A stretch of DNA of 64,000 bases from Candidatus Tectimicrobiota bacterium (GTDB lineage Bacteria; JACPUC01): positions 35,923 through 99,922 of the forward strand of contig JACPUC010000015.1 in the NCBI GenBank assembly GCA_016192455.1. Direction: 5' to 3'. The notes below the pieces were generated by a model. The model ran no database searches, was not told the origin of the DNA, and saw only the letters and a program-made list of their open reading frames with translations. This document shows positions 1 to 64,000 of the stretch, one piece after another (position 1 is the stretch's first letter; every line of letters starts with the position of its first letter). The translations under genes and the position numbers were made by a program.

Positions 1-1
1 C

Positions 2-229
2 TACCGGAGCGCTGAGAACGCCTTGGAAGCTGCTGGCGTCCTTGAACAACGGGGATATACTATTTATGTAGCCATAGTGTCTGCTCCAAGGCGGGGGGAG
101 TACTACCGCATTCTCGTGGGACGGTACGCGAGCAAGCGCGAAGCCGTCCTGGCTGCGAAGCAACTGCGCCTCCAGGCGACGGATGAGCCACGGGTGCTCG
201 AGTCGCGGCGCGCGGTGGTGTTCCAATAG
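2..229 (+). CDS. SPOR-domain protein, C-terminal end (partial)
   Basis: The reading frame is open from the first bases of the window, so only the last ~75 residues are present and the true start lies upstream. The visible part fits a single SPOR fold: a first helix (AENALEAAGVLEQRGY), a strand (IYVAIVS), then the typical second half YYRILVGRYASKREAVLAAKQL. SPOR domains bind denuded peptidoglycan at division sites, which suits a protein just upstream of wall and division genes. The rest of the protein, including any membrane anchor, cannot be judged. The gene ends 27 bp before the next start, so the two are probably co-transcribed. Confidence 0.7.
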   Translation, partial: YRSAENALEAAGVLEQRGYTIYVAIVSAPRRGEYYRILVGRYASKREAVLAAKQLRLQATDEPRVLESRRAVVFQ

Positions 230-256
230 AGCGCCCTTGGGGGAGAGGACGCTGCC

Positions 257-3200
257 ATGAGTCTCATTGCTGACGCGTTGCGGCGCGCGCAGGAAGAGCG
301 CGAGAAGGCTGCACAACGCGCCTCTCCGCAAAGAGGGGCGCCGGAGCACCCTGAGGGCGAGCAGACCGCCGGCCCTGAGGTGGAGCATCCACCCAGCGCC
401 ACGGCGGCGAAAGGCGGTGGCCAGGAGGAGCGTGTGCAGCGCCGTGAGAGCGCCCGGTCAACCCCCGCCGCCGCGCCGGCAGAGCCGCGCCGGGCGGCAA
501 GGCGCGGGACGCAGCACGCGGCGCCTCGTCCGTCGGGTGAGCCTGCACCTGGGGAACCCCTCGCGGGCATGAGCGATGCCGAGCTTGAGGAGAAGATCTC
601 CGATGCGCGCACGAGCCTCCTGCGAGCGTTCCAGGAGCAAGAGGAGGCGCAGGGGAAGGAGCGGCCCGCTGCCGCCGCGGCACCTTCGGCGGCAGCGGGG
701 TCGCGGACCGGGAGCGCCGGCGGCGGCAAGGGAACCGCAGCGGGCCGGGCGACGACGACCTTCGCATCGCCGGCACGTGGAAAGCAGGTCAAAGAGCAAA
801 CGCCAACCCCGCCTCTCGTCGCGCGCCAGCCGTCTCCGCCAACGCCTCCACCCATCCCACCTCAGCAGCAGGTTGAGCCACCCGACGACGCACCTCATGA
901 GGAAGCAGAGGGGGGGGAGGTGGCGTTAGGTCCCGTCTTCCCGGGGAGCGAGCGCGACGCCGTCCGCAGAGAGTTCCTTGATCTCATTGGGGCGGCTCAA
1001 GGCGTTCCTCCCGCGTCGGCGCCCGCCGCCGAATCCCGCGAGGAGCTGGCGGCATTCCAGCCGGGAACGAAGGAAGAGGCGCCTCCGCCACAGCCCCCGT
1101 GGCGGCCGAGGTCCGTGGCCGAGGAGACGTTGTTCGAGCCGGGCGACACGGGGACCACTCCCTTTCCCACCGAACCGTCAAGCGGAACGGAGGGGGAGGC
1201 GGAAGCGAAGGTTCGCCACGATCCGCTGGCCGCTCAGGCGCAAGGCTTTGCGACGGTGGACGACCTGTTTGGGGATCTCGGTCAAGGAACGAGCAGGGAG
1301 ACGGTTCCCGAGGCGGGTGTGAGGTTGCCGGCTCAGCCAAGCCATGCGCCCGGGCCGGCGGCAAGACCCGCCGCTGTCCCGGCCACGCGGAGTCCGGAGT
1401 CTGCCCCGGCGGCGCGCCAGCGGTCGATGCCCCCGGCGACTGCCGCGGAGGTGCAAGAGCGTGGCTTGCCCAGCCCCGAGGAGCAGGGGTCGGAAGTGGC
1501 GCCGCAGTCTGAGAAGCCCGCCGCGGGGGCTGAAGCTCAGCAAGCGGCCCTCCTGGAGTCATTAAAAAAACTCGGCATGCGGCCCCAAGACTTGCTCCCG
1601 ACCGCAGCGGCGTCCGAGTCGTCCGCCGGCGTGACCAGCGGCGAGCCCGCCGGAACCGCCGCGGCGGGGCTGGGGCATGACCGGCGCGGCGAACCCGGTC
1701 GTCCCCCGCCGAGCGAGCTGACAGCACCAGAGGAGGCCCACACGGCGGAGGAAAAAGGGCGGCCGGAGAAGCTGCAAGGCATCGGCCAAGAGGAGGACCA
1801 TGAAGGTGGTCCTGCTACGAGCCGAGGAGCGGCCGCAAGGGGGGCTCCGCTGCGGAGGCAGCCGGCTCCGCTCGCGGCGAGGCGAGCGGCGCAACCCAGC
1901 CGGGAAGCCGCGCAGCCGCAACAGCCGGAACCTGCGACCCCTCCGGTGCCAGGTGATGAGGACCTCCTCGACAGCCTGAAGAAGCTGGGGACCGGTGCCG
2001 GCGCAATCGAGCAGGAGCGCCAACCAGATCGCGAGGAGGCGTTCGAGGACCTCCCAGGGATTGCCGACAAGTGGGAGGCTCTTCCCCAGGCGCGCGGGCC
2101 GTCGTCCGAGGATGACAAGGAAGACGCGGGAAGTTTTCTGGAGCGTAATCGCATCCTGATCGGCATCGGCGGCATCATCCTCCTGCTTGTGATCGGCATC
2201 TTTTCGATTGGTCGCCAAACGTTCTTTGGTCGCCGTTCCGAGCAGGTGGCGCGGCCCTCAAGCCAGGAGATTGCACGGCTGCTGGCAGAGCGGAAGCTCC
2301 TGGAAAAGCAACAGGGTGCTCGACGGAGCCCCACCACGGCGGAGTTTGCGGAGGACGTGGCGAGGCGGACACGTCAGCTCCAGTCGGAGATTGCCAGTCA
2401 ACCCCTCCCCGCGGCGGGGGCCGGGACACCCTCCTCGCCCGCAGCCGCGGCGGCAGGCGGCGCGGCTCGACCGAGCGCGGTCGCGCCGTCGAGGGCCCCA
2501 ACGTCTGTCCCTCCGGGTGGATCGGCGAAGGCAGCCGCCGGGTCGGTTCAAACCGCCAGCATCGGGAAGATCAACGAGGGCGGGCTCCTCGAAGGGTTGA
2601 AGACCATCACCTCTGAACCCGGCGAGGTCCGCCCGCGCGCGGCGGCCCCGGCCTCGGGCCCGGCTGCTGCGGAGTCCGCGGCTCCCCGTCCGGCTGCCGT
2701 GCCTGCCGGCGCCACGCGAGCCGAACAAACAGCACGACCACCCACCCCGCCACCGGAGCCGGCGGCGCGGGTCGCTCCTGCACCTGCCGCGGCTGAGAAG
2801 GTGATGCGGGACGGCGGGGACCGTGGGTCGATAGTAGGCGCCGCGCCGGGCGCTGAACGTGCGGTGCCGTCTCGCGCCGCCGCAGCTCCGGCGGCTCCCG
2901 CGGCGCCGGCGGCCCCTGCACAGGAGAAGCGTGACCTGCCGATCGCGCCGGCGGCTGCGCCGGGAACCCCGCGGGAGGCGCCAGCCGGCAAAATGGAGGA
3001 CGGGAAGCCAGCCGCCGCACCGGCGCCGACCCCCAGCGGACCGGCGGATGAGCGGACTCCCCCGTCGACGCGTGCGGGAGAAACGTTTGTCAGCGAATCG
3101 TTCCCAGCCGATCCGGAGGAGCGCCGCAACCTGGCGCGCATGCACTTCGCCCGCGGCGTGAGCGCCCATCGCCTGGCGCAGCTCTCGCGGGCCGCGCATG

Positions 3201-3706
3201 AGTACCAGCGCACCCTCTGGCTGGACCCGGTCCGGGTTGATGCGTGGAACAACTTGGGCGTCGCTCTGCGTGACCGTGCTCGGTTCGGGGCCGCCGTGGT
3301 GGCGCTGCAGCGCGCTCTCGAGCTGCAGCCGTCGTTCGCTCGCGCGCACCATAACATGGGGGAGATCGCCTTCCTCACCGGGAACCTTGCGGGCGCCGTG
3401 CAGGAGTATGAGGAAGCCCTCAGACTTGACCCCGGCAGCCTCGAGACGCGCCTCAACCTGGCGGTGGTCTACCGTCAGCAGCAGCGCTACCAGGAGGCGG
3501 AGAAGACCCTGCGCGGCGTGCTGGAGGCGAACCCGAACCTGCCGGAAGCACACTACAATCTGGCGCGGGTGTACGAGTTGAGCGGCAAACGCGAGCGTGC
3601 CATCGAGGCCTATGAGAACTTCCTGCGCTTGCGAGGGACGCGCTTTGACACCCTCGCGGAGCGCGTCCGCCGCCACCTCACCACCTTGAAGAAACCGGCA
3701 GGCTAG
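257..3706 (+). CDS. Large disordered membrane protein with C-terminal TPR repeats
   Basis: 1149 aa, ATG with GGGGAGAGGAC upstream. The N terminus MSLIADALRRAQEERE resembles the short cytoplasmic motif of GspB/ExeB-type proteins of type II secretion (similarity by eye). Residues ~20-625 and ~660-950 are low-complexity Ala/Pro/Gly/Glu sequence, probably disordered. One membrane segment lies at ~632-652 (IGIGGIILLLVIGIFSI). The C terminus (~955-1140) holds about five TPR units, for example AWNNLGVALRDRARFGAAVV and AHYNLARVYELSGKRERAIE. The TPR part is therefore probably periplasmic and the long tail cytoplasmic. The short motif LL[E/D]SLKKLG occurs twice (residues 432-440 and 570-578) inside the disordered tail. 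Exact function is unknown; a scaffold for secretion, pilus or wall machinery is a guess from architecture and the SPOR neighbour. Confidence 0.8.
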   Translation: MSLIADALRRAQEEREKAAQRASPQRGAPEHPEGEQTAGPEVEHPPSATAAKGGGQEERVQRRESARSTPAAAPAEPRRAARRGTQHAAPRPSGEPAPGEPLAGMSDAELEEKISDARTSLLRAFQEQEEAQGKERPAAAAAPSAAAGSRTGSAGGGKGTAAGRATTTFASPARGKQVKEQTPTPPLVARQPSPPTPPPIPPQQQVEPPDDAPHEEAEGGEVALGPVFPGSERDAVRREFLDLIGAAQGVPPASAPAAESREELAAFQPGTKEEAPPPQPPWRPRSVAEETLFEPGDTGTTPFPTEPSSGTEGEAEAKVRHDPLAAQAQGFATVDDLFGDLGQGTSRETVPEAGVRLPAQPSHAPGPAARPAAVPATRSPESAPAARQRSMPPATAAEVQERGLPSPEEQGSEVAPQSEKPAAGAEAQQAALLESLKKLGMRPQDLLPTAAASESSAGVTSGEPAGTAAAGLGHDRRGEPGRPPPSELTAPEEAHTAEEKGRPEKLQGIGQEEDHEGGPATSRGAAARGAPLRRQPAPLAARRAAQPSREAAQPQQPEPATPPVPGDEDLLDSLKKLGTGAGAIEQERQPDREEAFEDLPGIADKWEALPQARGPSSEDDKEDAGSFLERNRILIGIGGIILLLVIGIFSIGRQTFFGRRSEQVARPSSQEIARLLAERKLLEKQQGARRSPTTAEFAEDVARRTRQLQSEIASQPLPAAGAGTPSSPAAAAAGGAARPSAVAPSRAPTSVPPGGSAKAAAGSVQTASIGKINEGGLLEGLKTITSEPGEVRPRAAAPASGPAAAESAAPRPAAVPAGATRAEQTARPPTPPPEPAARVAPAPAAAEKVMRDGGDRGSIVGAAPGAERAVPSRAAAAPAAPAAPAAPAQEKRDLPIAPAAAPGTPREAPAGKMEDGKPAAAPAPTPSGPADERTPPSTRAGETFVSESFPADPEERRNLARMHFARGVSAHRLAQLSRAAHEYQRTLWLDPVRVDAWNNLGVALRDRARFGAAVVALQRALELQPSFARAHHNMGEIAFLTGNLAGAVQEYEEALRLDPGSLETRLNLAVVYRQQQRYQEAEKTLRGVLEANPNLPEAHYNLARVYELSGKRERAIEAYENFLRLRGTRFDTLAERVRRHLTTLKKPAG

Positions 3707-4691
3707 GGCGCCGGCAAGGGGGAGCCGCGGGGCGGGGGGAGCGTCCGTCGCCACAGCGCGGCGCCGATTGTTCGCCGCGGAGGCGGTCGGGTAAAGAGTT
3801 CCTCCGGCCTCGCGCGGGAGGCTCTGTGGAGCTCCCGCGCCGCCACCTCATCGCCAGCGCGCCCGGCGGCGCGGGTTTTTGGCGCACCACGGCGGGCCGG
3901 GTGATCAGCTCGATCACCGTGACACGCAGCCCTTCTCGGAGAGTCTCGGCAAGGCAACGCTCCCGCCAGCGGCTCACCATCGCCTCCTTGATCATCCCCG
4001 GCAAGAAGCTGTCCTGAAGCGGCGAGGCTCGCCAGGAAGCGCGCCATGGGTGTATCGTCGAGGTGCGTCGGCGAACCGCCCTGCTCGAGCACCGCCACCA
4101 TGCGCCGCCGGCGCGGTCCCCCCGCAGAAGCACGGGATCACGAGCACTCTGTGGTCGACCCCTGTCAGTCTTGCGGGCCTGCCGCGATTGCAGTGCGGCA
4201 GGAACGTTGCGCCCTCGCCGCTGACTAACTGCTTGAACGGACCTCGCGAGGGCCGAGGTAGGCCTTGTCATTCACCGAGCCGTACCGGGTTGGGCGGCGG
4301 AGGCGGAAACGGCGCCTCCACGCGCCGCCGGCCAGGCTCGCACGACGGCTCGGCGAAGACCTTCCCCTCTGTCGCTCAATGAAGGTTGCCGAATGTGAGC
4401 CACACCTGCCACGGGCCCGATGCCGCAGCCAGAGACGTTTCTCGGCGGTCCCTTGATCTGCAGCGTTCGGCGCGCGGGAACGAGCCGCGGCGCTGCCGCC
4501 GCCGCGCCCCGTGCCCAGGCGCCGCAACAGGAACTCCCTCGGGGAGCGTCCGATGGGGTGGCAGCAGGGCTCTCCTGGAGGTGCTGGGGGAGAAGCTTTG
4601 TCGCGCAGCTTCAGGCCGGCACGCGGCCCACCAGGAGGCTGCCGCGGCAGTCCTGCCTCTGTCGCGGCGGCGCGGCCTGTCTCCTCGCGGG
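3707..4691. other. Intergenic stretch, no supported gene
   Basis: About 985 bp between two plus-strand genes. All open frames here are short and arginine-rich in the way of GC-rich shadows. On the minus strand between ~4101 and ~3850, two adjacent frames each look partly protein-like (VAVLEQGGSPTHLDDTPMAR, then PGMIKEAMVSRWRERCLAET), compatible with a decayed, frameshifted gene, but no family is recognised. No promoter or terminator stands out. Confidence 0.5.
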
Positions 4692-6002
4692 GTGGCAGGG
4701 CCGATTCTGGCCATCCTCCTCGGGGTGGCGCTGGCGGCCGCTAGTCCCGCCTCGGCCCAAACCAGCGTCGCCGGTCGCTACACCGGCTCCACTCCCGAGT
4801 CAGGGGGGCAGATTTTCGCGGCCCTCAGGCTCAGCGGTCCGAACGAGCGCTTGACCGGCTCGCTCTCTGTCTTCAGCAGCCGCCTCGCCGCCACCCTGGT
4901 CGAGGACCTCGAGGTGACCGGCACCGCCTCGGGGAGCGTCATCTTCCTTACCTTCAACGACGTGGGGTTCACGGGGACGATTGAGACTTCCACGACCATG
5001 AGCTTCGATCTCGGGCCGACGCGGCTTGTTCTCGAGCGCCTGCCCGCGCGGCTCTCGGAGATCTACACCGGGCGCGTCTTCAGCGGCCTCCAGCAGCTCC
5101 AGGCGATCATGGAGCTTGAGATCGCCGGGGAGCGGCTGAGCGCAACCGTCACCGTCACCGACCAGGCTGGAGCGTTGCGCATCGACAGAGGCGTTGTGGT
5201 GCTTGACTACACCCCCAGCAGCGCCATCGAGGTGCGCGAGGTCATCGCCTCCGGCCAGCCCTCGGCCTTCGAGGATGTTGGGCTGCTCCTGAGCCGGGGC
5301 GAGGCGGTGCTCTTCCGGGAGCTCGGCCGCTTAAACCGCTTCGATGCCCCGCAAGAGGAGTTCCGTGGCCGCATCGCCGATATTCGCACCGATCCCCTGC
5401 GCATCATCACGCAGGCCGGGGAGGTGATCCAGGTTGCGACCACCACGGTGCTGCAGGATGAGCGCGGTGTCTTCATCGATCTGCCGGACCTGGCCCTTGG
5501 CTCCCTCCTGGAGGTCCGTGGCCGGCGCTTGCCGCTGGGGGATTTCGCGGCGGAGACGGTGATCCTCCTCGCGGAGGACGGAGGCGTCACCCCCGGCGGT
5601 GCGCCCGGTCTCGTCCCTGGAGTGACTCCCGGTGAAATTCCCGGCCTTCCCGGAGAAGTTGGAGAGCTGGGTCCGCGGGTGGTCGTCGGGTCGATCACGG
5701 CGGTGCGCAGCGGGGGCGGCACGGACCGCATCATCAGTGTTGGGGTGCTGGAGTTCACCGTTTCAGAGGCGACACCCGTGACGCGCAACGATGGCACCGC
5801 CATCACGCTGAACGACCTTGCGGCGGGACAGAGCGTCCGGCTGCAGGTGGATGATCAGAACCGCGTCATCTCAATCCTCGTTCTGAGACAAGGACGAGAG
5901 AAAGACGTGCCGAATCTGGAGACCTTGCGTCCGCCCGACGAGACGGACGTGCCCAATCGAGAAGTTGATCAACTGAACACCGAGCTCGACGATCCGGGCT
6001 AA
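4692..6002 (+). CDS. Exported DUF5666-like protein
   Basis: The frame is open from 4386, but the N-terminal hundred residues are arginine-rich and unlikely to be real. GTG at 4692 starts directly before a hydrophobic stretch (ILAILLGVALAAASPASA) ending in an ASA signal-peptidase site. No good SD is visible and the start lacks a basic n-region, so a start slightly upstream is possible. The mature part is beta-rich. Two segments (around RGRIADIRTDPLRIITQAGE and VVVGSITAVRSGGGTDR) follow the DUF5666 pattern of small barrel domains ending in DLxxGxxVxV. Between them is a Gly/Pro linker with GVTPGEIPGLPGEVGELG. Probably periplasmic or cell-surface; molecular role unknown. Confidence 0.6.
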   Translation: MAGPILAILLGVALAAASPASAQTSVAGRYTGSTPESGGQIFAALRLSGPNERLTGSLSVFSSRLAATLVEDLEVTGTASGSVIFLTFNDVGFTGTIETSTTMSFDLGPTRLVLERLPARLSEIYTGRVFSGLQQLQAIMELEIAGERLSATVTVTDQAGALRIDRGVVVLDYTPSSAIEVREVIASGQPSAFEDVGLLLSRGEAVLFRELGRLNRFDAPQEEFRGRIADIRTDPLRIITQAGEVIQVATTTVLQDERGVFIDLPDLALGSLLEVRGRRLPLGDFAAETVILLAEDGGVTPGGAPGLVPGVTPGEIPGLPGEVGELGPRVVVGSITAVRSGGGTDRIISVGVLEFTVSEATPVTRNDGTAITLNDLAAGQSVRLQVDDQNRVISILVLRQGREKDVPNLETLRPPDETDVPNREVDQLNTELDDPG

Positions 6003-6126
6003 CGGCGTCCCGCCGGTGAGCGCCGTGTCACACCTTTGAGCTGCGGCCCGACCGGGAGAACCACGCGCGGGCGTGGCGCGCTCTGCCGCCGGCGGCGCCA
6101 GAAGAGAGGAGAGACGAAATTTCGCC

Positions 6127-6156
6127 TTGACACAGCTAAAAAGAGGTGCCTATAGT
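6127..6156 (+). promoter_or_regulatory. Sigma70-type promoter of the dcw cluster
   Basis: TTGACA at 6127-6132 and TATAGT at 6151-6156, spacer 18 bp. The predicted transcription start is near 6163, about 70 bp before the mraZ ATG. This is the only good promoter seen before the 18-kb division and wall cluster. Confidence 0.8.
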
Positions 6157-6164
6157 GCCGTTAG

Positions 6165-6189
6165 TGGAGAAAAGTGGGGTGTAATGGAA
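6165..6189 (+). promoter_or_regulatory. MraZ box: three TGGRN repeats in 10-bp register
   Basis: TGGAG at 6165, TGGGG at 6175 and TGGAA at 6185 are direct repeats spaced exactly 10 bp apart, starting within a few bases of the predicted transcription start. MraZ is known to bind arrays of TGGGN-type repeats separated by 5 nt and to repress its own dcw promoter. The array's place just after the -10 box fits autorepression. Confidence 0.75.
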
Positions 6190-6233
6190 GAAAATCCCTT
6201 ATCCCCCCACCAACATCCTCCGGAGCGGCTGAG

Positions 6234-6692
6234 ATGTTCCTGGGCACCTACCACGTCTCCATGGATGACAAGGGCAGAGTCAGCATGCCCGCACGGTTTC
6301 GCGAGGTGCTCAGCAGCAATTATTCCCCCGAACTCATTATTACACACCTGGATAACTACCTCGTCGCCTACCCGCGTGAAGAGTGGTTAAAGCTTGCCAC
6401 AAGCTTTGACAGTGCGCAAGCCTTCGATCCGAAGGGGCACGCGTACCTGCGGCTCTTCTTCGCGCGCGCCACCCAGTGCACGCTGGACAGTCAAGGCCGC
6501 ACCGTCATCGTGCCGCACCTGCGCGAGCTTGCGGCCCTGCAGCGCGAGCTCATTCTTGTCGGCATCATGAATCGCATCGAGCTGTGGAGTCAGGAGCGTT
6601 GGGAGGCGTTCGTCGCGGAGCATCGGGACCAGTACGCCGAGCAGGCGGGGAACCTCATGCGCCGGTCCGGGCTGAGGGGGGTGAGCCTGTGA
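6234..6692 (+). CDS. mraZ: Transcriptional regulator MraZ
   Basis: 152 aa; the ATG at 6234 gives the family N terminus MFLGTYHVSMDDKGRVSMPA. MraZ is an AbrB/SpoVT-fold DNA-binding protein that forms rings with two copies of the D-x-K/Q-G-R motif per chain. Both are visible: DDKGRVSMPARFRE near residue 11 and DSQGRTVIVPHLRE near residue 84. It is the first gene of the dcw cluster and its presumed operator lies directly upstream. SD is weak (CGGAG). The stop codon overlaps a GTG that could serve as an upstream start of rsmH. Confidence 0.95.
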   Translation: MFLGTYHVSMDDKGRVSMPARFREVLSSNYSPELIITHLDNYLVAYPREEWLKLATSFDSAQAFDPKGHAYLRLFFARATQCTLDSQGRTVIVPHLRELAALQRELILVGIMNRIELWSQERWEAFVAEHRDQYAEQAGNLMRRSGLRGVSL

Positions 6693-6793
6693 CGGCCAGC
6701 GGGCTGCGCGCCGGAGGGGAGCACATCCGAGTTGAACGAAACCTCGGCGTGCCGGCGCGGTGCCGGCGCATCGCGGCGTGGGGGCGCAGGCTC

Positions 6794-7747
6794 ATGGGCG
6801 GCGTGGAGCATGCGAAGCACGTCCCGGTAATGGTGCAGGAGGTGCTGGAGTACCTGCGGCCGAAGCCTGGGGGGCTCTATGTCGATGCCACTCTGGGCGC
6901 GGGGGGGCATGCGGAGCGCATCCTGGGGGCGGCGCCGGGGAGTCGGCTCATCGGCATCGACTGCGATGCCGAGGCGATCGACGCGGCGCGCGCTCGCTTG
7001 CGCGTTTACGGCGAGCGGGCCTGCCTCCTGCAGCGGCGCCATGAGGAGCTGGCGGCTCTCCTCACGGAGCTGGGCGTCACAAGCGTGGACGGTCTCCTCT
7101 TCGACCTCGGCGTCTCATCGCTGCAGCTCGAGGCCGCGGGGCGAGGCTTCAGCTTCCTCCGCGACGGCCCGCTCGACATGCGCTTCGATGCCCGCCAGGA
7201 GTTGACGGCGGCGCAGCTCCTCGCCACGGCGACGGTCGAGGAGCTGACGCGTCTCCTGCGCGTGCATGGCGAGGAGCGCTGGGCGGCGCGCATCGCCAAG
7301 GCCGTGGTGCAGCGCCGGGGCGCGCGGCCGCTGCGGCGCACCGGCGAGCTCGCCGCGCTCGTCGGCTCGGTCGTGCCGCGGCGCTTCCAATCGCTGCGGC
7401 GCCACCACGTCGCCACGCAAACCTTCCAGGCCCTGCGCGTCGCGGTGAATCGCGAGCTGTGCGGCCTCGCCGCGACGCTGCGCGCGGCCTGCCGCGTCCT
7501 GGGGCCGCAGGGGCGGCTCTGCGTCATCAGCTTCCACTCCGGTGAAGATCGCATCGTCAAGGAGGTGCTGCGGGAGCTGGCGCGCGGCTGTGTCTGCCCG
7601 CCCCGCCAGCCGGTGTGCACCTGCGGCGGCAAGCCGCTCATCACCTTGCTGACGCGACGCCCGCGCCGACCGAGCGCCGGCGAGGTGGCGGCGAACCCTC
7701 GAGCTCGCAGTGCTCGGCTTCGTGCCGCCGAGCGTCTCGCCACCTAG
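6794..7747 (+). CDS. rsmH: 16S rRNA (cytosine(1402)-N(4))-methyltransferase RsmH
   Basis: 317 aa from ATG 6794, the usual family length, beginning near HAKHVPVMVQEVLEYLRP. An alternative GTG at 6689 overlaps the mraZ stop (GTGA) and would add 35 residues of no family character. RsmH methylates N4 of C1402 in 16S rRNA using SAM. Visible motifs: DATLGAGGHAERIL (SAM site), LLFDLGVSSLQLE, RGFSFLRDGPLDMRFD, FQALRVAVNREL and ISFHSGEDRIVKE. A cysteine cluster (CVCPPRQPVCTCGG) sits near the C terminus, as in many homologues. Confidence 0.95.
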   Translation: MGGVEHAKHVPVMVQEVLEYLRPKPGGLYVDATLGAGGHAERILGAAPGSRLIGIDCDAEAIDAARARLRVYGERACLLQRRHEELAALLTELGVTSVDGLLFDLGVSSLQLEAAGRGFSFLRDGPLDMRFDARQELTAAQLLATATVEELTRLLRVHGEERWAARIAKAVVQRRGARPLRRTGELAALVGSVVPRRFQSLRRHHVATQTFQALRVAVNRELCGLAATLRAACRVLGPQGRLCVISFHSGEDRIVKEVLRELARGCVCPPRQPVCTCGGKPLITLLTRRPRRPSAGEVAANPRARSARLRAAERLAT

Positions 7748-7770
7748 GAGAGAGGCAGGAGGGCACTCTT

Positions 7771-8289
7771 GTGGAGCGCAACCAGCCGATGCCGGCGCCA
7801 GCCCATGCCAGGCAGCGTCTCCCACGCCGCTGGCCCGATCCTGGGGGTCTGGTGCGCCTGGCGGCGGCGGTGCTCCTGGCGCTCAGTGGCGGTCTGCTCT
7901 TCACCTGGCCGCGCGTGCAGACGTTCAAGGTGGGGTATGCCATCAGCCAGCAAGAGGAGCGCCGCACCGCCCTCATCCACGACCAGGGGGCGCTGCTCAT
8001 CGAGGTGGAGAGTCTGCGCGCCCTGCGGCGCATCGCTCAGATCGCCCGGGAACAGCTCGCGATGCGCCCACCCAAGCCGGAGCGGGTGGTGTTCGTCGAG
8101 GTGACGCGCAGCACGGCGTCCGTAGCGACGCCGCCGCAGGCGTCACGGCGCCCGCGGCCGCATCGCCCCCCCAAGGGCGCCGAGCGGCAGGGCGCCGCGT
8201 GGGAGGTCTTGCAGCGTGTCTCCCCGCAGGAGGGGGGCGCCGCAGCCGCGGCGGCGCCGCGGCAGGGGCCTGGGGGAGGCGGCGAGTAG
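7771..8289 (+). CDS. ftsL: Cell division protein FtsL-like
   Basis: 172 aa; GTG at 7771 preceded by CAGGAGGG at ideal spacing. A short basic N terminus is followed by one membrane helix (LAAAVLLALSGGLLF) and a predicted coiled coil with Glu/Leu/Arg heptads, then a Pro/Ala-rich tail longer than in model FtsL. FtsL proteins share little sequence, so the call rests on topology and position between rsmH and ftsI. It would form the FtsQLB bridge of the divisome. Confidence 0.75.
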   Translation: MERNQPMPAPAHARQRLPRRWPDPGGLVRLAAAVLLALSGGLLFTWPRVQTFKVGYAISQQEERRTALIHDQGALLIEVESLRALRRIAQIAREQLAMRPPKPERVVFVEVTRSTASVATPPQASRRPRPHRPPKGAERQGAAWEVLQRVSPQEGGAAAAAAPRQGPGGGGE

Positions 8290-8325
8290 AAAGCGGAGGC
8301 GTGGCGGAGTGTCGAGGTGCCAGCG

Positions 8326-10248
8326 ATGAGCCAGCCAGGGCAGGAGCGGGAACACCAGGATCGCCAGGTGCGGCGGCGCATGCTGGCGTTCGTGGTCGTC
8401 TTTGGCGCGGCGCTCCTGGCCGTCCTGCTTCGGCTGGTGGACCTCCAGCTCCTGCGCCACGACGTGTTGAGCGGCAAGGCCGAACGCCAACACCTGCAGG
8501 CGTTGCGGCTGAAGCCGAACCGGGGCCGCATCCTCGACCGCCAGGGGCGCGCGCTGGCGCTCAGCATCCCGGCGGCCTCGGTGTATGCCCATACCGCCGT
8601 GCTCGGTGACGGGTCCGAGGTGGCCGCCCTGCTGGGAAAAGCCCTCGACCTTGCCCCGGCGGCGGTCAGCGAGAAGCTGCGGGTGGAGCGCTCCTTCGTC
8701 TGGATCAAGCGTCAAGTCACCCCAGAGGAGGCGGCCCGGGTGCGAGCCCTCAATCTCCCCGGCATCGGCATGCTGGAGGAGAGTCGGCGGTTCTACCCGA
8801 AACGCAGCCTGGCCGGGCAGGTGCTGGGATTCGTGGGGATCGACGGCCGCGGCCTGGAAGGCATCGAGTTGCGCTTTGATGAGTACCTGCGGGGGCGCGA
8901 GCGGACCATCACCGTCAGCCGCGACGCCACCGGCCGGAAACTCCGCCTGCGCGACGAGGACGCCGCCGACGAGGGGCCGGGGCGCGGCTCCGACGTGGTG
9001 GTGACGCTCGACGAGGCCATCCAGACGTTCGCGGAGGAAGCGCTCCACGAGCAGGTTGAACGGACGAAAGCGCGCGGCGGCACGGTCATCGTCCTCGATC
9101 CCGGGAGCGGCGCGCTGCTGGCCATGGCCCAGGAGCCGCCCTTCAATCCCAACACCTACAAGGAGGCCCAGGCGAGCGACTGGCGCAACCGTGCCATCAC
9201 CGACAGTTACGAGCCCGGTTCTACCTTCAAGGTGATCGGCGCCAGCACGGCGCTCCACCTCGGCCGGGTCCGCTTGACGGAGCTCTTCTTCGGAGAGCAG
9301 GGGAGCTACGCCGTCGGCGGCATCGTCATCCACGACCAGACGCCGTCGAGCTGGCTCACCTTCCCGCAGGTGATCCAGAAGTCGAGCAACATCGGCACCG
9401 TGAAGATCACCCAGCGCCTCACCCCCCGCCAGCTCTACGAGGCGATGCGGCGCTTCGGTTTCGGCGCACCCACCGGGGTGGACCTGCCCGGCGAGGTGGG
9501 GGGATTGCTCCACCCGCTTGCGGGGTGGTCCTCCTCGTCGATCGGCGCCCTGGCGATCGGCCAAGAGATCGGCGTGACGCCGCTGCAGCTCGCGGTCGCC
9601 TACGCGGCCATCGCCAATGGCGGTGAGGTGGTCCAGCCCCACGTGCTGTACGAGGTGCGCAACGGCAACGACGTGGTCGTGGCCACGCCGCGGAGGGCGG
9701 CGCGGCGGGTCCTTTCCCCCGAGGCGAGTGCGCAGATGCGGCAGGTGCTCGAAGGAGCGGTGACGGAGGGAACCGGGACCGCGGCGGCGGTGCCGGGGTA
9801 CCGCATCGCCGGCAAGACCGGCACGGCGCAGAAGGCCGATCCGGCGCTGGGGACCTACGCCCCCGGCAAGTATGTCGCCTCCTTCGTCGGCTTCGCCCCG
9901 GCGGAGTCGCCGCGCATCGTCGTCCTGGCGCTCCTTGACGAACCGCGCGGCACGCACTACGGCGGCAAGATCGCGGCCCCCGTCTTTCGCCGCCTCGTCG
10001 AAGCCACGCTCTACTACCTCCGCGTTCCGTCCAGCCTGTCGCGGCGGGCGACCGTGCCGGAGCCCGTCGCGCGGCGAGAGCGGCGGGACGGCCGTGGGAG
10101 CGGCCTTGCTGGACCGGCGAGGAGATCCACGAGCGCAGCGCGACAGCTCGTCTCGAGCACCCTCGGTTCCCTCTTTGGCGAAGCCTTCGGTGAAGCGGCC
10201 GCGAAGGCGGCGGATGGGGCTTCATCGACCGCGCCCGCGGGCAGGTGA
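8326..10248 (+). CDS. ftsI: Peptidoglycan transpeptidase FtsI (class B PBP)
   Basis: 640 aa from ATG 8326 (GAGG 8 nt upstream); GTG 8317 in frame is an alternative. One N-terminal membrane helix (LAFVVVFGAALLAVLLRLV) anchors the protein in the inner membrane, followed by the class B dimerisation domain starting at NRGRILDRQGRALA. The transpeptidase domain has all three catalytic motifs: STFK with active Ser ~299, SSN at ~353 and KTGTAQK at ~497. It cross-links septal peptidoglycan with FtsW as partner. No PASTA domain is present; the last ~60 residues are a basic, probably disordered tail. Confidence 0.95.
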   Translation: MSQPGQEREHQDRQVRRRMLAFVVVFGAALLAVLLRLVDLQLLRHDVLSGKAERQHLQALRLKPNRGRILDRQGRALALSIPAASVYAHTAVLGDGSEVAALLGKALDLAPAAVSEKLRVERSFVWIKRQVTPEEAARVRALNLPGIGMLEESRRFYPKRSLAGQVLGFVGIDGRGLEGIELRFDEYLRGRERTITVSRDATGRKLRLRDEDAADEGPGRGSDVVVTLDEAIQTFAEEALHEQVERTKARGGTVIVLDPGSGALLAMAQEPPFNPNTYKEAQASDWRNRAITDSYEPGSTFKVIGASTALHLGRVRLTELFFGEQGSYAVGGIVIHDQTPSSWLTFPQVIQKSSNIGTVKITQRLTPRQLYEAMRRFGFGAPTGVDLPGEVGGLLHPLAGWSSSSIGALAIGQEIGVTPLQLAVAYAAIANGGEVVQPHVLYEVRNGNDVVVATPRRAARRVLSPEASAQMRQVLEGAVTEGTGTAAAVPGYRIAGKTGTAQKADPALGTYAPGKYVASFVGFAPAESPRIVVLALLDEPRGTHYGGKIAAPVFRRLVEATLYYLRVPSSLSRRATVPEPVARRERRDGRGSGLAGPARRSTSAARQLVSSTLGSLFGEAFGEAAAKAADGASSTAPAGR

Positions 10249-10260
10249 AAGGAAGCGCAC

Positions 10261-11769
10261 GTGCGGCTCGACACGCTCTTGCAGCACCTCGTGACCACGG
10301 ATGTGCAGGGTGACGTGGAGTGCGAGGTCACGAGTGTCACGGAGGACTCGCGGCAGGTGCGGGCGGGGAGTCTCTTCGTGGCGGTGACGGGCTTCCAAGC
10401 TGATGGCCTGCGCTTCATTCCCGATGCCCTCGAGCGCGGGGCTAAGGTGATTGTCATCGAGGCGACCGCCGAGCTCCCCAGCAACCTCCTGGCGCCGCAC
10501 GCCACCGTCGTCCGCGTCCCCAACGCCCGCGCCGCCCTGGCGGCCGCCGCGGCCGCCTTCTACGGCCATCCGTCGCGGGACCTCTTCCTCGTCGGCATTA
10601 CCGGCACGAATGGCAAGACCACCACTTCCTACCTGGTGCGAGCGTTGTTCACGGAGCATGGCCACCGCTGCGGCGTGATCGGCACCATCGGCTACCTGCT
10701 GGACCAAGAGTCCCTGCCCGCCACGCACACCACGCCGGGCGCCGTGCCTCTGCAGGGCTACCTGCGCCGGATGTGCGAGAAGGGCTGCACCTGCTGCATC
10801 GTCGAGGTCTCCTCGCATGCGCTCAGCCTCGCCCGCGCCGACGCCTGCGCCTTCGACCTCGCCATCTTCACCAATCTCACCCAGGACCACTTCGACTTCC
10901 ACGGCACCTTCGACAACTACTTCGCGGCGAAGCGCCGGCTCTTCGTGGACTTGTGTCCGGCGCGCGCCATCATCAACGTCGACGATCCCTGGGGCCGTCT
11001 CCTGCTGCGCGAGACGACGGCCCCGGTGGTGACCTACGGCATGCGGGAGCCGGCGGACGTGGAGGCGCACGAGGTGAACCTGTCGATGGGCGGCGTGAGC
11101 TTCCGGGCCGTCCTGCCCAACGGCAGCTTCCCGGTGCGCTCGCCGCTGCTCGGCGAGCACAATGTCGCCAACCTCCTCGCGGCCATCGCCGCGGGCTACT
11201 CGCAAGGCTTCCGCGCCGACCGCATGCAGCGCGCCCTGCGGCAGGTGGCGGGGGTGCCGGGCCGGTTCGAGGTGGTGCCGAGCAGCGAGGATTTCCTCGT
11301 CGTCGTCGATTACGCCCACACGGACGACGCGCTGCGCAACGTCCTGCATGCCGCGCGGAAGCTGACGCGCCAGCGCCTCATCACGGTGTTCGGGTGCGGC
11401 GGCGACCGCGACCGCACGAAGCGCCCGCGCATGGGCAGGGTGGCGGTCCGCCTCAGCGACCTGGTGGTCATCACCTCCGACAACCCGCGCAGCGAAGATC
11501 CCCACACGATCATCGAGGAGATTCTGGTCGGCGCGGCGGCGGTCGCCAACAAGGAGACGGCGTACCGTGTCGAGCCCGACCGGCGGCGGGCGATCGCCCT
11601 TGCCATCGAGGAGGCGCGACCCGGCGACATCGTCCTGATCGCCGGCAAGGGGCACGAGACCTACCAAGTGCTGAAGGACCGCACCATTCACTTTGACGAC
11701 CGCGAGGTGGCGCGGGAGATGCTGGCCGGCAGGGCCCGGGGCGTGGCCGCGCGGCCGCTGGTCTTGTAA
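10261..11769 (+). CDS. murE: UDP-MurNAc-tripeptide synthetase MurE (meso-DAP type)
   Basis: 502 aa; GTG at 10261 with AAAGGAAG upstream. Cytoplasmic ATP-dependent ligase adding the third residue of the peptidoglycan stem. The P-loop [11 protein letters not shown] is at ~112-122. DNPR at 407-410 (SDNPRSEDP) is the meso-diaminopimelate recognition motif, so the wall should be of the A1-gamma type. The N-terminal domain (SVTEDSRQVRAGSLFVAV) binds the UDP moiety. Twelve bp separate it from ftsI. Confidence 0.96.
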   Translation: MRLDTLLQHLVTTDVQGDVECEVTSVTEDSRQVRAGSLFVAVTGFQADGLRFIPDALERGAKVIVIEATAELPSNLLAPHATVVRVPNARAALAAAAAAFYGHPSRDLFLVGITGTNGKTTTSYLVRALFTEHGHRCGVIGTIGYLLDQESLPATHTTPGAVPLQGYLRRMCEKGCTCCIVEVSSHALSLARADACAFDLAIFTNLTQDHFDFHGTFDNYFAAKRRLFVDLCPARAIINVDDPWGRLLLRETTAPVVTYGMREPADVEAHEVNLSMGGVSFRAVLPNGSFPVRSPLLGEHNVANLLAAIAAGYSQGFRADRMQRALRQVAGVPGRFEVVPSSEDFLVVVDYAHTDDALRNVLHAARKLTRQRLITVFGCGGDRDRTKRPRMGRVAVRLSDLVVITSDNPRSEDPHTIIEEILVGAAAVANKETAYRVEPDRRRAIALAIEEARPGDIVLIAGKGHETYQVLKDRTIHFDDREVAREMLAGRARGVAARPLVL

Positions 11770-11853
11770 GTTCTCGGCGGCCGCGGCGCGCTGGGCGCTG
11801 GAGCCGGCGCCAGGCGGCAGCGTTGACGACTCGCGGCGAAGGGACGACCCGAG

Positions 11854-13485
11854 GTGGCGACCGTGGCGAGCGGAATTCATGAGGAGCACGCCTTGGCCAG
11901 CGAGTTTGCCACGCCGGTTGCCGCCCGCGATGTGGCGGCGGCCGTGGGGGCGCGGTGCCTCCGCGCGCTGCCGCAGCCAGGAGCGGCCGCCGCGGCAGGA
12001 GCGGCCGCCTGGCAGCTCGTGCCGCAGCCGGATGAAGCAGCCCTTGCTCAGGACGCTTTCCGCGGCGTCGCCGCCGACACGCGTGCCCTGCAGCCCGGCT
12101 ACCTCTTCGCGGCGCTGCGGGGTGCGCGGCGCGACGGGCATGAGTTCCTGCTCCAGGCGCGGGAGGCCGGCGCGGCCGCGGCGCTCGTCGCCGAGAGCTG
12201 GGCGCGGCAGCTTGTGGCTCGCGGCGGCTCGCGCCGGTCCGACTCGCCGGCGGCGGCGCGGGGGTTGGCGCTGCTCGCCGTCCCTGATCCCCTGACCGCC
12301 CTGGGGAACCTCGCGGCCTGGCACCGCGCCCGCCATCCCGTGTGCCTCGTCGCCGTGACCGGCAGCAACGGCAAGACGACCGCCAAGGAGATCATCGCCG
12401 GCGTCCTGGGGCGGCGTCTCGAGACGCTGCGCACGGCAGGGAACTTCAACAATCTCCTGGGCGTTCCCTTGATGGCGCTGCGTCTCTCCCGTAGACACGC
12501 GGCGGCGGTCCTGGAACTGGCGATGAATCATGCGGGGGAGATGGGCCGCCTGGCCGACATCGTGCGGCCGGACGTGGCGGTGTTCACGAATGTGGGGCCG
12601 GCGCACCTCGGACACCTCGGCAGCCTCGCGGCCATCGCCGAAGCGAAGGCCGAACTGCTCGGCGGGCTGCGGGAGGGGGGCGTCGTCATCATGAACGCCG
12701 ATGACGAGCAGGTCTGCCGGGTAGTGGAGCGCTGGGCGGCGGGGAGCGCCGTCGCGCCCGCGAGCCGACGCGTCGTCGCCTACGGCGTCGCCAGGGGCGA
12801 GGTACGGGCGACCAGCATCGCGGAGCTGGGGCTTGGGGGGGTGCGGTTCACCCTGGAGCTTGCCGGGCGAACGGCTCCCGTGCACCTCCGCTGCCTGGGG
12901 CGACACACGGTGCACCACGCCCTCGCCGCGGCCGCCGTGGGTCGGGAGTTTGGGCTCGGACTGCCGGACATCGTCGCCGGGCTGGAGGCCTTCGAGGGGC
13001 TGCCGCAGCACCTCGAGCCGCTGCGTTTGGGAAACGGCGTGGTCCTCATCAATGACGCCTACAATGCGAACCCGGCCTCGATGACGGCGGCGCTGCGCTT
13101 CCTCGCCTCCTTGCCGCGCTCGGGCCGCGCCTGGCTGGTAGCGGGGGATATGCTCGAGCTCGGGGAGGCGGCGGAGGCGCTGCATGGCGAAATCGGCGCG
13201 CGCTGCGCCGAGGCGGCGCTGGAGTGTCTCATTGCCGTGGGGGACTTCGCGGCCGCGGTGGTGGCGGGTGCGCGGCGCGGCGGCATGCCAGCAAGCGCCT
13301 GCCATGCGGCCGCCACGCTGGACGAGGCGGCGACGGAGCTTGAAACGCGCCTCCAGGCTGGGGATGTCGTCCTCTGCAAGGCGTCCCGCGGCATGCGCCT
13401 GGAGCTCCTGTGCGAGCGCCTGGTGGAGTGGGCCGGCGGGCACGCTGCGCAGGTCTGCGAGCGGCGACCGGGGAGGAAGGCCTGA
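11854..13485 (+). CDS. murF: UDP-MurNAc-tripeptide--D-Ala-D-Ala ligase MurF
   Basis: 543 aa, longer than the usual ~460 because of Ala-rich insertions near residues 40-60. GTG 11854 is used here; GTG 11863 is also possible and the SD is unclear. Motifs: substrate-binding [17 protein letters not shown]-loop [39 protein letters not shown] and [11 protein letters not shown]. It adds D-Ala-D-Ala to the stem peptide. Its TGA overlaps the mraY ATG (TGATG), showing translational coupling. No ddl gene for its substrate is present in this cluster. Confidence 0.95.
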
Positions 13486-14564
13486 TGCTTTACGAACTCC
13501 TCGTACCGCTCAAGGCGTACATCGGCGCCTTCAACGTTTTCCGCTACATCACCTTTCGCACCTCGTACGCGATCATCACCGGCCTGCTCCTGAGCTTCCT
13601 GCTGGGACCCGTGCTCATCCGTCTCTTGAAGCGCTACCAGATCGGCGAGAGCATCCGCGGCGACGGGCCGCAGAACCACTTGAGCAAAGCGGGGACGCCG
13701 ACGATGGGGGGGCTGCTGATCATCGTCGCCATTGCGGTGCCCACCTTGCTCTGGGCGAACCTCCGCAACCCCTACATCTGGATCGGCCTCCTCAGCCTCT
13801 TCGGCTATGGGGCGATAGGGTTCTGGGATGACTACCTGAAGCTCCGCCGCAAGAAGGGGTTGTCTGCCAAGCCGAAGCTTTTGGCGCAGCTCCTCTTGGC
13901 GCTCCTCATCACGCTCCTCCTCGCCTGGATGGGCCGGGGCTGGTCCGAGGCAACCGTCTTGAGCCTGCCGTTCTTCAAGACCATCATGCCGACCTTGGGC
14001 TGGCTCTACCTCCCAGTCGCGCTGCTCGTCATCGTGGGGACCTCAAACGCGGTGAACCTCACCGACGGCCTGGACGGCCTGGCGATCGGCCCTCTCATCA
14101 TCGCCTTCGCCACCTATATGGTCCTCGCCTACCTCGCGGGCCATGCCCGCTTCGCCGCCTACCTCGACCTCATCCACGTGCGCAACGCCGGGGAGCTGGC
14201 GGTCTTCTGCGGCGCCATCGTGGGCGGGGGCCTGGGCTTCCTCTGGTTCAACAGTTACCCAGCGCAGCTCTTCATGGGGAACGTCGGCTCCCTCGCCTTG
14301 GGCGGCACCCTGGGGAGCGTGGCCGTGCTCACGAAGCACGAGGTCCTCCTCGTCCTCGTGGGGGGCCTCTTCGTCATGGAGGCGGGCTCGGTGATCCTGC
14401 AGGTGGCCTCCTACAAGACGCGCCGCAAGCGCATCTTCAAGATGGCTCCCCTGCACCACCACTTCGAGGTGGCGGGCTGGCAGGAGCCGAAGGTCATCGT
14501 GCGGTTCTGGATCGTCTCGATCATTCTGGCGCTGCTCAGCTTGAGCACCCTGAAGCTGCGATGA
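13485..14564 (+). CDS. mraY: Phospho-MurNAc-pentapeptide transferase MraY
   Basis: 359 aa; the ATG at 13485 follows GGGAGGAAGG. Inner-membrane enzyme making lipid I from undecaprenyl phosphate and UDP-MurNAc-pentapeptide. About ten hydrophobic helices can be seen. Signature motifs: [12 protein letters not shown], the acidic [26 protein letters not shown] and the C-terminal PLHHHFE histidine cluster. Its last codons overlap murD (ATGA). Confidence 0.97.
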
Positions 14565-15958
14565 GGGTGAGGATGGACGGAGATCTCCAGGGCAAGCGAG
14601 TGACGGTCGTCGGCTGCGGGCGCTCCGGCGTGGCTGCGGCCCACCTGCTCGTTGCCCGCGGCGCGCAGGTGACGGTGACCGATGAGCAGCCGGCGGCGGC
14701 CCTGCGCGCGCCGGAGGTCCGCTTGCCCGCGGCGGTCCGGCGGCGCTTCGGCGGCTTCCGGCAGGAGGATTTCCTCACGGCGCAGCAGCTCATCGTCAGC
14801 CCGGGGGTGGCGTACGATCATCCCCTCCTTGCGCGGGCGCGCGCCGCCGGCGTCAGGACCAGGAGCGAACTCGAGCTCGCCTTCACGCAGATGCCGCCGC
14901 CTGGGCAACGCCGCCTGGTCGCCATCACCGGCACCAACGGCAAGACCACCGTGACGAGCTGGATCGGCACGCTCCTGGAAGCGGCTGGGATGGAGACGCG
15001 GGTCTGCGGCAACATCGGTCACGCCTTCAGCGCGGCCGTGTTGGAGCCGCCGGCGGAGCGCTACGTGGTCGAGGTGAGCAGCTTCCAGCTTGAGGGCATC
15101 GAGCGCTTCCGGCCCGCGATCGGCGTCCTCCTCAACATCACCCCCGACCACCTCGACCGGCACGGCAGCCTGGAGCGCTATCGGGACCTGAAACTGCGCC
15201 TGGCCGAGCAGCAACAGCCTGATGATGCGCTCATCGTCAACCTCGATGACCCGCAGCTCGCCGGAGCCGAGCCGCCGGGTCAGGCGCGGCGCTACGCCAC
15301 CAGTCGCCGCGCGCCGGTCGAGCAGGGCGCCTTTGTGCGCCACGGTCTCATCGTCCTGCGCCTGCGGGGCGAGGAGCGCGTGCTCGGCCCGCGCAGCCTC
15401 CTGAGGCTGACCGCGGTGCACGACGAGGAGAACCTCCTGGCGGCCCTCCTGGCGGCGGCTCTGGCGGGAGCGCCGCTGGACGCCCTCGCCGCCGCCGTGC
15501 CGAACCTGACGCGGCGGCCGCACCGGCTCGAGCTGCTGGGAGAGATCGAAGGGGCGCCCGTCTTCAACGACTCGAAGGCGACGAACATCGGCGCCGTGCA
15601 GAAGGCGCTCGAGAACTTCGCCCCGGGGGTCATTCTCCTCCTCGGCGGGCAGAACAAGGGACTCGACTTCTCGCCGCTCGCGGACGCGGTAGCCGAGAAG
15701 GTGGCGCTGCTGGTCCTCTTCGGCGGGGCGCGCCGCGTCCTCGCCACGGCGCTGCGCGGCACGACGGCGATGGTGGAGGCAGCCACCTTGGCCGAGGCGG
15801 TCGAGGTGAGCCTGGCCCATGCCGCGCCGGGACGGGTCATCCTCCTGTCGCCGGGGTGCACGAGTTTCGACGAGTTTGCGAACTACGAGGAGCGTGGCGA
15901 ACGCTTCAAGACGCTGGTGCGCGAGGCCATGGCACGCACTCCAGAGGCATCATCGTGA
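14561..15958 (+). CDS. murD: UDP-MurNAc-L-alanine--D-glutamate ligase MurD
   Basis: 465 aa. ATG 14561 overlaps the mraY stop; ATG 14573 with GAGG before it is an alternative. Visible motifs: N-terminal Rossmann [18 protein letters not shown]-loop [43 protein letters not shown] and [11 protein letters not shown]. Adds D-Glu to UDP-MurNAc-L-Ala in the cytoplasm. The stop overlaps the ftsW GTG. Confidence 0.96.
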
Positions 15959-17052
15959 ACCAGGTCACCCGCCAGCTCGATCCGGTGCTCCTGGCGGCGG
16001 CCGCCCTCCTGACCATCGGGGGCGTCATCATGGTGTTCAGCTCGAGCGCTTTGCTGGCCGAGCGGCGCTTCGGAGACCCGTACTTCTTCATGAAGCGGCA
16101 GCTCTTCTTCGTGGCGCTGGGGGTGGTCGGCATGCTCGTGCTGTCGCGGCTCGACACGCACCGCCTGGAGCGGCTGGCCTTGCCCCTCCTGGTGGTGAGC
16201 CTCCTTGTCTTGATCCTGGTGCTCATCCCCGGCATCGGGCATCGGGTGGGGGGCGCTCGTCGCTGGCTGTCGCTGGGGTGGTGGCGGGTGCAACCGGCGG
16301 AGCTTGCCAAGCTCGCCCTGGTGATCTACTTCGCCCGCAACCTCTGCCGGCACCAGGAGAAGCTGCAGGACCTCGTGAACGGCTTCCTGCCGAACGCCCT
16401 GGTGCTGGCGCTGGCGAGCGGCCTCATCGCGCTGCAGCCGGACGTCGGCAATGCGCTGCTCGTCTGCCTCCTCGCGGCGGTGCTGTTCGTTGCCGCCGGC
16501 ATGCGCCTGCGCCACCTGGGAGCGACGCTCCTCCTCGGCTTGCCGCTCCTGGCGGTGCTCGTGGCCTCGGCGGACTACCGACTGCGGCGCCTCCTGGCGT
16601 TCCTCGACCCCTGGGCCGACCCCACCGGCAGCGGCTTCCAGATCGTCCAGTCGTACCTGGCGCTGGGAAGCGGCGGCGTGTTCGGCCAGGGGTTGGGCGC
16701 CGGCCAGCAAAAGCTCTTCTTCCTGCCGGAGGCGCATACCGATTTCATCTTCGCCATCATCGGCGAGGAGCTCGGCTTTGTCGGCACGGCCGTGATCGTT
16801 CTCCTCTTCGGCGTGCTGCTGTGGCGCGGAGCGATGATCGCGCTGCGCTGCCAGGAACCGTTCCCGCGCTTCCTCGCCTTCGGCCTGACGACGCTGCTGT
16901 CGCTGCAGGCGCTCTCCAACATGGCGGTCGTCGTGGGGCTGCTGCCGACGAAGGGGCTTCCCCTGCCGTTCGTGAGCTTGGGTGGTTCCTCCCTCTTCAT
17001 GGCGCTGGCAGCCACCGGACTCTTGATGGGAGTGGCCCGGAGAGGACAATGA
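15955..17052 (+). CDS. ftsW: Septal peptidoglycan glycosyltransferase FtsW
   Basis: 365 aa. GTG at 15955 overlaps the murD stop (GTGA) and has AGAGG upstream. SEDS-family membrane protein with about ten helices. Family motifs: VFSSSALLAERRFGDPYFF, the strongly conserved IGHRVGGARRWLSLG, QPAELAKLALVIYFAR, QPDVGNALLV, LPEAHTDFIFAIIGEELGFVG and LPLPFVSLGGSSL. It polymerises lipid II at the septum with FtsI. Confidence 0.95.
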   Translation: MNQVTRQLDPVLLAAAALLTIGGVIMVFSSSALLAERRFGDPYFFMKRQLFFVALGVVGMLVLSRLDTHRLERLALPLLVVSLLVLILVLIPGIGHRVGGARRWLSLGWWRVQPAELAKLALVIYFARNLCRHQEKLQDLVNGFLPNALVLALASGLIALQPDVGNALLVCLLAAVLFVAAGMRLRHLGATLLLGLPLLAVLVASADYRLRRLLAFLDPWADPTGSGFQIVQSYLALGSGGVFGQGLGAGQQKLFFLPEAHTDFIFAIIGEELGFVGTAVIVLLFGVLLWRGAMIALRCQEPFPRFLAFGLTTLLSLQALSNMAVVVGLLPTKGLPLPFVSLGGSSLFMALAATGLLMGVARRGQ

Positions 17053-18242
17053 ACCGTGCCGCGGCGGAGAATGTGACTCGCCAAGGCGTCGCGCCGGCAG
17101 CGCACCGGAGCGGCGGGGCCACGGGCGCGCGCCTGGTCATCACGGGCGGCGGCACGGGGGGGCACGTCTATCCCGCCCTGGCTCTGGCCGAGGAAGCGCG
17201 GCGGCGCGGCCTCGAGGTGCTCTACGTGGGGACGCGCAGGGGCCTCGAGGCGAAACTCGTCCCTGCCCTGGCGGCGGAGCTGGGGTTCCGTTTCCAGACG
17301 GTGGCGGCGGCAGGGTTCATGGGGAGGCCGGTCTGGCGCCAACTCCTTGGCCTCGGCGAGCTTGCCTGGGGGGTGTTCCAGGCGCTTTGGGTGCTGCGAC
17401 GGGAGCGCGCCAGCCTCGTCATCGGCATGGGGGGCTACGTCGCGGCGCCCGTCCTCCTGGCAGCCTGGCTGAGTAAGATTCCAAGCCTCCTCTGCGAGCA
17501 GAACGTGCGGCCGGGGATGGCGAACGCCCTCCTGGGGAGGGTGGCGCGCGCCTGGGCCGTGGCCTTCCCGGAGACCGCCGCCCGGCTTCCCGGTCGGCGC
17601 GCGGTGGTCACCGGCAACCCGGTGCGCCGCAGCATCTGCGAGGCCGGTCTGGCGCGCCGCCGGCGCGGCAGCCCGCCGCGGCCCCCGGCCCTCCTCGTCT
17701 TCGGCGGCAGCCAGGGGGCGCGCAGCATCAACCGGGCGATGGTCGAGGCTCTGCCGCTGCTGCGGGCGCGCGCCGATGGCGTGCGCATCACGCACCAGAC
17801 CGGACCGCGCGACCAGGACTGGGTGGCCGAGGCCTATGGCCGGGCGGGTGTTGCGGCGCAGGTGGTGACGTACATCGACGACATGGCGTCGGCCTGCCTG
17901 GCGTCCTCCCTCGTCGTCTGCCGCGCCGGCGCGACGAGCGTGGCGGAGCTCACGGTCATGGGCCTGCCGGCTATCCTCGTGCCCTACCCCCATGCGGCCC
18001 ACGGGCACCAGGAGGAGAACGCCCGCGGCCTCGTGGCCCACGGTGCGGCGCTCATGATCCGCGATGCCGAGCTGAGCGGGGCCCGGCTCGCCGCCGCCAT
18101 CGACGAACTTCTCGACGACCCGCCGCGGCGCTGCCGGATGAGCGCCTGCAGCCGCGCCCTGGGGAAGCCGGACGCGGCGGCGAGCATCCTCGAACTCTGC
18201 GCAGATCTCCTGGGTCTGCCTCCAGCTCCACGGGAGGGGTGA
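17049..18242 (+). CDS. murG: UDP-GlcNAc:lipid I N-acetylglucosaminyltransferase MurG
   Basis: 397 aa. ATG 17049 overlaps the ftsW stop with GGAGAGGA before it. Peripheral inner-membrane GT-B glycosyltransferase producing lipid II. Motifs: [20 protein letters not shown], the second glycine loop [16 protein letters not shown], and donor-site [13 protein letters not shown]. The first ~30 residues are an extra Ala/Arg-rich extension compared with E. coli MurG. Confidence 0.95.
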
Positions 18243-19654
18243 TGTTCCACAAGGTGCGCAAGGTGCACTTCGTCGGCATCGGCGGCATCGGCATGAGCGG
18301 CATCGCCGAGGTGCTCCTGACGCTGGGGTTCCGCGTGAGCGGCTCCGACCTCCAGGAGAGCCCCAGCCTACGCCGCCTGGAGCGGCTCGGGGCCCGCTGC
18401 CGCGTCGGCCACCAGGCGGAGAACCTGGGCGACTGCGAAGTGGTCGTCTACTCCTCCGCGGTGCCCCTGGACAACCCCGAGCTTGCGGCGGCGCGCCAGC
18501 TCCACCTGCCGGTGATCCGCCGCGCCGAGATGCTGGCCGAGCTGATGCGCCTGAAGTACAGCGTGGCGGTGGCGGGAACGCACGGCAAGACCACCACGAC
18601 CTCGCTCATCAGCACCGTGCTGGCGCATGCCGGTCTCGACCCGACGGCGATTATCGGCGGCCGCCTGAACAGCCTGCAGACGAACTCGAAGCTGGGCGAG
18701 GGGGAGTACCTCGTGGCCGAGGCGGACGAGAGCGACGGCTCCTTCCTGAAGCTCTTCCCCACCTGCGCCGTGGTGACGAACATCGACGCCGATCACCTCG
18801 ACTACTACCGCGATCTCGAGCAGATCAAGCAGGCGTTCCTCGAGTTCATCAACAAGGTCCCCTTCTACGGCTTCGCCGTGCTCTGCTTCGATCACAAGGT
18901 GATCCAGAGCCTCCTTCCCCAGGTGGAGCGCCGCTGCATCACCTATGGCCTCAACCCGCAGGCCGACTACTCCGCCCACGACCTCCTCTTCAGCGGGGCG
19001 CGGAGCCGCTTCGTGGCCTATCGGGGCGCCGCGAAGCTCGGCGAGGTGGAAGTTGCCCTGCCGGGCGCCCACAACGTCTGCAATGCCCTCGCCACCCTGG
19101 CCGTGGCCCTCGAACTGGACGTGCCGTTCGCGGTGGTGCAGCAGGCCCTGCGGGACTTCGGCGGCATCCAGCGACGCTTCGAGATCAAAGGCGTGCGGCG
19201 CGACATCATGGTGGTGGACGACTACGGCCATCATCCCAGGGAGATCGAAGCCACGCTCACGGCGGCGAAGGGCGGCTGGGAGCAGAAGCGGCTCGTCGTC
19301 GCCTTCCAGCCGCACCGCTACAGCCGCACCCAGGCCCTCTTCGCGGAGTTCTGCACGGCGTTCTACCAGGCGGACGTGCTCCTCCTGACCGACATCTACT
19401 CCGCCGGCGAGGCGCCCATCGCCGGGGTGAGCGGCGCCCGCCTGGCGGAGGGGCTGCGTGAGCATGGTCACCGCAATGTGACGTACCTGGCGAGTCGCGA
19501 GGAGGTCCTGGCGACGTTACAAGAGATTGTCCGACCCGGCGACCTCGTCCTCACCCTCGGAGCCGGCAACATTTACAGCGTGGGGAATGAGCTCATCGCC
19601 TGGTTAGAGAATGACGAGGCGGCGGGGGCGGGGGAGCGCCCCCCCTGGCGCTGA
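18242..19654 (+). CDS. murC: UDP-MurNAc--L-alanine ligase MurC
   Basis: 470 aa. Two adjacent starts exist (GTG 18239, ATG 18242); the GGGAGGGG SD fits ATG 18242 better. First ATP-dependent stem-peptide ligase. Motifs: [18 protein letters not shown]-loop [36 protein letters not shown] and [14 protein letters not shown]. Confidence 0.96.
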
Positions 19655-19664
19655 GGAGAACTCC

Positions 19665-20696
19665 GTGTCGTGCAGCCTGAGGAGGGCGAGGGAGCCCTCG
19701 AGGAGCACCCTGATGGGTGGGCCAGACGAACTCGCGCAGCTCTTCCGGGGCCTTGCCGGGCGCAGGGAGAGCGAGGCGCCGCTCGCCCCGCACAGCTCGT
19801 TCGGCATCGGCGGCCCGGCCGACCTCCTGCTCTTGCCGCCAAACGTGGCGGCGCTGCGGGAGGCGGCGGCGCTGGCGCGGGAGCATGGGGTGGCGCTGGT
19901 GGTCCTCGGCGCGGGGACGAATGTCCTCGTCTCCGATGCGGGGGTGCGCGGCGTGGTGCTGAGCTTGAAAGACGGGTTCCAGGAGCTGGGCATCCAGGCG
20001 GGCAACGGGGGGGGCGGCCGCCATGCGGAGGGCGGAGCCGAGGTGGTCGTGCGGGCCGAGGCCGGGGTGAAGCAGGCACGACTGGCCCGCTTTGCCCAGC
20101 AGCATGGATTGGCTGGGGCGGAGTTCATGATCGGCATTCCGGGGACGGTTGGCGGGGCGGTACGCATGAACGCCGGCACGCGCGCCGCCTGCACCGCCGA
20201 CATTCTCCTCGATGCCGAGGTGCTGCTGCCCGATGGTCGCCTCGCCACCCTGAGCCGGGAAGAGATCGACCTCTCGTACCGCGCTTCGGCGCTTCCCGCG
20301 GAGGCGATCGTCGTGGCGGCGCGCTTCCGGCTCGTGCGGGACGACCCGACGCGCATCGCGGAGCGCATGGCGGCGGACAGCGCTAGGCGCAAGGCCACCC
20401 AGCCCCTGGCGTGCCGCAGTGCCGGTTCCTTCTTCAAGAATCCGCCCGGCACGAGCGCCGGTTGGTTGATCGATGCGGCGGGCCTGAAGGAGTCGGCGGT
20501 GGGGGATGCCCGCGTCTCCCGCAGGCATGCCAACTTCCTCATCAACGTTGGCCAGGCGCGGGCCCGCGACGTGGTGGCCCTCATGCGGCAGGTGCAGCAC
20601 AGCGTCGCGTGCCGCTGGGACGTCTGGCTCACCCCCGAGGTGACGATGGTGGGGGACGAGCACGCGGCGCACGAACCAGAGGAGGAGGCAGGTTGA
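19665..20696 (+). CDS. murB: UDP-N-acetylenolpyruvoylglucosamine reductase MurB
   Basis: 343 aa. The frame is open further upstream inside murC, but GTG 19665 has a perfect TGAGGAG 6-8 nt before it; ATG 19713 is the next option. FAD-dependent reductase completing UDP-MurNAc. Motifs: SSFGIGGPADLLLLP, LGAGTNVLVSD, MIGIPGTVGGAVRMNAGT, LSYRAS (type I catalytic region), SAGSFFKNPPG and HANFLINVGQA. Confidence 0.94.
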   Translation: MSCSLRRAREPSRSTLMGGPDELAQLFRGLAGRRESEAPLAPHSSFGIGGPADLLLLPPNVAALREAAALAREHGVALVVLGAGTNVLVSDAGVRGVVLSLKDGFQELGIQAGNGGGGRHAEGGAEVVVRAEAGVKQARLARFAQQHGLAGAEFMIGIPGTVGGAVRMNAGTRAACTADILLDAEVLLPDGRLATLSREEIDLSYRASALPAEAIVVAARFRLVRDDPTRIAERMAADSARRKATQPLACRSAGSFFKNPPGTSAGWLIDAAGLKESAVGDARVSRRHANFLINVGQARARDVVALMRQVQHSVACRWDVWLTPEVTMVGDEHAAHEPEEEAG

Positions 20697-21490
20697 ACGC
20701 ACCCGAGGCGCCCATGCCGTTTCGACCCAAGGTGCTCTCCAGCCGCCACAGTGTGGAGCGGGGACGACGCCTGGCGCGCACCGTGTACCGCGGAGCGATG
20801 TTCAGCGCCGTGGCCGTCCTCGGCGTGCTCGGCTACCAGGCGGCCGTCTCCTCCTCGCTCCTGACGGTGACCGAGGTGATCCTCGAGGAGGTGCAGCGGG
20901 CGCCGTCGGAAGAGCTGCTGCGGCTGGTCCAGGTGCCGCGCACCGCGAACATCCTGCGCGTCGATACGCAAGGCATTGCCGACCGCGTGGCCAGCCACGC
21001 GTGGGTGGAGGATGCCTCGGTGATACGCCGCTTCCCCCACGCCCTGATCGTGCGGGTGAAGGAGCGGGTGCCGATCGCCGTCCTGCAGGGGAACCAGGCG
21101 GTGCTCCTGGATCGCTACGGCGTCATTTTGGGACCGGCCGATGCCGGCGCCCGGCGCGATTTCGTGGCGCTCAGCGGCGGCAGGGAGGGGGTGCTGCGCC
21201 CCGGGGCGGTTGTCGGCCAGCCGCTGCGTACGGCGCTCGAGGTGCTGCAAACCCTGCGGCGGGAGCACGCCTTTGCAGGAATGCGGATCAGTCGACTGCA
21301 CGTCGTGGACGAGGGGTCCCTCGAAGTGCATCTCCAACCCAATAGCCTCATCGTGGTGCTGCGGGGCGAAGACCTCGCGTCGCAGCTCGCCCGCTTCGAT
21401 GCAGTGGCGGCATCCTTTGGACCAGCGCTCCCATCGCGGCTCAGGATCGACGTCTCCTTTGTCGGCCAGGCGGTGGTGCGCTCGCTCTGA
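20693..21490 (+). CDS. ftsQ: Cell division protein FtsQ
   Basis: 265 aa. TTG 20693 overlaps the murB stop and directly follows GGAGGAGGCAGG; ATG 20714 is a possible internal start. One N-terminal membrane helix (MFSAVAVLGVLGYQAAV) is followed by a POTRA-type domain (ILRVDTQGIADRVASHAWVE, then VIRRFPHALIVRVKERVPIA) and a beta domain. Recruits downstream divisome proteins in the periplasm. In many genomes ddl lies between murB and ftsQ; here it is absent. Confidence 0.9.
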   Translation: MNAPEAPMPFRPKVLSSRHSVERGRRLARTVYRGAMFSAVAVLGVLGYQAAVSSSLLTVTEVILEEVQRAPSEELLRLVQVPRTANILRVDTQGIADRVASHAWVEDASVIRRFPHALIVRVKERVPIAVLQGNQAVLLDRYGVILGPADAGARRDFVALSGGREGVLRPGAVVGQPLRTALEVLQTLRREHAFAGMRISRLHVVDEGSLEVHLQPNSLIVVLRGEDLASQLARFDAVAASFGPALPSRLRIDVSFVGQAVVRSL

Positions 21491-21507
21491 TGCAGGTGGG
21501 AGGGTTC

Positions 21508-22740
21508 ATGGCACGGAACGGCACCATCTACGCGGGGCTCGACATCGGCACGACGAAAGTCTGCTGCGTCATTGCCCAGGTTGACCACGATGGTCAAGTC
21601 GAGATCGTTGGCATCGGCACCCACCCCTCGAAGGGGATGCGCAAGGGAGTGGTGGTCAACATCGAGGGCACCCTCGAGTCGATCCAGGCGGCGGTGCAGG
21701 AGGCCGAGCTGATGGCCGGCAGCACGGTCACCTCGGTCTACGTGGGGATGTCGGGGAGCCACATCCAGGGCTTCAACAGCCACGGCATCATCGCCATCAA
21801 GCACCACGAGGTCACCGAGGTCGATGTGGCGCGGGTCATCGATGCCGCCAAGGCGGTCGCCATGCCGCTGGATCGCGAGATCATCCATGTGCTGCCGCAG
21901 GAGTTCATCATCGACGACCAGGACGGCATCAAGGACCCCCTCGGCATGGCCGGGGTGCGACTCGAGGCCAAGGTGCACATCGTCTCCGGCGCCATCACGG
22001 CGGTGCAGAACATGCTGCGCGCCGTGCGCCGGGCCAACCTCGAGGTGACCGACATCGCCTTGGAGCAACTGGCCTCGAGCGAGGCCGTGCTGACGCCCGA
22101 CGAGAAGGAGCTCGGCGTCTGCATGCTCGACATCGGCGGCGGCACCACTGACATCGCCATCTTCTGCGAGGATGCCATCAAGCACACCGCCGTGGTGGGG
22201 CTGGGCGGCTACAACGTGACCAATGACATCGCCATCGGCCTGCGCACCCCGATGATCGAGGCGGAGAAGATCAAGCGCAAGTACGGCTGCGCCTTCTCGG
22301 AGGGGGTGACGGAAGACGAGACGATCGAGGTGCCCAGCGTGGGAGGCCGGGCGCCGCGCGTCCTCTCCCGCAAGATTCTCTCGGAGATCATCGAGCCCCG
22401 CGTCGAGGAGCTCTGCGGCATCGTCAACAAGGAGATCATCAAGAGCGGCTTCTGGGAGTTCATCCCCTCCGGCGTCGTCCTCACGGGAGGGGCCAGCATC
22501 ATGGAGGGGATGGTGGAGATCGCCGAGCGCGTCTTTGATCTGCCGGTGCGCCGGGGCGTGCCGATTGGGGTGGGCGGGCTTGTCGATGTGGTGAGCAGCC
22601 CCATCTACTCCACCGCCGTCGGCCTCATTCTCTTCGGCCTGCGCGGCAAGGATCAGGGGCGCTTCTATCGGGCCGCGCAGCGTTCGCTCTCGAAGAGGGT
22701 GACGCAGCAGCTCGCGGCGTGGTTCGGCAACTTGCATTGA
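21508..22740 (+). CDS. ftsA: Cell division protein FtsA
   Basis: 410 aa from ATG 21508, chosen because GGTGGGAGGG lies immediately upstream; the longer start ATG 21490 lacks an SD. Actin-like ATPase tethering FtsZ to the membrane. Motifs: phosphate-1 [17 protein letters not shown], the SHI/1C region [19 protein letters not shown], phosphate-2 [13 protein letters not shown] and adenosine motif [13 protein letters not shown]. The C-terminal amphipathic helix ([16 protein letters not shown]) is visible. Confidence 0.96.
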
Positions 22741-22918
22741 GCGTCACGCCGGCAACGGAGGCCATGGCGGGCGGGGTGACGTCCAGACGCCTCCAGGGAG
22801 GAACGGCGCGGCTGCGGGGGAAGTCCTCGCCGCGGCGACGCGAAGGAGAGCGAGTCGCCGCCGCGCGAGTCTGAGAAGGGGTCTGGGCGACCAGCGCCGG
22901 GAAAGGGGGAGATGGGGT

Positions 22919-24073
<1,155 letters not shown>

Positions 24074-24100
24074 CAGCAACGAGGAGAAGCGGAGAGCGCA

Positions 24101-24129
24101 TTGAATTCAGCCAGGGAAGGGAACATAAT
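24101..24129 (+). promoter_or_regulatory. Candidate promoter of the yggS-proC group
   Basis: TTGAAT (24101-24106), 17-bp spacer, CATAAT (24124-24129), in the AT-richer gap after ftsZ. The start would lie ~90 bp before yggS. Confidence 0.5.
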
Positions 24130-24222
24130 AGCCACAGCCAGGTGTCATACGAGCGGCATTGCTGAAGGCGCAACCAGGCGGAGGCATTCCCGCATGCGTG
24201 CGATGAGCAAGGAGGAGACGGC

Positions 24223-25005
24223 ATGCGCGCCCAGCCGGCGGCTCGGGAGACCTCCATTGCCGAGCGCTGGCGGTGGGTGACGGAGCGCGTGGCGGCTGCG
24301 GCGGCGCGGGTTGGCCGGCGAGCCGAGGAGGTGCGCATCATCGCGGTCACCAAGACGGTGGCCGCGCCGCGGGTCGTCGAAGCCGTCGCCGCGGGGGCGC
24401 GGGAGTTCGGAGAGAACCGGGTGCAGGAGGCGCGCGCCAAGGTGGCGGAGGCGCGCACGCTCCTTCGCCAAGGGGCGGGCGACGGCGAGGAGGCGTGGCA
24501 GGCTCCTCCCCCGGGAGCGGTGACGCCGCGGTGGCACCTCATCGGGCATCTGCAGAAGAACAAGGTGAAGCACATCTTCGACCTCTTCTGCATGGTGCAC
24601 TCGGTGGACAGCCTGGAGCTGGCGGAGGAGATCGAGCGGCGGGGTGTCGGTGCGGGTCGGGTGATGCCGATCCTCCTCGAGGTGAACATCGCGGCCCAGG
24701 CGCAGAAGTTTGGGTTGCCGGATGATGAGGTGGCGGGGGTGGCGGAGCGCGTGGGCAAGCTTGCCCACGTGCGGCTGCAGGGTCTGATGGCGATCCCCCC
24801 CCTCTCGGAGGACGCGGAGACCTCCCGCCCGTATTACGCCCAGGTGCGTCGCCTGGCGCGCGAGATAGCGGCGCTCCGTCTTCCCGGCGTCGGCATGGAT
24901 GAGCTCTCCATGGGGATGACGAACGATTTCGAGGTCGCGGTGGAAGAGGGCGCGACCATGGTGCGGATTGGCACCGCCATCTTCGGCCCCCGGCCCCTTT
25001 CCTAA
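24223..25005 (+). CDS. yggS: YggS/PROSC family PLP-binding protein
   Basis: 260 aa; ATG with an excellent AAGGAGGAG SD. Fold-type III PLP protein involved in pyridoxal phosphate homeostasis. Motifs: [16 protein letters not shown] (PLP lysine in VTK), [28 protein letters not shown] and [21 protein letters not shown] ~15-residue insertion lies before the WHLIGHLQ motif. This gene commonly lies between ftsZ and proC in bacteria. Confidence 0.93.
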
Positions 25006-25041
25006 CCGCGGAGTTGGCGCGGGGCCTGAACACGGATACGA

Positions 25042-25893
25042 ATGACCATGCGGCCACGAATCCTGGCGTTTCTCGGCGGCGGCAACATGGGCGAGGCGAT
25101 GTTGAAGGGCCTCCTCAATGCCCGCTTCGCCGAACCGCAGCAGCTTCTCGTCGCGGACATCAATCGCCAGCGCGTCGAGTACCTGGAACGGACCTACGGC
25201 GTGCGAGGGGCGGTCAACAACCGCGAGGCGGTCGCCGAGGCGGACGTCATCATCCTGGCCGTGAAACCCCAGAATCTGCCGGAGCTGCTGCAGGACATCC
25301 GCGAGGAGCTCGATGAGACGAAGCTCGTCATCTCCATTGCCGCCGGGGTGCCCCTGCGCACGATCGAGGAGATCGTCAAGAAGGAGCTGCGCCTCATCCG
25401 CACCATGCCGAACACGCCGGCGCTGGTGCAGGAGGCCGCCACGGCGCTGGCCCGCGGCACCTTCGCTTCGGAACCGGACCTGAAGCTGGCGGAGCAGATC
25501 TTTGCCTCCGTGGGGAAGACGATCGTCATCGAAGAGAACCTCATGGATGCGGTGACCGGCCTCAGCGGCAGCGGTCCGGCCTACGTCTTCCTCCTCATTG
25601 AAGCCATGGCCGACTCGGGGGTGAAGATGGGGCTGACGCGCCAGGCTTCCCTGCTGCTGTCGGCGCAGACCGTGCTGGGCGCCGCCCGTCTGCTGCTGGA
25701 GACGAACGAGCATCCCGGCCGCCTGAAGGATATGGTCTGCTCGCCCGGCGGCACTGCCATCGTGGGTCTCCACACCCTTGAGCAGGGGGGCCTGCGAACC
25801 ACCATCATCAACGCCGTGGAAGCGGCCACGAAGCGCTCCATCGAGCTCGGCCAGCAGTACCGGGTCCAACCATCGAGCGACGCTCCACGCTAG
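25042..25893 (+). CDS. proC: Pyrroline-5-carboxylate reductase ProC
   Basis: 283 aa; ATG 25042, or ATG 25048 two codons later; SD weak. Last step of proline synthesis using NAD(P)H. Rossmann motif ILAFLGGGNMGEAMLKGLL, VILAVKPQN, the RTMPNTPALV loop and the C-terminal signature GLSGSGPAYVFLLIEAMADS with VCSPGGTAIVGLHTLEQGG. Confidence 0.95.
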   Translation: MTMRPRILAFLGGGNMGEAMLKGLLNARFAEPQQLLVADINRQRVEYLERTYGVRGAVNNREAVAEADVIILAVKPQNLPELLQDIREELDETKLVISIAAGVPLRTIEEIVKKELRLIRTMPNTPALVQEAATALARGTFASEPDLKLAEQIFASVGKTIVIEENLMDAVTGLSGSGPAYVFLLIEAMADSGVKMGLTRQASLLLSAQTVLGAARLLLETNEHPGRLKDMVCSPGGTAIVGLHTLEQGGLRTTIINAVEAATKRSIELGQQYRVQPSSDAPR

Positions 25894-25906
25894 GTCATGC
25901 AGCGGC

Positions 25907-26209
25907 ATGTTCATCTTCGGCTATTTCATCAGCGCCTTGGCTCGCCTCGTTGATGTGGTGCTCATGCTCTACATGCTGATCATCATTGCACGGGCCGTCA
26001 TGTCGTGGATCAACCCGGATCCCTACAACGGCGTCGTGCAGTTCGTCTATCGCACCGCTGAGCCGTCGCTGGGTGCCGTGAGGCGGAGCCTGCCGATCCG
26101 CGACCTGGGCGTCGACGTCTCGCCGATCATCGTGGTGCTCGTGGTGATGTTCCTGCGCTGGGCGCTCGTGCCATCCCTCGAGGACCTCGGCCGTCTCCTG
26201 GTTCCCTGA
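25907..26209 (+). CDS. yggT: YggT family membrane protein
   Basis: 100 aa; ATG at 25907 begins MFIFGYFISALARLVDVV. Two hydrophobic segments, the second near VSPIIVVLVVMFLRW, with RAVMSWINPDPYN and YRTAEPSLGAVRR typical of the family, which is linked to division and osmotic behaviour in several bacteria. The SD is weak; 13 bp after proC. Confidence 0.9.
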   Translation: MFIFGYFISALARLVDVVLMLYMLIIIARAVMSWINPDPYNGVVQFVYRTAEPSLGAVRRSLPIRDLGVDVSPIIVVLVVMFLRWALVPSLEDLGRLLVP

Positions 26210-26262
26210 TGCTCCGCCCGCTCAGCCTTTCCCCGCACCCCTCCCGGAGGAGGAAGACCACC

Positions 26263-26904
26263 ATGAGAATCACGCCGCTCGATTTGCGCCAGCAGCAGTT
26301 CAAGCGCGCGTGGCGCGGCTACGACCCGGAGGAAGTCGATGCCTTGCTCGAGGCGGCGGCCTTTGAGCTGGAGGCGCTCCTGAAGGAGCAGCAGAATCTC
26401 CAGGAGCAGTTCGCCGGGCTTGCGGACGAGCTTGCGGGGGCGCGCGCGGAGGAATCGGAGATCAAGCAGATGCTGCTGGCGGCGCACCAGGTGCGCGAAG
26501 ACCTCGTGGCGCAGGCCACGAAGGAGGCCCAGCTCCTCCTGAAGGAAGCGCGCCTGCGCGGGGATGACTTCCTGCGGCAATGCCGTGAGAAGGATCGGCG
26601 CATCACCACCAAGCTGACCGAGCTCGAGCGCCAGTACCAGACCTTTCGCGCCAGGCTCCGCGGCCTCCTCGAGACGCACCTGCAGCTCCTCGAGGAGAGC
26701 GGGCGCGATCTCGCTGCGCCTGAGCGGCGGGACACGCCGTCGTCGGAGGATGGGAACGCGCTGCCTGCCGCCCTGGTCGAGAAGGAGAAGAGAGAGGCGG
26801 CGGCGCGCCCGTCTCGAGAGGGGCGCGGCGCCCCCGCCCCCGATACCCTCGAGTTCCCTGCCTCGTCCGCGCAAGCCCTTGATGCCGAGCCGCAGCGACC
26901 ATGA
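26263..26904 (+). CDS. divIVA: DivIVA domain protein
   Basis: 213 aa; ATG 26263 follows GGAGGAGGAAG. The N terminus MRITPLDLRQQQFKRAWRGY then DPEEVDALLE is the DivIVA lipid-binding motif, followed by a long coiled coil (~residues 28-155) and a Pro/Ala-rich tail. Marks curved membranes and organises polar or septal growth. The stop overlaps yggU (ATGA). Confidence 0.9.
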   Translation: MRITPLDLRQQQFKRAWRGYDPEEVDALLEAAAFELEALLKEQQNLQEQFAGLADELAGARAEESEIKQMLLAAHQVREDLVAQATKEAQLLLKEARLRGDDFLRQCREKDRRITTKLTELERQYQTFRARLRGLLETHLQLLEESGRDLAAPERRDTPSSEDGNALPAALVEKEKREAAARPSREGRGAPAPDTLEFPASSAQALDAEPQRP

Positions 26905-27275
26905 GCCCGTCTGAACCGAAGTCCTCAGCCGCTGCGGACGCGGCGGCGTCCCTGCGGGGGTGGAGCTGCCGGGATGGCGAAGGCGGGGCCGCGTTCACCG
27001 TCAAGGTCCAGCCGCGCGCCGCCCGCGCGGCCTTGGGCCAGGTTCAGAACGGCGCCTTGACGCTGCGTCTCACGGCGGCGCCGGTTGAGGGGGAGGCCAA
27101 CGCGGCGTGCTGCAAGTTCCTCGCGAAAGTCCTCGGCGTCGCCGCCGGGCGCGTTCACATCCGGCGCGGGGCCGGCTCGCGCACCAAGGTCATCCAGGTT
27201 GAGGGGATCGAGGCGGCGGCCGTGCGTGCGCGCGTCGCCGCCCTCCTGGATCGGCAATCCTCCGCTCGCCGCTGA
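26901..27275 (+). CDS. yggU: DUF167 (UPF0235/YggU) family protein
   Basis: 124 aa, ATG overlapping the divIVA stop. Family core FTVKVQPRAARAALGQVQ, LRLTAAPVEGEANAACCKFL and VHIRRGAGSRTKVIQVEG is intact; ~25 extra N-terminal residues. Small alpha/beta protein of unknown function, regularly found in this position. Confidence 0.9.
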   Translation: MSPSEPKSSAAADAAASLRGWSCRDGEGGAAFTVKVQPRAARAALGQVQNGALTLRLTAAPVEGEANAACCKFLAKVLGVAAGRVHIRRGAGSRTKVIQVEGIEAAAVRARVAALLDRQSSARR

Positions 27276-27284
27276 GTCTACCCC

Positions 27285-28403
<1,119 letters not shown>

Positions 28404-28417
28404 GCGCCGTTCGGCCC

Positions 28418-28446
28418 TTGACTTTGCGGCCCCCGCCGCGTATAGT
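28418..28446 (+). promoter_or_regulatory. Strong promoter upstream of tRNA genes
   Basis: TTGACT (28418-28423), spacer 17 bp, TATAGT (28441-28446), about 80 bp before tRNA-Val. Near-consensus sigma70-type. Confidence 0.75.
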
Positions 28447-28534
28447 GACAATCAGGCAGGTGTCAGCGGCTGACCGCCGGGCGAGCACGTGCGGCGCGGG
28501 AGGAAGGGCAAGCTGCACGGCACATTATGACACC

Positions 28535-28609
28535 GGGCGGGTAGCTCAGCGGGAGAGCATCGGCCTTACAAGCCGGGGGTCACAGGTTCAAACCCTGTTC
28601 CGCCCACCA
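28535..28609 (+). tRNA. tRNA-Val (anticodon TAC)
   Basis: Full cloverleaf: acceptor GGGCGGG/TCCGCCC with one G-T wobble, D stem GCTC/GAGC, anticodon stem TCGGC/GCCGG around loop CTTACAA, T arm ACAGG-TTCAAAC-CCTGT, and an encoded CCA end. Confidence 0.95.
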
Positions 28610-28698
28610 TCCTGTCTGTTCGACACCTGAAGAAAGGTCTTGCAGCGTGCCGGCTGGTTGAGTCGGCGGCGAGGATGATTTGCGAGCGTCACGAAGCC

Positions 28699-28775
<77 letters not shown>

Positions 28776-28785
28776 TTCGAGACAG

Positions 28786-28819
28786 AGGCCGCTGGAGGCT
28801 GCTCCAGCGGCCTTTTTTT
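28786..28819 (+). terminator. Rho-independent terminator of the tRNA operon
   Basis: Perfect 12-bp stem AGGCCGCTGGAG / CTCCAGCGGCCT (28786-28797, 28802-28813) with loop GCTG, followed by a T run. Confidence 0.93.
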
Positions 28820-29046
28820 CGTCCTGGGCTGTGGCTGTAGTGGCTGTGAGATCAAAGGGTGCGGGATGGGGCTGCCAGGTTCCGTTGGCGAGGTCTTCGA
28901 TGTGGCGCTGGACTAGGTTCACCATCGCTGCGCTGGTCCAGCGACCATGCAATCATTTCGACGCAAGCCTCGATCCACGCCGTGGAAGGTGGGCCGCGAT
29001 GTTTTTGAAAGCTTACAGAGAGGCTGTTCATACCCGTTAGCCCCCG

Positions 29047-29823
29047 CTACCAGTGCCACCTTGCCGTGTACGCCTTGCAGATGCGGTCGAGCATGGCGCG
29101 GTACTGAGCGTCGACGTCGATGCCGAGGGCGTTGTCGCGCGCCACGCTGGGCGGATGCACGTTGTCAATGAAGACGGGAACGAGCAGGACGTAGTCGTAT
29201 GCTGCTAGGTCGGTCCTTCCGGGCGGGCGACTCGGCAGCTCGCGGAACTTCTCGACGGTACGCTCTGCGTCCCGCGGCCGGTTGCGGCTCACGGCGCGTG
29301 GGAACTCATCCCACAGGGTCTCGTCGCCGGTGGACAGCCGCGGCAAGATTCGATCGGCGAAGTCCTCGGGCGGCACGAAGGGCTTCACGCGATCTGGAAC
29401 ATTGAGGACATGTTCAGCGACGCCGACAAGGACGGTCGCGATCAGGACGGCGTCGGGCTTCTTCTGATGAAGCACGCCGACAACGTCACTCAGATCGTCG
29501 TAGCGGTTGGTGCGATTGCGGTGCGCCGTAACGACGGACTTGTTCTCGACGCAGAGGCGCAACCGGCTGAGGTCCGGCTCGCCCGCATCGCCGCCGGGCT
29601 CGGCGACGACGAGGTCGAGCTTGCGCGCCCGGCCGCCGGGCGACGGGAAGTCGAGCCACTGACGGATGCTGCCACCGTCGATATCGCCCCGGAACGGCTC
29701 GCACTGTGCGCGTAGGTCGCGCAGGATGCCGCGGCTTACCGTGCCGGAGTGACCCTCGGTCCGATGGTTGTGAAAGCCTCGTGCCCTGACCTCGCGCACA
29801 ACCTCGTCAAACGGCGTGCTCAT
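29047..29823 (-). CDS. Putative type II restriction endonuclease (PD-(D/E)xK type)
   Basis: 258 aa; ATG at 29823 starts MSTPFDEVVREVRARG; the frame extends upstream only as Arg/Cys-rich shadow. It follows the DNA methyltransferase by 8 bp on the same strand, the usual layout of a restriction-modification pair. A nuclease core can be proposed from KLDLVVAE (Asp70) followed by RLCVENKSVV (Glu93, Lys95), i.e. D-x(n)-ExK. After that are helical segments and no known specificity domain. I do not recognise the family or recognition site; the assignment comes from the motif and neighbour. Confidence 0.65.
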   Translation of the reverse strand: MSTPFDEVVREVRARGFHNHRTEGHSGTVSRGILRDLRAQCEPFRGDIDGGSIRQWLDFPSPGGRARKLDLVVAEPGGDAGEPDLSRLRLCVENKSVVTAHRNRTNRYDDLSDVVGVLHQKKPDAVLIATVLVGVAEHVLNVPDRVKPFVPPEDFADRILPRLSTGDETLWDEFPRAVSRNRPRDAERTVEKFRELPSRPPGRTDLAAYDYVLLVPVFIDNVHPPSVARDNALGIDVDAQYRAMLDRICKAYTARWHW

Positions 29824-29831
29824 ACAGGACC

Positions 29832-31241
29832 TCAGGCACGGTGCTCGAAAGGCAACGCCGCTTGCAGCACCGCGGCATCGGCCCGCGCCACCGGCTGCCA
29901 GGCGGCAGCAACGTGGGCGACATCGAGGGGCACGGGCAGCCGTTGAAGCACGCGGCTCTGGAGCCGTAGGTATCCCTTGGAGGCGCGCTGGCAATTGCGC
30001 GTCAACCAGTCGTGCGCGGCTTGCGATCTCAGGTAACCCACAATGGCGTCGAGCGCCGTGGGATCCCTGGGCACGATATAGTAGACAGAATGCCGTGGTA
30101 CGATCTCACCCCGCCGATCCACCCAAAAGCGAGGTGTTTCGCCGATGTCCTTGCAGAGGATCTTTGGGCGCAGAATGTCCCGCAGCAGTGGCGTCTCGTG
30201 GAATGCATACCACGGCTTCCGCTTGACGCAGGTTCGCGACAACAGCCGGTGGCGAACCTCGTCGCGCAGCAGATAATGTCGCAAGCCCCCCAACCGCTCG
30301 AGTGGCAGCAGTCGCCCGTCAGCGTCATAGGGAATGAGCATGGCGCAACGCGGCGTGAGATCGGTCGTCGCCGGCGTCAGCTCGCGTCCGGCAATTGTTG
30401 GGTAGGCAAAGGGCCGCAGGGCTGGGTCGAGGTCGCCCGCCGCCCGCACGAAGACGCCGTCCGCGCCCGTCGCGACGCCGCAACTCAGCCGCAGGCAAAG
30501 ATCGCCGAGCGTTACGGCCGCGCGCTGCGACGCCTCACCTTCAACCACCGGCAGCCATGAGTGCCGGCCGCGTGGCAGCTTCACCGTCGCCGTCGTACCG
30601 TCCCGCCTCACGATGCGCGTGGCGCCGGGCGGCTGCTGGCACAGCACGGTGATCGTCGGATACGTCACGAGTTCGCCAAATGTGTCCTCGCGGAGGAGGC
30701 GGATTTCCTCGACCTGCCGGCGTGCCAGTAAATCGCGCAATGGGCCGGCGGTCTCGACGTAGAGGTACTTCTCCGGCGTGATGAAGACGAGCCGGCCACC
30801 CGGCGCGAGCCTTCGCAGCGCCTCCTCGAAAAAGAGCAGATAGAGATCGAACCGGCCGCGCGCTGTGGTGTAGCGCGCTCGATACCGCGCTTTCTCAGCT
30901 TCCGACAGCTCCGTGATCGGCACGTAGGGCGGGTTGCCGATGATGTAGTCGTACGTTGTGCGGTCATCCGCCAGGAAGTCGGCGTGTTTGATGCGCACGC
31001 CAGGTTGGCGCTCGAACCTTGCCCGCAGCGCCGGCAGGTGACGCGGGTCGGCCTCGATGCCGGTAATGCGCGGAACCGCAACTCGTCGCGACTCGCACCA
31101 GCGGATGACGCCGTCGATGAACTCGCCCGTCCCGCAGCCGGGGTCCAGGAGTGCGTTGTCCTCCCCAGGCTGCCGCCCACGAAACAGTAACTCGACCATC
31201 TCGTCGACGGTCGCCCGCGGCGTGGGCACGAAGCCCTTCAC
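29832..31241 (-). CDS. N6-adenine DNA methyltransferase (type II R-M)
   Basis: 469 aa; GTG at 31241 with AAGGAG upstream. SAM motif I is LLDPGCGTGEFIDGVI (~31-46) and the catalytic motif IV is NPPY at 103-106 (YDYIIGNPPYVPI), the gamma-class order seen in TaqI/Eco57I-like enzymes. The C-terminal half (~230-450) looks like a target recognition domain ending in KGYLRLQSRVLQRLPVPLD. It should protect host DNA from the neighbouring nuclease. It begins transcription of the pair and lies ~2 kb from the tRNA genes. Confidence 0.88.
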   Translation of the reverse strand: MKGFVPTPRATVDEMVELLFRGRQPGEDNALLDPGCGTGEFIDGVIRWCESRRVAVPRITGIEADPRHLPALRARFERQPGVRIKHADFLADDRTTYDYIIGNPPYVPITELSEAEKARYRARYTTARGRFDLYLLFFEEALRRLAPGGRLVFITPEKYLYVETAGPLRDLLARRQVEEIRLLREDTFGELVTYPTITVLCQQPPGATRIVRRDGTTATVKLPRGRHSWLPVVEGEASQRAAVTLGDLCLRLSCGVATGADGVFVRAAGDLDPALRPFAYPTIAGRELTPATTDLTPRCAMLIPYDADGRLLPLERLGGLRHYLLRDEVRHRLLSRTCVKRKPWYAFHETPLLRDILRPKILCKDIGETPRFWVDRRGEIVPRHSVYYIVPRDPTALDAIVGYLRSQAAHDWLTRNCQRASKGYLRLQSRVLQRLPVPLDVAHVAAAWQPVARADAAVLQAALPFEHRA

Positions 31242-32252
31242 GGCAGCTCCTTCATGCGGTGCGAATGGATTCGGATCGGCGAGGTGCCGACTCTCCGGGG
31301 CTGACGCTGCTCGGTTCGAGCCTCCTCACCCCGGCGTGCCTGAGCCGTGTTTGGCAACATCCTCGGCAGGGCGCAAAACACCGAGATCGCATCGGCGTCC
31401 GGAGGGGCCTCGTGGTGAGGTAAGCCCTTGCCGCGGCCATGATCCAGTCACGAACACCCGTCCGAAGCGAGGGCAACGTGCAGCTCCCGCTTCAGCTCGA
31501 CATCCTGGACGTCGATGACGCTGTGCCTGCCTCTCGTAACAGGCATGACGAGCATGTAACTCATAGGACATTGCATGTCAAGCTATTGCGGGCGCCAATT
31601 TTCGCAGCTTTCCCTTGACAGAGTGGGGGAGTTATGTACCATGCCCTTCAATCAAGAGGGTTGCTTGCTGGAGGGGTTTCCGTACGGGGTGGCTTAGGGG
31701 ACCCCTGCGACCGGTGAAGGAATCCGTCGCCGGAGAAGAGAGATTGGAAAGCGGCGGAAAGGGTGCGGAATCTTGAAGGGGCCGAATTCTGCCCCTTATC
31801 TTCCGGTCATCCGCCGTCAGGGGAGTCGGCGTGGAAGTGGAAAGGCGCGAAGCCCTCGGAAGCTGTTCATCTCGATCATTGATCGAGTTTGATTTGTATA
31901 GGTGCCAATACTTTGAAGGCGGACGGGAAAGAAGCTCTGTCGCCCTGAAAACCCCACCATTCTCTCGCCGGCGAAGACTGGGACCTTCTCTGAGTTTGAG
32001 ACGGGTACGTGATCTCGCGGTGCTGCTCTCACTAACAGGAGCCATGTTGCTCCCAGCGCGGGGAGCACCGAACAAGATTCCCGATCTGAGTGTGCCTCAA
32101 ATCCCTCATTCATAGCAGGAGCAGCAGCCGGATCATCAGGGATGTTGCGGGGCAGTTGCCAACTGGGAACTCTCGGAACAGAGTACGCGCCCGTCTTCAC
32201 GGCGGCGCCTCGGGTTCCGATCACGCACCCAACCACACGAGGAGGAAAGGTC
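31242..32252. other. Long regulatory gap between divergent units
   Basis: About 1 kb between the R-M pair (minus) and the ABC binding protein (plus). Minus-strand TTGACA at 31581-31576 with TACATG 17 bp on could start the R-M operon. A 38-codon minus frame (31448-31564, MSYMLVMPVTRGRHSV...) is balanced in composition but unrecognised. The plus promoter is listed separately; 31640-32252 would be a ~600-nt leader with several short inverted repeats (e.g. GCGACCGG/CCGTCGC near 31705-31732). No protein-coding gene is supported. Confidence 0.45.
31615..31642 (+). promoter_or_regulatory. Candidate promoter of the ABC binding protein gene
   Basis: TTGACA (31615-31620), 16-bp spacer, TACCAT (31637-31642). 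It would give a very long 5' untranslated leader of ~600 nt. Confidence 0.4.
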
Positions 32253-33434
32253 ATGCGTTCCAACCCCTTTGTCAGGGCATCATGCCTGCTTCTCATCCTT
32301 GCGCTGCTGCTGGGCGCTTCTGCCTTTTCCGCCGCGGCGAAACTGGCCGGGAGCGAAGTCCGCATCGGGGTGATCATCCCTACCTCGGGCTACATCGTAT
32401 TTTTCGGCAACCAGCAACTCCTGGCCTTGCGCATTGCGGAAGAGGAGATCAACGCCGCTGGGGGAATCGGTGGCTTGCCGATGAAGCTGATTGTTTACGA
32501 TACCGCCTCGAAAGGCGAGACGGCGATTGCCGTGACGAAGAAGCTCATTGATACAGATAAAGTACTCGCCATCATTGGGCCGCTGTTGAGCAGCAATGCC
32601 GAAGTCACCTTCCCCGTGGCGAATCGGGCGAAGATCTCCATCATCTCCGCCGCCTCGGCCGCGCCGGGCATCTCCGCTCGCAACCGCCCCTGGGGCTTCC
32701 GAAATACCTCCACCAGCGACAAGGTGAGTGGACCGGCAATCAAGAAATGGGTCGAGATGCACGGCATCAAGTCCGTCGGTATTGTCACCGACGTCAAATC
32801 GGTCGTGAGCAAAATCTACGGCAAGCAAGTTGCTCCAACCTTGCTGGCGCAACACGGGGTTAAAGTGATTGAGAGCATCGATATCATGACAACCGACATG
32901 GATTTCAGCGCCCAGGTCACGAAACTCAAAGCGGCAAAACCTGACGGCATTGTTCTCGCCGGCGAGTTCTTCCTGGCTGCCAATATCGCGCGTGAAGTGC
33001 GCCGCCAAGAGATGAAACAACCCTTCCTAGGCGATGTCACCATCTCAGGGACGCAGTACGTGGAACTCGGCGGCAAGGCTACCGAAGGCACCATCGCCGC
33101 CTCCGACTGGTGGCCGGCGAAGCCGGATGCCCGCGTCCAAGCCTTTGTGGAGAAATTCAAGGCGCGGGACCCCAAGAAGCAAGATCCCCACACTGTGGCC
33201 GCAAGCATGTACGACACGATTTACATTACCAAGCGCTTCATTGAAACCGGGGGGGTGACCAACAAACCTGAGGACCTGGCTGGCGACCGCGAGCGCATTA
33301 GAGATGGATGGGCGAACTTGAAGGATTACGCGGGAATCATGGGGCAGACCACCATCAACAGCGACGGCGATGGGGTGAAGGAACTCTATATCCTCATGGT
33401 GAAAGATGGGAAATATGTTCGCCTGGCCGACTGA
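32253..33434 (+). CDS. ABC transporter substrate-binding protein (LivJ/Peripla_BP_6 type)
   Basis: 393 aa; ATG 32253 directly after GAGGAGGAAAGG. Sec signal peptide (RASCLLLILALLLGASAFSA, cleavage near AAA). The mature protein begins KLAGSEVRIGVIIPTSG and has the two-lobed type I binding fold: ALRIAEEEINAAGGIGGLP, VLAIIGPLLSSNAEVTFPVA, TTDMDFSAQVTKLKAAKPDG. These proteins bind branched-chain amino acids, amides or aromatic acids in the periplasm. No permease or ATPase genes are adjacent, so it is an orphan receptor; its neighbour hydrolase suggests an ester or amide-derived ligand, but that is inference. Confidence 0.88.
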   Translation: MRSNPFVRASCLLLILALLLGASAFSAAAKLAGSEVRIGVIIPTSGYIVFFGNQQLLALRIAEEEINAAGGIGGLPMKLIVYDTASKGETAIAVTKKLIDTDKVLAIIGPLLSSNAEVTFPVANRAKISIISAASAAPGISARNRPWGFRNTSTSDKVSGPAIKKWVEMHGIKSVGIVTDVKSVVSKIYGKQVAPTLLAQHGVKVIESIDIMTTDMDFSAQVTKLKAAKPDGIVLAGEFFLAANIAREVRRQEMKQPFLGDVTISGTQYVELGGKATEGTIAASDWWPAKPDARVQAFVEKFKARDPKKQDPHTVAASMYDTIYITKRFIETGGVTNKPEDLAGDRERIRDGWANLKDYAGIMGQTTINSDGDGVKELYILMVKDGKYVRLAD

Positions 33435-33524
33435 TCTTTCGCTCGCAGGCTGTTGGGCGCAGAGCGCAGAAAGCGGGGGACTGCCCAGGTCGTTCGTGTG
33501 CCGGCCGAGGAGAGAAGAGACGAC

Positions 33525-35159
33525 ATGTTGAAGCAGCGGTTAACACAACTCAGCACGGATCAGGACCTCACTCAGTACCCCTATGCCACCTTGCCGCCGA
33601 CGCCCGAGGCCTCCGAGCCCCGCTACGTTCCGGCTCCGATGGAGAGCATGCGCATTCGCATGCGCGACGGAGTCCACCTCGAGGCCGACATCTTCCGACC
33701 CGCCGCGGCGGGGCAGCGCTTCCCGGCCCTGGTGGCGTGTTCCCCGTATGGCAAGTTCATGCAGCATACGCCCATTTGCCACCAGGGCAACGAAGCGGGT
33801 GATATCGACTTCTGGGTGCGGCGCGGCTATGCGCAGGTCATCTTCGATGTGCGCGGCGCCGGCGGCTCCGAAGGGTTGCTCTGTTTCTTGGGGGATGCCG
33901 AGCAGCAGGACGGCGCCGATCTCATCGAATGGGTGGCGCAGCAGCCGTGGTGCAACGGCAAGGTGGGCATGATCGGCATGTCCTACTACGCCATGATCCA
34001 GTACCTGGTGGCCGCTCAGCAACCTCCCAGCCTGAAGGCGATCTTCCCTTACGATGGCGCCAACGATCTCTACCGCGAATGGATGAACACCGGCGGCCTC
34101 AACGTGCTCGGCTTCGACGCCGCCATGACCTACTTCATCACCCGCGCCAATCTGACCCCCGGCATCCCGCAGGAGCGGGCCGAAGCCCTGCTGGAGTTCG
34201 GGCGCCTGACGATGAATCGCGTCCATCGCGAAGATGGGCCGTACTTCTGGGAGCGTTCGGCCTGCTGCAAGATGGACCGCATCAAGGTGCCCGTCTACTG
34301 CGGCTCGGGCTGGTACAGCATCGGGCTGCACCTGCGCGGCGCCTTCACCGCCTGGGAGAACCTCCAGGTCCCCAAGCGGCTCCTCATTACGGGCAAGAAA
34401 GTGCCGGCGCGCCCCTGGAGGAGCTTCCATGTCGAAGCCCTGCGCTGGTATGACCATTACCTGAAGGGAATGGACACAGGTGTCCACGCGGGGCCGCCCG
34501 TGAACCTCTACACGCTGGGCGCCGAGGAGTGGCGCTCGCACCAGGACTGGCCGCTGCCCACCACCCGCTGGACCGAGTGGCACCTCTCCAGCGACCGCCA
34601 TGGCCGGGGCGTTCTGCTGGACAGCCAGGCCACCCGCACCAGCACCCACAGCTTCACCACGGACCCCGAAAGCCCGGAGTGCCTCGAAGGCTTGCCGGCC
34701 TTGGTCTACCGCACCGAGCCGTTCGAGCGAGACACCGAAATCACGGGGCCGGTCGCCCTCTACCTGGTGGGCTCGGCCGATCAGCCGGAGACGTTTTGGA
34801 TCGCCAAGGTGTTGGACGAAGATGCGGCAGGCCAGACGCGGGTGCTGACCAAAGGATGGCTGCGCGGAACGCACCGCGCTCTGGATCGGGAGCGCTCCAG
34901 ACCGTGGCGTCCGTTCCATCCACACCGGCAGGGGGAGCCGCTCGTGCCGGGAGAGCCGACGGAGTTTCCCATCGAGATTTGGCCCACCTCCAACGTCTTC
35001 AAGGCCGGCCACCGCTTCCGCCTGGAGGTCTCGGCGTGTGACAGCCCTGCCTATGACCTCCCCTTCGCCCACTACCCGTACAGTCGCGTCGTCACCAACA
35101 CCGTCCATGAGGGGGGCGCGCGGGGCTCAAAACTCCTCGTTCCCCTCATTCCATCTTGA
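33525..35159 (+). CDS. CocE/NonD family hydrolase (X-Pro dipeptidyl-peptidase-like)
   Basis: 544 aa; ATG 33525, with AGAAGAGA before it. Alpha/beta-hydrolase (peptidase S15-like) domain, first ~320 residues, followed by a jelly-roll PepX C-terminal domain. The nucleophile is Ser153 in GMIGMSYYAMIQYL; other typical segments are MRDGVHLEADIFRP, VIFDVRGAGGSEG and the C-terminal TRVLTKGWLRGTHRALD. Family members cleave esters such as cocaine, cephalosporin esters or dipeptides. No signal peptide is visible, so it is probably cytoplasmic. A distant paralogue lies at 49991-51721. Confidence 0.88.
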   Translation: MLKQRLTQLSTDQDLTQYPYATLPPTPEASEPRYVPAPMESMRIRMRDGVHLEADIFRPAAAGQRFPALVACSPYGKFMQHTPICHQGNEAGDIDFWVRRGYAQVIFDVRGAGGSEGLLCFLGDAEQQDGADLIEWVAQQPWCNGKVGMIGMSYYAMIQYLVAAQQPPSLKAIFPYDGANDLYREWMNTGGLNVLGFDAAMTYFITRANLTPGIPQERAEALLEFGRLTMNRVHREDGPYFWERSACCKMDRIKVPVYCGSGWYSIGLHLRGAFTAWENLQVPKRLLITGKKVPARPWRSFHVEALRWYDHYLKGMDTGVHAGPPVNLYTLGAEEWRSHQDWPLPTTRWTEWHLSSDRHGRGVLLDSQATRTSTHSFTTDPESPECLEGLPALVYRTEPFERDTEITGPVALYLVGSADQPETFWIAKVLDEDAAGQTRVLTKGWLRGTHRALDRERSRPWRPFHPHRQGEPLVPGEPTEFPIEIWPTSNVFKAGHRFRLEVSACDSPAYDLPFAHYPYSRVVTNTVHEGGARGSKLLVPLIPS

Positions 35160-35769
35160 TCAACAGGAGGGGGTGGAGACCCCGCTTCCCGAGAAGCAGG
35201 CGACCTGGTGGTGGAGCATGCTTCTCTTCCGGGGTGGCGGCGGGGATCCAGACCTTAGGTGTGGGTTCGAGGCAGTTCCCCATGGGCCTTTGGCCCACCC
35301 GCAAGGTCATGAAAATAAGCGGACACTTTATTTCTCAGCCGGCTTTCATCCCATCCACCGCAGGGGCGGTTCGCGAACCGCCCCTACATCGGGATGCAAG
35401 AAACCGTGGAGGGAGGCGAATATCGGTGCGCATCCATGTTGAGCGCTGGTTCCTTCCCCTTCCTTCTCCGCGCCCTCTGCGTCTCCGCGGTGCACTCCAT
35501 TGAACCGCAGAGGCGTAGAGAACGCAGAGGTGAAGGACACCGGCCGCACGAACGTCAGCCTCCCCATCACGTGAAATCAACCACGTGGAGGTTCTTTTTT
35601 CTAAGCGGGGAAGAAGAGCGAGGTTCGGGGCCTGGGCATGGCGACCGCCCATGGCGCGTCGGCCTCGTTGACCGTAGGTACGGCGTCAGCCACGGCGATG
35701 ACTATCTTCATGAAGGGGGAGGCGTTCAGACGAGCTCCGGCGGTTGGGGGGCTAGGTCTGCCTGCGGCC
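35160..35769. other. Intergenic region rich in dispersed repeats
   Basis: About 610 bp with no supported gene. It holds the palindrome at 35362-35385 and a stretch at ~35460-35545 (CTCTGCGTCTCCGCGGTG ... AACCGCAGAGGCGTAGAG) that forms an imperfect inverted repeat of a type widely seen between genes of environmental bacteria. A 6-bp hairpin TGGGCC-ttt-GGCCCA lies near 35285. Confidence 0.5.
35362..35385. repeat. Perfect 24-bp palindrome (REP-like)
   Basis: AGGGGCGGTTCG followed by its exact reverse complement CGAACCGCCCCT. Nearly the same palindrome recurs at 59994-60021, and a related stem at 49788-49807. Confidence 0.85.
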
Positions 35770-36162
35770 TCAGACACGGGAGTGGTACCAGGTGTCGAGG
35801 TCGATGACCTCGGCCAGGCGGGTGCTGGTGTGGCGCAAGCGCTCGATCAGGGAACCGAGGATGTACTGCATCGCCAGCGGCATGGAGGCGAGGAGGCGGC
35901 GAAATTCGCTCTCCGGCACGACGGCCACGCGCACGCGCTCAAGCGCCGCCACCGCCGCCGAGCGCGCGCCGCGGTCAATGATCCCCATCTCCCCGAAGAC
36001 CTCACCCTTGCTGAGCACGCGCAGACTCACCTTGCGCCGATTGACGGTCTTGAACACCTCGACACGGCCTTCCAGAATCACGTAGGCGCTCGTGCCCATG
36101 GCGTCCTCGGCGACGATCACCTCGCCAGCCCCGTAGCTCTCCTCCGGTAGATGCCCCTGCAT
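35770..36162 (-). CDS. Cyclic-nucleotide-binding domain protein (no HTH)
   Basis: 130 aa; ATG at 36162 after GGAGGGAAG. A single Crp-type beta-roll: YGAGEVIVAEDAMGTSAYVI, GRVEVFKTVNRRKVSLRVL and the phosphate-binding cassette GEVFGEMGIIDRGARSAAV with the Arg expected to contact the cyclic phosphate. After it, a helix (IERLRHTSTRLAEVI) and no DNA-binding domain. Stand-alone domains of this kind act as sensors with partners; none can be named here. A TACAAT hexamer lies upstream on the same strand. Confidence 0.85.
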   Translation of the reverse strand: MQGHLPEESYGAGEVIVAEDAMGTSAYVILEGRVEVFKTVNRRKVSLRVLSKGEVFGEMGIIDRGARSAAVAALERVRVAVVPESEFRRLLASMPLAMQYILGSLIERLRHTSTRLAEVIDLDTWYHSRV

Positions 36163-36567
36163 GGTTCTTCCCTCCGTGGGCGGGTCAGCGAACGGCTGTA
36201 TTGTACACCAACACGGCCCCGCCGGCTCCTTCAACTTCTGCCGCCGCGGGACGGAGCCACGCCGGCTGTCGAGGCTGTCGCGGCCGTCACTCCCTGCCCC
36301 AGCCGAGGCCGAGGAACGGAGCCGCCGCCGCGGCCCGCGCAGGGAGCATCGCAACTTGGCATCCCGCCTCCTTACCTTACCGGTTCCACGTTGTCAGCGA
36401 TCGCCTCATGGCTTGACACGGCTTGAACTCGGACGGCAGATGCCTCATCATGCCGTTCAGGAGCCTTGGAGGGGTGAGGCGGCTCCTAGCGACATCACAG
36501 CTCGCGCTTCGGTGTTGGCACGTACAGCGATCCTACCTCCCTTGCCTGGCGGATAAAGGAGCTTATT
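36163..36567. other. Intergenic region before the Ig-repeat genes
   Basis: 405 bp between divergent genes. A TTGACA at 36413-36418 sits in a direct repeat GGCTTGA(CAC)GGCTTGA; no convincing -10 follows at 16-18 bp. Nothing else supported. Confidence 0.4.
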
Positions 36568-38745
36568 GTGCCGCAGCCTGCCGCCTGCCGGCTCCTGGCG
36601 CTGCTCGTGGCCTTGTGGTTGCCGGCCTGGCCCGCGCTCGCCCAGCTCCCGCTTCCGGGTCCACAACCGGACGCCTCCTCGCAAGCGCCCGCGGCACTCA
36701 CCGGGAGGGTCTTCAACGCCCTCACCCTGGTGGGGATTCCCCTGGCGCGCGTGCGGGTTGAGCCGCTCGGCGCCTCGGTGAGCACCGATGTTGACGGCAC
36801 CTTCTCGCTCGCGGTGCCGCCTGGCAGCTATGAGGTGCTCATCGAACAGGAGGCCGACCTCCCCGCGCCACCCCTCGGCTACGCTCTGCGCACGCGTCTT
36901 CCGAGAGTGCGCGTGGACGAGGCGGCCACCCACCTTGAGGTCTTCCTTACCCCCCTCTTCTCTGCCGAGCTGACGGCGCCGCCGGAACCGCTGACCTTGA
37001 TCCCCGCCCGCGCCACCCTGCGCCTCGGCGAGGAGCAGACCTTTCGCGCCAACGGCGGCAGCGGCCTCTACCTCTGGCGGGTGAGCTCGGGGTCGCTGGA
37101 CGTGGACCGCGGCGCGGTAGCCCGCTACACCGCCCCGGCCAGCGCCGGCAGCCATGCGGTGATCCTCTCCGACAGCGCCGGCAACGTCACCACGGCCCAG
37201 GTGCAGGTGACCAACACCCTCTTCATCACCCCGCTCCGCGCCACCCTCCGGCAGGGCGAGGAGAAGGCCTTCACCGCCATCGGGGGCATCCCACCCTATA
37301 GCTGGGCCAGCTCCGCGGGGGACATTCTCGCCGCCTCCGGCGCCTCCGTCACCTATACGGCGCCGCGGCAGAGCGGCAGTCACACGCTGACGGTCACCGA
37401 TGCCGCCAGCAGCCAAGCCGAGGCGACGGTGGAGACGATCCTGCCGCTCAGCATCACCCCTGCGTCCGCAGCCGTTGAATTGGAGGGGAGCGCCGAGTTC
37501 GCGGTGGCGGGGGGGGTGGCTCCCTTCAGCGTCAGGGCCACGGCAGGCACGGTGAGCGGCCCGACGGAGGAGGGGACGATCACCTTTGCGGCGCCCAACC
37601 TGGTGGGCAATCAGTCGCTCATCGTCACTGACAGCGCCGGGAACAACGTCAGCGCCCTGATCAGTGTCAGCCGGGGACGCATCCGCGTCAGCCCGGCCAG
37701 CGCCGCGGTCGAGCCCGGCGAGGCCTTGCGGCTCTCCGCCCTGGGCGGCAGCGCACCGTACCGCTGGGGAGCGGAGGCGGGCTCCCTCAGCGCCGCGCTG
37801 GCGGAAGAAGAGGAACCGATCATCTACATCGCCCCGATCCTGGCGGGTCTCTTCAATGTCACCGTCACCGACAGCGCCGGCAGCGAAGCCCTGATCAGCA
37901 TCAACGTCGCGCAGCCCCTGGCCGTCACCCCGCAAAGCGCCACCCTCGGTCTGGCGGAGGAGCACCTGTTCCTGGCGAGCGGGGGAAGCGGCACCTACAC
38001 CTGGAGTGCGAGCGAAGGGGACCTCAGTTCCACGCAAGGCTCGGAAATACGCTACACGGCGCCGGCGAGCCGCAGCATCAGCAGCCTCATCCTGACCGAT
38101 TCCGCTGGCAACTCGGCCGTCGCCACCATCACCACCAGCCAAGGTCTGCGGATCACCCCCGCCACGGTGGCGCTGGGCCCCTCGCAAGAGAGCACCTTTT
38201 CGCTCGCCGGGGGCGTGCCACCCTACATCCTGCAAACCGAGGCCGGGCAGCTCAGCGCCTCCACGGTCGAGGAGAACCAGCTCTTCACCCACAGCGCCGC
38301 GGTTTTTCCTGGGAGGTACAAGCTGCGCGCCACGGACCGTGAAGGGACGCGGGCGGAGGCCGAGGTGGAGGTGGTGCCGCCGACGCTGACGCTCGCACCC
38401 TCCGAGACGCGGCTGCGCGCCGGCGACACGCTGACGCTCGCCGTTACCACGTCCGGGCGCGGCAACGTCGACCTGTACGTGGGACTGCTCCTGCCCAGCG
38501 GGCAGCTCCTCTCCCTCGCGGCGGAGAACCAGTTCCACGAAGCCGGCGAGGTTCGACCCTTGCGCAGCAACGAGGAAATCAGCGGCGAACAGACGCTGCG
38601 CGCTTTCAGCTTGGCCGTTCCTGCCCTTCCCGAGGAGCTGCGCGGCGACTACCGGGTTGTCGCCCTGCTCACGGCACCTGGGAGGGATCCCTTGCGCCTG
38701 GCGAATCACCTGGCGGTTGCGACGCTGACTCTGACGCTTGATTGA
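36568..38745 (+). CDS. Exported protein with six Ig-like repeats
   Basis: 725 aa; GTG 36568 with AAAGGAG upstream. Signal peptide (LLALLVALWLPAWPALA). Residues ~45-125 form a carboxypeptidase-regulatory-like domain (LTGRVFNALTLVGIPLARVR, STDVDGTFSLAVPPGSYEVL). Then follow six ~75-residue beta-sandwich repeats sharing the pattern ITPxxATLxxGEExxFxAxGGxxPYxW...VTYTAPxxxGxxxLxVTDSAGN, and a C-terminal domain (~130 aa, TLAPSETRLRAGDTLTLAVT). Periplasmic or surface adhesion or scaffold role inferred from domains. Its stop overlaps a TTG in frame with the next gene, which is a larger paralogue. Confidence 0.75.
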   Translation: MPQPAACRLLALLVALWLPAWPALAQLPLPGPQPDASSQAPAALTGRVFNALTLVGIPLARVRVEPLGASVSTDVDGTFSLAVPPGSYEVLIEQEADLPAPPLGYALRTRLPRVRVDEAATHLEVFLTPLFSAELTAPPEPLTLIPARATLRLGEEQTFRANGGSGLYLWRVSSGSLDVDRGAVARYTAPASAGSHAVILSDSAGNVTTAQVQVTNTLFITPLRATLRQGEEKAFTAIGGIPPYSWASSAGDILAASGASVTYTAPRQSGSHTLTVTDAASSQAEATVETILPLSITPASAAVELEGSAEFAVAGGVAPFSVRATAGTVSGPTEEGTITFAAPNLVGNQSLIVTDSAGNNVSALISVSRGRIRVSPASAAVEPGEALRLSALGGSAPYRWGAEAGSLSAALAEEEEPIIYIAPILAGLFNVTVTDSAGSEALISINVAQPLAVTPQSATLGLAEEHLFLASGGSGTYTWSASEGDLSSTQGSEIRYTAPASRSISSLILTDSAGNSAVATITTSQGLRITPATVALGPSQESTFSLAGGVPPYILQTEAGQLSASTVEENQLFTHSAAVFPGRYKLRATDREGTRAEAEVEVVPPTLTLAPSETRLRAGDTLTLAVTTSGRGNVDLYVGLLLPSGQLLSLAAENQFHEAGEVRPLRSNEEISGEQTLRAFSLAVPALPEELRGDYRVVALLTAPGRDPLRLANHLAVATLTLTLD

Positions 38746-38828
38746 GACTCGCGGGGGGGCAACGCCGACGCTTCTCGGCTGCCAGGCCCCTGGAGGGCAC
38801 CGGGGTCGCGGGGAGGTCTGGGTCAAAC

Positions 38829-41800
38829 GTGAAGTTTTGGTCTGTCCTGGCAGTGATTCTGCTCATCACCTGGGGCGGCGCATCCATGGTGTCGGGCCCT
38901 CCCCCCGTTGCCGCACAGGAGCCACTGCCGCCGCCGCCCGGTGGGCTGCTGCCGCCGCCTCCCGGTGGGCTGCTGCCGCCGCCGCCCGGTGGGCTGCTGC
39001 CGCCGCCGCCCGGTGGGCTGCTGCCGCCGCCGCCCGGTGGGCTGCTGCCGCCGCCTCCCGGTGGGGCGCTGCCGCCACCTCCCGGTGGGGCGCCGCTGCC
39101 CGGTGGGGCACCGCCGCCCGGCGGCCAGCCTCCGGGGCCTGGGGCTCCCCTTCCGGGTGGAGGCGGACCGCTGCCGCCGACCGGCCTGCCGCCACCCCCG
39201 CCGCGAGGCGGCTTCCCATCACCGGAGCTGCTGGGTGGAGGCCTGCCGCTGTTCCCTCCGCCGCCCGGCCCAGGCGGACAGCCACTACCCGGGGGACCGC
39301 TGCCGGGAATGCCAGGAGAAGGGCCGCCACCCGCGGGATTTGCGCCTGGCGCGATTCCCCCGGGGGCGGGACGGCCACCGGCTGTCTTCGCCCCTCCGGG
39401 GCTCTTCCCCGGTGGTCCGCCGGTGGAGTTTCGCCTGCCTCAGCCGCACCTCGAAGTGGCGGTGCCGCGGGACCTCTTCCTGCCGGCAGGGGAGCGTCCT
39501 ATGCTCCCTGCCGGTCTTGAGATCCCTGGCCGATTCATGGTGCCGGAGGCACTGCTCACCGAGCAGGGTCGGGTGCGACCTGAGTTCTTCGCCCTGCCTC
39601 CCAGACTCACCCTCCCGCCGGCCTTCGTGAATGCAGAGAACACCGTGCGGCCGGAGGTGTTCGTCTATCCAGCAGGGTTCATCCCGCCGGCGGGGGCGCG
39701 GCTGCCGAGGGATTTCTTCGGCCCTGAGCGGATGCCCGGTAGGGAGGCTCCGGAGAGGGTTGAACGCGTCCAGGCCGTCCGGGGCACGGTGACGGTCGCG
39801 GGGGCGCCCTTTGCGGGCGCCCGCGTCCGTCTGGAGCCGGGGGAGGTCCTCGCCACCACGGGCCCCGACGGTAGGTACTTCGCCGCGGTGGCGGAGCCGG
39901 GCACCTTCTCGGTGCACCTCTCCCTCGACACGCAGCGCCACGATCTGGTCACCCTGGTGGCGCCGTCCGGGATAGCGCCGCCAGGCGCGCCGCGGCAGTT
40001 CGTCGAGCTGCGTCGCGACGCCGTGGTCGTGGCGGAGAACGACACCGTCGCTATCGACTTTGCGTTGTTCCCCGAACGCAGCCAGCAATTGCTGGATCAG
40101 CCTCTGCAGGAGCTTGAGGTCCAGCCTCGCAGCGCCACGTTGACGGGCGGCGAGGAGCAGACCTTCAGCGCCGCGCACGGCACCGGCACGTATCGCTGGC
40201 ACGCCACGCTGGGCAGCTTCAGTTCAACCTCCGACGCCGCCACGACCTACACCGCCCCCGCCTCCGCGGGGACGCACTTCGTCATCGTCAGCGATACCGC
40301 CGGCAATGTCGCCATGGCGAGGGTGGAGGTTACCAATCCCCTTACCATCACCCCCCGGCGCAGCACGGTGGCGCTCGGGGAAACCCAGGAGTTGACGGTC
40401 CTGGGCGGCCTCGGTCCTTACGTATGGTCGGCCTCGGCCGGCTCCTTCAGCGCGCCGGAAGGCTTCCAGGTCACCTACCTCCCACCGGCGGTAGCCGGTG
40501 AGTACGAGGTCGTCGTCACGGACGCCGCCGGCAAGAGCGCCACCGCCGCCATCAGTGTGGTCCTGTCCCTCGCCCTTACGCCGGCCAGCGCCACCCTGCA
40601 GATCGGGGAGAGCGTCACCTTCACCGCCAGCGGCGGCACCGGGGAGTATCGCTGGCGCACCTCCGCGGGAGAAGTTGAGCCGCTGACCGGCGAGCAGACG
40701 ACCTATACGGCGCCGCAGCTTGTCAGTACGCAGTCGCTCATCGTCACGGATTCGGCGGGGAGCAGTGCCGTGGCCGTCATCGCGGTGAGCAGCGGCACCC
40801 TGCGCGTCACCCCGGCCCTCGCCAACCTCGGCTTCCAGGCCAGTCAGGCGTTCAGCGCCACCGGCGGCGTGCCGCCGTACGCTTGGACGGTGGCATCGGG
40901 GGGCTTGAGCGCCACCGAATCAGCGGAGGGGGAGGAGGTTACCTACACGGCGCCGTCCGTGGCCGGAGTGTACGAGATCAACGTCACGGACCGGGCCGGG
41001 AACGCGGGCCTGGCGAGTGTGAACGTCAATCGCGCCTTGCGCATCAGCCCGGCGGCGGCGGTGGTGGAGCGCGGCGGCACGAGCAGCTTCACCGCCCTCG
41101 GCGGCTCGGGGACGTACACCTGGTCGACAACTGGCGGTGAGCTGAGCGCCCTGAGCGGCTCTCCCGTGACCTACACCGCGCCCGACCTCAGCGGCAAGGA
41201 AAACATCATCCTCGCTGATACGGCGGGGAGCGTCGTCACCGCGGTGGTCGAGGTGATCGAGGCGCCGCTGCCGTCGCCGGATCGTCTCATCCTGGGACCG
41301 CAGGAGAGCTCGCGCCTCTCCGTGGCGGGTGGCCGCGCTCCCTACACGTGGCACGCTGAATCAGGCGATTTGAGCGCCACCAGCGGCGACAGCATCATCC
41401 ACACCGGCCCAGTGCTGAGCGGCAGCTACTTCGTGACGGTGATCGACAGCGAAGGCGTCGCCTCGCAGGTTCCCGTGAACATCGTCTCCGGGGCCTCCCT
41501 GGTGGTTACCCCCAATCAGGAGCGCTACGCCGCGGGAGAGCTGCTGGAGATCATCGTCACCACGCTGGGGCGCGGCGTGGCCGACCTCTACGTACGGGTG
41601 GAACTGCCGGCCGGGACGCCGGTGAGCATCACGGAGTTGAACGAGTTCAGCGTCCCCGACGTGTCGCTTCCCTTCGGGAGCCCGGTTCTGCTGGTGCCGG
41701 TGGCTCAGGAAACCACCATCATCTCCGTGCCCCTGCCCGAGACCCTGGTCGGCGCGCTGGCGGGCGAGTACCGCGTCACCGCCTCCCTGGTCGTTCCCGG

Positions 41801-41867
41801 CAGCGACTCGGCCCAGGCGAGGAACATCCTCGCCAGCGACAGCGCCGTCTTCGAGGTGGGCCAGTAG
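38829..41867 (+). CDS. Giant exported protein: Pro/Gly repeat, six Ig-like repeats
   Basis: 1012 aa from GTG 38829 (VKFWSVLAVILLITWGGASM signal region, AxA site at VAAQ); a coupled TTG at 38742 is possible. After the signal comes a Pro/Gly-rich segment with seven LPPPPGG[L/A] units, then ~200 residues of looser Pro-rich sequence, a carboxypeptidase-regulatory-like domain (VRGTVTVAGAPFAGARVRLE), six ~75-residue repeats matching those of the upstream gene, and the same type of C-terminal domain (VVTPNQERYAAGELLEIIVT). The pair clearly arose by duplication. The Pro/Gly part suggests wall spanning; function unknown. Confidence 0.75.
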   Translation: MKFWSVLAVILLITWGGASMVSGPPPVAAQEPLPPPPGGLLPPPPGGLLPPPPGGLLPPPPGGLLPPPPGGLLPPPPGGALPPPPGGAPLPGGAPPPGGQPPGPGAPLPGGGGPLPPTGLPPPPPRGGFPSPELLGGGLPLFPPPPGPGGQPLPGGPLPGMPGEGPPPAGFAPGAIPPGAGRPPAVFAPPGLFPGGPPVEFRLPQPHLEVAVPRDLFLPAGERPMLPAGLEIPGRFMVPEALLTEQGRVRPEFFALPPRLTLPPAFVNAENTVRPEVFVYPAGFIPPAGARLPRDFFGPERMPGREAPERVERVQAVRGTVTVAGAPFAGARVRLEPGEVLATTGPDGRYFAAVAEPGTFSVHLSLDTQRHDLVTLVAPSGIAPPGAPRQFVELRRDAVVVAENDTVAIDFALFPERSQQLLDQPLQELEVQPRSATLTGGEEQTFSAAHGTGTYRWHATLGSFSSTSDAATTYTAPASAGTHFVIVSDTAGNVAMARVEVTNPLTITPRRSTVALGETQELTVLGGLGPYVWSASAGSFSAPEGFQVTYLPPAVAGEYEVVVTDAAGKSATAAISVVLSLALTPASATLQIGESVTFTASGGTGEYRWRTSAGEVEPLTGEQTTYTAPQLVSTQSLIVTDSAGSSAVAVIAVSSGTLRVTPALANLGFQASQAFSATGGVPPYAWTVASGGLSATESAEGEEVTYTAPSVAGVYEINVTDRAGNAGLASVNVNRALRISPAAAVVERGGTSSFTALGGSGTYTWSTTGGELSALSGSPVTYTAPDLSGKENIILADTAGSVVTAVVEVIEAPLPSPDRLILGPQESSRLSVAGGRAPYTWHAESGDLSATSGDSIIHTGPVLSGSYFVTVIDSEGVASQVPVNIVSGASLVVTPNQERYAAGELLEIIVTTLGRGVADLYVRVELPAGTPVSITELNEFSVPDVSLPFGSPVLLVPVAQETTIISVPLPETLVGALAGEYRVTASLVVPGSDSAQARNILASDSAVFEVGQ
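38925..39092 (+). repeat. Seven tandem 24-bp units inside the Pro/Gly-rich gene
   Basis: Unit CTGCCGCCGCCGCCCGGTGG plus GCTG, encoding LPPPPGGL; units 6-7 end in GGGGCG (Ala). Near-identical DNA implies recent slippage expansion, so copy number may vary between strains. Confidence 0.9.
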
Positions 41868-42240
41868 TTTACCGGCTGAAGCGCCGAGTTGGCGCCCCGC
41901 CTGGGTGGGGCGCATCAAGCAGAGGGTGGGCCTGGCGGCTTTCGCTCCTTCTGGGGGTCCCGCCGATCTCAGAACGAACACGAAGAACTTCAGGGCGCAG
42001 ATCTCAACTCCTCCTCACCGATGCAAACAAAGCCTCGTCAACGCTGAGCGTCCAAGAGGCGTCAACCAATCGGCGGCAGGCGAGACAACGGCCGCGGGAG
42101 CGCCCTATGGCGGCCGTTGTTCGCGCCGGAACGGTCCCGGCGGCGCGCCGGCGGCGATGCTGCTGAATAACCCAGGTCGCCTGGCTCCCCCCATCTCTCT
42201 CATCCCCCAACCTCCCTGCCAGCAAGGTACGTCTTCCCTG
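41868..42240. other. Intergenic region with stem-loops
   Basis: A 7-bp stem GCGCCCC/GGGGCGC (41892-41913) and an 11-bp stem ACAACGGCCGC/GCGGCCGTTGT (42085-42120, 14-nt loop) follow the Ig-repeat gene. Neither has a T run, but either could end or stabilise the transcript. No gene seen. Confidence 0.45.
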
Positions 42241-42440
42241 ACCAGTGTTACGTCACACAAATTCCATCCTTAATCGGACGCCTTCTTCGGGCCATGTGGT
42301 GGGGGAGTTTTTGCGCAAGACCTTTGCTTCCCCACACCCCCAATCCCCGCGAGCTGCGCAGCAGCTCGCGTAGTCGGGGTGCGCGAGGGGGCGAGGCTCC
42401 CTCGCAAATTCTGGCGATAGAATTTGTGAAACAGCACACT
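42241..42440 (-). repeat. Dispersed ~200-bp structured repeat, copy A (inverted)
   Basis: Read on the minus strand this segment aligns end to end with 59926-60130: both share GTGCTGTTTC, GCGAGGGAGC.TCGCCCCCTC, GCGCACCCC, TGGGGGTGTGGGG, CCACATGGC, GAAGAAGGCG, AGGATGGAA and TGTGNGACGTAACNCTGG in the same order. The centre differs: here it is a 10-bp stem CGCGAGCTGC/GCAGCTCGCG (42348-42370). The copy is not coding. Confidence 0.8.
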
Positions 42441-42630
42441 GGCCATGGCACAGCTACGGCATTCTCGGCAGCAGCTTCCTGGCGGCACCGCGAACCTGGG
42501 CGGGGCGCGCCCCGCGGCGAACGCCGGCATGCTTGCACGCCTGGGGCAGGTGCAGGAGATCGCCGCGACGCGGCACGATGAGGGAGCAGCGCAGCCTCGA
42601 CGTAGGAAGGTCGAAAAGGGGAGTCATAAG

Positions 42631-42658
42631 AAAGACTAATTTCATCTAATAAGTCTTT
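42631..42658. promoter_or_regulatory. 28-bp inverted repeat upstream of nxrA
   Basis: AAAGACTAATT (42631-42641), 6-nt spacer, AATAAGTCTTT (42648-42658); 10 of 11 positions are complementary. It lies 13 bp before the FNR-type box, so it may be a second operator; the following TTTTC also allows a weak terminator. Confidence 0.4.
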
Positions 42659-42670
42659 TCACAGATAATT

Positions 42671-42684
42671 TTGACAACGGTCAA
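42671..42684. promoter_or_regulatory. CRP/FNR-superfamily binding site upstream of nxrA
   Basis: Perfect palindrome TTGAC-AACG-GTCAA, same geometry as the FNR/DNR consensus TTGAT-N4-ATCAA. It lies 152 bp before the nxrA start. Sites of this class control nitrate, nitrite and low-oxygen genes in many bacteria. Confidence 0.6.
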
Positions 42685-42835
42685 TGTTTTACGGCCCGGA
42701 AGAGGGCATGAAAGAGCATACAGCTCTGAATGCCGCAGGCCTGCGAGCGCCAGTGGCGTCATGGCTGCCCAGGCATGAGCGAGTGGGTTTCAGGAGCGGC
42801 GGCGGAACCGAGCCCGGTGACGAAGGGGTAGTCCG

Positions 42836-45800
42836 ATGACCGAGGAGCAGAAGTCGAGTCAAGCATCGAGTGGGAGCGGACTGACACGGCGGAGTTTCTT
42901 CCAGGCTTCGGGGGGACTGGTGGCGGGGCTGGCGGCGCTCACGACCGGCGGGGCGCTGCGGTCGAAGCCGGCCTTGGCGGCCCGCACGTTGATCCCGGTC
43001 AGTCAGCAGCAGAATCCCCTGGAGAGCTATCCGAACCGCGTTTGGGAACATGTCTACCTCGATCAGTACTCTTATGACAGCACCTTTGCCTGGGTCTGCT
43101 CGCCGAACGACACGCACGCCTGCCGCTTGCGGTCGTTCGTGAAGAACGGCGTCGTGCTGCGCAGCGAGCAGAACTACGATTCGCATCGTCTCACCGACCT
43201 CTATGGCAACCAGGCGACGCGGGCCTGGCATCCACGCGGCTGCGGCAAGGGTCAAACGATGCACCGCCGCGTCTACGGTCCCTTCCGCCTCAAGTACCCC
43301 ACGGTGCGGAGGGGGTGGAAAGCCTGGGCCGATGCGGGGTTTCCCTCCCTGTCCGACAATCCTGAGCTGCGCGACACCTTCAAGTTCACTTCCCGCGGCA
43401 CCGACACCTTTGTGCGCCTCTCCTGGGAGGAGGCCTTCGACTACATCGCCCGCGGCGCGGTCGCCGTGGCCCAGACGTATAGCGGCGTGGCGGGGCGCCG
43501 ACGCCTCCTGGCGGATGGCTACCAGGCGGAGATGGTCGAGGAGACGCAGGGGGCCGGCACGCGCACGATGAAGCTGCGCGGCGGCATGGGGCTGCTGGGC
43601 GTCATCGGCAAGTACGGCATGTACCGTTTCGCCAACATGCTGGCCCTGCTCGATACGCACGTCCGCGGGGTTGGGCCGGACAAGGCGCTCGGCGGGCGCA
43701 ACTGGTCGAACTACACCTGGCACGGCGATCAGGCGCCGGGCCAGCCGTTCGTGCACGGCCTGCAGGCGTCGGACTGCGACTTCAACGACATGCGCAACAC
43801 CAAGCTGCACGTCCAGGTGGGCAAGAACCTCGTCGAGAACAAGATGCCCGACAGCCACTGGTTCATCGAGACCATGGAGCGCGGCGCCAAGATCGTCGTC
43901 ATCTCCCCGGAATACAGCCCACCCAGCACCAAGGCCGACTACTGGATCTCGGTGCGGCCCGGTCTCTCGGATACGGCGATCTTCCTCGGCATCACCAAGT
44001 ACCTCATGGACAAGAAGCTCTACGATGAGCCGTTCGTGAAGCAGTTCACCGACTTCCCGCTGCTGGTGCGCGCCGACACGCTGAAGCGCCTGAAGGCCGC
44101 GGAGGTCTTCCCGAGCTACAAACCCGGCCTCGGCAAGGACGGCCCCAGCTACACCATCCAAAACCTGGCGGATGACCAGTACGCCAAGCTGGGCGACTTC
44201 GTCGTGGTGGAGAAGAAAGACGGCAAGCTGAAAGCGATCACGCGCGATGACATCGGCCAGCGCATGCTGCAGAAGGGGATCGATCCGCTCCTTTCCTGGA
44301 AGGGGAAGGTGAAGCTGGTGAACGGCAGCGAGGTCGAGGTGATGACCCTGTGGGATATGTACGTCGTGCATCTGCGCGACTACGACCTCGACACGGTGGC
44401 GGAAATCTGCGGCGCCCCGAAGGCCCTCATCGAGCGCCTGGCCAACGACATCGCCACCATCAAGCCGGTGGCCATCCACATCGGCGAGGGGATCAACCAC
44501 TGGTTCCACGCCACGTTGCACAACCGCGCCACCTACCTGCCGCTCATGCTGACGGGGAACATCGGCAAGCCCGGCGCCGGCTGCCATACCTGGGCGGGGA
44601 ACTACAAGGCGGCCCTCTTCCAAAGCGCCCCCTGGTCGGGTCCCGGCTTCAAGGGATGGGTCGCCGAGGATGTCTTTGACCCGCTCCTCGATGCCGGCGC
44701 GTCCGGCAAGGACATCAAGGTGAAGGGCCGCGCCAAGGACGAGGAGCCGGCCTACTGGGACCACGGCGATCAGGCCTTGATCGTGGAGACGCCGAAGTAC
44801 GGCCGCAAGAACTTCACCGGCGCCTCGCACATGCCCACGCCGACGAAGTTCCTTTGGTTCAACAACGTCAATCTCTTCAACAATGCCAAGTGGGCCTACG
44901 GCGTTTTGAAGAACGTCAATCCCAAGATCGACCTGATCGTCAACCAGGATATCGAGATCACCGCCACCGGCGAGTACTCCGACTTCAACCTGCCGGCCAA
45001 CTCCTGGATGGAGTTCCAGGTGCCCGAGATCACCGCCTCCTGCTCCAACCCCTTCCTACAGATCTGGGGCGGCAAGGGGATCAAACCCCTCTACGACAGC
45101 AAGGATGACGTCCTCATCATCGCCGGCGTCGCCAAGCGGCTCGGGGAAGTGCTCGGAGACGCGCGCTTCGCCGACTACTGGAAGTTTGTCCTGGAGGGGC
45201 GTCCCGAAGTCTACATGCAACGACTGCTCGAGAGTTCCACCACCACCGCCGGCTACACCGTTCAGGACATCAATGCGGGCAAGTACGGCGAGCCCGGCGC
45301 CGCCCTCATGCTCTTCCGCACCTACCCGCGGGTGCCTTTCTGGGAACAGCTCCAGGAGAACATCCCGTTCTACACCGACACGGGACGGCTGCACGCCTAC
45401 TGCGACATCCCCGAGGCGATCGCCTATGGCGAGAACTTTATCGTGCATCGGGAAGGGCCGGAGGCCACGCCGTACCTGCCGAACGTCATCGTCTCCACCA
45501 ACCCGTACATCCGCCCGGACAACTACGGCTTCACGGCGGACATGGTGCAGCGGGCCGTCCTCGATGCCGACATCCGCACCGTGGCCAACAACAAACTGTC
45601 ATGGGCCGACACGAAGAAGAGCAAGAACCCGCTCTGGGAGCAGGGCTTTAACTTCTACATCATCACCCCGAAGACCCGGCACCGCGTGCACTCCCAGTGG
45701 AGCATGGACGATCTGCATATGGTGTGGGATTCGAACTTCGGCGATGCCTACCGCAGAGACAAGCGCACCGTCGGCACGGGCGAGCACCAGATGCACATCA

Positions 45801-46369
45801 ACCCGCAGGCCGCCAAGGACCTCGGCCTCGAGGACGGCGACTACGTCTACGTGGATGCCAATCCCGCCGACCGTCCGTACCTCGGCCACTCTCCCCAAGA
45901 CCCCTTCTACAAAGTGGCGCGGCTGATGCTGCGGGTGCGGTACAACCCCGCTTACCCATACCACGTCCTCATGATGAAGCACTCGCCGTTCATGGCCACC
46001 GAGCGCAGCGTCAAGGCCCACGAGACGCGGCCCGACGGGCGCGCCCTCTCCGCCGACACCGGCTACCAGGCGAACCTGCGCTACGGATCGCACCAGAGCA
46101 TCACGCGCGACTGGGCGATGCCGATGCACCAGACGGACAGCCTCTTCCACAAGGCCAAGGTGGCGATGAGCTTCATGTTCGGCGGCGAGGCCGATAACCA
46201 CGCCATCAACACCGTTCCCAAGGAGACCCTGGTGCGCGTCGTGAAGGCCGAGCCGGGGGGGCTGAACGGCAAGGGGGCGTGGCTGCCGGCGACCACGGGC
46301 AATACTCCCAGCCACGAAAACGCCTTCATGAAGCGCTACCTCGAGGGTGACCTGATCCGCAGCGTCTAG
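42836..46369 (+). CDS. nxrA: Nitrite oxidoreductase alpha subunit NxrA (periplasmic type)
   Basis: 1177 aa; ATG 42836. Tat signal LTRRSFFQASGGLVAGLAAL, so the molybdoenzyme is exported folded. Type II DMSO-reductase family with bis-MGD cofactor. N-terminal 4Fe-4S ligands are in WVCSPNDTHAC (Cys88, Cys96) and HPRGC (Cys136), plus an upstream Asp/His. The Mo ligand is probably Asp298 in TWHGDQAPGQPFVHG. Other stretches recall Nitrospira/anammox NxrA: HVQVGKNLVENKMPDSHWF, YWISVRPGLSDTAIFLG. NXR oxidises nitrite to nitrate but may run in reverse; perchlorate or selenate reductases are related, though the overall sequence looks NXR-like. Next gene is 68 bp away. Confidence 0.87.
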   Translation: MTEEQKSSQASSGSGLTRRSFFQASGGLVAGLAALTTGGALRSKPALAARTLIPVSQQQNPLESYPNRVWEHVYLDQYSYDSTFAWVCSPNDTHACRLRSFVKNGVVLRSEQNYDSHRLTDLYGNQATRAWHPRGCGKGQTMHRRVYGPFRLKYPTVRRGWKAWADAGFPSLSDNPELRDTFKFTSRGTDTFVRLSWEEAFDYIARGAVAVAQTYSGVAGRRRLLADGYQAEMVEETQGAGTRTMKLRGGMGLLGVIGKYGMYRFANMLALLDTHVRGVGPDKALGGRNWSNYTWHGDQAPGQPFVHGLQASDCDFNDMRNTKLHVQVGKNLVENKMPDSHWFIETMERGAKIVVISPEYSPPSTKADYWISVRPGLSDTAIFLGITKYLMDKKLYDEPFVKQFTDFPLLVRADTLKRLKAAEVFPSYKPGLGKDGPSYTIQNLADDQYAKLGDFVVVEKKDGKLKAITRDDIGQRMLQKGIDPLLSWKGKVKLVNGSEVEVMTLWDMYVVHLRDYDLDTVAEICGAPKALIERLANDIATIKPVAIHIGEGINHWFHATLHNRATYLPLMLTGNIGKPGAGCHTWAGNYKAALFQSAPWSGPGFKGWVAEDVFDPLLDAGASGKDIKVKGRAKDEEPAYWDHGDQALIVETPKYGRKNFTGASHMPTPTKFLWFNNVNLFNNAKWAYGVLKNVNPKIDLIVNQDIEITATGEYSDFNLPANSWMEFQVPEITASCSNPFLQIWGGKGIKPLYDSKDDVLIIAGVAKRLGEVLGDARFADYWKFVLEGRPEVYMQRLLESSTTTAGYTVQDINAGKYGEPGAALMLFRTYPRVPFWEQLQENIPFYTDTGRLHAYCDIPEAIAYGENFIVHREGPEATPYLPNVIVSTNPYIRPDNYGFTADMVQRAVLDADIRTVANNKLSWADTKKSKNPLWEQGFNFYIITPKTRHRVHSQWSMDDLHMVWDSNFGDAYRRDKRTVGTGEHQMHINPQAAKDLGLEDGDYVYVDANPADRPYLGHSPQDPFYKVARLMLRVRYNPAYPYHVLMMKHSPFMATERSVKAHETRPDGRALSADTGYQANLRYGSHQSITRDWAMPMHQTDSLFHKAKVAMSFMFGGEADNHAINTVPKETLVRVVKAEPGGLNGKGAWLPATTGNTPSHENAFMKRYLEGDLIRSV

Positions 46370-46381
46370 GCGCCGAGCTGC

Positions 46382-46408
46382 CGGGGCGCCCGCCGCCTGG
46401 GCGCCCCG
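46382..46408 (+). other. Strong GC stem-loop between nxrA and the next gene
   Basis: CGGGGCGCCC and GGGCGCCCCG form a 10-bp perfect stem with a 7-nt loop, 13 bp after the nxrA stop. No T run follows, so it is more likely an mRNA stability or partial-attenuation element than a terminator. Confidence 0.5.
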
Positions 46409-46437
46409 CGCGGCGCGCCGGAGGAGGGGAGATCGCC

Positions 46438-46716
46438 ATGGCAGAGAAGGCGTTCGATCCCGAGGACCCCATGGAGCTCGTCGGCGTCGAGCTGCCGGGC
46501 TGCGACCCGGCACAGATGCTCGACGACATCGTGCAGGAGTACCTCCTCATGGGCTGGGGAGCGGCGCAGATTCTCGAACTCTTCCGCTCCCCCCACTTCA
46601 CCGCCACGCACCGGATTCTGCAGCTCATGGGCGAGCCTTACGTGACCGAACGGGTGGACCGACTTGCCGAAGCATGGCAGCAGGGTTGGCTTACCGAAGG
46701 AGAGGCAGATGGCTAA
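46438..46716 (+). CDS. Small protein of the nxr operon (unrecognised)
   Basis: 92 aa; ATG preceded by GGAGGAGGGGAGA, one of the best SDs in the window. Mostly helical by composition: LDDIVQEYLLMGWGAAQILE, LFRSPHFTATHRILQLMGEP. It has no signal peptide, cysteine cluster or membrane helix. Its end overlaps the nxrB start (ATGGCTAA), so it is translated with the beta subunit, suggesting a role in assembly or regulation. I do not know the family; similar short helical orfs beside molybdo-enzymes are a faint memory, not a proven match. Confidence 0.75.
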   Translation: MAEKAFDPEDPMELVGVELPGCDPAQMLDDIVQEYLLMGWGAAQILELFRSPHFTATHRILQLMGEPYVTERVDRLAEAWQQGWLTEGEADG

Positions 46717-47983
46717 GGTCTACAACTGGCAGATCGGCAGAGAGATGTCCTACCCCTACGAGCAGGCTGCTCCCAAGCGCCAGTGGGCGTTCGTCTTCAA
46801 CATCAACCGCTGCATCGCCTGTCAAACCTGCACCTTCGCCTGCAAGGCCACCTGGACCTTCTCGAAAGGCCAGGAGTACATGTGGTGGAACAACGTCGAG
46901 ACGAAGCCGTACGGCGGCTATCCGCAGTTCTGGGACATCAAGCTCCTGACCCTGCTGGATGAGAGCCACCGCAAGGCCAACCGGCAGATGGTCTGGAACA
47001 GCGCCAAGCGGCAGGGGGAGCAGCGTCCCTACGGCACCTACGAGGGGATGACGATCTTCGAGGCCGCCGAGCAGAACGGCTTGCAGCAGGAAGTGGCCCT
47101 GGGCTACGAGCCGAGCGATGCGGAGTGGAGCGCCCCGAACATCTACGAGGACACCGCCACCGGCCTCACCAGCGCCAAGGGCGCCACAACCATCGCCTCG
47201 GGCAGCCTGCCCGAGCATAAGGCATGGTTCTTCTACCTGCAGCGCGTCTGCAACCACTGCTCGTACCCGGCCTGTCTCGCCGCATGCCCCCGCAAGGCGA
47301 TCTACAAACGGCCCGAGGACGGCATCGTCCTCATCGATCAGGAGCGCTGCCGGGGCTACCGCAAGTGCGTCATGGCCTGCCCCTACAAGAAGTCGCTCTA
47401 CCGCCCGACCACCCGCACCAGCGAGAAGTGCGTCGCCTGCTACCCGCGCATCGAAGGCAAGGACCCCCTCTACCCCGGCCAGCCGCTGGAGACGCGCTGC
47501 ATGTCGGTCTGCCCCGGCCGCATCCGCATGCAGGGGCTGGTGAAGAAGAACGCCGACGGGAGCTGGGCCGAGGATCGGCAGAACCCGCTCTACTTCCTCG
47601 TCAAGGTCGCCAAGGTGGCCCTGCCGCTCTACCCGCAGTTCGGCCTGGAGCCGAACGGCTACTACATTCCGCCGCGCTGGGCGCCCCGCCCCTACCTGCG
47701 GCAGATGTTCGGCCCCGGCGTGGAAGAGGCCATCGCGGCGTACACCGCCCCGTCGCGCGAGCTGCTGGCGGTGCTGCAGCTCTTCCGCACCACCCAGCAG
47801 ATCATCTTCCGCTACGAGATCATCGAGGGACCGAAGGTCTTCGAAACGACCATCCAAGGGAAGAAGTGGCAAATGTATAACGACACGGTGGTGGGCTATG
47901 GCCAGGATGGCCGCGAGGTGACCCGCGTGGCGGTGGAGGAGGGGCTGCAGGTGCGTCCCAACAAACACGCCAACTCCATCTAG
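46709..47983 (+). CDS. nxrB: Nitrite oxidoreductase beta subunit NxrB
   Basis: 424 aa; ATG 46709 overlapping the previous stop. Iron-sulfur electron-transfer subunit. Cluster motifs: CIACQTCTFAC (Cys35, 38, 41, 45), CNHCSYPACLAACP (181, 184, 189, 193), CRGYRKCVMAC (214, 220, 224; Tyr217 in place of the second Cys marks the 3Fe-4S site), and KCVACYPRIEGKD with RCMSVCPG. Segments such as KGQEYMWWNNVETKPYGGYP and ACPRKAIYKRPEDGIVLID are typical of Nitrospira-type NxrB. From memory, Nitrospira NxrB has Asp where Cys45 is found here. No signal peptide; it is presumably carried out with NxrA by Tat. Confidence 0.9.
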   Translation: MAKVYNWQIGREMSYPYEQAAPKRQWAFVFNINRCIACQTCTFACKATWTFSKGQEYMWWNNVETKPYGGYPQFWDIKLLTLLDESHRKANRQMVWNSAKRQGEQRPYGTYEGMTIFEAAEQNGLQQEVALGYEPSDAEWSAPNIYEDTATGLTSAKGATTIASGSLPEHKAWFFYLQRVCNHCSYPACLAACPRKAIYKRPEDGIVLIDQERCRGYRKCVMACPYKKSLYRPTTRTSEKCVACYPRIEGKDPLYPGQPLETRCMSVCPGRIRMQGLVKKNADGSWAEDRQNPLYFLVKVAKVALPLYPQFGLEPNGYYIPPRWAPRPYLRQMFGPGVEEAIAAYTAPSRELLAVLQLFRTTQQIIFRYEIIEGPKVFETTIQGKKWQMYNDTVVGYGQDGREVTRVAVEEGLQVRPNKHANSI

Positions 47984-48014
47984 TTCACCCACTCAATCGC
48001 GAGGAGCCGCTGTC

Positions 48015-48728
48015 ATGGGTGCCCCTGAGTCGGCGATTGCTCGAAGCGCCACCTACGACCTCCTCTCCTTGGCCTTCCTGTACCCGGAGGCGGGTCACCT
48101 TGACCATCTGCGCGAGGCCGTGCCGCAGCTCCAGGAAGCCGCCGGCGAGATTGGCTGGGACGACGTGGCGCGGGCCCTGCGAGGGCTCGGCGCCGAGCTG
48201 CGCACGGCGACGCGGGAGGCCCTCGAGACCGAGTTCGCCGAGGTCTTCGGGCACGGTATTCCGAAGGACTGCCCCCCTTACGAGGGAGAGTACAACCAGG
48301 CGCATATCTACCAGAAGGTGCAGACGCTGGCCGAGCTGAAAGGGGTCTACGAGCATTTCGGCCTGGCACCCAATCCCGACCTCAAGGATCGCCCCGATCA
48401 CATCAGTGTGGAGCTGGAGTTCATGCAGGCGCTCACCGCCAAGGAGGCGTACGCCCGGCTCCAGAACCATGGCGACGACAAGATCAGCCTCTGCCGTGAG
48501 GCCCAGAAGTGCTTCCTTGAGCAGCACCTGGCGGGCTGGACCCGCCGCTTCGCCAGGGCGCTGGCCGGCAAGACGCAGCGCCAGGGGGTCTACGGGGCGC
48601 TCGCCCTGCTGCTGGGAGCCTACATGGAGCGTGAGCTCCAGGAGTTCGGGCTGACGCCGTCGCTCCTCCCCGTCCTGACGGACATCGAGGAGGAGGGCGA
48701 TGCCGGCTGTCCCGGTTGCGACGCCTGA
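48015..48728 (+). CDS. TorD/NarJ-type molybdoenzyme chaperone
   Basis: 237 aa; ATG 48015, 31 bp after nxrB. All-helical protein of the TorD/DmsD/NarJ family: RSATYDLLSLAFLYPEAGHL, LETEFAEVFGHG, CPPYEGEYNQAHIYQKVQ, DHISVELEFMQALTAKEAYA. Such proteins bind the Tat signal of the catalytic subunit and help insert the Mo cofactor before export; here the client should be NxrA. The C terminus ends in GCPGCDA, an unusual Cys pair that could bind a metal. Confidence 0.88.
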   Translation: MGAPESAIARSATYDLLSLAFLYPEAGHLDHLREAVPQLQEAAGEIGWDDVARALRGLGAELRTATREALETEFAEVFGHGIPKDCPPYEGEYNQAHIYQKVQTLAELKGVYEHFGLAPNPDLKDRPDHISVELEFMQALTAKEAYARLQNHGDDKISLCREAQKCFLEQHLAGWTRRFARALAGKTQRQGVYGALALLLGAYMERELQEFGLTPSLLPVLTDIEEEGDAGCPGCDA

Positions 48729-48782
48729 CGATGATCCCGGCGACGATCCCGAGAACGAACGCAGCTCAGAAAGGGCGCTACG

Positions 48783-49691
48783 ATGAATCTGGCAAAGTTC
48801 TGGATGAGCAGACGGACGGTGCTGGCGGGCGGGACGGCGGCACTCCTCTCGCTGGCCGGCCGCCTGTGGCTGCGCTCGGCGCGCGCCCAGCAGACGGCGA
48901 GCGGCATCACGGCCGCGCCGGTGAGCAGGGTGCCGCTGGCCCCCGAGGATGCGCTCTGGGGACGGGCGAAGCCCACGCCGGTGGTGCTGCTGCCGCAGAA
49001 CCTCGTGCTGCCGCGATTGGCGAAGTCGAACCTGCAAGCCCTGAACGTCCAGGCGCTCTACGACGCCGCGCGTCTCGCCGTGCGCCTCGAGTGGCCGGAT
49101 GCCCACAAGGATGACGAGCTGGGCACAGTGCAGCAGTACCGCGACGGCGTCGCCATCCAGTTTCCGGTGAACCCGGCCGGCTCCGCGCCCTCCTTCATGA
49201 TGGGCCAACCGGGGAGCGGCGTGGTCATCTACCACTGGAAGAGTGACTGGCAGTTCAGCCTGACCTACGACGTGGACGAAGCCTACCCAAACATGTACGC
49301 CGACTACTACCCCTTCTCCGGGGTTGCGGCCGGGGAGATGCCGGAGGCCACCGATTACCTGACGAAGGGCCGCCGGGAGTACCTGACCGCGGCCGCGGTC
49401 GGCAACAGCTTGGCGGACCCCTTCGTCCAGAAGCGGATCGGACCGATCCAGAAGATGCGCGCGGAGGGCTTCGGGACGACGGAGGCTGACCAGGTGCAGG
49501 ACGCGCAGGGCGGCGGCGTCTGGTCCTCCAAGGGATGGCGGATCGTCATCTCCATCCCGCTCAAACAGAGCGCCTTCACCTTCGCCAAGGGCATGACGGT
49601 GCCACTTGCCTTTGCCGTGTGGGACGGCGCGGACCGGCAGCGGAACGGCCAGAAGACTTACGCACCCTGGATGAATTTGGTGCTGGCGTAG
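48783..49691 (+). CDS. nxrC: Heme b-binding gamma subunit (NxrC/EbdC-like)
   Basis: 302 aa; ATG 48783. Twin-arginine leader MSRRTVLAGGTAALLSLAGR. The mature part matches the ethylbenzene-dehydrogenase heme-binding fold (PF09459 type): LYDAARLAVRLEWPDAHKDD, DGVAIQFPVN, FMMGQPGSGVVIYHWKSDWQ, WRIVISIPL, NGQKTYAPWMNLVL. In EbdC a Met and a Lys ligate heme b; Met in FMMGQ and Lys in NGQKTY are candidates. It would pass electrons from NxrB to a periplasmic cytochrome, not encoded here. Last gene of the operon. Confidence 0.85.
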   Translation: MNLAKFWMSRRTVLAGGTAALLSLAGRLWLRSARAQQTASGITAAPVSRVPLAPEDALWGRAKPTPVVLLPQNLVLPRLAKSNLQALNVQALYDAARLAVRLEWPDAHKDDELGTVQQYRDGVAIQFPVNPAGSAPSFMMGQPGSGVVIYHWKSDWQFSLTYDVDEAYPNMYADYYPFSGVAAGEMPEATDYLTKGRREYLTAAAVGNSLADPFVQKRIGPIQKMRAEGFGTTEADQVQDAQGGGVWSSKGWRIVISIPLKQSAFTFAKGMTVPLAFAVWDGADRQRNGQKTYAPWMNLVLA

Positions 49692-49787
49692 GGGCAGGGG
49701 GGCGGCGGATCAGCCGCGCGACTCCTGGGCAGGGATGCGGCATCCCCTCCCGAACCCGCGAGTCCGCCGTGACCGCCCTGATTGTAG

Positions 49788-49807
49788 GGGCGGGGCTTGC
49801 CCCGCCC
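49788..49807. repeat. GC-rich palindromic repeat
   Basis: GGGCGGGGC-tt-GCCCCGCCC, preceded by GTAG, as in the other GTAGGGGCGG palindromes of the window. Confidence 0.6.
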
Positions 49808-49868
49808 AAGGATGCGGCATACGCGCCGGGTATCCCGCCTCCGCCGGCAGCGCGCGACGCCCAGCGAG

Positions 49869-49934
49869 AACGCAGAAAGCCCGCGTTGCGGGCTTTCTGC
49901 GTTTCAGCGCTGCCGCGCGGACTGCGCGGCAGCG
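49869..49934. terminator. Two back-to-back hairpins between convergent genes
   Basis: A 16-bp perfect stem AACGCAGAAAGCCCGC / GCGGGCTTTCTGCGTT (49869-49903, 3-nt loop) followed by an 11-bp stem CGCTGCCGCGC/GCGCGGCAGCG (49908-49934). They sit between the end of the nxr operon and the end of the minus-strand hydrolase; a bidirectional transcription barrier is likely although T runs are short. Confidence 0.6.
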
Positions 49935-49990
49935 AGCGTGAAGGGGTGCGGGCGGGGAGGAGCCTCGCCCGCGGCGGCGCGGTCGATTGA

Positions 49991-51721
49991 TCAGAGGTAC
50001 GGTTTGCCGCCGGAGATGAAGGTGCCCATGACGTTCCCCCTGGTGATCGGCAGCAGCAGGTGCGAGGGATGCTCCGCGTTGTGGTGCACGGTGATGCGTG
50101 ACGCCGAGGCGCGGTGCAGGTGACCCGAGGCCAGCGCTTCGAGCGGGTGCTTGGGTGGGTCGTCAGTGCAACTGATCTTCAGCACCAGCCTTGATCCAGG
50201 CTTGCAGAGAGTGCAGGTGGGAACGAGCGGGATGGTGAACTCCGTCACCTCTCCGGGGGTGAGCGGCTCGGGCTGCGTGTGCGGGAAAAACGGCGCCCAG
50301 GGTTTGGAGCGCTGCGGGTCGAGGCGTCGATGCGAGCCGCGCAGCCAGCCGCGCGTCAAGATGCGCTCCTGCCCCGCCGCGTCCACGGCGCGCAGGCTGA
50401 TGAACCAAAGCGCCTCGGGAGCCGTGCTGGAGGCGAACAGCTTGAGCACGATGGGGCCGATGACCTCCGTCTGCTCCACGAAGAGGGGGGTGGAAAACTC
50501 CAGGCTGCCGCGTCCCCATGGCGAGTCTTCAAACGAGGTCGTCCCCTCGTTCGGCCAGTGCTCGCGCTCGAAGAGGACGCCCCCTTCGTGCAGGTGGAAG
50601 GGAGTCCATTTCGTTTCCGGCAGAGGCCACTCGTTCGCTTCCTTCCAGGTTCCCTCGCCGGGGATAAAGAGCCTGATCGGCGGCTCCTGCAGAATCCCCG
50701 TCTCGATCCCTTTCAGCCAGAAATCGAACCAGCGCAGCGACTCGTACTGGAGCTGGTAGAGAGGGCGGTCCAAGTACGCCGGCGGGCCGATCACCAGCTT
50801 CTTGGGGACGCTCAAGTTCTCCCAGCTCCGGAAGGCTCCGGGCAGGTGCAGGCCGTAGATGCCCCAACAGGCGCCCAGGTACGCCGGCACGTTGATGGTC
50901 GGGTAGTTTACCCGGCGCTCCTCCCAGTACGGGCCATCGCAGGGGTTGAGCAGCAGGTCCACCAGGAGGGGATTCATCCCCTGCTCGGGGTTGCGCAGGA
51001 TCGCCGCCAGTTCAGGCACGCGGGTGATGTCCTCATCCCGCAAGCACGCCGCGATGGCCTGTCCAAACGCCTCCTCGCCGAGGCGTTGCCGCGTCTCGCT
51101 CGCCACCCTGGCCTTGTAGAGCGAGCCATACGCCCACATGCGCCAGAAACCGTGACCGAGGATGCCGCCGTGATAGACGGAGTCGCGGTAAAGGTCCGTG
51201 GCTCCCCAGGGGGCGAAGATGCACTTCAGGTGGGGTGGATTGAGCGAGGCGATGAAGAACTGAATCCAGGCGAAATACGACACCCCGAACATGCCGACCT
51301 GGCCGTTGCACCAGGGTTGCCGTGCCATCCACTCGATGAGCTCGCAGCCATCCTCGATCTCGCGGCGGGCAAGAAAGGGGTAGATGCCGCCCGAGTTGCC
51401 GGTTCCCCGGATATTGGCGATGAGGTAGGCGTAACCGCGGCGCACGTAGAACGCCGGGTCGCCCGCTTCGATATAGGCGGTCCCTTCTTCCTGATTGGCA
51501 TGCCGAAAGATGTTGATGGAAAGGGCCGCAGGCTTTATCGGTGCGGTTTGCGAGGCTTGATTATACGGATGATAGCCCAGGATGGCGGGAAAAGGTCCGG
51601 CTGCGTCGGGCCGGAAAATATCGGCATCGAGTTCGATACCGTCACTCATGGGAATCTTTACGGAGCGTTCCACCACCACGCCGTACGCGCGTTCCGACGT
51701 TGTCCATGCAGTGCTAAACAT
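49991..51721 (-). CDS. CocE/NonD family hydrolase (second paralogue)
   Basis: 576 aa; ATG at 51721 with GGAG upstream. Same architecture as the hydrolase at 33525: N-terminal alpha/beta-hydrolase beginning VKIPMSDGIELDADIFRPDA, YLIANIRGTGNSGGIYP, nucleophile Ser148 in GMFGVSYFAWIQFF, then a jelly-roll C-terminal domain with ERILTRGWLRGSHRRLD. No signal peptide. Substrate unknown. The two proteins are clearly homologous but much diverged, so the duplication is old or one was acquired. Confidence 0.88.
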   Translation of the reverse strand: MFSTAWTTSERAYGVVVERSVKIPMSDGIELDADIFRPDAAGPFPAILGYHPYNQASQTAPIKPAALSINIFRHANQEEGTAYIEAGDPAFYVRRGYAYLIANIRGTGNSGGIYPFLARREIEDGCELIEWMARQPWCNGQVGMFGVSYFAWIQFFIASLNPPHLKCIFAPWGATDLYRDSVYHGGILGHGFWRMWAYGSLYKARVASETRQRLGEEAFGQAIAACLRDEDITRVPELAAILRNPEQGMNPLLVDLLLNPCDGPYWEERRVNYPTINVPAYLGACWGIYGLHLPGAFRSWENLSVPKKLVIGPPAYLDRPLYQLQYESLRWFDFWLKGIETGILQEPPIRLFIPGEGTWKEANEWPLPETKWTPFHLHEGGVLFEREHWPNEGTTSFEDSPWGRGSLEFSTPLFVEQTEVIGPIVLKLFASSTAPEALWFISLRAVDAAGQERILTRGWLRGSHRRLDPQRSKPWAPFFPHTQPEPLTPGEVTEFTIPLVPTCTLCKPGSRLVLKISCTDDPPKHPLEALASGHLHRASASRITVHHNAEHPSHLLLPITRGNVMGTFISGGKPYL

Positions 51722-52120
51722 GGCGCAGCTCCATCGCGGCGTCCTCGCGCCCGCGCAGTGAGAGGGATGCTCCGTTCCCCGCCTGCTGCTCCCTCTCGCT
51801 TGATTCCACCACCCTCCTAGCCTTCCTGGCGGAGCTCACGCCCGCCATTCTTCTTGCACGATGAGCATGGAAGGTTGGCGGAAGGCCGACAGGCTCGCCG
51901 CGGCGCACATCCCCGGACGCAGCGTCGGCAGGGGTTCGAAGCTGTCGAGATTCCTTCAGCGGTCCCGCGGTCGTGGAGCACTGCACCCTGGCGCCCCTCT
52001 GCCGCTCCACAACAGCATGATCTGGCGGGCCCCGATGATTGCCGCGGTGCAGGAGCGGCCCTGGCGTGCTGCCGTGGAGACGGTGAAGTTGGCGCGCCGT
52101 TCAGCAGAGCGCGCAGCCGT
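51722..52120. other. Intergenic stretch, nothing recognised
   Basis: About 400 bp between two minus-strand genes; only Arg-rich shadow frames, no promoter or hairpin worth listing. Confidence 0.4.
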
Positions 52121-52438
52121 TCACGCCGGCTCGCCGCGGCCGAGGCGTCCCCCCTCGTGTTCATAGATTTCATGCCTTGGTCGGCTGGCGAGGATATTCT
52201 CCTTGCCCCAATTCGTCACCTTGGCGAACTGCTCGGAGCGGATGAACGACTCGAAAGCCGTCCTGTCGGTCCACGCCGAGACGATCAGGTAGGAGCGCGG
52301 GTGGTTGACATCGCGGTAGAGATGCGAGGCGGTGTGGCCGCTCATGCTCTTCATGATTTCGAGCACGCGATTGAAGGCACGTTCAAAGGTCCCCTCTTTC
52401 CCTTCCAGGATTTCGTAGTTCATGCCGACGGTGATCAT
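52121..52438 (-). CDS. Antibiotic biosynthesis monooxygenase (ABM) domain protein
   Basis: 105 aa; ATG at 52438 after AAAGGAG. Dimeric ferredoxin-like fold typical of ABM/HmoA-like proteins: MITVGMNYEILEGKEGTFER, SMSGHTASHLYRDVN, YLIVSAWTDRTAFESFIRSE. Such proteins act as small oxygenases, heme-degrading enzymes or quinol monooxygenases; the exact role cannot be told. The C-terminal ~12 residues are basic. Confidence 0.8.
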   Translation of the reverse strand: MITVGMNYEILEGKEGTFERAFNRVLEIMKSMSGHTASHLYRDVNHPRSYLIVSAWTDRTAFESFIRSEQFAKVTNWGKENILASRPRHEIYEHEGGRLGRGEPA

Positions 52439-53322
52439 CGGAGCTCCTTTGGGCGATGGCGCTGGTGTCGTTCCGTCGTTTTCTCCAGGGTGTTGCAGTC
52501 ACGGCTGATCGCGCACCGCATCCTAGCATGTCGCTCGCCGCATTTCGAGGCGACGAGGCCGACGGCCCCGGCTCGTGGTGGCGGGATGCCGGGAGCGCTG
52601 CGTTCTACGTGGTCGATACGGGTCGGCCGCGGCTACCCACTCGAGGGAGGCGCTCCCTCCGTCTGGACGTCTGGCAGCTCTCCCACGACCGAGGACCTCT
52701 GGCGCCGCTCCTCCGCGGCGCTTTGGTCAGGCGCCAAAGGGGCTAAGCAGGTTGCCATGCGCACGCTGCCGAGGAGACGCGAACGGGCTTGTGGTCGCCG
52801 CCGGAGAGGATTCGCGCAGACGGCGGCGAAACTTACCTGCCGAATATCATGGCTGGGAGCGTGGCGGAAAGCACGGCATGGGGGAAGCTGCGCAACGGGG
52901 GAAACTCTGCCTGGGGACGAGAGCGTAAGGCGCGGCGGCAGGGGGGGTGGGAGGAGGAATCGGCGCGCTGATGTCGCTGGCGGTGGTCAACAAGCTCAGC
53001 AGCGAGGCCTGTCGTTCTTTCTCGGTGTCACGCAAAAGAGCTTTCTGGGCAGGTCACCTCTCTCAAATTCAAGAACGTCAAGCATCTCAGAGTCTGTTGA
53101 AAGTTGTTTGACGGTTCTCTCTACTGAAAAAACGAACAACGCCCCCCCCTCTCGTACCTGTCTACGCCATGGTGACGTTCCTGGAGGGATTGCCTCGAAG
53201 TGCGCCCCCCGTCGAGAACGCAGGCCCTCTCTCCTGACCACTCGCCCCCCTCGCTGCTTGCCCTTCATCACCAACAGAGCCGGCAAGCTGGCGCGTCCAC
53301 GGTTCGGGGGCGGGTAGGCCGG
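52439..53322. other. Gene-free stretch before the RiPP-like locus
   Basis: About 880 bp. A long plus frame crosses it but overlaps the ABM gene antisense and has the composition of a shadow. A local AT-rich patch at ~53030-53160 may hold regulatory sites downstream of the first peptide gene. No gene supported. Confidence 0.45.
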
Positions 53323-53553
53323 CTAGGAGCTGCCGCCGAACGATCCGCCCATGCCGCCGCCCATCATACCCATGCCCATCTGTGCATATGCCTCAGGAAC
53401 AACCTTGAAGGAGCGGATGCTGGGGCGGTGGTAGGCCAGCAGGAATGCCGCCGCGCCGATGCCGAGGTGCTTGAAGAGATCGCGGCGTTCCACTCCCTCT
53501 TGGGGGGTATCGCCCTGCGCGTCACGCGCTTCACCCTTGGGGAACTGATCCAT
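53323..53553 (-). CDS. Putative precursor peptide 1 (RRD...YHRPSIR family)
   Basis: 76 aa; ATG at 53553 with AGGAGGT at ideal spacing. Acidic N terminus, then ERRDLFKHLGIGAAAFLLA (RR at 23-24), YHRPSIRSFKVVPEAYAQ (41-58) and a Gly/Met-rich tail MGMGMMGGGMGGSFGGSS. It aligns with the peptide at 55054-55284 over ~37 residues with 24 identities, while the tails differ, as expected for a leader plus variable core. YxxPxI resembles the YxxPxL leader motif of lasso-type RiPPs; the RR, hydrophobic run and AYAQ also resemble a short export signal with an AxA site. It is the last gene of the minus-strand locus, 180 bp after an HprK-like kinase. Confidence 0.7.
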   Translation of the reverse strand: MDQFPKGEARDAQGDTPQEGVERRDLFKHLGIGAAAFLLAYHRPSIRSFKVVPEAYAQMGMGMMGGGMGGSFGGSS

Positions 53554-53732
53554 CGTGAGAACCTCCTGTCCCCGCAACCACTGGGCCGCCATCCCTAAAG
53601 ATATTCGAGATATTCCAGCGCCGGCCTGCCTCCTGTGCACCTGTCACGTGGCGAGGTGGCCCCCCTTTGGTCACTGCAAGGAAGCAAGCTGCGTTTACCC
53701 CGGCAAGGGTGCGCGCGCCTCCTGGGATCGCT

Positions 53733-54656
53733 TCAGGGGACCGGCGCGCCACAGCTTGCAAGTGTCGCTCTGATGGAGCTCACCCCTTCTTCCAGCGACG
53801 CCATCGTGAGCTCATAGCCAGGCAGCGCGTGAGCCACATCGATGAGGGCGCAGAGGCGCTCCGTGGTCCGTTCCTCGAGGTTCATCCCCTCCTGAGTCAG
53901 CCGCTCGAGGACCTCGGCCGGATCAAGGGCGCGCAGGCGCGTTCGCTCCTCTGGCGCATACCTGGGGAAGAAAAGCAGCGACGGCTTCGCCCGCGCGCCA
54001 GGGCTCAGTTGGCGGTAGGAAGCGGGATCGACTACGTAGCGCCGCTTGCCGTCGAACTTGGTATGCGAGAAACATACCGCGGCCGCGGGCCAGAAAGCGC
54101 GCAGCGAGGCGAGAACGTCCTCCCGCAGCAGGAAGCTGCGCTGGAAGGGGATGAGGGAGAGGCGCGCCACGTCGAGAAAGATCAACTCTTCCGAGACCAG
54201 CACAAACCCCAGGGATGCCAAGCCGGCCAGGAGCGTTGATTTTCCCATCCTCGGCGGGCCGATGAGGAGGAGCGTTTGCCGCCCGTTCGTCATCGCTCCC
54301 CCATGGAGATGCACGCAATCGCCGCGCCTCGTGGCGGCGTGCGCCCCGAAGGATCGGTCCACCTTGTAGAGGGCTTCATCCAGATTCGGCTTCACGTGCA
54401 ATTGCGAGCCGGCATCGATGACCCGCCACTCGGCGCCATTCGAGGTGTGGTGCACGGAAAAAGTAGGGAGCTGGGCCCGGGCGCTCTCCGCCCGGTCGCC
54501 GTTGCGATCACCATTCTGGTCGCCATGATCGCTGACGCGCGCGTAGTAGAGCTGGGACAACCGCGCCAAGAACTCCGCGCTGTTGGTGCGCAACTCAACC
54601 TTGCACCCGGCGAGCCAGAAGATCGCGCAACTCTGCCCCTCTTGCCGTTTCATCAT
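53733..54656 (-). CDS. HprK-related kinase (peptide-locus kinase 1)
   Basis: 307 aa; ATG ATG at 54656, no SD visible. P-loop GPPRMGKST at 133-141, preceded by VHLHGGA (His118) and followed by LVSEELIFLD (155-162), the order of HPr kinase/phosphorylase catalytic cores. No PTS HPr gene is present and the N-terminal domain is not that of HprK. HprK-related kinases of this sort are known from cassettes with PqqD-like proteins and PF14907 nucleotidyltransferases, and in some lasso clusters they phosphorylate the peptide. A short Asp/Asn/Gly run (DHGDQNGDRNGDR, ~43-55) is unique to this copy. It is a paralogue of the kinase at 56546-57430. Confidence 0.78.
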   Translation of the reverse strand: MMKRQEGQSCAIFWLAGCKVELRTNSAEFLARLSQLYYARVSDHGDQNGDRNGDRAESARAQLPTFSVHHTSNGAEWRVIDAGSQLHVKPNLDEALYKVDRSFGAHAATRRGDCVHLHGGAMTNGRQTLLLIGPPRMGKSTLLAGLASLGFVLVSEELIFLDVARLSLIPFQRSFLLREDVLASLRAFWPAAAVCFSHTKFDGKRRYVVDPASYRQLSPGARAKPSLLFFPRYAPEERTRLRALDPAEVLERLTQEGMNLEERTTERLCALIDVAHALPGYELTMASLEEGVSSIRATLASCGAPVP

Positions 54657-55053
54657 CGAGGAGAACGCTTCTCAAGCAACAACCCCAATCGCCTTTCGAA
54701 GACTCCTACAGTAGTGCGAGATAAAGCAATCGTCCTCAGGAATAAGTAGAACAACTCCGCTTATCTATAGACCCGCCTTTGGTTGTCAAGGAAATCGATG
54801 CGCCCCATGAAGAGCGCCGCGCGTGCGGCCAGGTGGCGGGTGGTTGAACTCCCTGGAGCGACACCTACCCTCCGCGGAAGCAGACGGCTCGCCAGCCGGA
54901 CACACCACCTCCGCCGCGCCGCGGCACACTCCCCGAACCGCCGGCGCTACGTCACCCCTCCCCTCGCTTGGCAGCTTCTGTCTGGCCAGAGGGCCGAAGC
55001 AGGCATGCCGAGGGGGCCTCGACGACGAGCCGTGGAGGCGCCGAGATGCTCCG
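54657..55053. other. Intergenic region with candidate promoter of kinase 1
   Basis: About 400 bp. Minus-strand TTGACA at 54789-54784 followed by TAGATA (16-bp spacer) or TATAGA (14-bp spacer) in an AT-rich patch ~110 bp before kinase 1. No gene seen in the rest. Confidence 0.45.
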
Positions 55054-55284
55054 TCAGAACCCCATGTGCATGTTCTGCTGGCCGTGTCCGAACGAGCTCT
55101 TGCCGGGGTGATCCTGCGCCATGGCCCCCGGCGCGACCCTGAAAGTACGGATCGACGGTGGATGATAGACGAGGAGGAACGCCCCCGCGCCGGCGCCGAT
55201 TGCTTTGAGGAGGTCGCGGCGCCCCAGTCCGGAGGCAGGTTTCTCCTCTCCCTGACTTTCTGTCACACCCTCGTACGGTTCCAT
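55054..55284 (-). CDS. Putative precursor peptide 2 (RRD...YHPPSIR family)
   Basis: 76 aa, exactly the length of peptide 1; ATG at 55284 with GCGAGGG before it. Acidic N terminus (MEPYEGVTESQGEEKP), GRRDLLKAIGAGAGAFLLV (RR 22-23), YHPPSIRTFRVAPGAMAQ (40-57) and tail DHPGKSSFGHGQQNMHMGF, rich in Gly, His, Ser and Gln. The tail shares only SFG with that of peptide 1. It begins 33 bp after the methyltransferase-RRE gene on the same strand, so it is very likely in the same operon as its modifying enzymes. Confidence 0.7.
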   Translation of the reverse strand: MEPYEGVTESQGEEKPASGLGRRDLLKAIGAGAGAFLLVYHPPSIRTFRVAPGAMAQDHPGKSSFGHGQQNMHMGF

Positions 55285-55317
55285 TGTTTTTCCCTCGCCT
55301 GACCGCGGCGGCGGCCC

Positions 55318-56553
55318 TTAGCGGGATGCCGCGTCGCTGGTCGTTGTGGGAGTGCCGCTTCGACTCGCGGTAGGGTGGTCCCCCCCCCCGCTCCTGCCGG
55401 CAACGTCGACACGGTGGCGCAGGGTCTCCGCGAGGAGCACCCGCGCGTAGGCCTCGTCACGAACGATGTCGCCGAAACTCGCCCGCAACTCTTCGATGAT
55501 GGCCTGCGCCGCGAGACCGCGGCGACAGCCGTCAAGAACCGCCGCGTCGATCCGACCGCGCTCGTTCAGCAGCGGCCGCCAGTCATCCCCCTGCCGTCCC
55601 AGCGACTCCTCCGTGCAGAGGATTGATGCGAACGAGTCATGGTTGCGGACCGCTACCACCGTTGGAGACGCCGCCCCGTCCGAGGATCGAAGCTGCCGCA
55701 CCCTCCACTTCCAGATTATGTCGATCCAGGGAAAAGTTGCAAGCTCGACATGCAAACGATCTCCCGCCGCCGCGGCGAGGGGTGGGGAGATCGGAAAGAA
55801 GGCTTGCTGCCATGCGGTCGCCGTGAACTGCGGGTGGTTCGAGAGGACAAGGCCCTCAAGGAGGCGCAAATCGAACCACCCCAGCAGACCATGCACCTCG
55901 GCGGCGCGCGGCACCTCGAAGCTCAGGCTGGCGGAGAAGTGCCCCGTGGTCGCCTCGCGCAGGCGCAGGCGATGAACCTCCCCCGGCGTCGCCACCAGCT
56001 CGGCGGCGGAAAATGCCCGGTAGATCGGCTTGCCGTAGATGGTGGCGAGCAGCGGCTGCGGCTCGATTCCCAGCTTGCTCACCAGCCGCACGGGGCGCTC
56101 AAGCTCGGCGTAGAACTCCGGGGTGCTGACCGGCGCCATGAAGAGCACCACCTCCTCGGGGAGGAACTTCCCCGTCGGCTTCAGAAGCCGCTCCCGGCAG
56201 CCGAGGATGACCTCGTCAACGGAGGCGTGCAGAAAAAAGGGGTCGAAGTGCTCCGTCACCAGGAGATCGACCGGCTCCGGCAGGCGCACCGAGCGCGCAT
56301 CCTCCTGCACGAAGGTGATGCGCTCCGCCCAGCCATTGGCCCGCGCCAGCTCGCGGGCCTTGCCGATCACGTCGTGCGGCTCGATGGCATAGACGCGCTC
56401 GGCGCCCGCAGCGCAGGCGAAGAAGGCGAACGTCCCCAGCCCCGTGCCGATCTCGGCGACGGTCTGGCCGCGCAAGTCGAGACGCTGGAAGGCCTCGCGG
56501 AAAGCGCCCAGCCGGCGCTCGTCCTGCCACATGCGCAAATAGTACTCAAGCAT
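55318..56553 (-). CDS. PRMT-like methyltransferase with C-terminal PqqD/RRE-like domain
   Basis: 411 aa; ATG 56553 overlapping the end of kinase 2. SAM-binding VAEIGTGLGTFAFFACAAG (32-50), acidic AIEPHD (56-61), double-Glu-like loop LVTEHFDPFFLHAS (98-111), then a beta-barrel with GWFDLRLLEGLVLS and TATAWQQAFFPI (THW-loop position), the plan of protein arginine methyltransferases. Residues ~325-382 (RPLLNERGRIDAAVLDGCRR, AIIEELRASFGDIV) follow the PqqD/RiPP-recognition pattern of short strands followed by three helices. Such a domain would grip a peptide leader, letting the enzyme methylate the peptide. Domain calls are by eye. A Ser/Thr/Gly tail ends the protein. Confidence 0.7.
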   Translation of the reverse strand: MLEYYLRMWQDERRLGAFREAFQRLDLRGQTVAEIGTGLGTFAFFACAAGAERVYAIEPHDVIGKARELARANGWAERITFVQEDARSVRLPEPVDLLVTEHFDPFFLHASVDEVILGCRERLLKPTGKFLPEEVVLFMAPVSTPEFYAELERPVRLVSKLGIEPQPLLATIYGKPIYRAFSAAELVATPGEVHRLRLREATTGHFSASLSFEVPRAAEVHGLLGWFDLRLLEGLVLSNHPQFTATAWQQAFFPISPPLAAAAGDRLHVELATFPWIDIIWKWRVRQLRSSDGAASPTVVAVRNHDSFASILCTEESLGRQGDDWRPLLNERGRIDAAVLDGCRRGLAAQAIIEELRASFGDIVRDEAYARVLLAETLRHRVDVAGRSGGGDHPTASRSGTPTTTSDAASR

Positions 56554-57430
56554 GGAGCACGCTCTCCACGCATGCCACGGCGTCTCGCAGGGATGAGGCC
56601 GTGATCTCGTACGCGGGCGCCGACTCCGCCAGGCGCGCCAGCGCCGAGACCCCCGCGAAGCCGTGTCCCGCAAGGTTGAGCGTCTGGCTCAGGAGACGTC
56701 CAAAAACCTCCTCGAGCGGCAGCAGCTCAATCCGTCTGGCGCTCTCCGCACGGTAGGCGGGGAAGATGAGGAGGTAGGGCGCGGCGACTTCCCGTGTGGG
56801 CGCCTGCTGGAACGACCCAGGAGCCGGAAGGTAGCGGCGCGTGCCGTCATCCTTCGTGTAGGCGTAACTGAGCGTCGCCGCCGGCCACACCGCGCGCACC
56901 TCCTTGAGCGCGGCCTCCCTGATGAAGATGCCGCGTCGGAAGGGGATCACCGCGAGCCGTTCGGGGTGCAGGAAGAGCAGCTCGTCGGCCACATACTCGA
57001 AGCCGCGCCCCAGCAAGCCGGCGAGCAGCGTCGTCTTGCCGGCGCGGGGGCCTCCCAGGACGAGGATGGTGCGTCGCCCCCCGCGGCTCACCCCCCCTCC
57101 GTGGAGCTGCAACAGGTCTGGACGCGCCTCCATGGCGTACGTGCCGAAGGCAAGGTCCACCTCGTAGAGGGCTTCTTCCAGCGTCTCGGTCTGGAGACGC
57201 TGCAACTTCTGGTCCACGATGCGCCAGCGCTCACCCTTGGCGCACGCCGCTTCCGTAAGGCGCATCACCTCAATCATTGGACAATCGCATGGCTCAGGTG
57301 GTTCTCGCTCGTACTCCCCATAGAGCTGAGAGAGCCGCGCGACAAAAGATGGGCTGTTCGTCCTGAGCGCAATTTGCCGATCCGCAACCCGGAAGATCGT
57401 CATAGATGCAATCCCGTCACGCCTGACCAT
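56546..57430 (-). CDS. HprK-related kinase (peptide-locus kinase 2)
   Basis: 294 aa from ATG 57430, chosen because it aligns in length with the paralogue (MxxRxxxxS then ten residues to the shared [A/T]IF). ATG 57403 is an alternative. Shared LRTNSxxFxARLSQLY near the N terminus; QLHGGGV (His110), P-loop GGPRAGKTT (126-134), YVADELLFLH (146-155). Likely a nucleotide-dependent kinase or NTPase acting on peptide or carrier. Overlaps the methyltransferase start by 8 bp, so the two are translationally coupled. Confidence 0.78.
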   Translation of the reverse strand: MVRRDGIASMTIFRVADRQIALRTNSPSFVARLSQLYGEYEREPPEPCDCPMIEVMRLTEAACAKGERWRIVDQKLQRLQTETLEEALYEVDLAFGTYAMEARPDLLQLHGGGVSRGGRRTILVLGGPRAGKTTLLAGLLGRGFEYVADELLFLHPERLAVIPFRRGIFIREAALKEVRAVWPAATLSYAYTKDDGTRRYLPAPGSFQQAPTREVAAPYLLIFPAYRAESARRIELLPLEEVFGRLLSQTLNLAGHGFAGVSALARLAESAPAYEITASSLRDAVACVESVLHA

Positions 57431-57698
57431 GCTCCCGGGTCCATGCGCCGCGACCCCCTGCCGGCCAAGTTCATGGCGGACTGGTAAGGCCACGTGGGGT
57501 CCTCACGTTCACTACATCGTACTCTCCTGTCACAACTCAATATATGGCCAATCATTCTGAGTTGGGTATCCCCCGGCGGCAAGTGATGTGACAATCGGCC
57601 CCGCGCCCCGGCGGATCACGCCTGGTCGCCTTGGCTGGCCGCCGGCACTGGCTTACAGCGGCAGCGAAGCGACGCGAGATGGGGAACAGCAGGCAGGA
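57431..57698. other. AT-rich gap before kinase 2
   Basis: 268 bp. An inverted repeat CAACTCA...TGAGTTG (57533-57564) flanks a TATATT on the minus strand; a promoter for kinase 2, the methyltransferase and peptide 2 is plausible here, but no good -35 is seen. Confidence 0.35.
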
Positions 57699-58865
57699 CT
57701 ACGGACGTTTCCCTGGCTGGCCGGGAGCGGGCTTCGTCGCCTTCTTTCCCCCCGGTAGGAGCTCGTACAGCCGCGCCAGCAGGTACCCCCAGGGCTGGCG
57801 GCGCAGCTTCTCGAGGTTCTCCGGCGCGGGGTGGAGGAGGAGCCGCAGGGGCCATCCCCAGCGTTGCCAGCGACGCGAGGTGGAGAGGCAGACCTCCAGC
57901 CAGGGGCCAAGGATCTCGCTGCTCCGGCCGCGCAGGGACGGCAGCATGAGCCTCGCCGCCAGCCACTCCATGAGGCGCTCCTCGATGGCGCTGAGGTGCG
58001 GAAACCTGCTGAGATCCTGAAGGACGCCGTCTGGGATGGGCACCCCAAGGAGGCGCTGGGCGAGGCGAAGGTAGAGGCGACAGTACGCGCCCACCCGGTA
58101 GGCGTTGGCGCGCTGGACGAAGGCTGGCCAGTCAAGGCGGCAGCGCTCGAGGATGGCCGCGGCGTCACAGAGACTGTAGAGGTGTCCCACGCACGCATCC
58201 ATGTAGGTTGCATGCAGGGCGGCGTGCAGGAGGAGGTCTTCCGCGGCGAAGCGGCGGCCGGGCTGCGCCGCGATGAGGCAGGGCGAGGCGCGCTCCCACA
58301 CCTCCCCGCTCCTGATGGCATGTCCGGGCGGGGGGCTGACGAAGGCCAGGTGCACCTCCACCGGGCTGCGCCGCTGCGGGTGCACAAAGCCGGGAAGCTG
58401 GTGCGGGGTGGTGTGAGGGCGCCGGCGCAGGGGGATGTCGGTCTTCATGACGTAGCCGAGGCTCTTCAGCAGCTCGGTTGTTCTTGCCGCATCCGGGGGG
58501 GCGATGAGGAGGTCGATGTCCTCCATGCAGCGCGTGCCGATGTCCTCATAGACGCTTTCCAGGAGGGCGGCTCCCTTCAAGACGACGACCGGGATGCGGT
58601 GCGCGGCGAGCGTCGCGAGGAGCCCCCCCAGCTCATGGAGGAGCGCGACATTGGCGCCGAGGGTGCTATAGTAGAGCGCCTCGATCTCCCGCAGGTGCTG
58701 CGGAAGAATGCGCACCGAGGGATGCGCGGCGAGGCGGCGATAGAGGAGCGGCGCAACGCGCAACGACGCCGCCAGCTTGACGACCTCCGCCGTGATCGAA
58801 AGCCGGAGGCCGGGCGGCAGCTCCCGTCGGAGAGCCTGGAGGAGGCGCCGCCTTGCCTGCTTCAT
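57699..58865 (-). CDS. Nucleotidyltransferase (PF14907-like)
   Basis: 388 aa; ATG 58865 after AGGAGGAG; the frame is open upstream without family character. Conserved core IPVVVLKGAALLESVYEDIG with Lys97-Gly98, then RCMEDIDLLIAP where Asp116 and Asp118 are the metal-binding pair of the polymerase-beta superfamily. The later part (AEDLLLHAALHATYMDACVG, LYSLCDAAAIL) is the helical region of the family, which occurs in lasso and other peptide clusters and in HprK-related cassettes. Substrate unknown; it could transfer a nucleotide to a peptide or carrier. Confidence 0.85.
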   Translation of the reverse strand: MKQARRRLLQALRRELPPGLRLSITAEVVKLAASLRVAPLLYRRLAAHPSVRILPQHLREIEALYYSTLGANVALLHELGGLLATLAAHRIPVVVLKGAALLESVYEDIGTRCMEDIDLLIAPPDAARTTELLKSLGYVMKTDIPLRRRPHTTPHQLPGFVHPQRRSPVEVHLAFVSPPPGHAIRSGEVWERASPCLIAAQPGRRFAAEDLLLHAALHATYMDACVGHLYSLCDAAAILERCRLDWPAFVQRANAYRVGAYCRLYLRLAQRLLGVPIPDGVLQDLSRFPHLSAIEERLMEWLAARLMLPSLRGRSSEILGPWLEVCLSTSRRWQRWGWPLRLLLHPAPENLEKLRRQPWGYLLARLYELLPGGKKATKPAPGQPGKRP

Positions 58866-58937
58866 ACCGCTCCTCCTGGCTGGCAGGCATGGCGCGGGGG
58901 CGGCCACGACGCTCCCCGCGCGACCGCCCGCTCTTTC

Positions 58938-58958
58938 CTCACCATGGTGAGCAGTATA
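58938..58958 (-). promoter_or_regulatory. Candidate -10 and operator of the nucleotidyltransferase gene
   Basis: On the minus strand TATACT (58958-58953) is followed at once by a perfect 14-bp palindrome CTCACCATGGTGAG (58951-58938) where transcription would begin; such a site could bind a repressor. No clear -35 is seen. Confidence 0.4.
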
Positions 58959-59291
58959 GCGCAGGTTAAAGGAAAGGCGCAGGCTCGGCTCGCCGGCGCC
59001 GGTATTTTTCACTGACTCCTGGGCTCCTCCGGACCTGCTGGATTCCTGTTTCTCCTGCCAGCCCGGTGATTGGTGGTTGTCCTCCCCGCGGCGAGGCAGC
59101 AGAATGGCGCGGCGTCAAGCGCGAGCGGCAGAGCAAGCCAGGCGGGTTGAGCCAGTCGGATCGACCCATCCGCGGCGGACTCCTGGCGAGCCTGGCGTGG
59201 ACCGCCATGGCGAGCGGCAGGCCGCGGCGGCCTCTCAGTCACCATCCCGGCGGGCGACACGCCTGGGCGGCGCCCCCAAGTCGTGCGCTTC

Positions 59292-59915
59292 ATGAGCAGC
59301 CCACTCTCCCCGCCGCAGCTTATTCTGGCGAGCCGCTCGCCACGGCGCCTCAAGATGCTGCGCCAGATCGGCCTGCGCTGCCGCGTGCGCGCCGCAACCG
59401 CGGTGGATGAAACCCCGCGGCAGGGCGAACCGCCCCACGCGCACGTGCAGCGGCTCGCGCTGGCGAAGGCCAGCGAGGTGGCGGCGCGCTTCCCTCGCGC
59501 CTTCGTCCTTGGAGCCGATACCATCGTGGTGCTCGAGGGGCGCCTCCTCGGCAAGCCGCGCGATGCCGCGGACGCCGCGGCGATGCTGCGCCTCCTCAGC
59601 GGACGCACCCACGTGGTCTATACCGGTCTGGCACTGCTCCGCGCCGACCCCGCCGTCCAGGAGGTGGCCTATGCCGCAACCCGGGTGACGTTTCGCACCC
59701 TTCACGAAGAGGAGGTTCTGGCCTACGTGGCGACCGGCGAACCCCTCGACAAGGCGGGCGCCTATGGCATCCAGGGGCGGGCGGCTCTCTTCGTGGAACG
59801 CATCGACGGCTGCTACGCAAACGTCGTGGGGCTGCCGCTGGCGCTGCTGGCGCAGCTCCTGCAACGGGTCGGCGTCCGCTGGTGGAGCCACCTGCTTGCC
59901 GAGCCTGCCACGTGA
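59292..59915 (+). CDS. maf: Maf family nucleoside triphosphate pyrophosphatase
   Basis: 207 aa from ATG 59292; GTG 59283 in frame is an alternative and the SD is unclear. Motifs: LILASRSPRRLKMLRQIGL, DETPRQGEPP, VLGADTIVVLEGRLLGKPRD, HVVYTGLALLRA and GAYGIQGRAALFVERIDGCY with NVVGLPL. Hydrolyses dTTP/UTP or modified nucleotides; overexpression blocks septation in some bacteria, which is consistent with division genes elsewhere in the window. Confidence 0.93.
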   Translation: MSSPLSPPQLILASRSPRRLKMLRQIGLRCRVRAATAVDETPRQGEPPHAHVQRLALAKASEVAARFPRAFVLGADTIVVLEGRLLGKPRDAADAAAMLRLLSGRTHVVYTGLALLRADPAVQEVAYAATRVTFRTLHEEEVLAYVATGEPLDKAGAYGIQGRAALFVERIDGCYANVVGLPLALLAQLLQRVGVRWWSHLLAEPAT

Positions 59916-59925
59916 GGCCGACCCG

Positions 59926-60130
59926 CGTGCTGTTTCTCAATTGAGATCGCATAACTTTGCGAGGGAGCATCGCCCCCTCGCGCACCCCGCCTTGTAGAGG
60001 CGGTTCGCGAACCGCCCCTACGGGATGGGGGTGTGGGGGAGCACGGGTTCCCCACAAGAGCTCCCCTCCCCCACATGGCGCAAAGAAGGCGTTGAATTGA
60101 GGATGGAACTTGTGCGACGTAACCCTGGCC
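59926..60130 (+). repeat. Dispersed ~200-bp structured repeat, copy B
   Basis: Aligns with the reverse complement of 42241-42440 at roughly three-quarters identity by eye. It can form a stem GCGAGGG/CCCTCGC, a central 28-bp palindrome (59994-60021) and a long stem TGTGGGGGAG/CTCCCCTCCCCCACA. The central palindrome is unrelated to the central stem of copy A. It sits between maf and cysE, outside any gene. Confidence 0.8.
59994..60021. repeat. 28-bp palindrome at the centre of copy B
   Basis: GTAGAGGCGGTTCG/CGAACCGCCCCTAC with one mismatched pair; its inner part matches the palindrome at 35362-35385. Confidence 0.85.
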
Positions 60131-60180
60131 AAGCGGCAGGCGTGGGAGCTGACCCACCTCGTTGCAACCCCAGCAAAACC

Positions 60181-60209
60181 TTGACCCTCCAGGGGCCGTA
60201 CCCTATACT
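60181..60209 (+). promoter_or_regulatory. Strong promoter of cysE
   Basis: TTGACC (60181-60186), spacer 17 bp, TATACT (60204-60209), start near 60216. It lies just outside repeat copy B. Confidence 0.75.
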
Positions 60210-60281
60210 TGAGTGCAGTGATCGGAAGCTCAGCCGCCAACTGGTCGTCTCGGAGAGACCTGAAAAGAGAAGGGGGTCGGC

Positions 60282-60950
60282 GTGGTTCGCAGTCTGCGCC
60301 GGGATATTCAAGCCGCCCTGGAGCGTGATCCAGCGGCGCGCAACTGGCTCGAGGTCGTCTTCTGCTACCCGGGGTTTCATGCCCTCCTCTTCTACCGCGT
60401 CTCGCACTGGTTCTGGCAGCAGCGCCTCTGCCTGCTGGCGCGGTGGTTCTCCCATCTGGGGCGCTTCTTCACCGGCATTGAGATCCACCCGGCGGCCAAG
60501 CTCGGAGCGGGGTTGTTCATCGACCACGGCATGGGCGTCGTGATCGGCGAAACGGCCGAGGTCGGGGAAAACTGCACCCTCTACCACGGGGTGACGCTGG
60601 GCGGGACGCGGCTGGCGAAGGAGAAGCGGCATCCCACCGTGGGGGATAATGTCGTCATCGGCGTGGGGGCCAAGGTCCTCGGCAACCTGAAGATCGGCGA
60701 TAACAGCCGTATTGGGGCGAACTCCGTGGTCATCCGGGATGTGCCGCCCAACTCGACGGCGGTCGGCATCCCCAGCAAGGTGGTTGAGAGAGAAGTGTCC
60801 GATCAGTCTCCCGCCATCGACCTCAACCATGCTGACCTGCCGGACCTGCAGGCGGCGAAGATCGCCCACCTCATGCAGCGCGTCGAGGAGCTCGAGCTCG
60901 AGATGGCGCGCCTGCAACAGGCGCAGAACGCCTCCTGGCGCGCCTCCTAG
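60282..60950 (+). CDS. cysE: Serine O-acetyltransferase CysE
   Basis: 222 aa; GTG 60282 with AAGGGGGT before it. Left-handed beta-helix acetyltransferase making O-acetylserine for cysteine synthesis. Motifs: [80 protein letters not shown]. The N-terminal helical domain is short (as in many non-enteric CysE), and a C-terminal coiled segment follows. Placed before a cysteine desulfurase, it supplies sulfur for Fe-S assembly. Confidence 0.94.
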
Positions 60951-61081
60951 GCGACGGCCGGGATGCGCTGAGTGCTGAGGGAGGCGCCGACCTCGGCAAC
61001 GAGTCGCTTGCCCGCGCCGCCTTGGCGGAAGGGGCTGTGTGCGGAGCCACGCAGGCAGCCGCTGAGTAGGATACGGGTTCC

Positions 61082-62278
61082 GTGCGCCTGATCTACCTGG
61101 ACCATAATGCCACGACCCCCGTCCGTCCCGAGGTGCTGGAGGCGATGCTGCCGTACCTGCGCGAGCACTACGGCAACGCCTCGAGCCTGCACACCTTCGG
61201 GCGCACCGCCCGCAAGGCGGTCGAGGAGGCCCGCGGTCGGCTCGCCCACCTCATCCACGCCGAACCGGACGACCTGGTGTTCACCGGCTGCGGCAGCGAA
61301 GCCGACAGCATGGCGCTCAAAGGCGTGGCGTTCGCCAACCGCCGGCACGGCTCCCACCTCGTCACCACGAACGTCGAGCACCAGGCGGTGCTCGATACCT
61401 GCCGCTACCTCGCGGAACGTTTCGGCTTCGAGGTGACCTACCTGCCCGTTGACGCGGCCGGGCTCCTGCGCCTCGATGATCTGCGCCAGGCGTTGCGCCC
61501 CGACACCATCCTCGTCAGCATCATGCACGCCAACAACGAGGTCGGCGTCATCCAGCCCCTCGACGCGTGCGCCGACGTGGTGCGGGATTTCAGCCAGCAG
61601 ATCGGCCGCCGGGTTTACCTGCATAGCGATTGTGTGCAATCCCTCGGTAAGCTCCCCATCGATGTTCGCCGCCTCGACGTGGACCTGCTGACCTTCTCCG
61701 GCCATAAGCTCTATGCGCCAAAGGGCGTGGGCGCCCTCTACGTGCGCGAGGCGACGGTGATGGACGCCCTCATCAACGGCGGTCACCAGGAGCTCAATCG
61801 TCGGGGGGGTACGGAGAACGTGGCCGGGATCGTGGCCCTCGGAGCAGCCTGCGCGCTGGCCGAGGCGGAGATGGGCGCGGAAGCCAGGCGACTCGCCGCC
61901 CTGCGTGACCGCCTGGAAGCGGGCATCCTCGGCGCCATCCCCGAGGCGCGGGTGAACGGCGACGCCGCGCCCCGCCTGCCGAACACCTTGAACCTCAGTA
62001 TCGCCGGCGTGGATGGCGAGTCGCTCCTCATTAACCTTGACCTCGAGGGCATCGCCGTTTCCACCGGCTCGGCGTGCAGCTCAGGCAGCGTCGAGCCCTC
62101 GCACGTGCTGCGCGCCATGGGGGTGGACAAGGAGTACATCCGCGGCTCGGTGCGCCTCTCCTTGGGGCATGGCACGAGCGCGGCGGACGTTGACGCGACC
62201 CTTGAGGTCATGACCCGGGTGGTGGAGCGGATGCGACAGCTCTCGCCCCAGTGGGAGGATGCCCGAGCCCTGCGCTGA
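61082..62278 (+). CDS. iscS: Cysteine desulfurase (NifS/IscS type)
   Basis: 398 aa; GTG 61082, SD unclear. PLP enzyme taking sulfur from cysteine. N-terminal IYLDHNATTPVRPEVLEAML, GCGSEADSMALKG, PLP lysine 209 in TFSGHKLYAPKGVGALYVR, RRGGTENVAGIVALG, and the persulfide cysteine 332 in STGSACSSGSVEPSHVL. The short active-site loop SACSSG is of the NifS-like group. Lies between cysE and the scaffold gene. The window shows no Rrf2-type regulator. Confidence 0.93.
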   Translation: MRLIYLDHNATTPVRPEVLEAMLPYLREHYGNASSLHTFGRTARKAVEEARGRLAHLIHAEPDDLVFTGCGSEADSMALKGVAFANRRHGSHLVTTNVEHQAVLDTCRYLAERFGFEVTYLPVDAAGLLRLDDLRQALRPDTILVSIMHANNEVGVIQPLDACADVVRDFSQQIGRRVYLHSDCVQSLGKLPIDVRRLDVDLLTFSGHKLYAPKGVGALYVREATVMDALINGGHQELNRRGGTENVAGIVALGAACALAEAEMGAEARRLAALRDRLEAGILGAIPEARVNGDAAPRLPNTLNLSIAGVDGESLLINLDLEGIAVSTGSACSSGSVEPSHVLRAMGVDKEYIRGSVRLSLGHGTSAADVDATLEVMTRVVERMRQLSPQWEDARALR

Positions 62279-62491
62279 GGAGCAGGCTGCGGCGTCTGCC
62301 TCCCTGGGTCCATCGCGGCGCCTCGATTGTCATCTTGCTGCATCGCCGGGAGACGGTGGCGGCGGCGGGAGCAGGCGAGGGTAGAAGCCCCCACACGCCG
62401 GCGCCGCGACTGACTGGTGGCGGGCGTGGGTGTCCTGAGAGGGTGCACCGCTGAGTGCAGCAACGTTCCCGACACGTGACGAGAGGCGGCC

Positions 62492-62857
62492 ATGCTCACC
62501 GATGAAGTCCTGTACCATTTCAAGAACCCACAGCACCAGGGCAGCATCGAGGATGCGGAGATCGTGGCCTCGGTGGTGAATCCGGCCTGCGGCGACACGC
62601 TCAAGGTGTACGTCAAGCTCGATGGCGACAGGATCACGGACGCGAAGTACAAAATCTACGGCTGCGCCGCGGCCGTGGCGGCGAGTTCCGTGGTCACCGG
62701 CATGCTCATTGGCAAAACCCTGAGCGAGATCGAGTCGATCAAGCGCGAGCAGGTCTCCGACGCACTTGGCGGTCTCTCCCCCACCCACGCCCACACCGCG
62801 GTGCTGGCGGAGGATGCGGTCAAGGCCATCCTGCGCACGCAGCGCGAAAAATCCTAG
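62492..62857 (+). CDS. iscU: IscU/NifU-like Fe-S scaffold with altered third ligand
   Basis: 121 aa; ATG 62492. Two of the three ligand cysteines are present: NPACGD (Cys33, with Asp35) and YGCAAAVAASS (Cys58). At the third position, normally HCSxLAEDA, the sequence reads AHTAVLAEDAV with Thr102. The rest of the fold, including the helix LAEDAVKAIL, is intact, so this is a real gene and not a decayed one. Fe-S assembly may use another ligand or the protein may be a variant scaffold. Confidence 0.88.
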   Translation: MLTDEVLYHFKNPQHQGSIEDAEIVASVVNPACGDTLKVYVKLDGDRITDAKYKIYGCAAAVAASSVVTGMLIGKTLSEIESIKREQVSDALGGLSPTHAHTAVLAEDAVKAILRTQREKS

Positions 62858-63022
62858 CGGCGCTCCTGCCGTGTGCAGTCTCCCTCTCCGTCGGCGCAGT
62901 CTGAGCGGCGCGGCGAATCCGGCTGCGCCCCAGTGGGCTGCGCTTCCTTCACCCCCAGCCGCGACCAACGTGCGCGCCCCGGCGCTGCTCTTGCTCGCAC
63001 CGACTGACGGCGAGCGCCCCGG

Positions 63023-63475
63023 TCAGTAGCGGCCGGCGAAGAAGTCGTCGAGAATCTCCGCGTGATCAAAGGCCAGGGGGCGAGGGAGGGTTTCGGCCCC
63101 GAACAGGCCGATGGCGGCGGCGTCGCTGGCGGCGCGGGGGCTGCCGTGGGCTGTGGCGAGGAAGACGACGGAGAGCGTGTGCTGGCGAGGATCGCGCCCA
63201 GGGCGTGAGTAGGTGTGGAACTGCCGCAGCAGGTGGACCTGCAGCGAGGTCTCCTCCAGGGCTTCCCGCGCCGCCGCGTCCTCCGCCGATTCGCCGTAGT
63301 CCACGAAGCCGCCTGGGATGGCCCAGCCGTACGGCTCGTTGCGCCGCTCAATGAGCACGATGCCGCGGCGGCCCTCCGGCGTTACGCAGTCGATGAGGAT
63401 ATCCACGGTGGGGATGGGGTTGCGGAACCTCTCCACCGCGGCGCCGCAGGCGGGGCAGGTGATCGTCGTGCGCAT
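63023..63475 (-). CDS. NUDIX hydrolase with N-terminal zinc ribbon
   Basis: 150 aa; ATG at 63475. Begins with half a zinc ribbon ([13 protein letters not shown]) then a Nudix box [20 protein letters not shown] followed by ET. The substrate-side sequence [13 protein letters not shown] is typical of ADP-ribose or NADH pyrophosphatase-like members. Cytoplasmic house-cleaning role likely. Confidence 0.9.
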
Positions 63476-63556
63476 GGGCGAGGTCTCCGCCGCGTTGCGA
63501 GGGCGGCAGGTGGGTCCGCGGCAGGACCAGCCGGGCCGCGCTGTGCGGGGGCTTGA

Positions 63557-63862
63557 TCAACCCGGCATGGAGGATTGCAGGCTGCCGTCGTCCAGCAGTG
63601 CGAGCACCAGGCTGGCAAGGTTGGCGCCGGCGCGCTCGGCGTTGCGCGACAAGGTGCCCCAGGATTCCCGCCAGGCAGGGTCCCGCCCATCCTCTGCCGG
63701 CGCTGTTTCGGCCGGCTCTGGTGGGCCCACGGTGGTGGAGTCGGAGGACCTGCCGGCGCCAGCCGTTTCCTCCAGCGGCCCCTCTGATGGCTCCCCCGGC
63801 GGCGGGTCAGGCGCCGCGGTGAGCGCGCTGCGCCGCTGGCCGTCGGTCGGGGGGCGCGGCAC
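63557..63862 (-). CDS. Small hypothetical protein, possibly truncated by an IS
   Basis: 101 codons from GTG 63862. Most of it is Pro/Ser/Glu-rich; only the end (WRESWGTLSRNAERAGANLA, SLVLALLDDG) looks structured. Three codons upstream in the same frame is the stop of the transposase fragment at 63869, so the real N terminus may have been removed by the insertion. Family unknown. Confidence 0.35.
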   Translation of the reverse strand: MPRPPTDGQRRSALTAAPDPPPGEPSEGPLEETAGAGRSSDSTTVGPPEPAETAPAEDGRDPAWRESWGTLSRNAERAGANLASLVLALLDDGSLQSSMPG

Positions 63863-63868
63863 TAGTAC

Positions 63869-64000
63869 TTAGTTGCGTAATTCAGTTATACGCCTCGTAA
63901 GGGTGACTGGGTGGACGACCGTTTTGCGCCACTCGAAGGGGGCGGCCTCAGGATTATAGGCGGCGATGAACGCTTCGATGGCGGCGCGCAGCTCAGCCAC
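63869..64000 (-). CDS. IS630-type transposase, C-terminal fragment (partial)
   Basis: Minus-strand frame open to the window edge, 43 residues visible: VAELRAAIEAFIAAYNPEA, then PFEWRKTVVHP and a basic end RRITELRN. This is the usual end of IS630-family DDE transposases (ELRxAIExFIxxYN...PFxW). The upstream catalytic part lies beyond 64000. The insertion boundary is probably at a TA near 63863-63867, the target of this family. Confidence 0.75.
   Translation of the reverse strand: MAELRAAIEAFIAAYNPEAAPFEWRKTVVHPVTLTRRITELRN

Follow-up and report, generated by a model that had tools for sequence, protein, structure and literature searches.

Introduction

The closest described relatives of the locus considered here include the phosphorylated or glycosylated lasso peptides, namely paeninodin (PadeK), pseudomycoidin (PsmK/PsmN) and the BsfK/BsfN system, with which it shares an HprK homologue, a nucleotidyltransferase and a YxxP-type motif (PMC9266682, PMC10368454, PMC12710340). 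HprK homologues phosphorylate lasso precursors, one of these enzymes being greatly sped up by a discrete RRE (PMC10368454, PMC9266682), and the PF14907-type nucleotidyltransferases of lasso clusters are linked to hexose transfer onto phosphoserine (PMC9266682, PMC8498205), the reaction carried out by PsmN (PMC9266682). YxxP is the RRE motif of lasso peptides (PMC12710340), and Ala exchanges in the YxxPxL stretch of BsfA left phosphorylation going (PMC10368454), so that it is not necessarily this motif that directs the kinase. HprK-like kinases and PqqD-family chaperones of the same superfamily also stand together in the HPr-rel-A system (TIGR04352 HprK_rel_A with TIGR04353 PqqD), while SynChlorMet adds the radical SAM enzymes ScmE and ScmF to similar HprK-like and PqqD-like parts. 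RiPP precursors with Sec signals exist as well, bufferins and oxazolins having copper-binding precursors in which a general export signal replaces the usual leader (PMC12452194).

The six-gene cassette described here lies in a 64-kb stretch of DNA that was analysed whole (the window), and we regard it, with moderate confidence, as a RiPP-like cassette for peptide maturation, with a precursor leader that would also serve as a Tat-type export signal. It departs from the modified lasso peptides by the absence of cyclase and B2 protease, by a Tat-like leader, by a PRMT-like enzyme and by the lack of a conserved C-terminal Ser. Regarding HPr-rel-A, the kinases of the window score far under the HprK_rel_A cut-off, and neither a Tat-like peptide nor a PRMT-like enzyme was found described for that system. 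Counterparts of ScmE and ScmF are absent, as evaluated by profile in the 64-kb window. Whereas bufferins and oxazolins pair Sec signals with MNIO enzymes and with cores that contain Cys, the cassette combines Tat-like signals with kinases, a methyltransferase and cores mostly without Cys. Literature searches for the combination, several of them narrow, found no description of the set, in line with the sequence-only reading of this DNA, which knew of no such class.

Gene content and organization of the cassette

All six genes proposed by that reading were recovered on the minus strand between positions 53323 and 58865, including the two 76-aa peptides, the pair of HprK-related kinases and the PF14907-like nucleotidyltransferase:

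57699..58865, minus strand: PF14907-family nucleotidyltransferase (NTase), 388 aa; Pfam PF14907, 160.5 bits, cut-off 31.2
56546..57403, minus strand: HprK-related kinase 1 (HprK1), 285 aa; TIGR04352, 100.3 bits, under the cut-off of 200
55318..56553, minus strand: PRMT-like methyltransferase (MT) with a PqqD-like three-helix C-terminus, 411 aa; PRMT6, E=1.5e-24
55054..55284, minus strand: precursor peptide 1 (pep1), 76 aa; Tat-like leader with YHPPSIRT motif; TAT_signal, 16.5 bits
53733..54656, minus strand: HprK-related kinase 2 (HprK2), 307 aa; TIGR04352, 76.2 bits, under the cut-off of 200
53323..53553, minus strand: precursor peptide 2 (pep2), 76 aa; Tat-like leader with YHRPSIRS motif

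An overlap of 8 bases (ATGCTTGA) joins the HprK1 stop to the MT start, 33 bases separate the MT stop from the pep1 start, and the pep2 gene has a strong Shine-Dalgarno sequence (aggagg). Purpose-built profiles detected no asparagine-synthetase cyclase, B2 protease, radical SAM enzyme or discrete PqqD in the 64-kb window, which agrees with the earlier proposal of a system devoid of lasso cyclase, protease and radical SAM enzyme. A role in anti-phage defence was set aside, since PADLOC gave MT only a methyltransferase-region match (mad2) and returned nothing for NTase or either kinase.

Precursor peptides and their leader

Alignment of pep1 and pep2 corroborated one common block, RRDL[LF]K...FLLxYHxPSIRxFxVxPxAxAQ, followed by unrelated tails, DHPGKSSFGHGQQNMHMGF after AMAQ in pep1 and MGMGMMGGGMGGSFGGSS after AYAQ in pep2. 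The leader appears Tat-like and includes the lasso-type YxxP motif (as defined in PMC12710340), following the pattern RRxF(L/I)K...[YF]xxPx[IV]x[ST], which is complete in 28 of 29 peptides and in none of 16 control Tat-like N-termini. The TAT_signal HMM scored 16.5 bits for pep1, against a cut-off of 16.7, and 13.3 bits for pep2; beyond this sub-threshold signal, the peptides matched no known family. Judged from sequence, the Tat-like nature of the leader and the YxxP motif inside it are new here, the Tat likeness being absent from the earlier reading. The peptides are short and gene-encoded, with a conserved N-terminal leader, a variable tail and a genetic tie to modifying enzymes, as expected of a RiPP pathway.

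Gly, Pro, Met and His abound in the tails; Cys is absent from 25 of the 29 cores and Arg from 11, including those of pep1 and pep2. The tails diverge too strongly for any modified residue common to them to be pinpointed. Two candidate sites were discarded: a conserved C-terminal Ser as kinase target, as in paeninodin, because Ser is the last residue in just 4/29 peptides, and core arginine methylation, because of the 11 Arg-less cores, both window cores among them.

Lasso clusters likewise feature a YxxP leader motif, HprK and a nucleotidyltransferase, and related MTs adjoin AsnB/B2 in other genomes, so a lasso-peptide pathway was considered, with the cyclase and protease genes either unassembled or located elsewhere. 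It is nonetheless very improbable: AsnB and B2 are absent from the window and cluster with no peptide-linked locus (one AsnB-like match lies ~13 kb from the peptide in L046), and cores such as that of pep2 have no Asp/Glu acceptor for a macrolactam.

Recurrence in other genomes

An HprK-type kinase, a PRMT-like MT, a PF14907 NTase and a small leader peptide, usually with a discrete PqqD, recur together in at least seven bacterial phyla, with gene order and strand shuffled among cassettes. The sequence-only reading was to fall if the peptides were not conserved with the enzymes in other genomes or belonged to a known unrelated family; since the set recurs in so many phyla, with peptide family and enzymes co-occurring in unrelated genomes, that challenge fails, and recurrence in named genomes likewise rules out a single-genome fluke. 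Spread by plasmids was also discarded, no tblastn match to MT being obtained among 72,556 plasmids.

Searches of genome panels with the peptide profile alone yielded 11 loci new to the profile, seven of them within 10 kb of an HprK gene (L153, L154, L155, L170, L171, L173 and L174) and the other four being orphans whose genomes have a peptide-type MT at a separate site. Conversely, the genomes of the peptide-less cassettes L047, L052 and L054 encode a peptide on another contig; cassette and peptide, where unlinked, still co-occur within the genome. The core is formed by peptide and HprK (plus PqqD), MT and NTase being accessory. Among cassette neighbours, neither a leader protease nor a transporter devoted to the system was seen to recur.

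The peptides might instead be small Tat-exported structural or metal-binding proteins, the enzymes modifying or regulating something else, for example surface polysaccharide made nearby. Tails rich in Gly, Pro, Met and His fit this explanation, as those rich in Met, His and Gly could hold copper, and a second locus in the same genome, which has a PqqD, is among the cassettes close to polysaccharide genes, as are L027, L052 and L054. Against this, the peptide and the MT clade specific to it go together also in genomes where they lie apart, no polysaccharide genes occur among the five genes scanned on each side of the window cassette, and YxxPx[IV]x[ST] would be an uncommon element of a Tat signal but includes an established RRE motif, all of which makes the explanation unlikely.

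Kinases and nucleotidyltransferase

HprK1 and HprK2 are 40% identical. The AF2 model of HprK1 (pLDDT 91) displays the PEPCK/HprK fold, and the protein contains H101, a GGPRAGKT P-loop and D140-E141, that is, the lasso-kinase motif with D-E for D-D, thereby uniting the fold, His, P-loop and Asp-Asp/Glu pair of HprK/PEPCK kinases. In HprK2, whose catalytic motifs were judged by sequence only, the metal-binding pair is E-E replacing D-D. Both match HprK_rel_A under its cut-off, and among four PqqDs of relatives scanned with TIGR04353 one passes, that of L154 (39.3 versus 35).

NTase scores well over the PF14907 (NTP_transf_5) gathering cut-off and has the motifs LKG, EDIDLL and ExH in common with its cassette relatives; searches by sequence returned no meaningful solved relatives of NTase or of the kinases. 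The nucleotidylation put forward earlier is here revised, the lasso precedent being hexose transfer onto phosphoserine rather than a demonstrated nucleotidylation (PMC9266682, PMC8498205); by analogy, NTase may attach a sugar.

The PRMT-like methyltransferase

MT is a true PRMT-family protein, its AF2 model (pLDDT 90) finding its best folds in PRMT6, CARM1 and PRMT3 (Foldseek, PRMT6 3.3e-27). It shares with them the fold and the first active-site Glu, and differs by the replacement of the second Glu and of the THW His, both by Ala (TEHFDPFFLHASV and TAW versus SEWMGYGLLHESM and THW), and by an added C-terminal three-helix unit. Part of the arginine clamp is lost. Over the last ~60 structured residues, the likeness to PqqD is confined to its alpha-helical half (hhalign probability 95.6% versus 0.1% for a control), the model showing beyond the PRMT barrel just three helices (331-381) and no beta wing, where a full RRE has three beta strands followed by three helices; PF05402 is matched by only 2 of 32 relatives, weakly. 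Of the proposed PRMT-like enzyme with a PqqD-like end, the PRMT fold therefore stands, while the end corresponds to no more than the helical part of an RRE. In other genomes, the RRE role would fall to a separate PqqD.

All 18 MTs found with the peptide, 15 adjacent to it and three from genomes where it lies at another site, group in a single clade, with SH-aLRT 100, which includes the window MT and has in common the loss of the second Glu and THW. This tree bears on whether the cassette is of a radical-SAM type, like SynChlorMet with its HprK-like ScmC and PqqD ScmD, that has lost its radical SAM enzymes here. Kinases and PqqDs are weakly similar to ScmC and ScmD, and in L045, L049 and L051 related MTs, HprK and PqqD lie beside radical SAM genes; however, those three MTs keep both the second Glu and THW and fall elsewhere in the tree, and no radical SAM gene stands beside any peptide-linked cassette, so that such an origin is highly doubtful.

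A proposed model for modification and export

In the favoured reading, a maturation cassette with an export-type leader, an RRE-type protein would first bind [YF]xxPx[IV]x[ST], keeping the leader off the Tat translocon; the binder would be the discrete PqqD in most genomes, and here the PqqD-like tail of MT or the PqqD of the second locus. The HprK-type kinase would then phosphorylate Ser/Thr, the PF14907 enzyme would put a hexose or nucleotide onto that phosphate, and the PRMT-like enzyme would methylate a non-arginine target (hydroxyl, Met, His, carboxylate or phosphate), after which the modified precursor would exit via Tat and be cut near AxA|Q.

Counting against this model are the Tat HMM score just under threshold, the missing RRE beta wing in the MT tail, the lack of a discrete PqqD in the window and the E-E pair of HprK2, as well as the strong variation of the tails, the lack of a recurring leader protease or transporter and the outcome of the Ala exchanges in BsfA.

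Tat proofreading is an arrangement already known for cofactor enzymes, and a Tat-type leader holding an RRE motif would match it. More tentatively, we suggest a new RiPP class in which the Tat signal is the leader and RRE/PqqD proteins, like Tat proofreading chaperones, shield it while phosphate, sugar or nucleotide, and methyl groups are attached, the last by a PRMT devoid of arginine clamp, export following. The recurrence of Tat-like front ends beside putative modifying enzymes points to an undescribed way of peptide modification and export. If true, it would bring to light a branch of bacterial PRMTs remodelled for a different substrate, and would define, for the PF14907 and HprK-type enzymes of many uncultured phyla, a substrate other than lasso peptides. 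Regarding the export step, TatC is encoded in all 23 of the 23 peptide-carrying genomes tested.

Organization of the cassette and its enzymes

The cassette is considered a widespread RiPP-like system with a Tat-type leader, no description of which was found in the literature searched; its parts are known one by one, and the combination and the leader are new. The loci of its own genome are:

58865-53323, minus strand: six genes in the order nucleotidyltransferase, kinase 1, methyltransferase, peptide 1, kinase 2 (53733-54656) and peptide 2
L035:9273-12816, contig C2: second locus, encoding HprK, PF14907, a complete PqqD (PF05402, 64 bits) and a related Tat-like peptide, and lacking the methyltransferase

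Kinase 1 shares 8 bases with the methyltransferase, and 33 bases separate the end of the methyltransferase gene from peptide 1, an arrangement by which the three look like one transcription unit, while a strong Shine-Dalgarno precedes peptide 2. Nothing unusual flanks the cassette: one side has genes for an S15-type hydrolase and an ABM-domain protein, the other for Maf, a serine-acetyltransferase-like protein and a class-V (cysteine-desulfurase-like) aminotransferase. The contig region of L035 shares polysaccharide-export-type genes with L027, L051 and L052.

PF14907 membership of the nucleotidyltransferase is clear, and the two kinases fall in the HprK-related group with scores under the curated cut-off. 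The model of kinase 1 (pLDDT 91) displays a PEPCK/HprK fold, its His, P-loop and Asp-Glu residues being kept. Kinase 2 carries Glu-Glu at the position of Asp-Asp in lasso kinases; as the cassette has a pair each of kinases and peptides, it may be a specialised or a weakened enzyme.

Phosphorylation of lasso precursors by HprK homologues is known, the RRE (RiPP recognition element) protein of BsfK speeds up that kinase greatly, and PsmN, annotated as a nucleotidyltransferase, transfers a hexose onto phosphoserine (PMC10368454, PMC9266682, PMC8498205). By analogy with these precedents phosphorylation is likely here too; alanine exchanges in the YxxPxL motif of BsfA, which did not stop phosphorylation, count against a simple transfer of the lasso precedent (PMC10368454).

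Leader and tails of the peptides

The window peptides gave no family match beyond a Tat signal under threshold. Over 29 peptides the leader reads [RK]R x [FL] ..., 8-13 residues, then [YF]xxPx[IVM]x[ST], its Ser/Thr missing in just one (L050); in a small control set, Tat-like N-termini encoded at the same loci, the motif occurred in 0/16. YxxP is the motif known for RRE recognition in lasso pathways (PMC12710340). The Ser/Thr conserved four residues past the Pro is a new observation, and this residue may contact the RRE or serve as a kinase site. TatC, which is widespread, was detected in all 23 carrier genomes tested and, by the same search, in 11 of 14 controls. In the proposed mechanism, the RRE protein would mask the leader until modification is complete, much as Tat proofreading chaperones mask the Tat signals of cofactor enzymes.

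Gly, Pro, Met, Ser and His are abundant in the tails, which vary between lineages. Many peptides (L078, L093, L096, L098, L046, L035) show PPPG or PPG at or near the end, possibly a second conserved element, absent from both window peptides. Neomarinimicrobiota-type peptides (L148, L168, L169), encoded apart from their cassettes, have WWWWTGHHHHH-type cores with proline-rich ends.

Recurrence across genomes

As the window's genome is the sole member of its phylum in the set compared, evidence was sought in distant genomes. Scanning GTDB contigs with the methyltransferase alignment yielded 80 loci, about 30 with HprK, PF14907 or both close to the methyltransferase, a discrete PqqD being frequent among these. 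Cassette content is conserved, with variable gene order and strand. Small peptides with the same leader adjoin the Tat-peptide-group methyltransferase in Tectomicrobia, Methylomirabilota, Poribacteria, KSB1 and Gemmatimonadota; elsewhere, loci of the wider methyltransferase family hold radical SAM genes, or genes for a lasso cyclase and lasso protease.

The reverse search ran the peptide profile alone on 249 genomes from the phylum to which a Gemmatimonadota locus belongs, 386 diverse ones and 18 from the phylum of G137, the genome with the locus closest to those of Tectomicrobia. HprK lay within 10 kb in 17 of 21 loci; as the profile had been built from many of these, the fair count is limited to 11 new loci. 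Seven of them had HprK within 10 kb (L153, L154, L155, L170, L171, L173, L174), and at three of the seven (L153, L154, L171) a peptide-type methyltransferase was newly found; for the other four (L149, L168, L169, L172) that enzyme lies elsewhere in the same genomes. Cassettes L047, L052 and L054 lack a peptide, which is on another contig of each genome; that of the L047 genome (L147) adjoins another HprK and PqqD. In a 145-genome panel minus the own genome, the peptide was present in 3/3 genomes with the peptide-type methyltransferase versus 1/141 others (Fisher 8e-6), a rough guide, as two of the three positive genomes helped build the profile.

The methyltransferase

The methyltransferase is an accessory part of the system, because peptide and HprK occur without its peptide-type form in G144, G358 and G663. 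That of the window is a genuine enzyme of the PRMT fold; beyond this fold come three helices similar to the helical half of PqqD, and the model of this C-terminal end lacks the beta wing that a complete RRE has. The 18 methyltransferases found with the Tat-leader peptide form one clade (SH-aLRT 100) in a quick tree with several rows of unusual composition and a long window branch; that of L047 falls outside.

In all 18 the first Glu is retained (mostly as ED[FY]); at the aligned positions, the second Glu and the His of THW are missing. The missing residues are of the type that clamps the guanidinium in true PRMTs. With them lost, this branch probably methylates something other than Arg, in agreement with the absence of Arg from both window cores. 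Canonical residues are retained in three radical-SAM-linked relatives (L045, L049, L051), and lasso-linked enzymes show a third pattern, ADQ/CDQ..F(E/D).

This last pattern marks the altered active site of the related PRMT-like enzyme that accompanies HprK in lasso-type clusters with AsnB, most also with B2 and/or PqqD (L060, L080, L082, L083, and L092 and L094 from Mesorhizobium), where it is possibly an unreported lasso tailoring enzyme. At L045, L049 and L051, radical SAM, PqqD, HprK, PF14907 and the PRMT-like enzyme with intact arginine-clamp residues form another candidate peptide-modification cassette, known from its enzyme genes alone.
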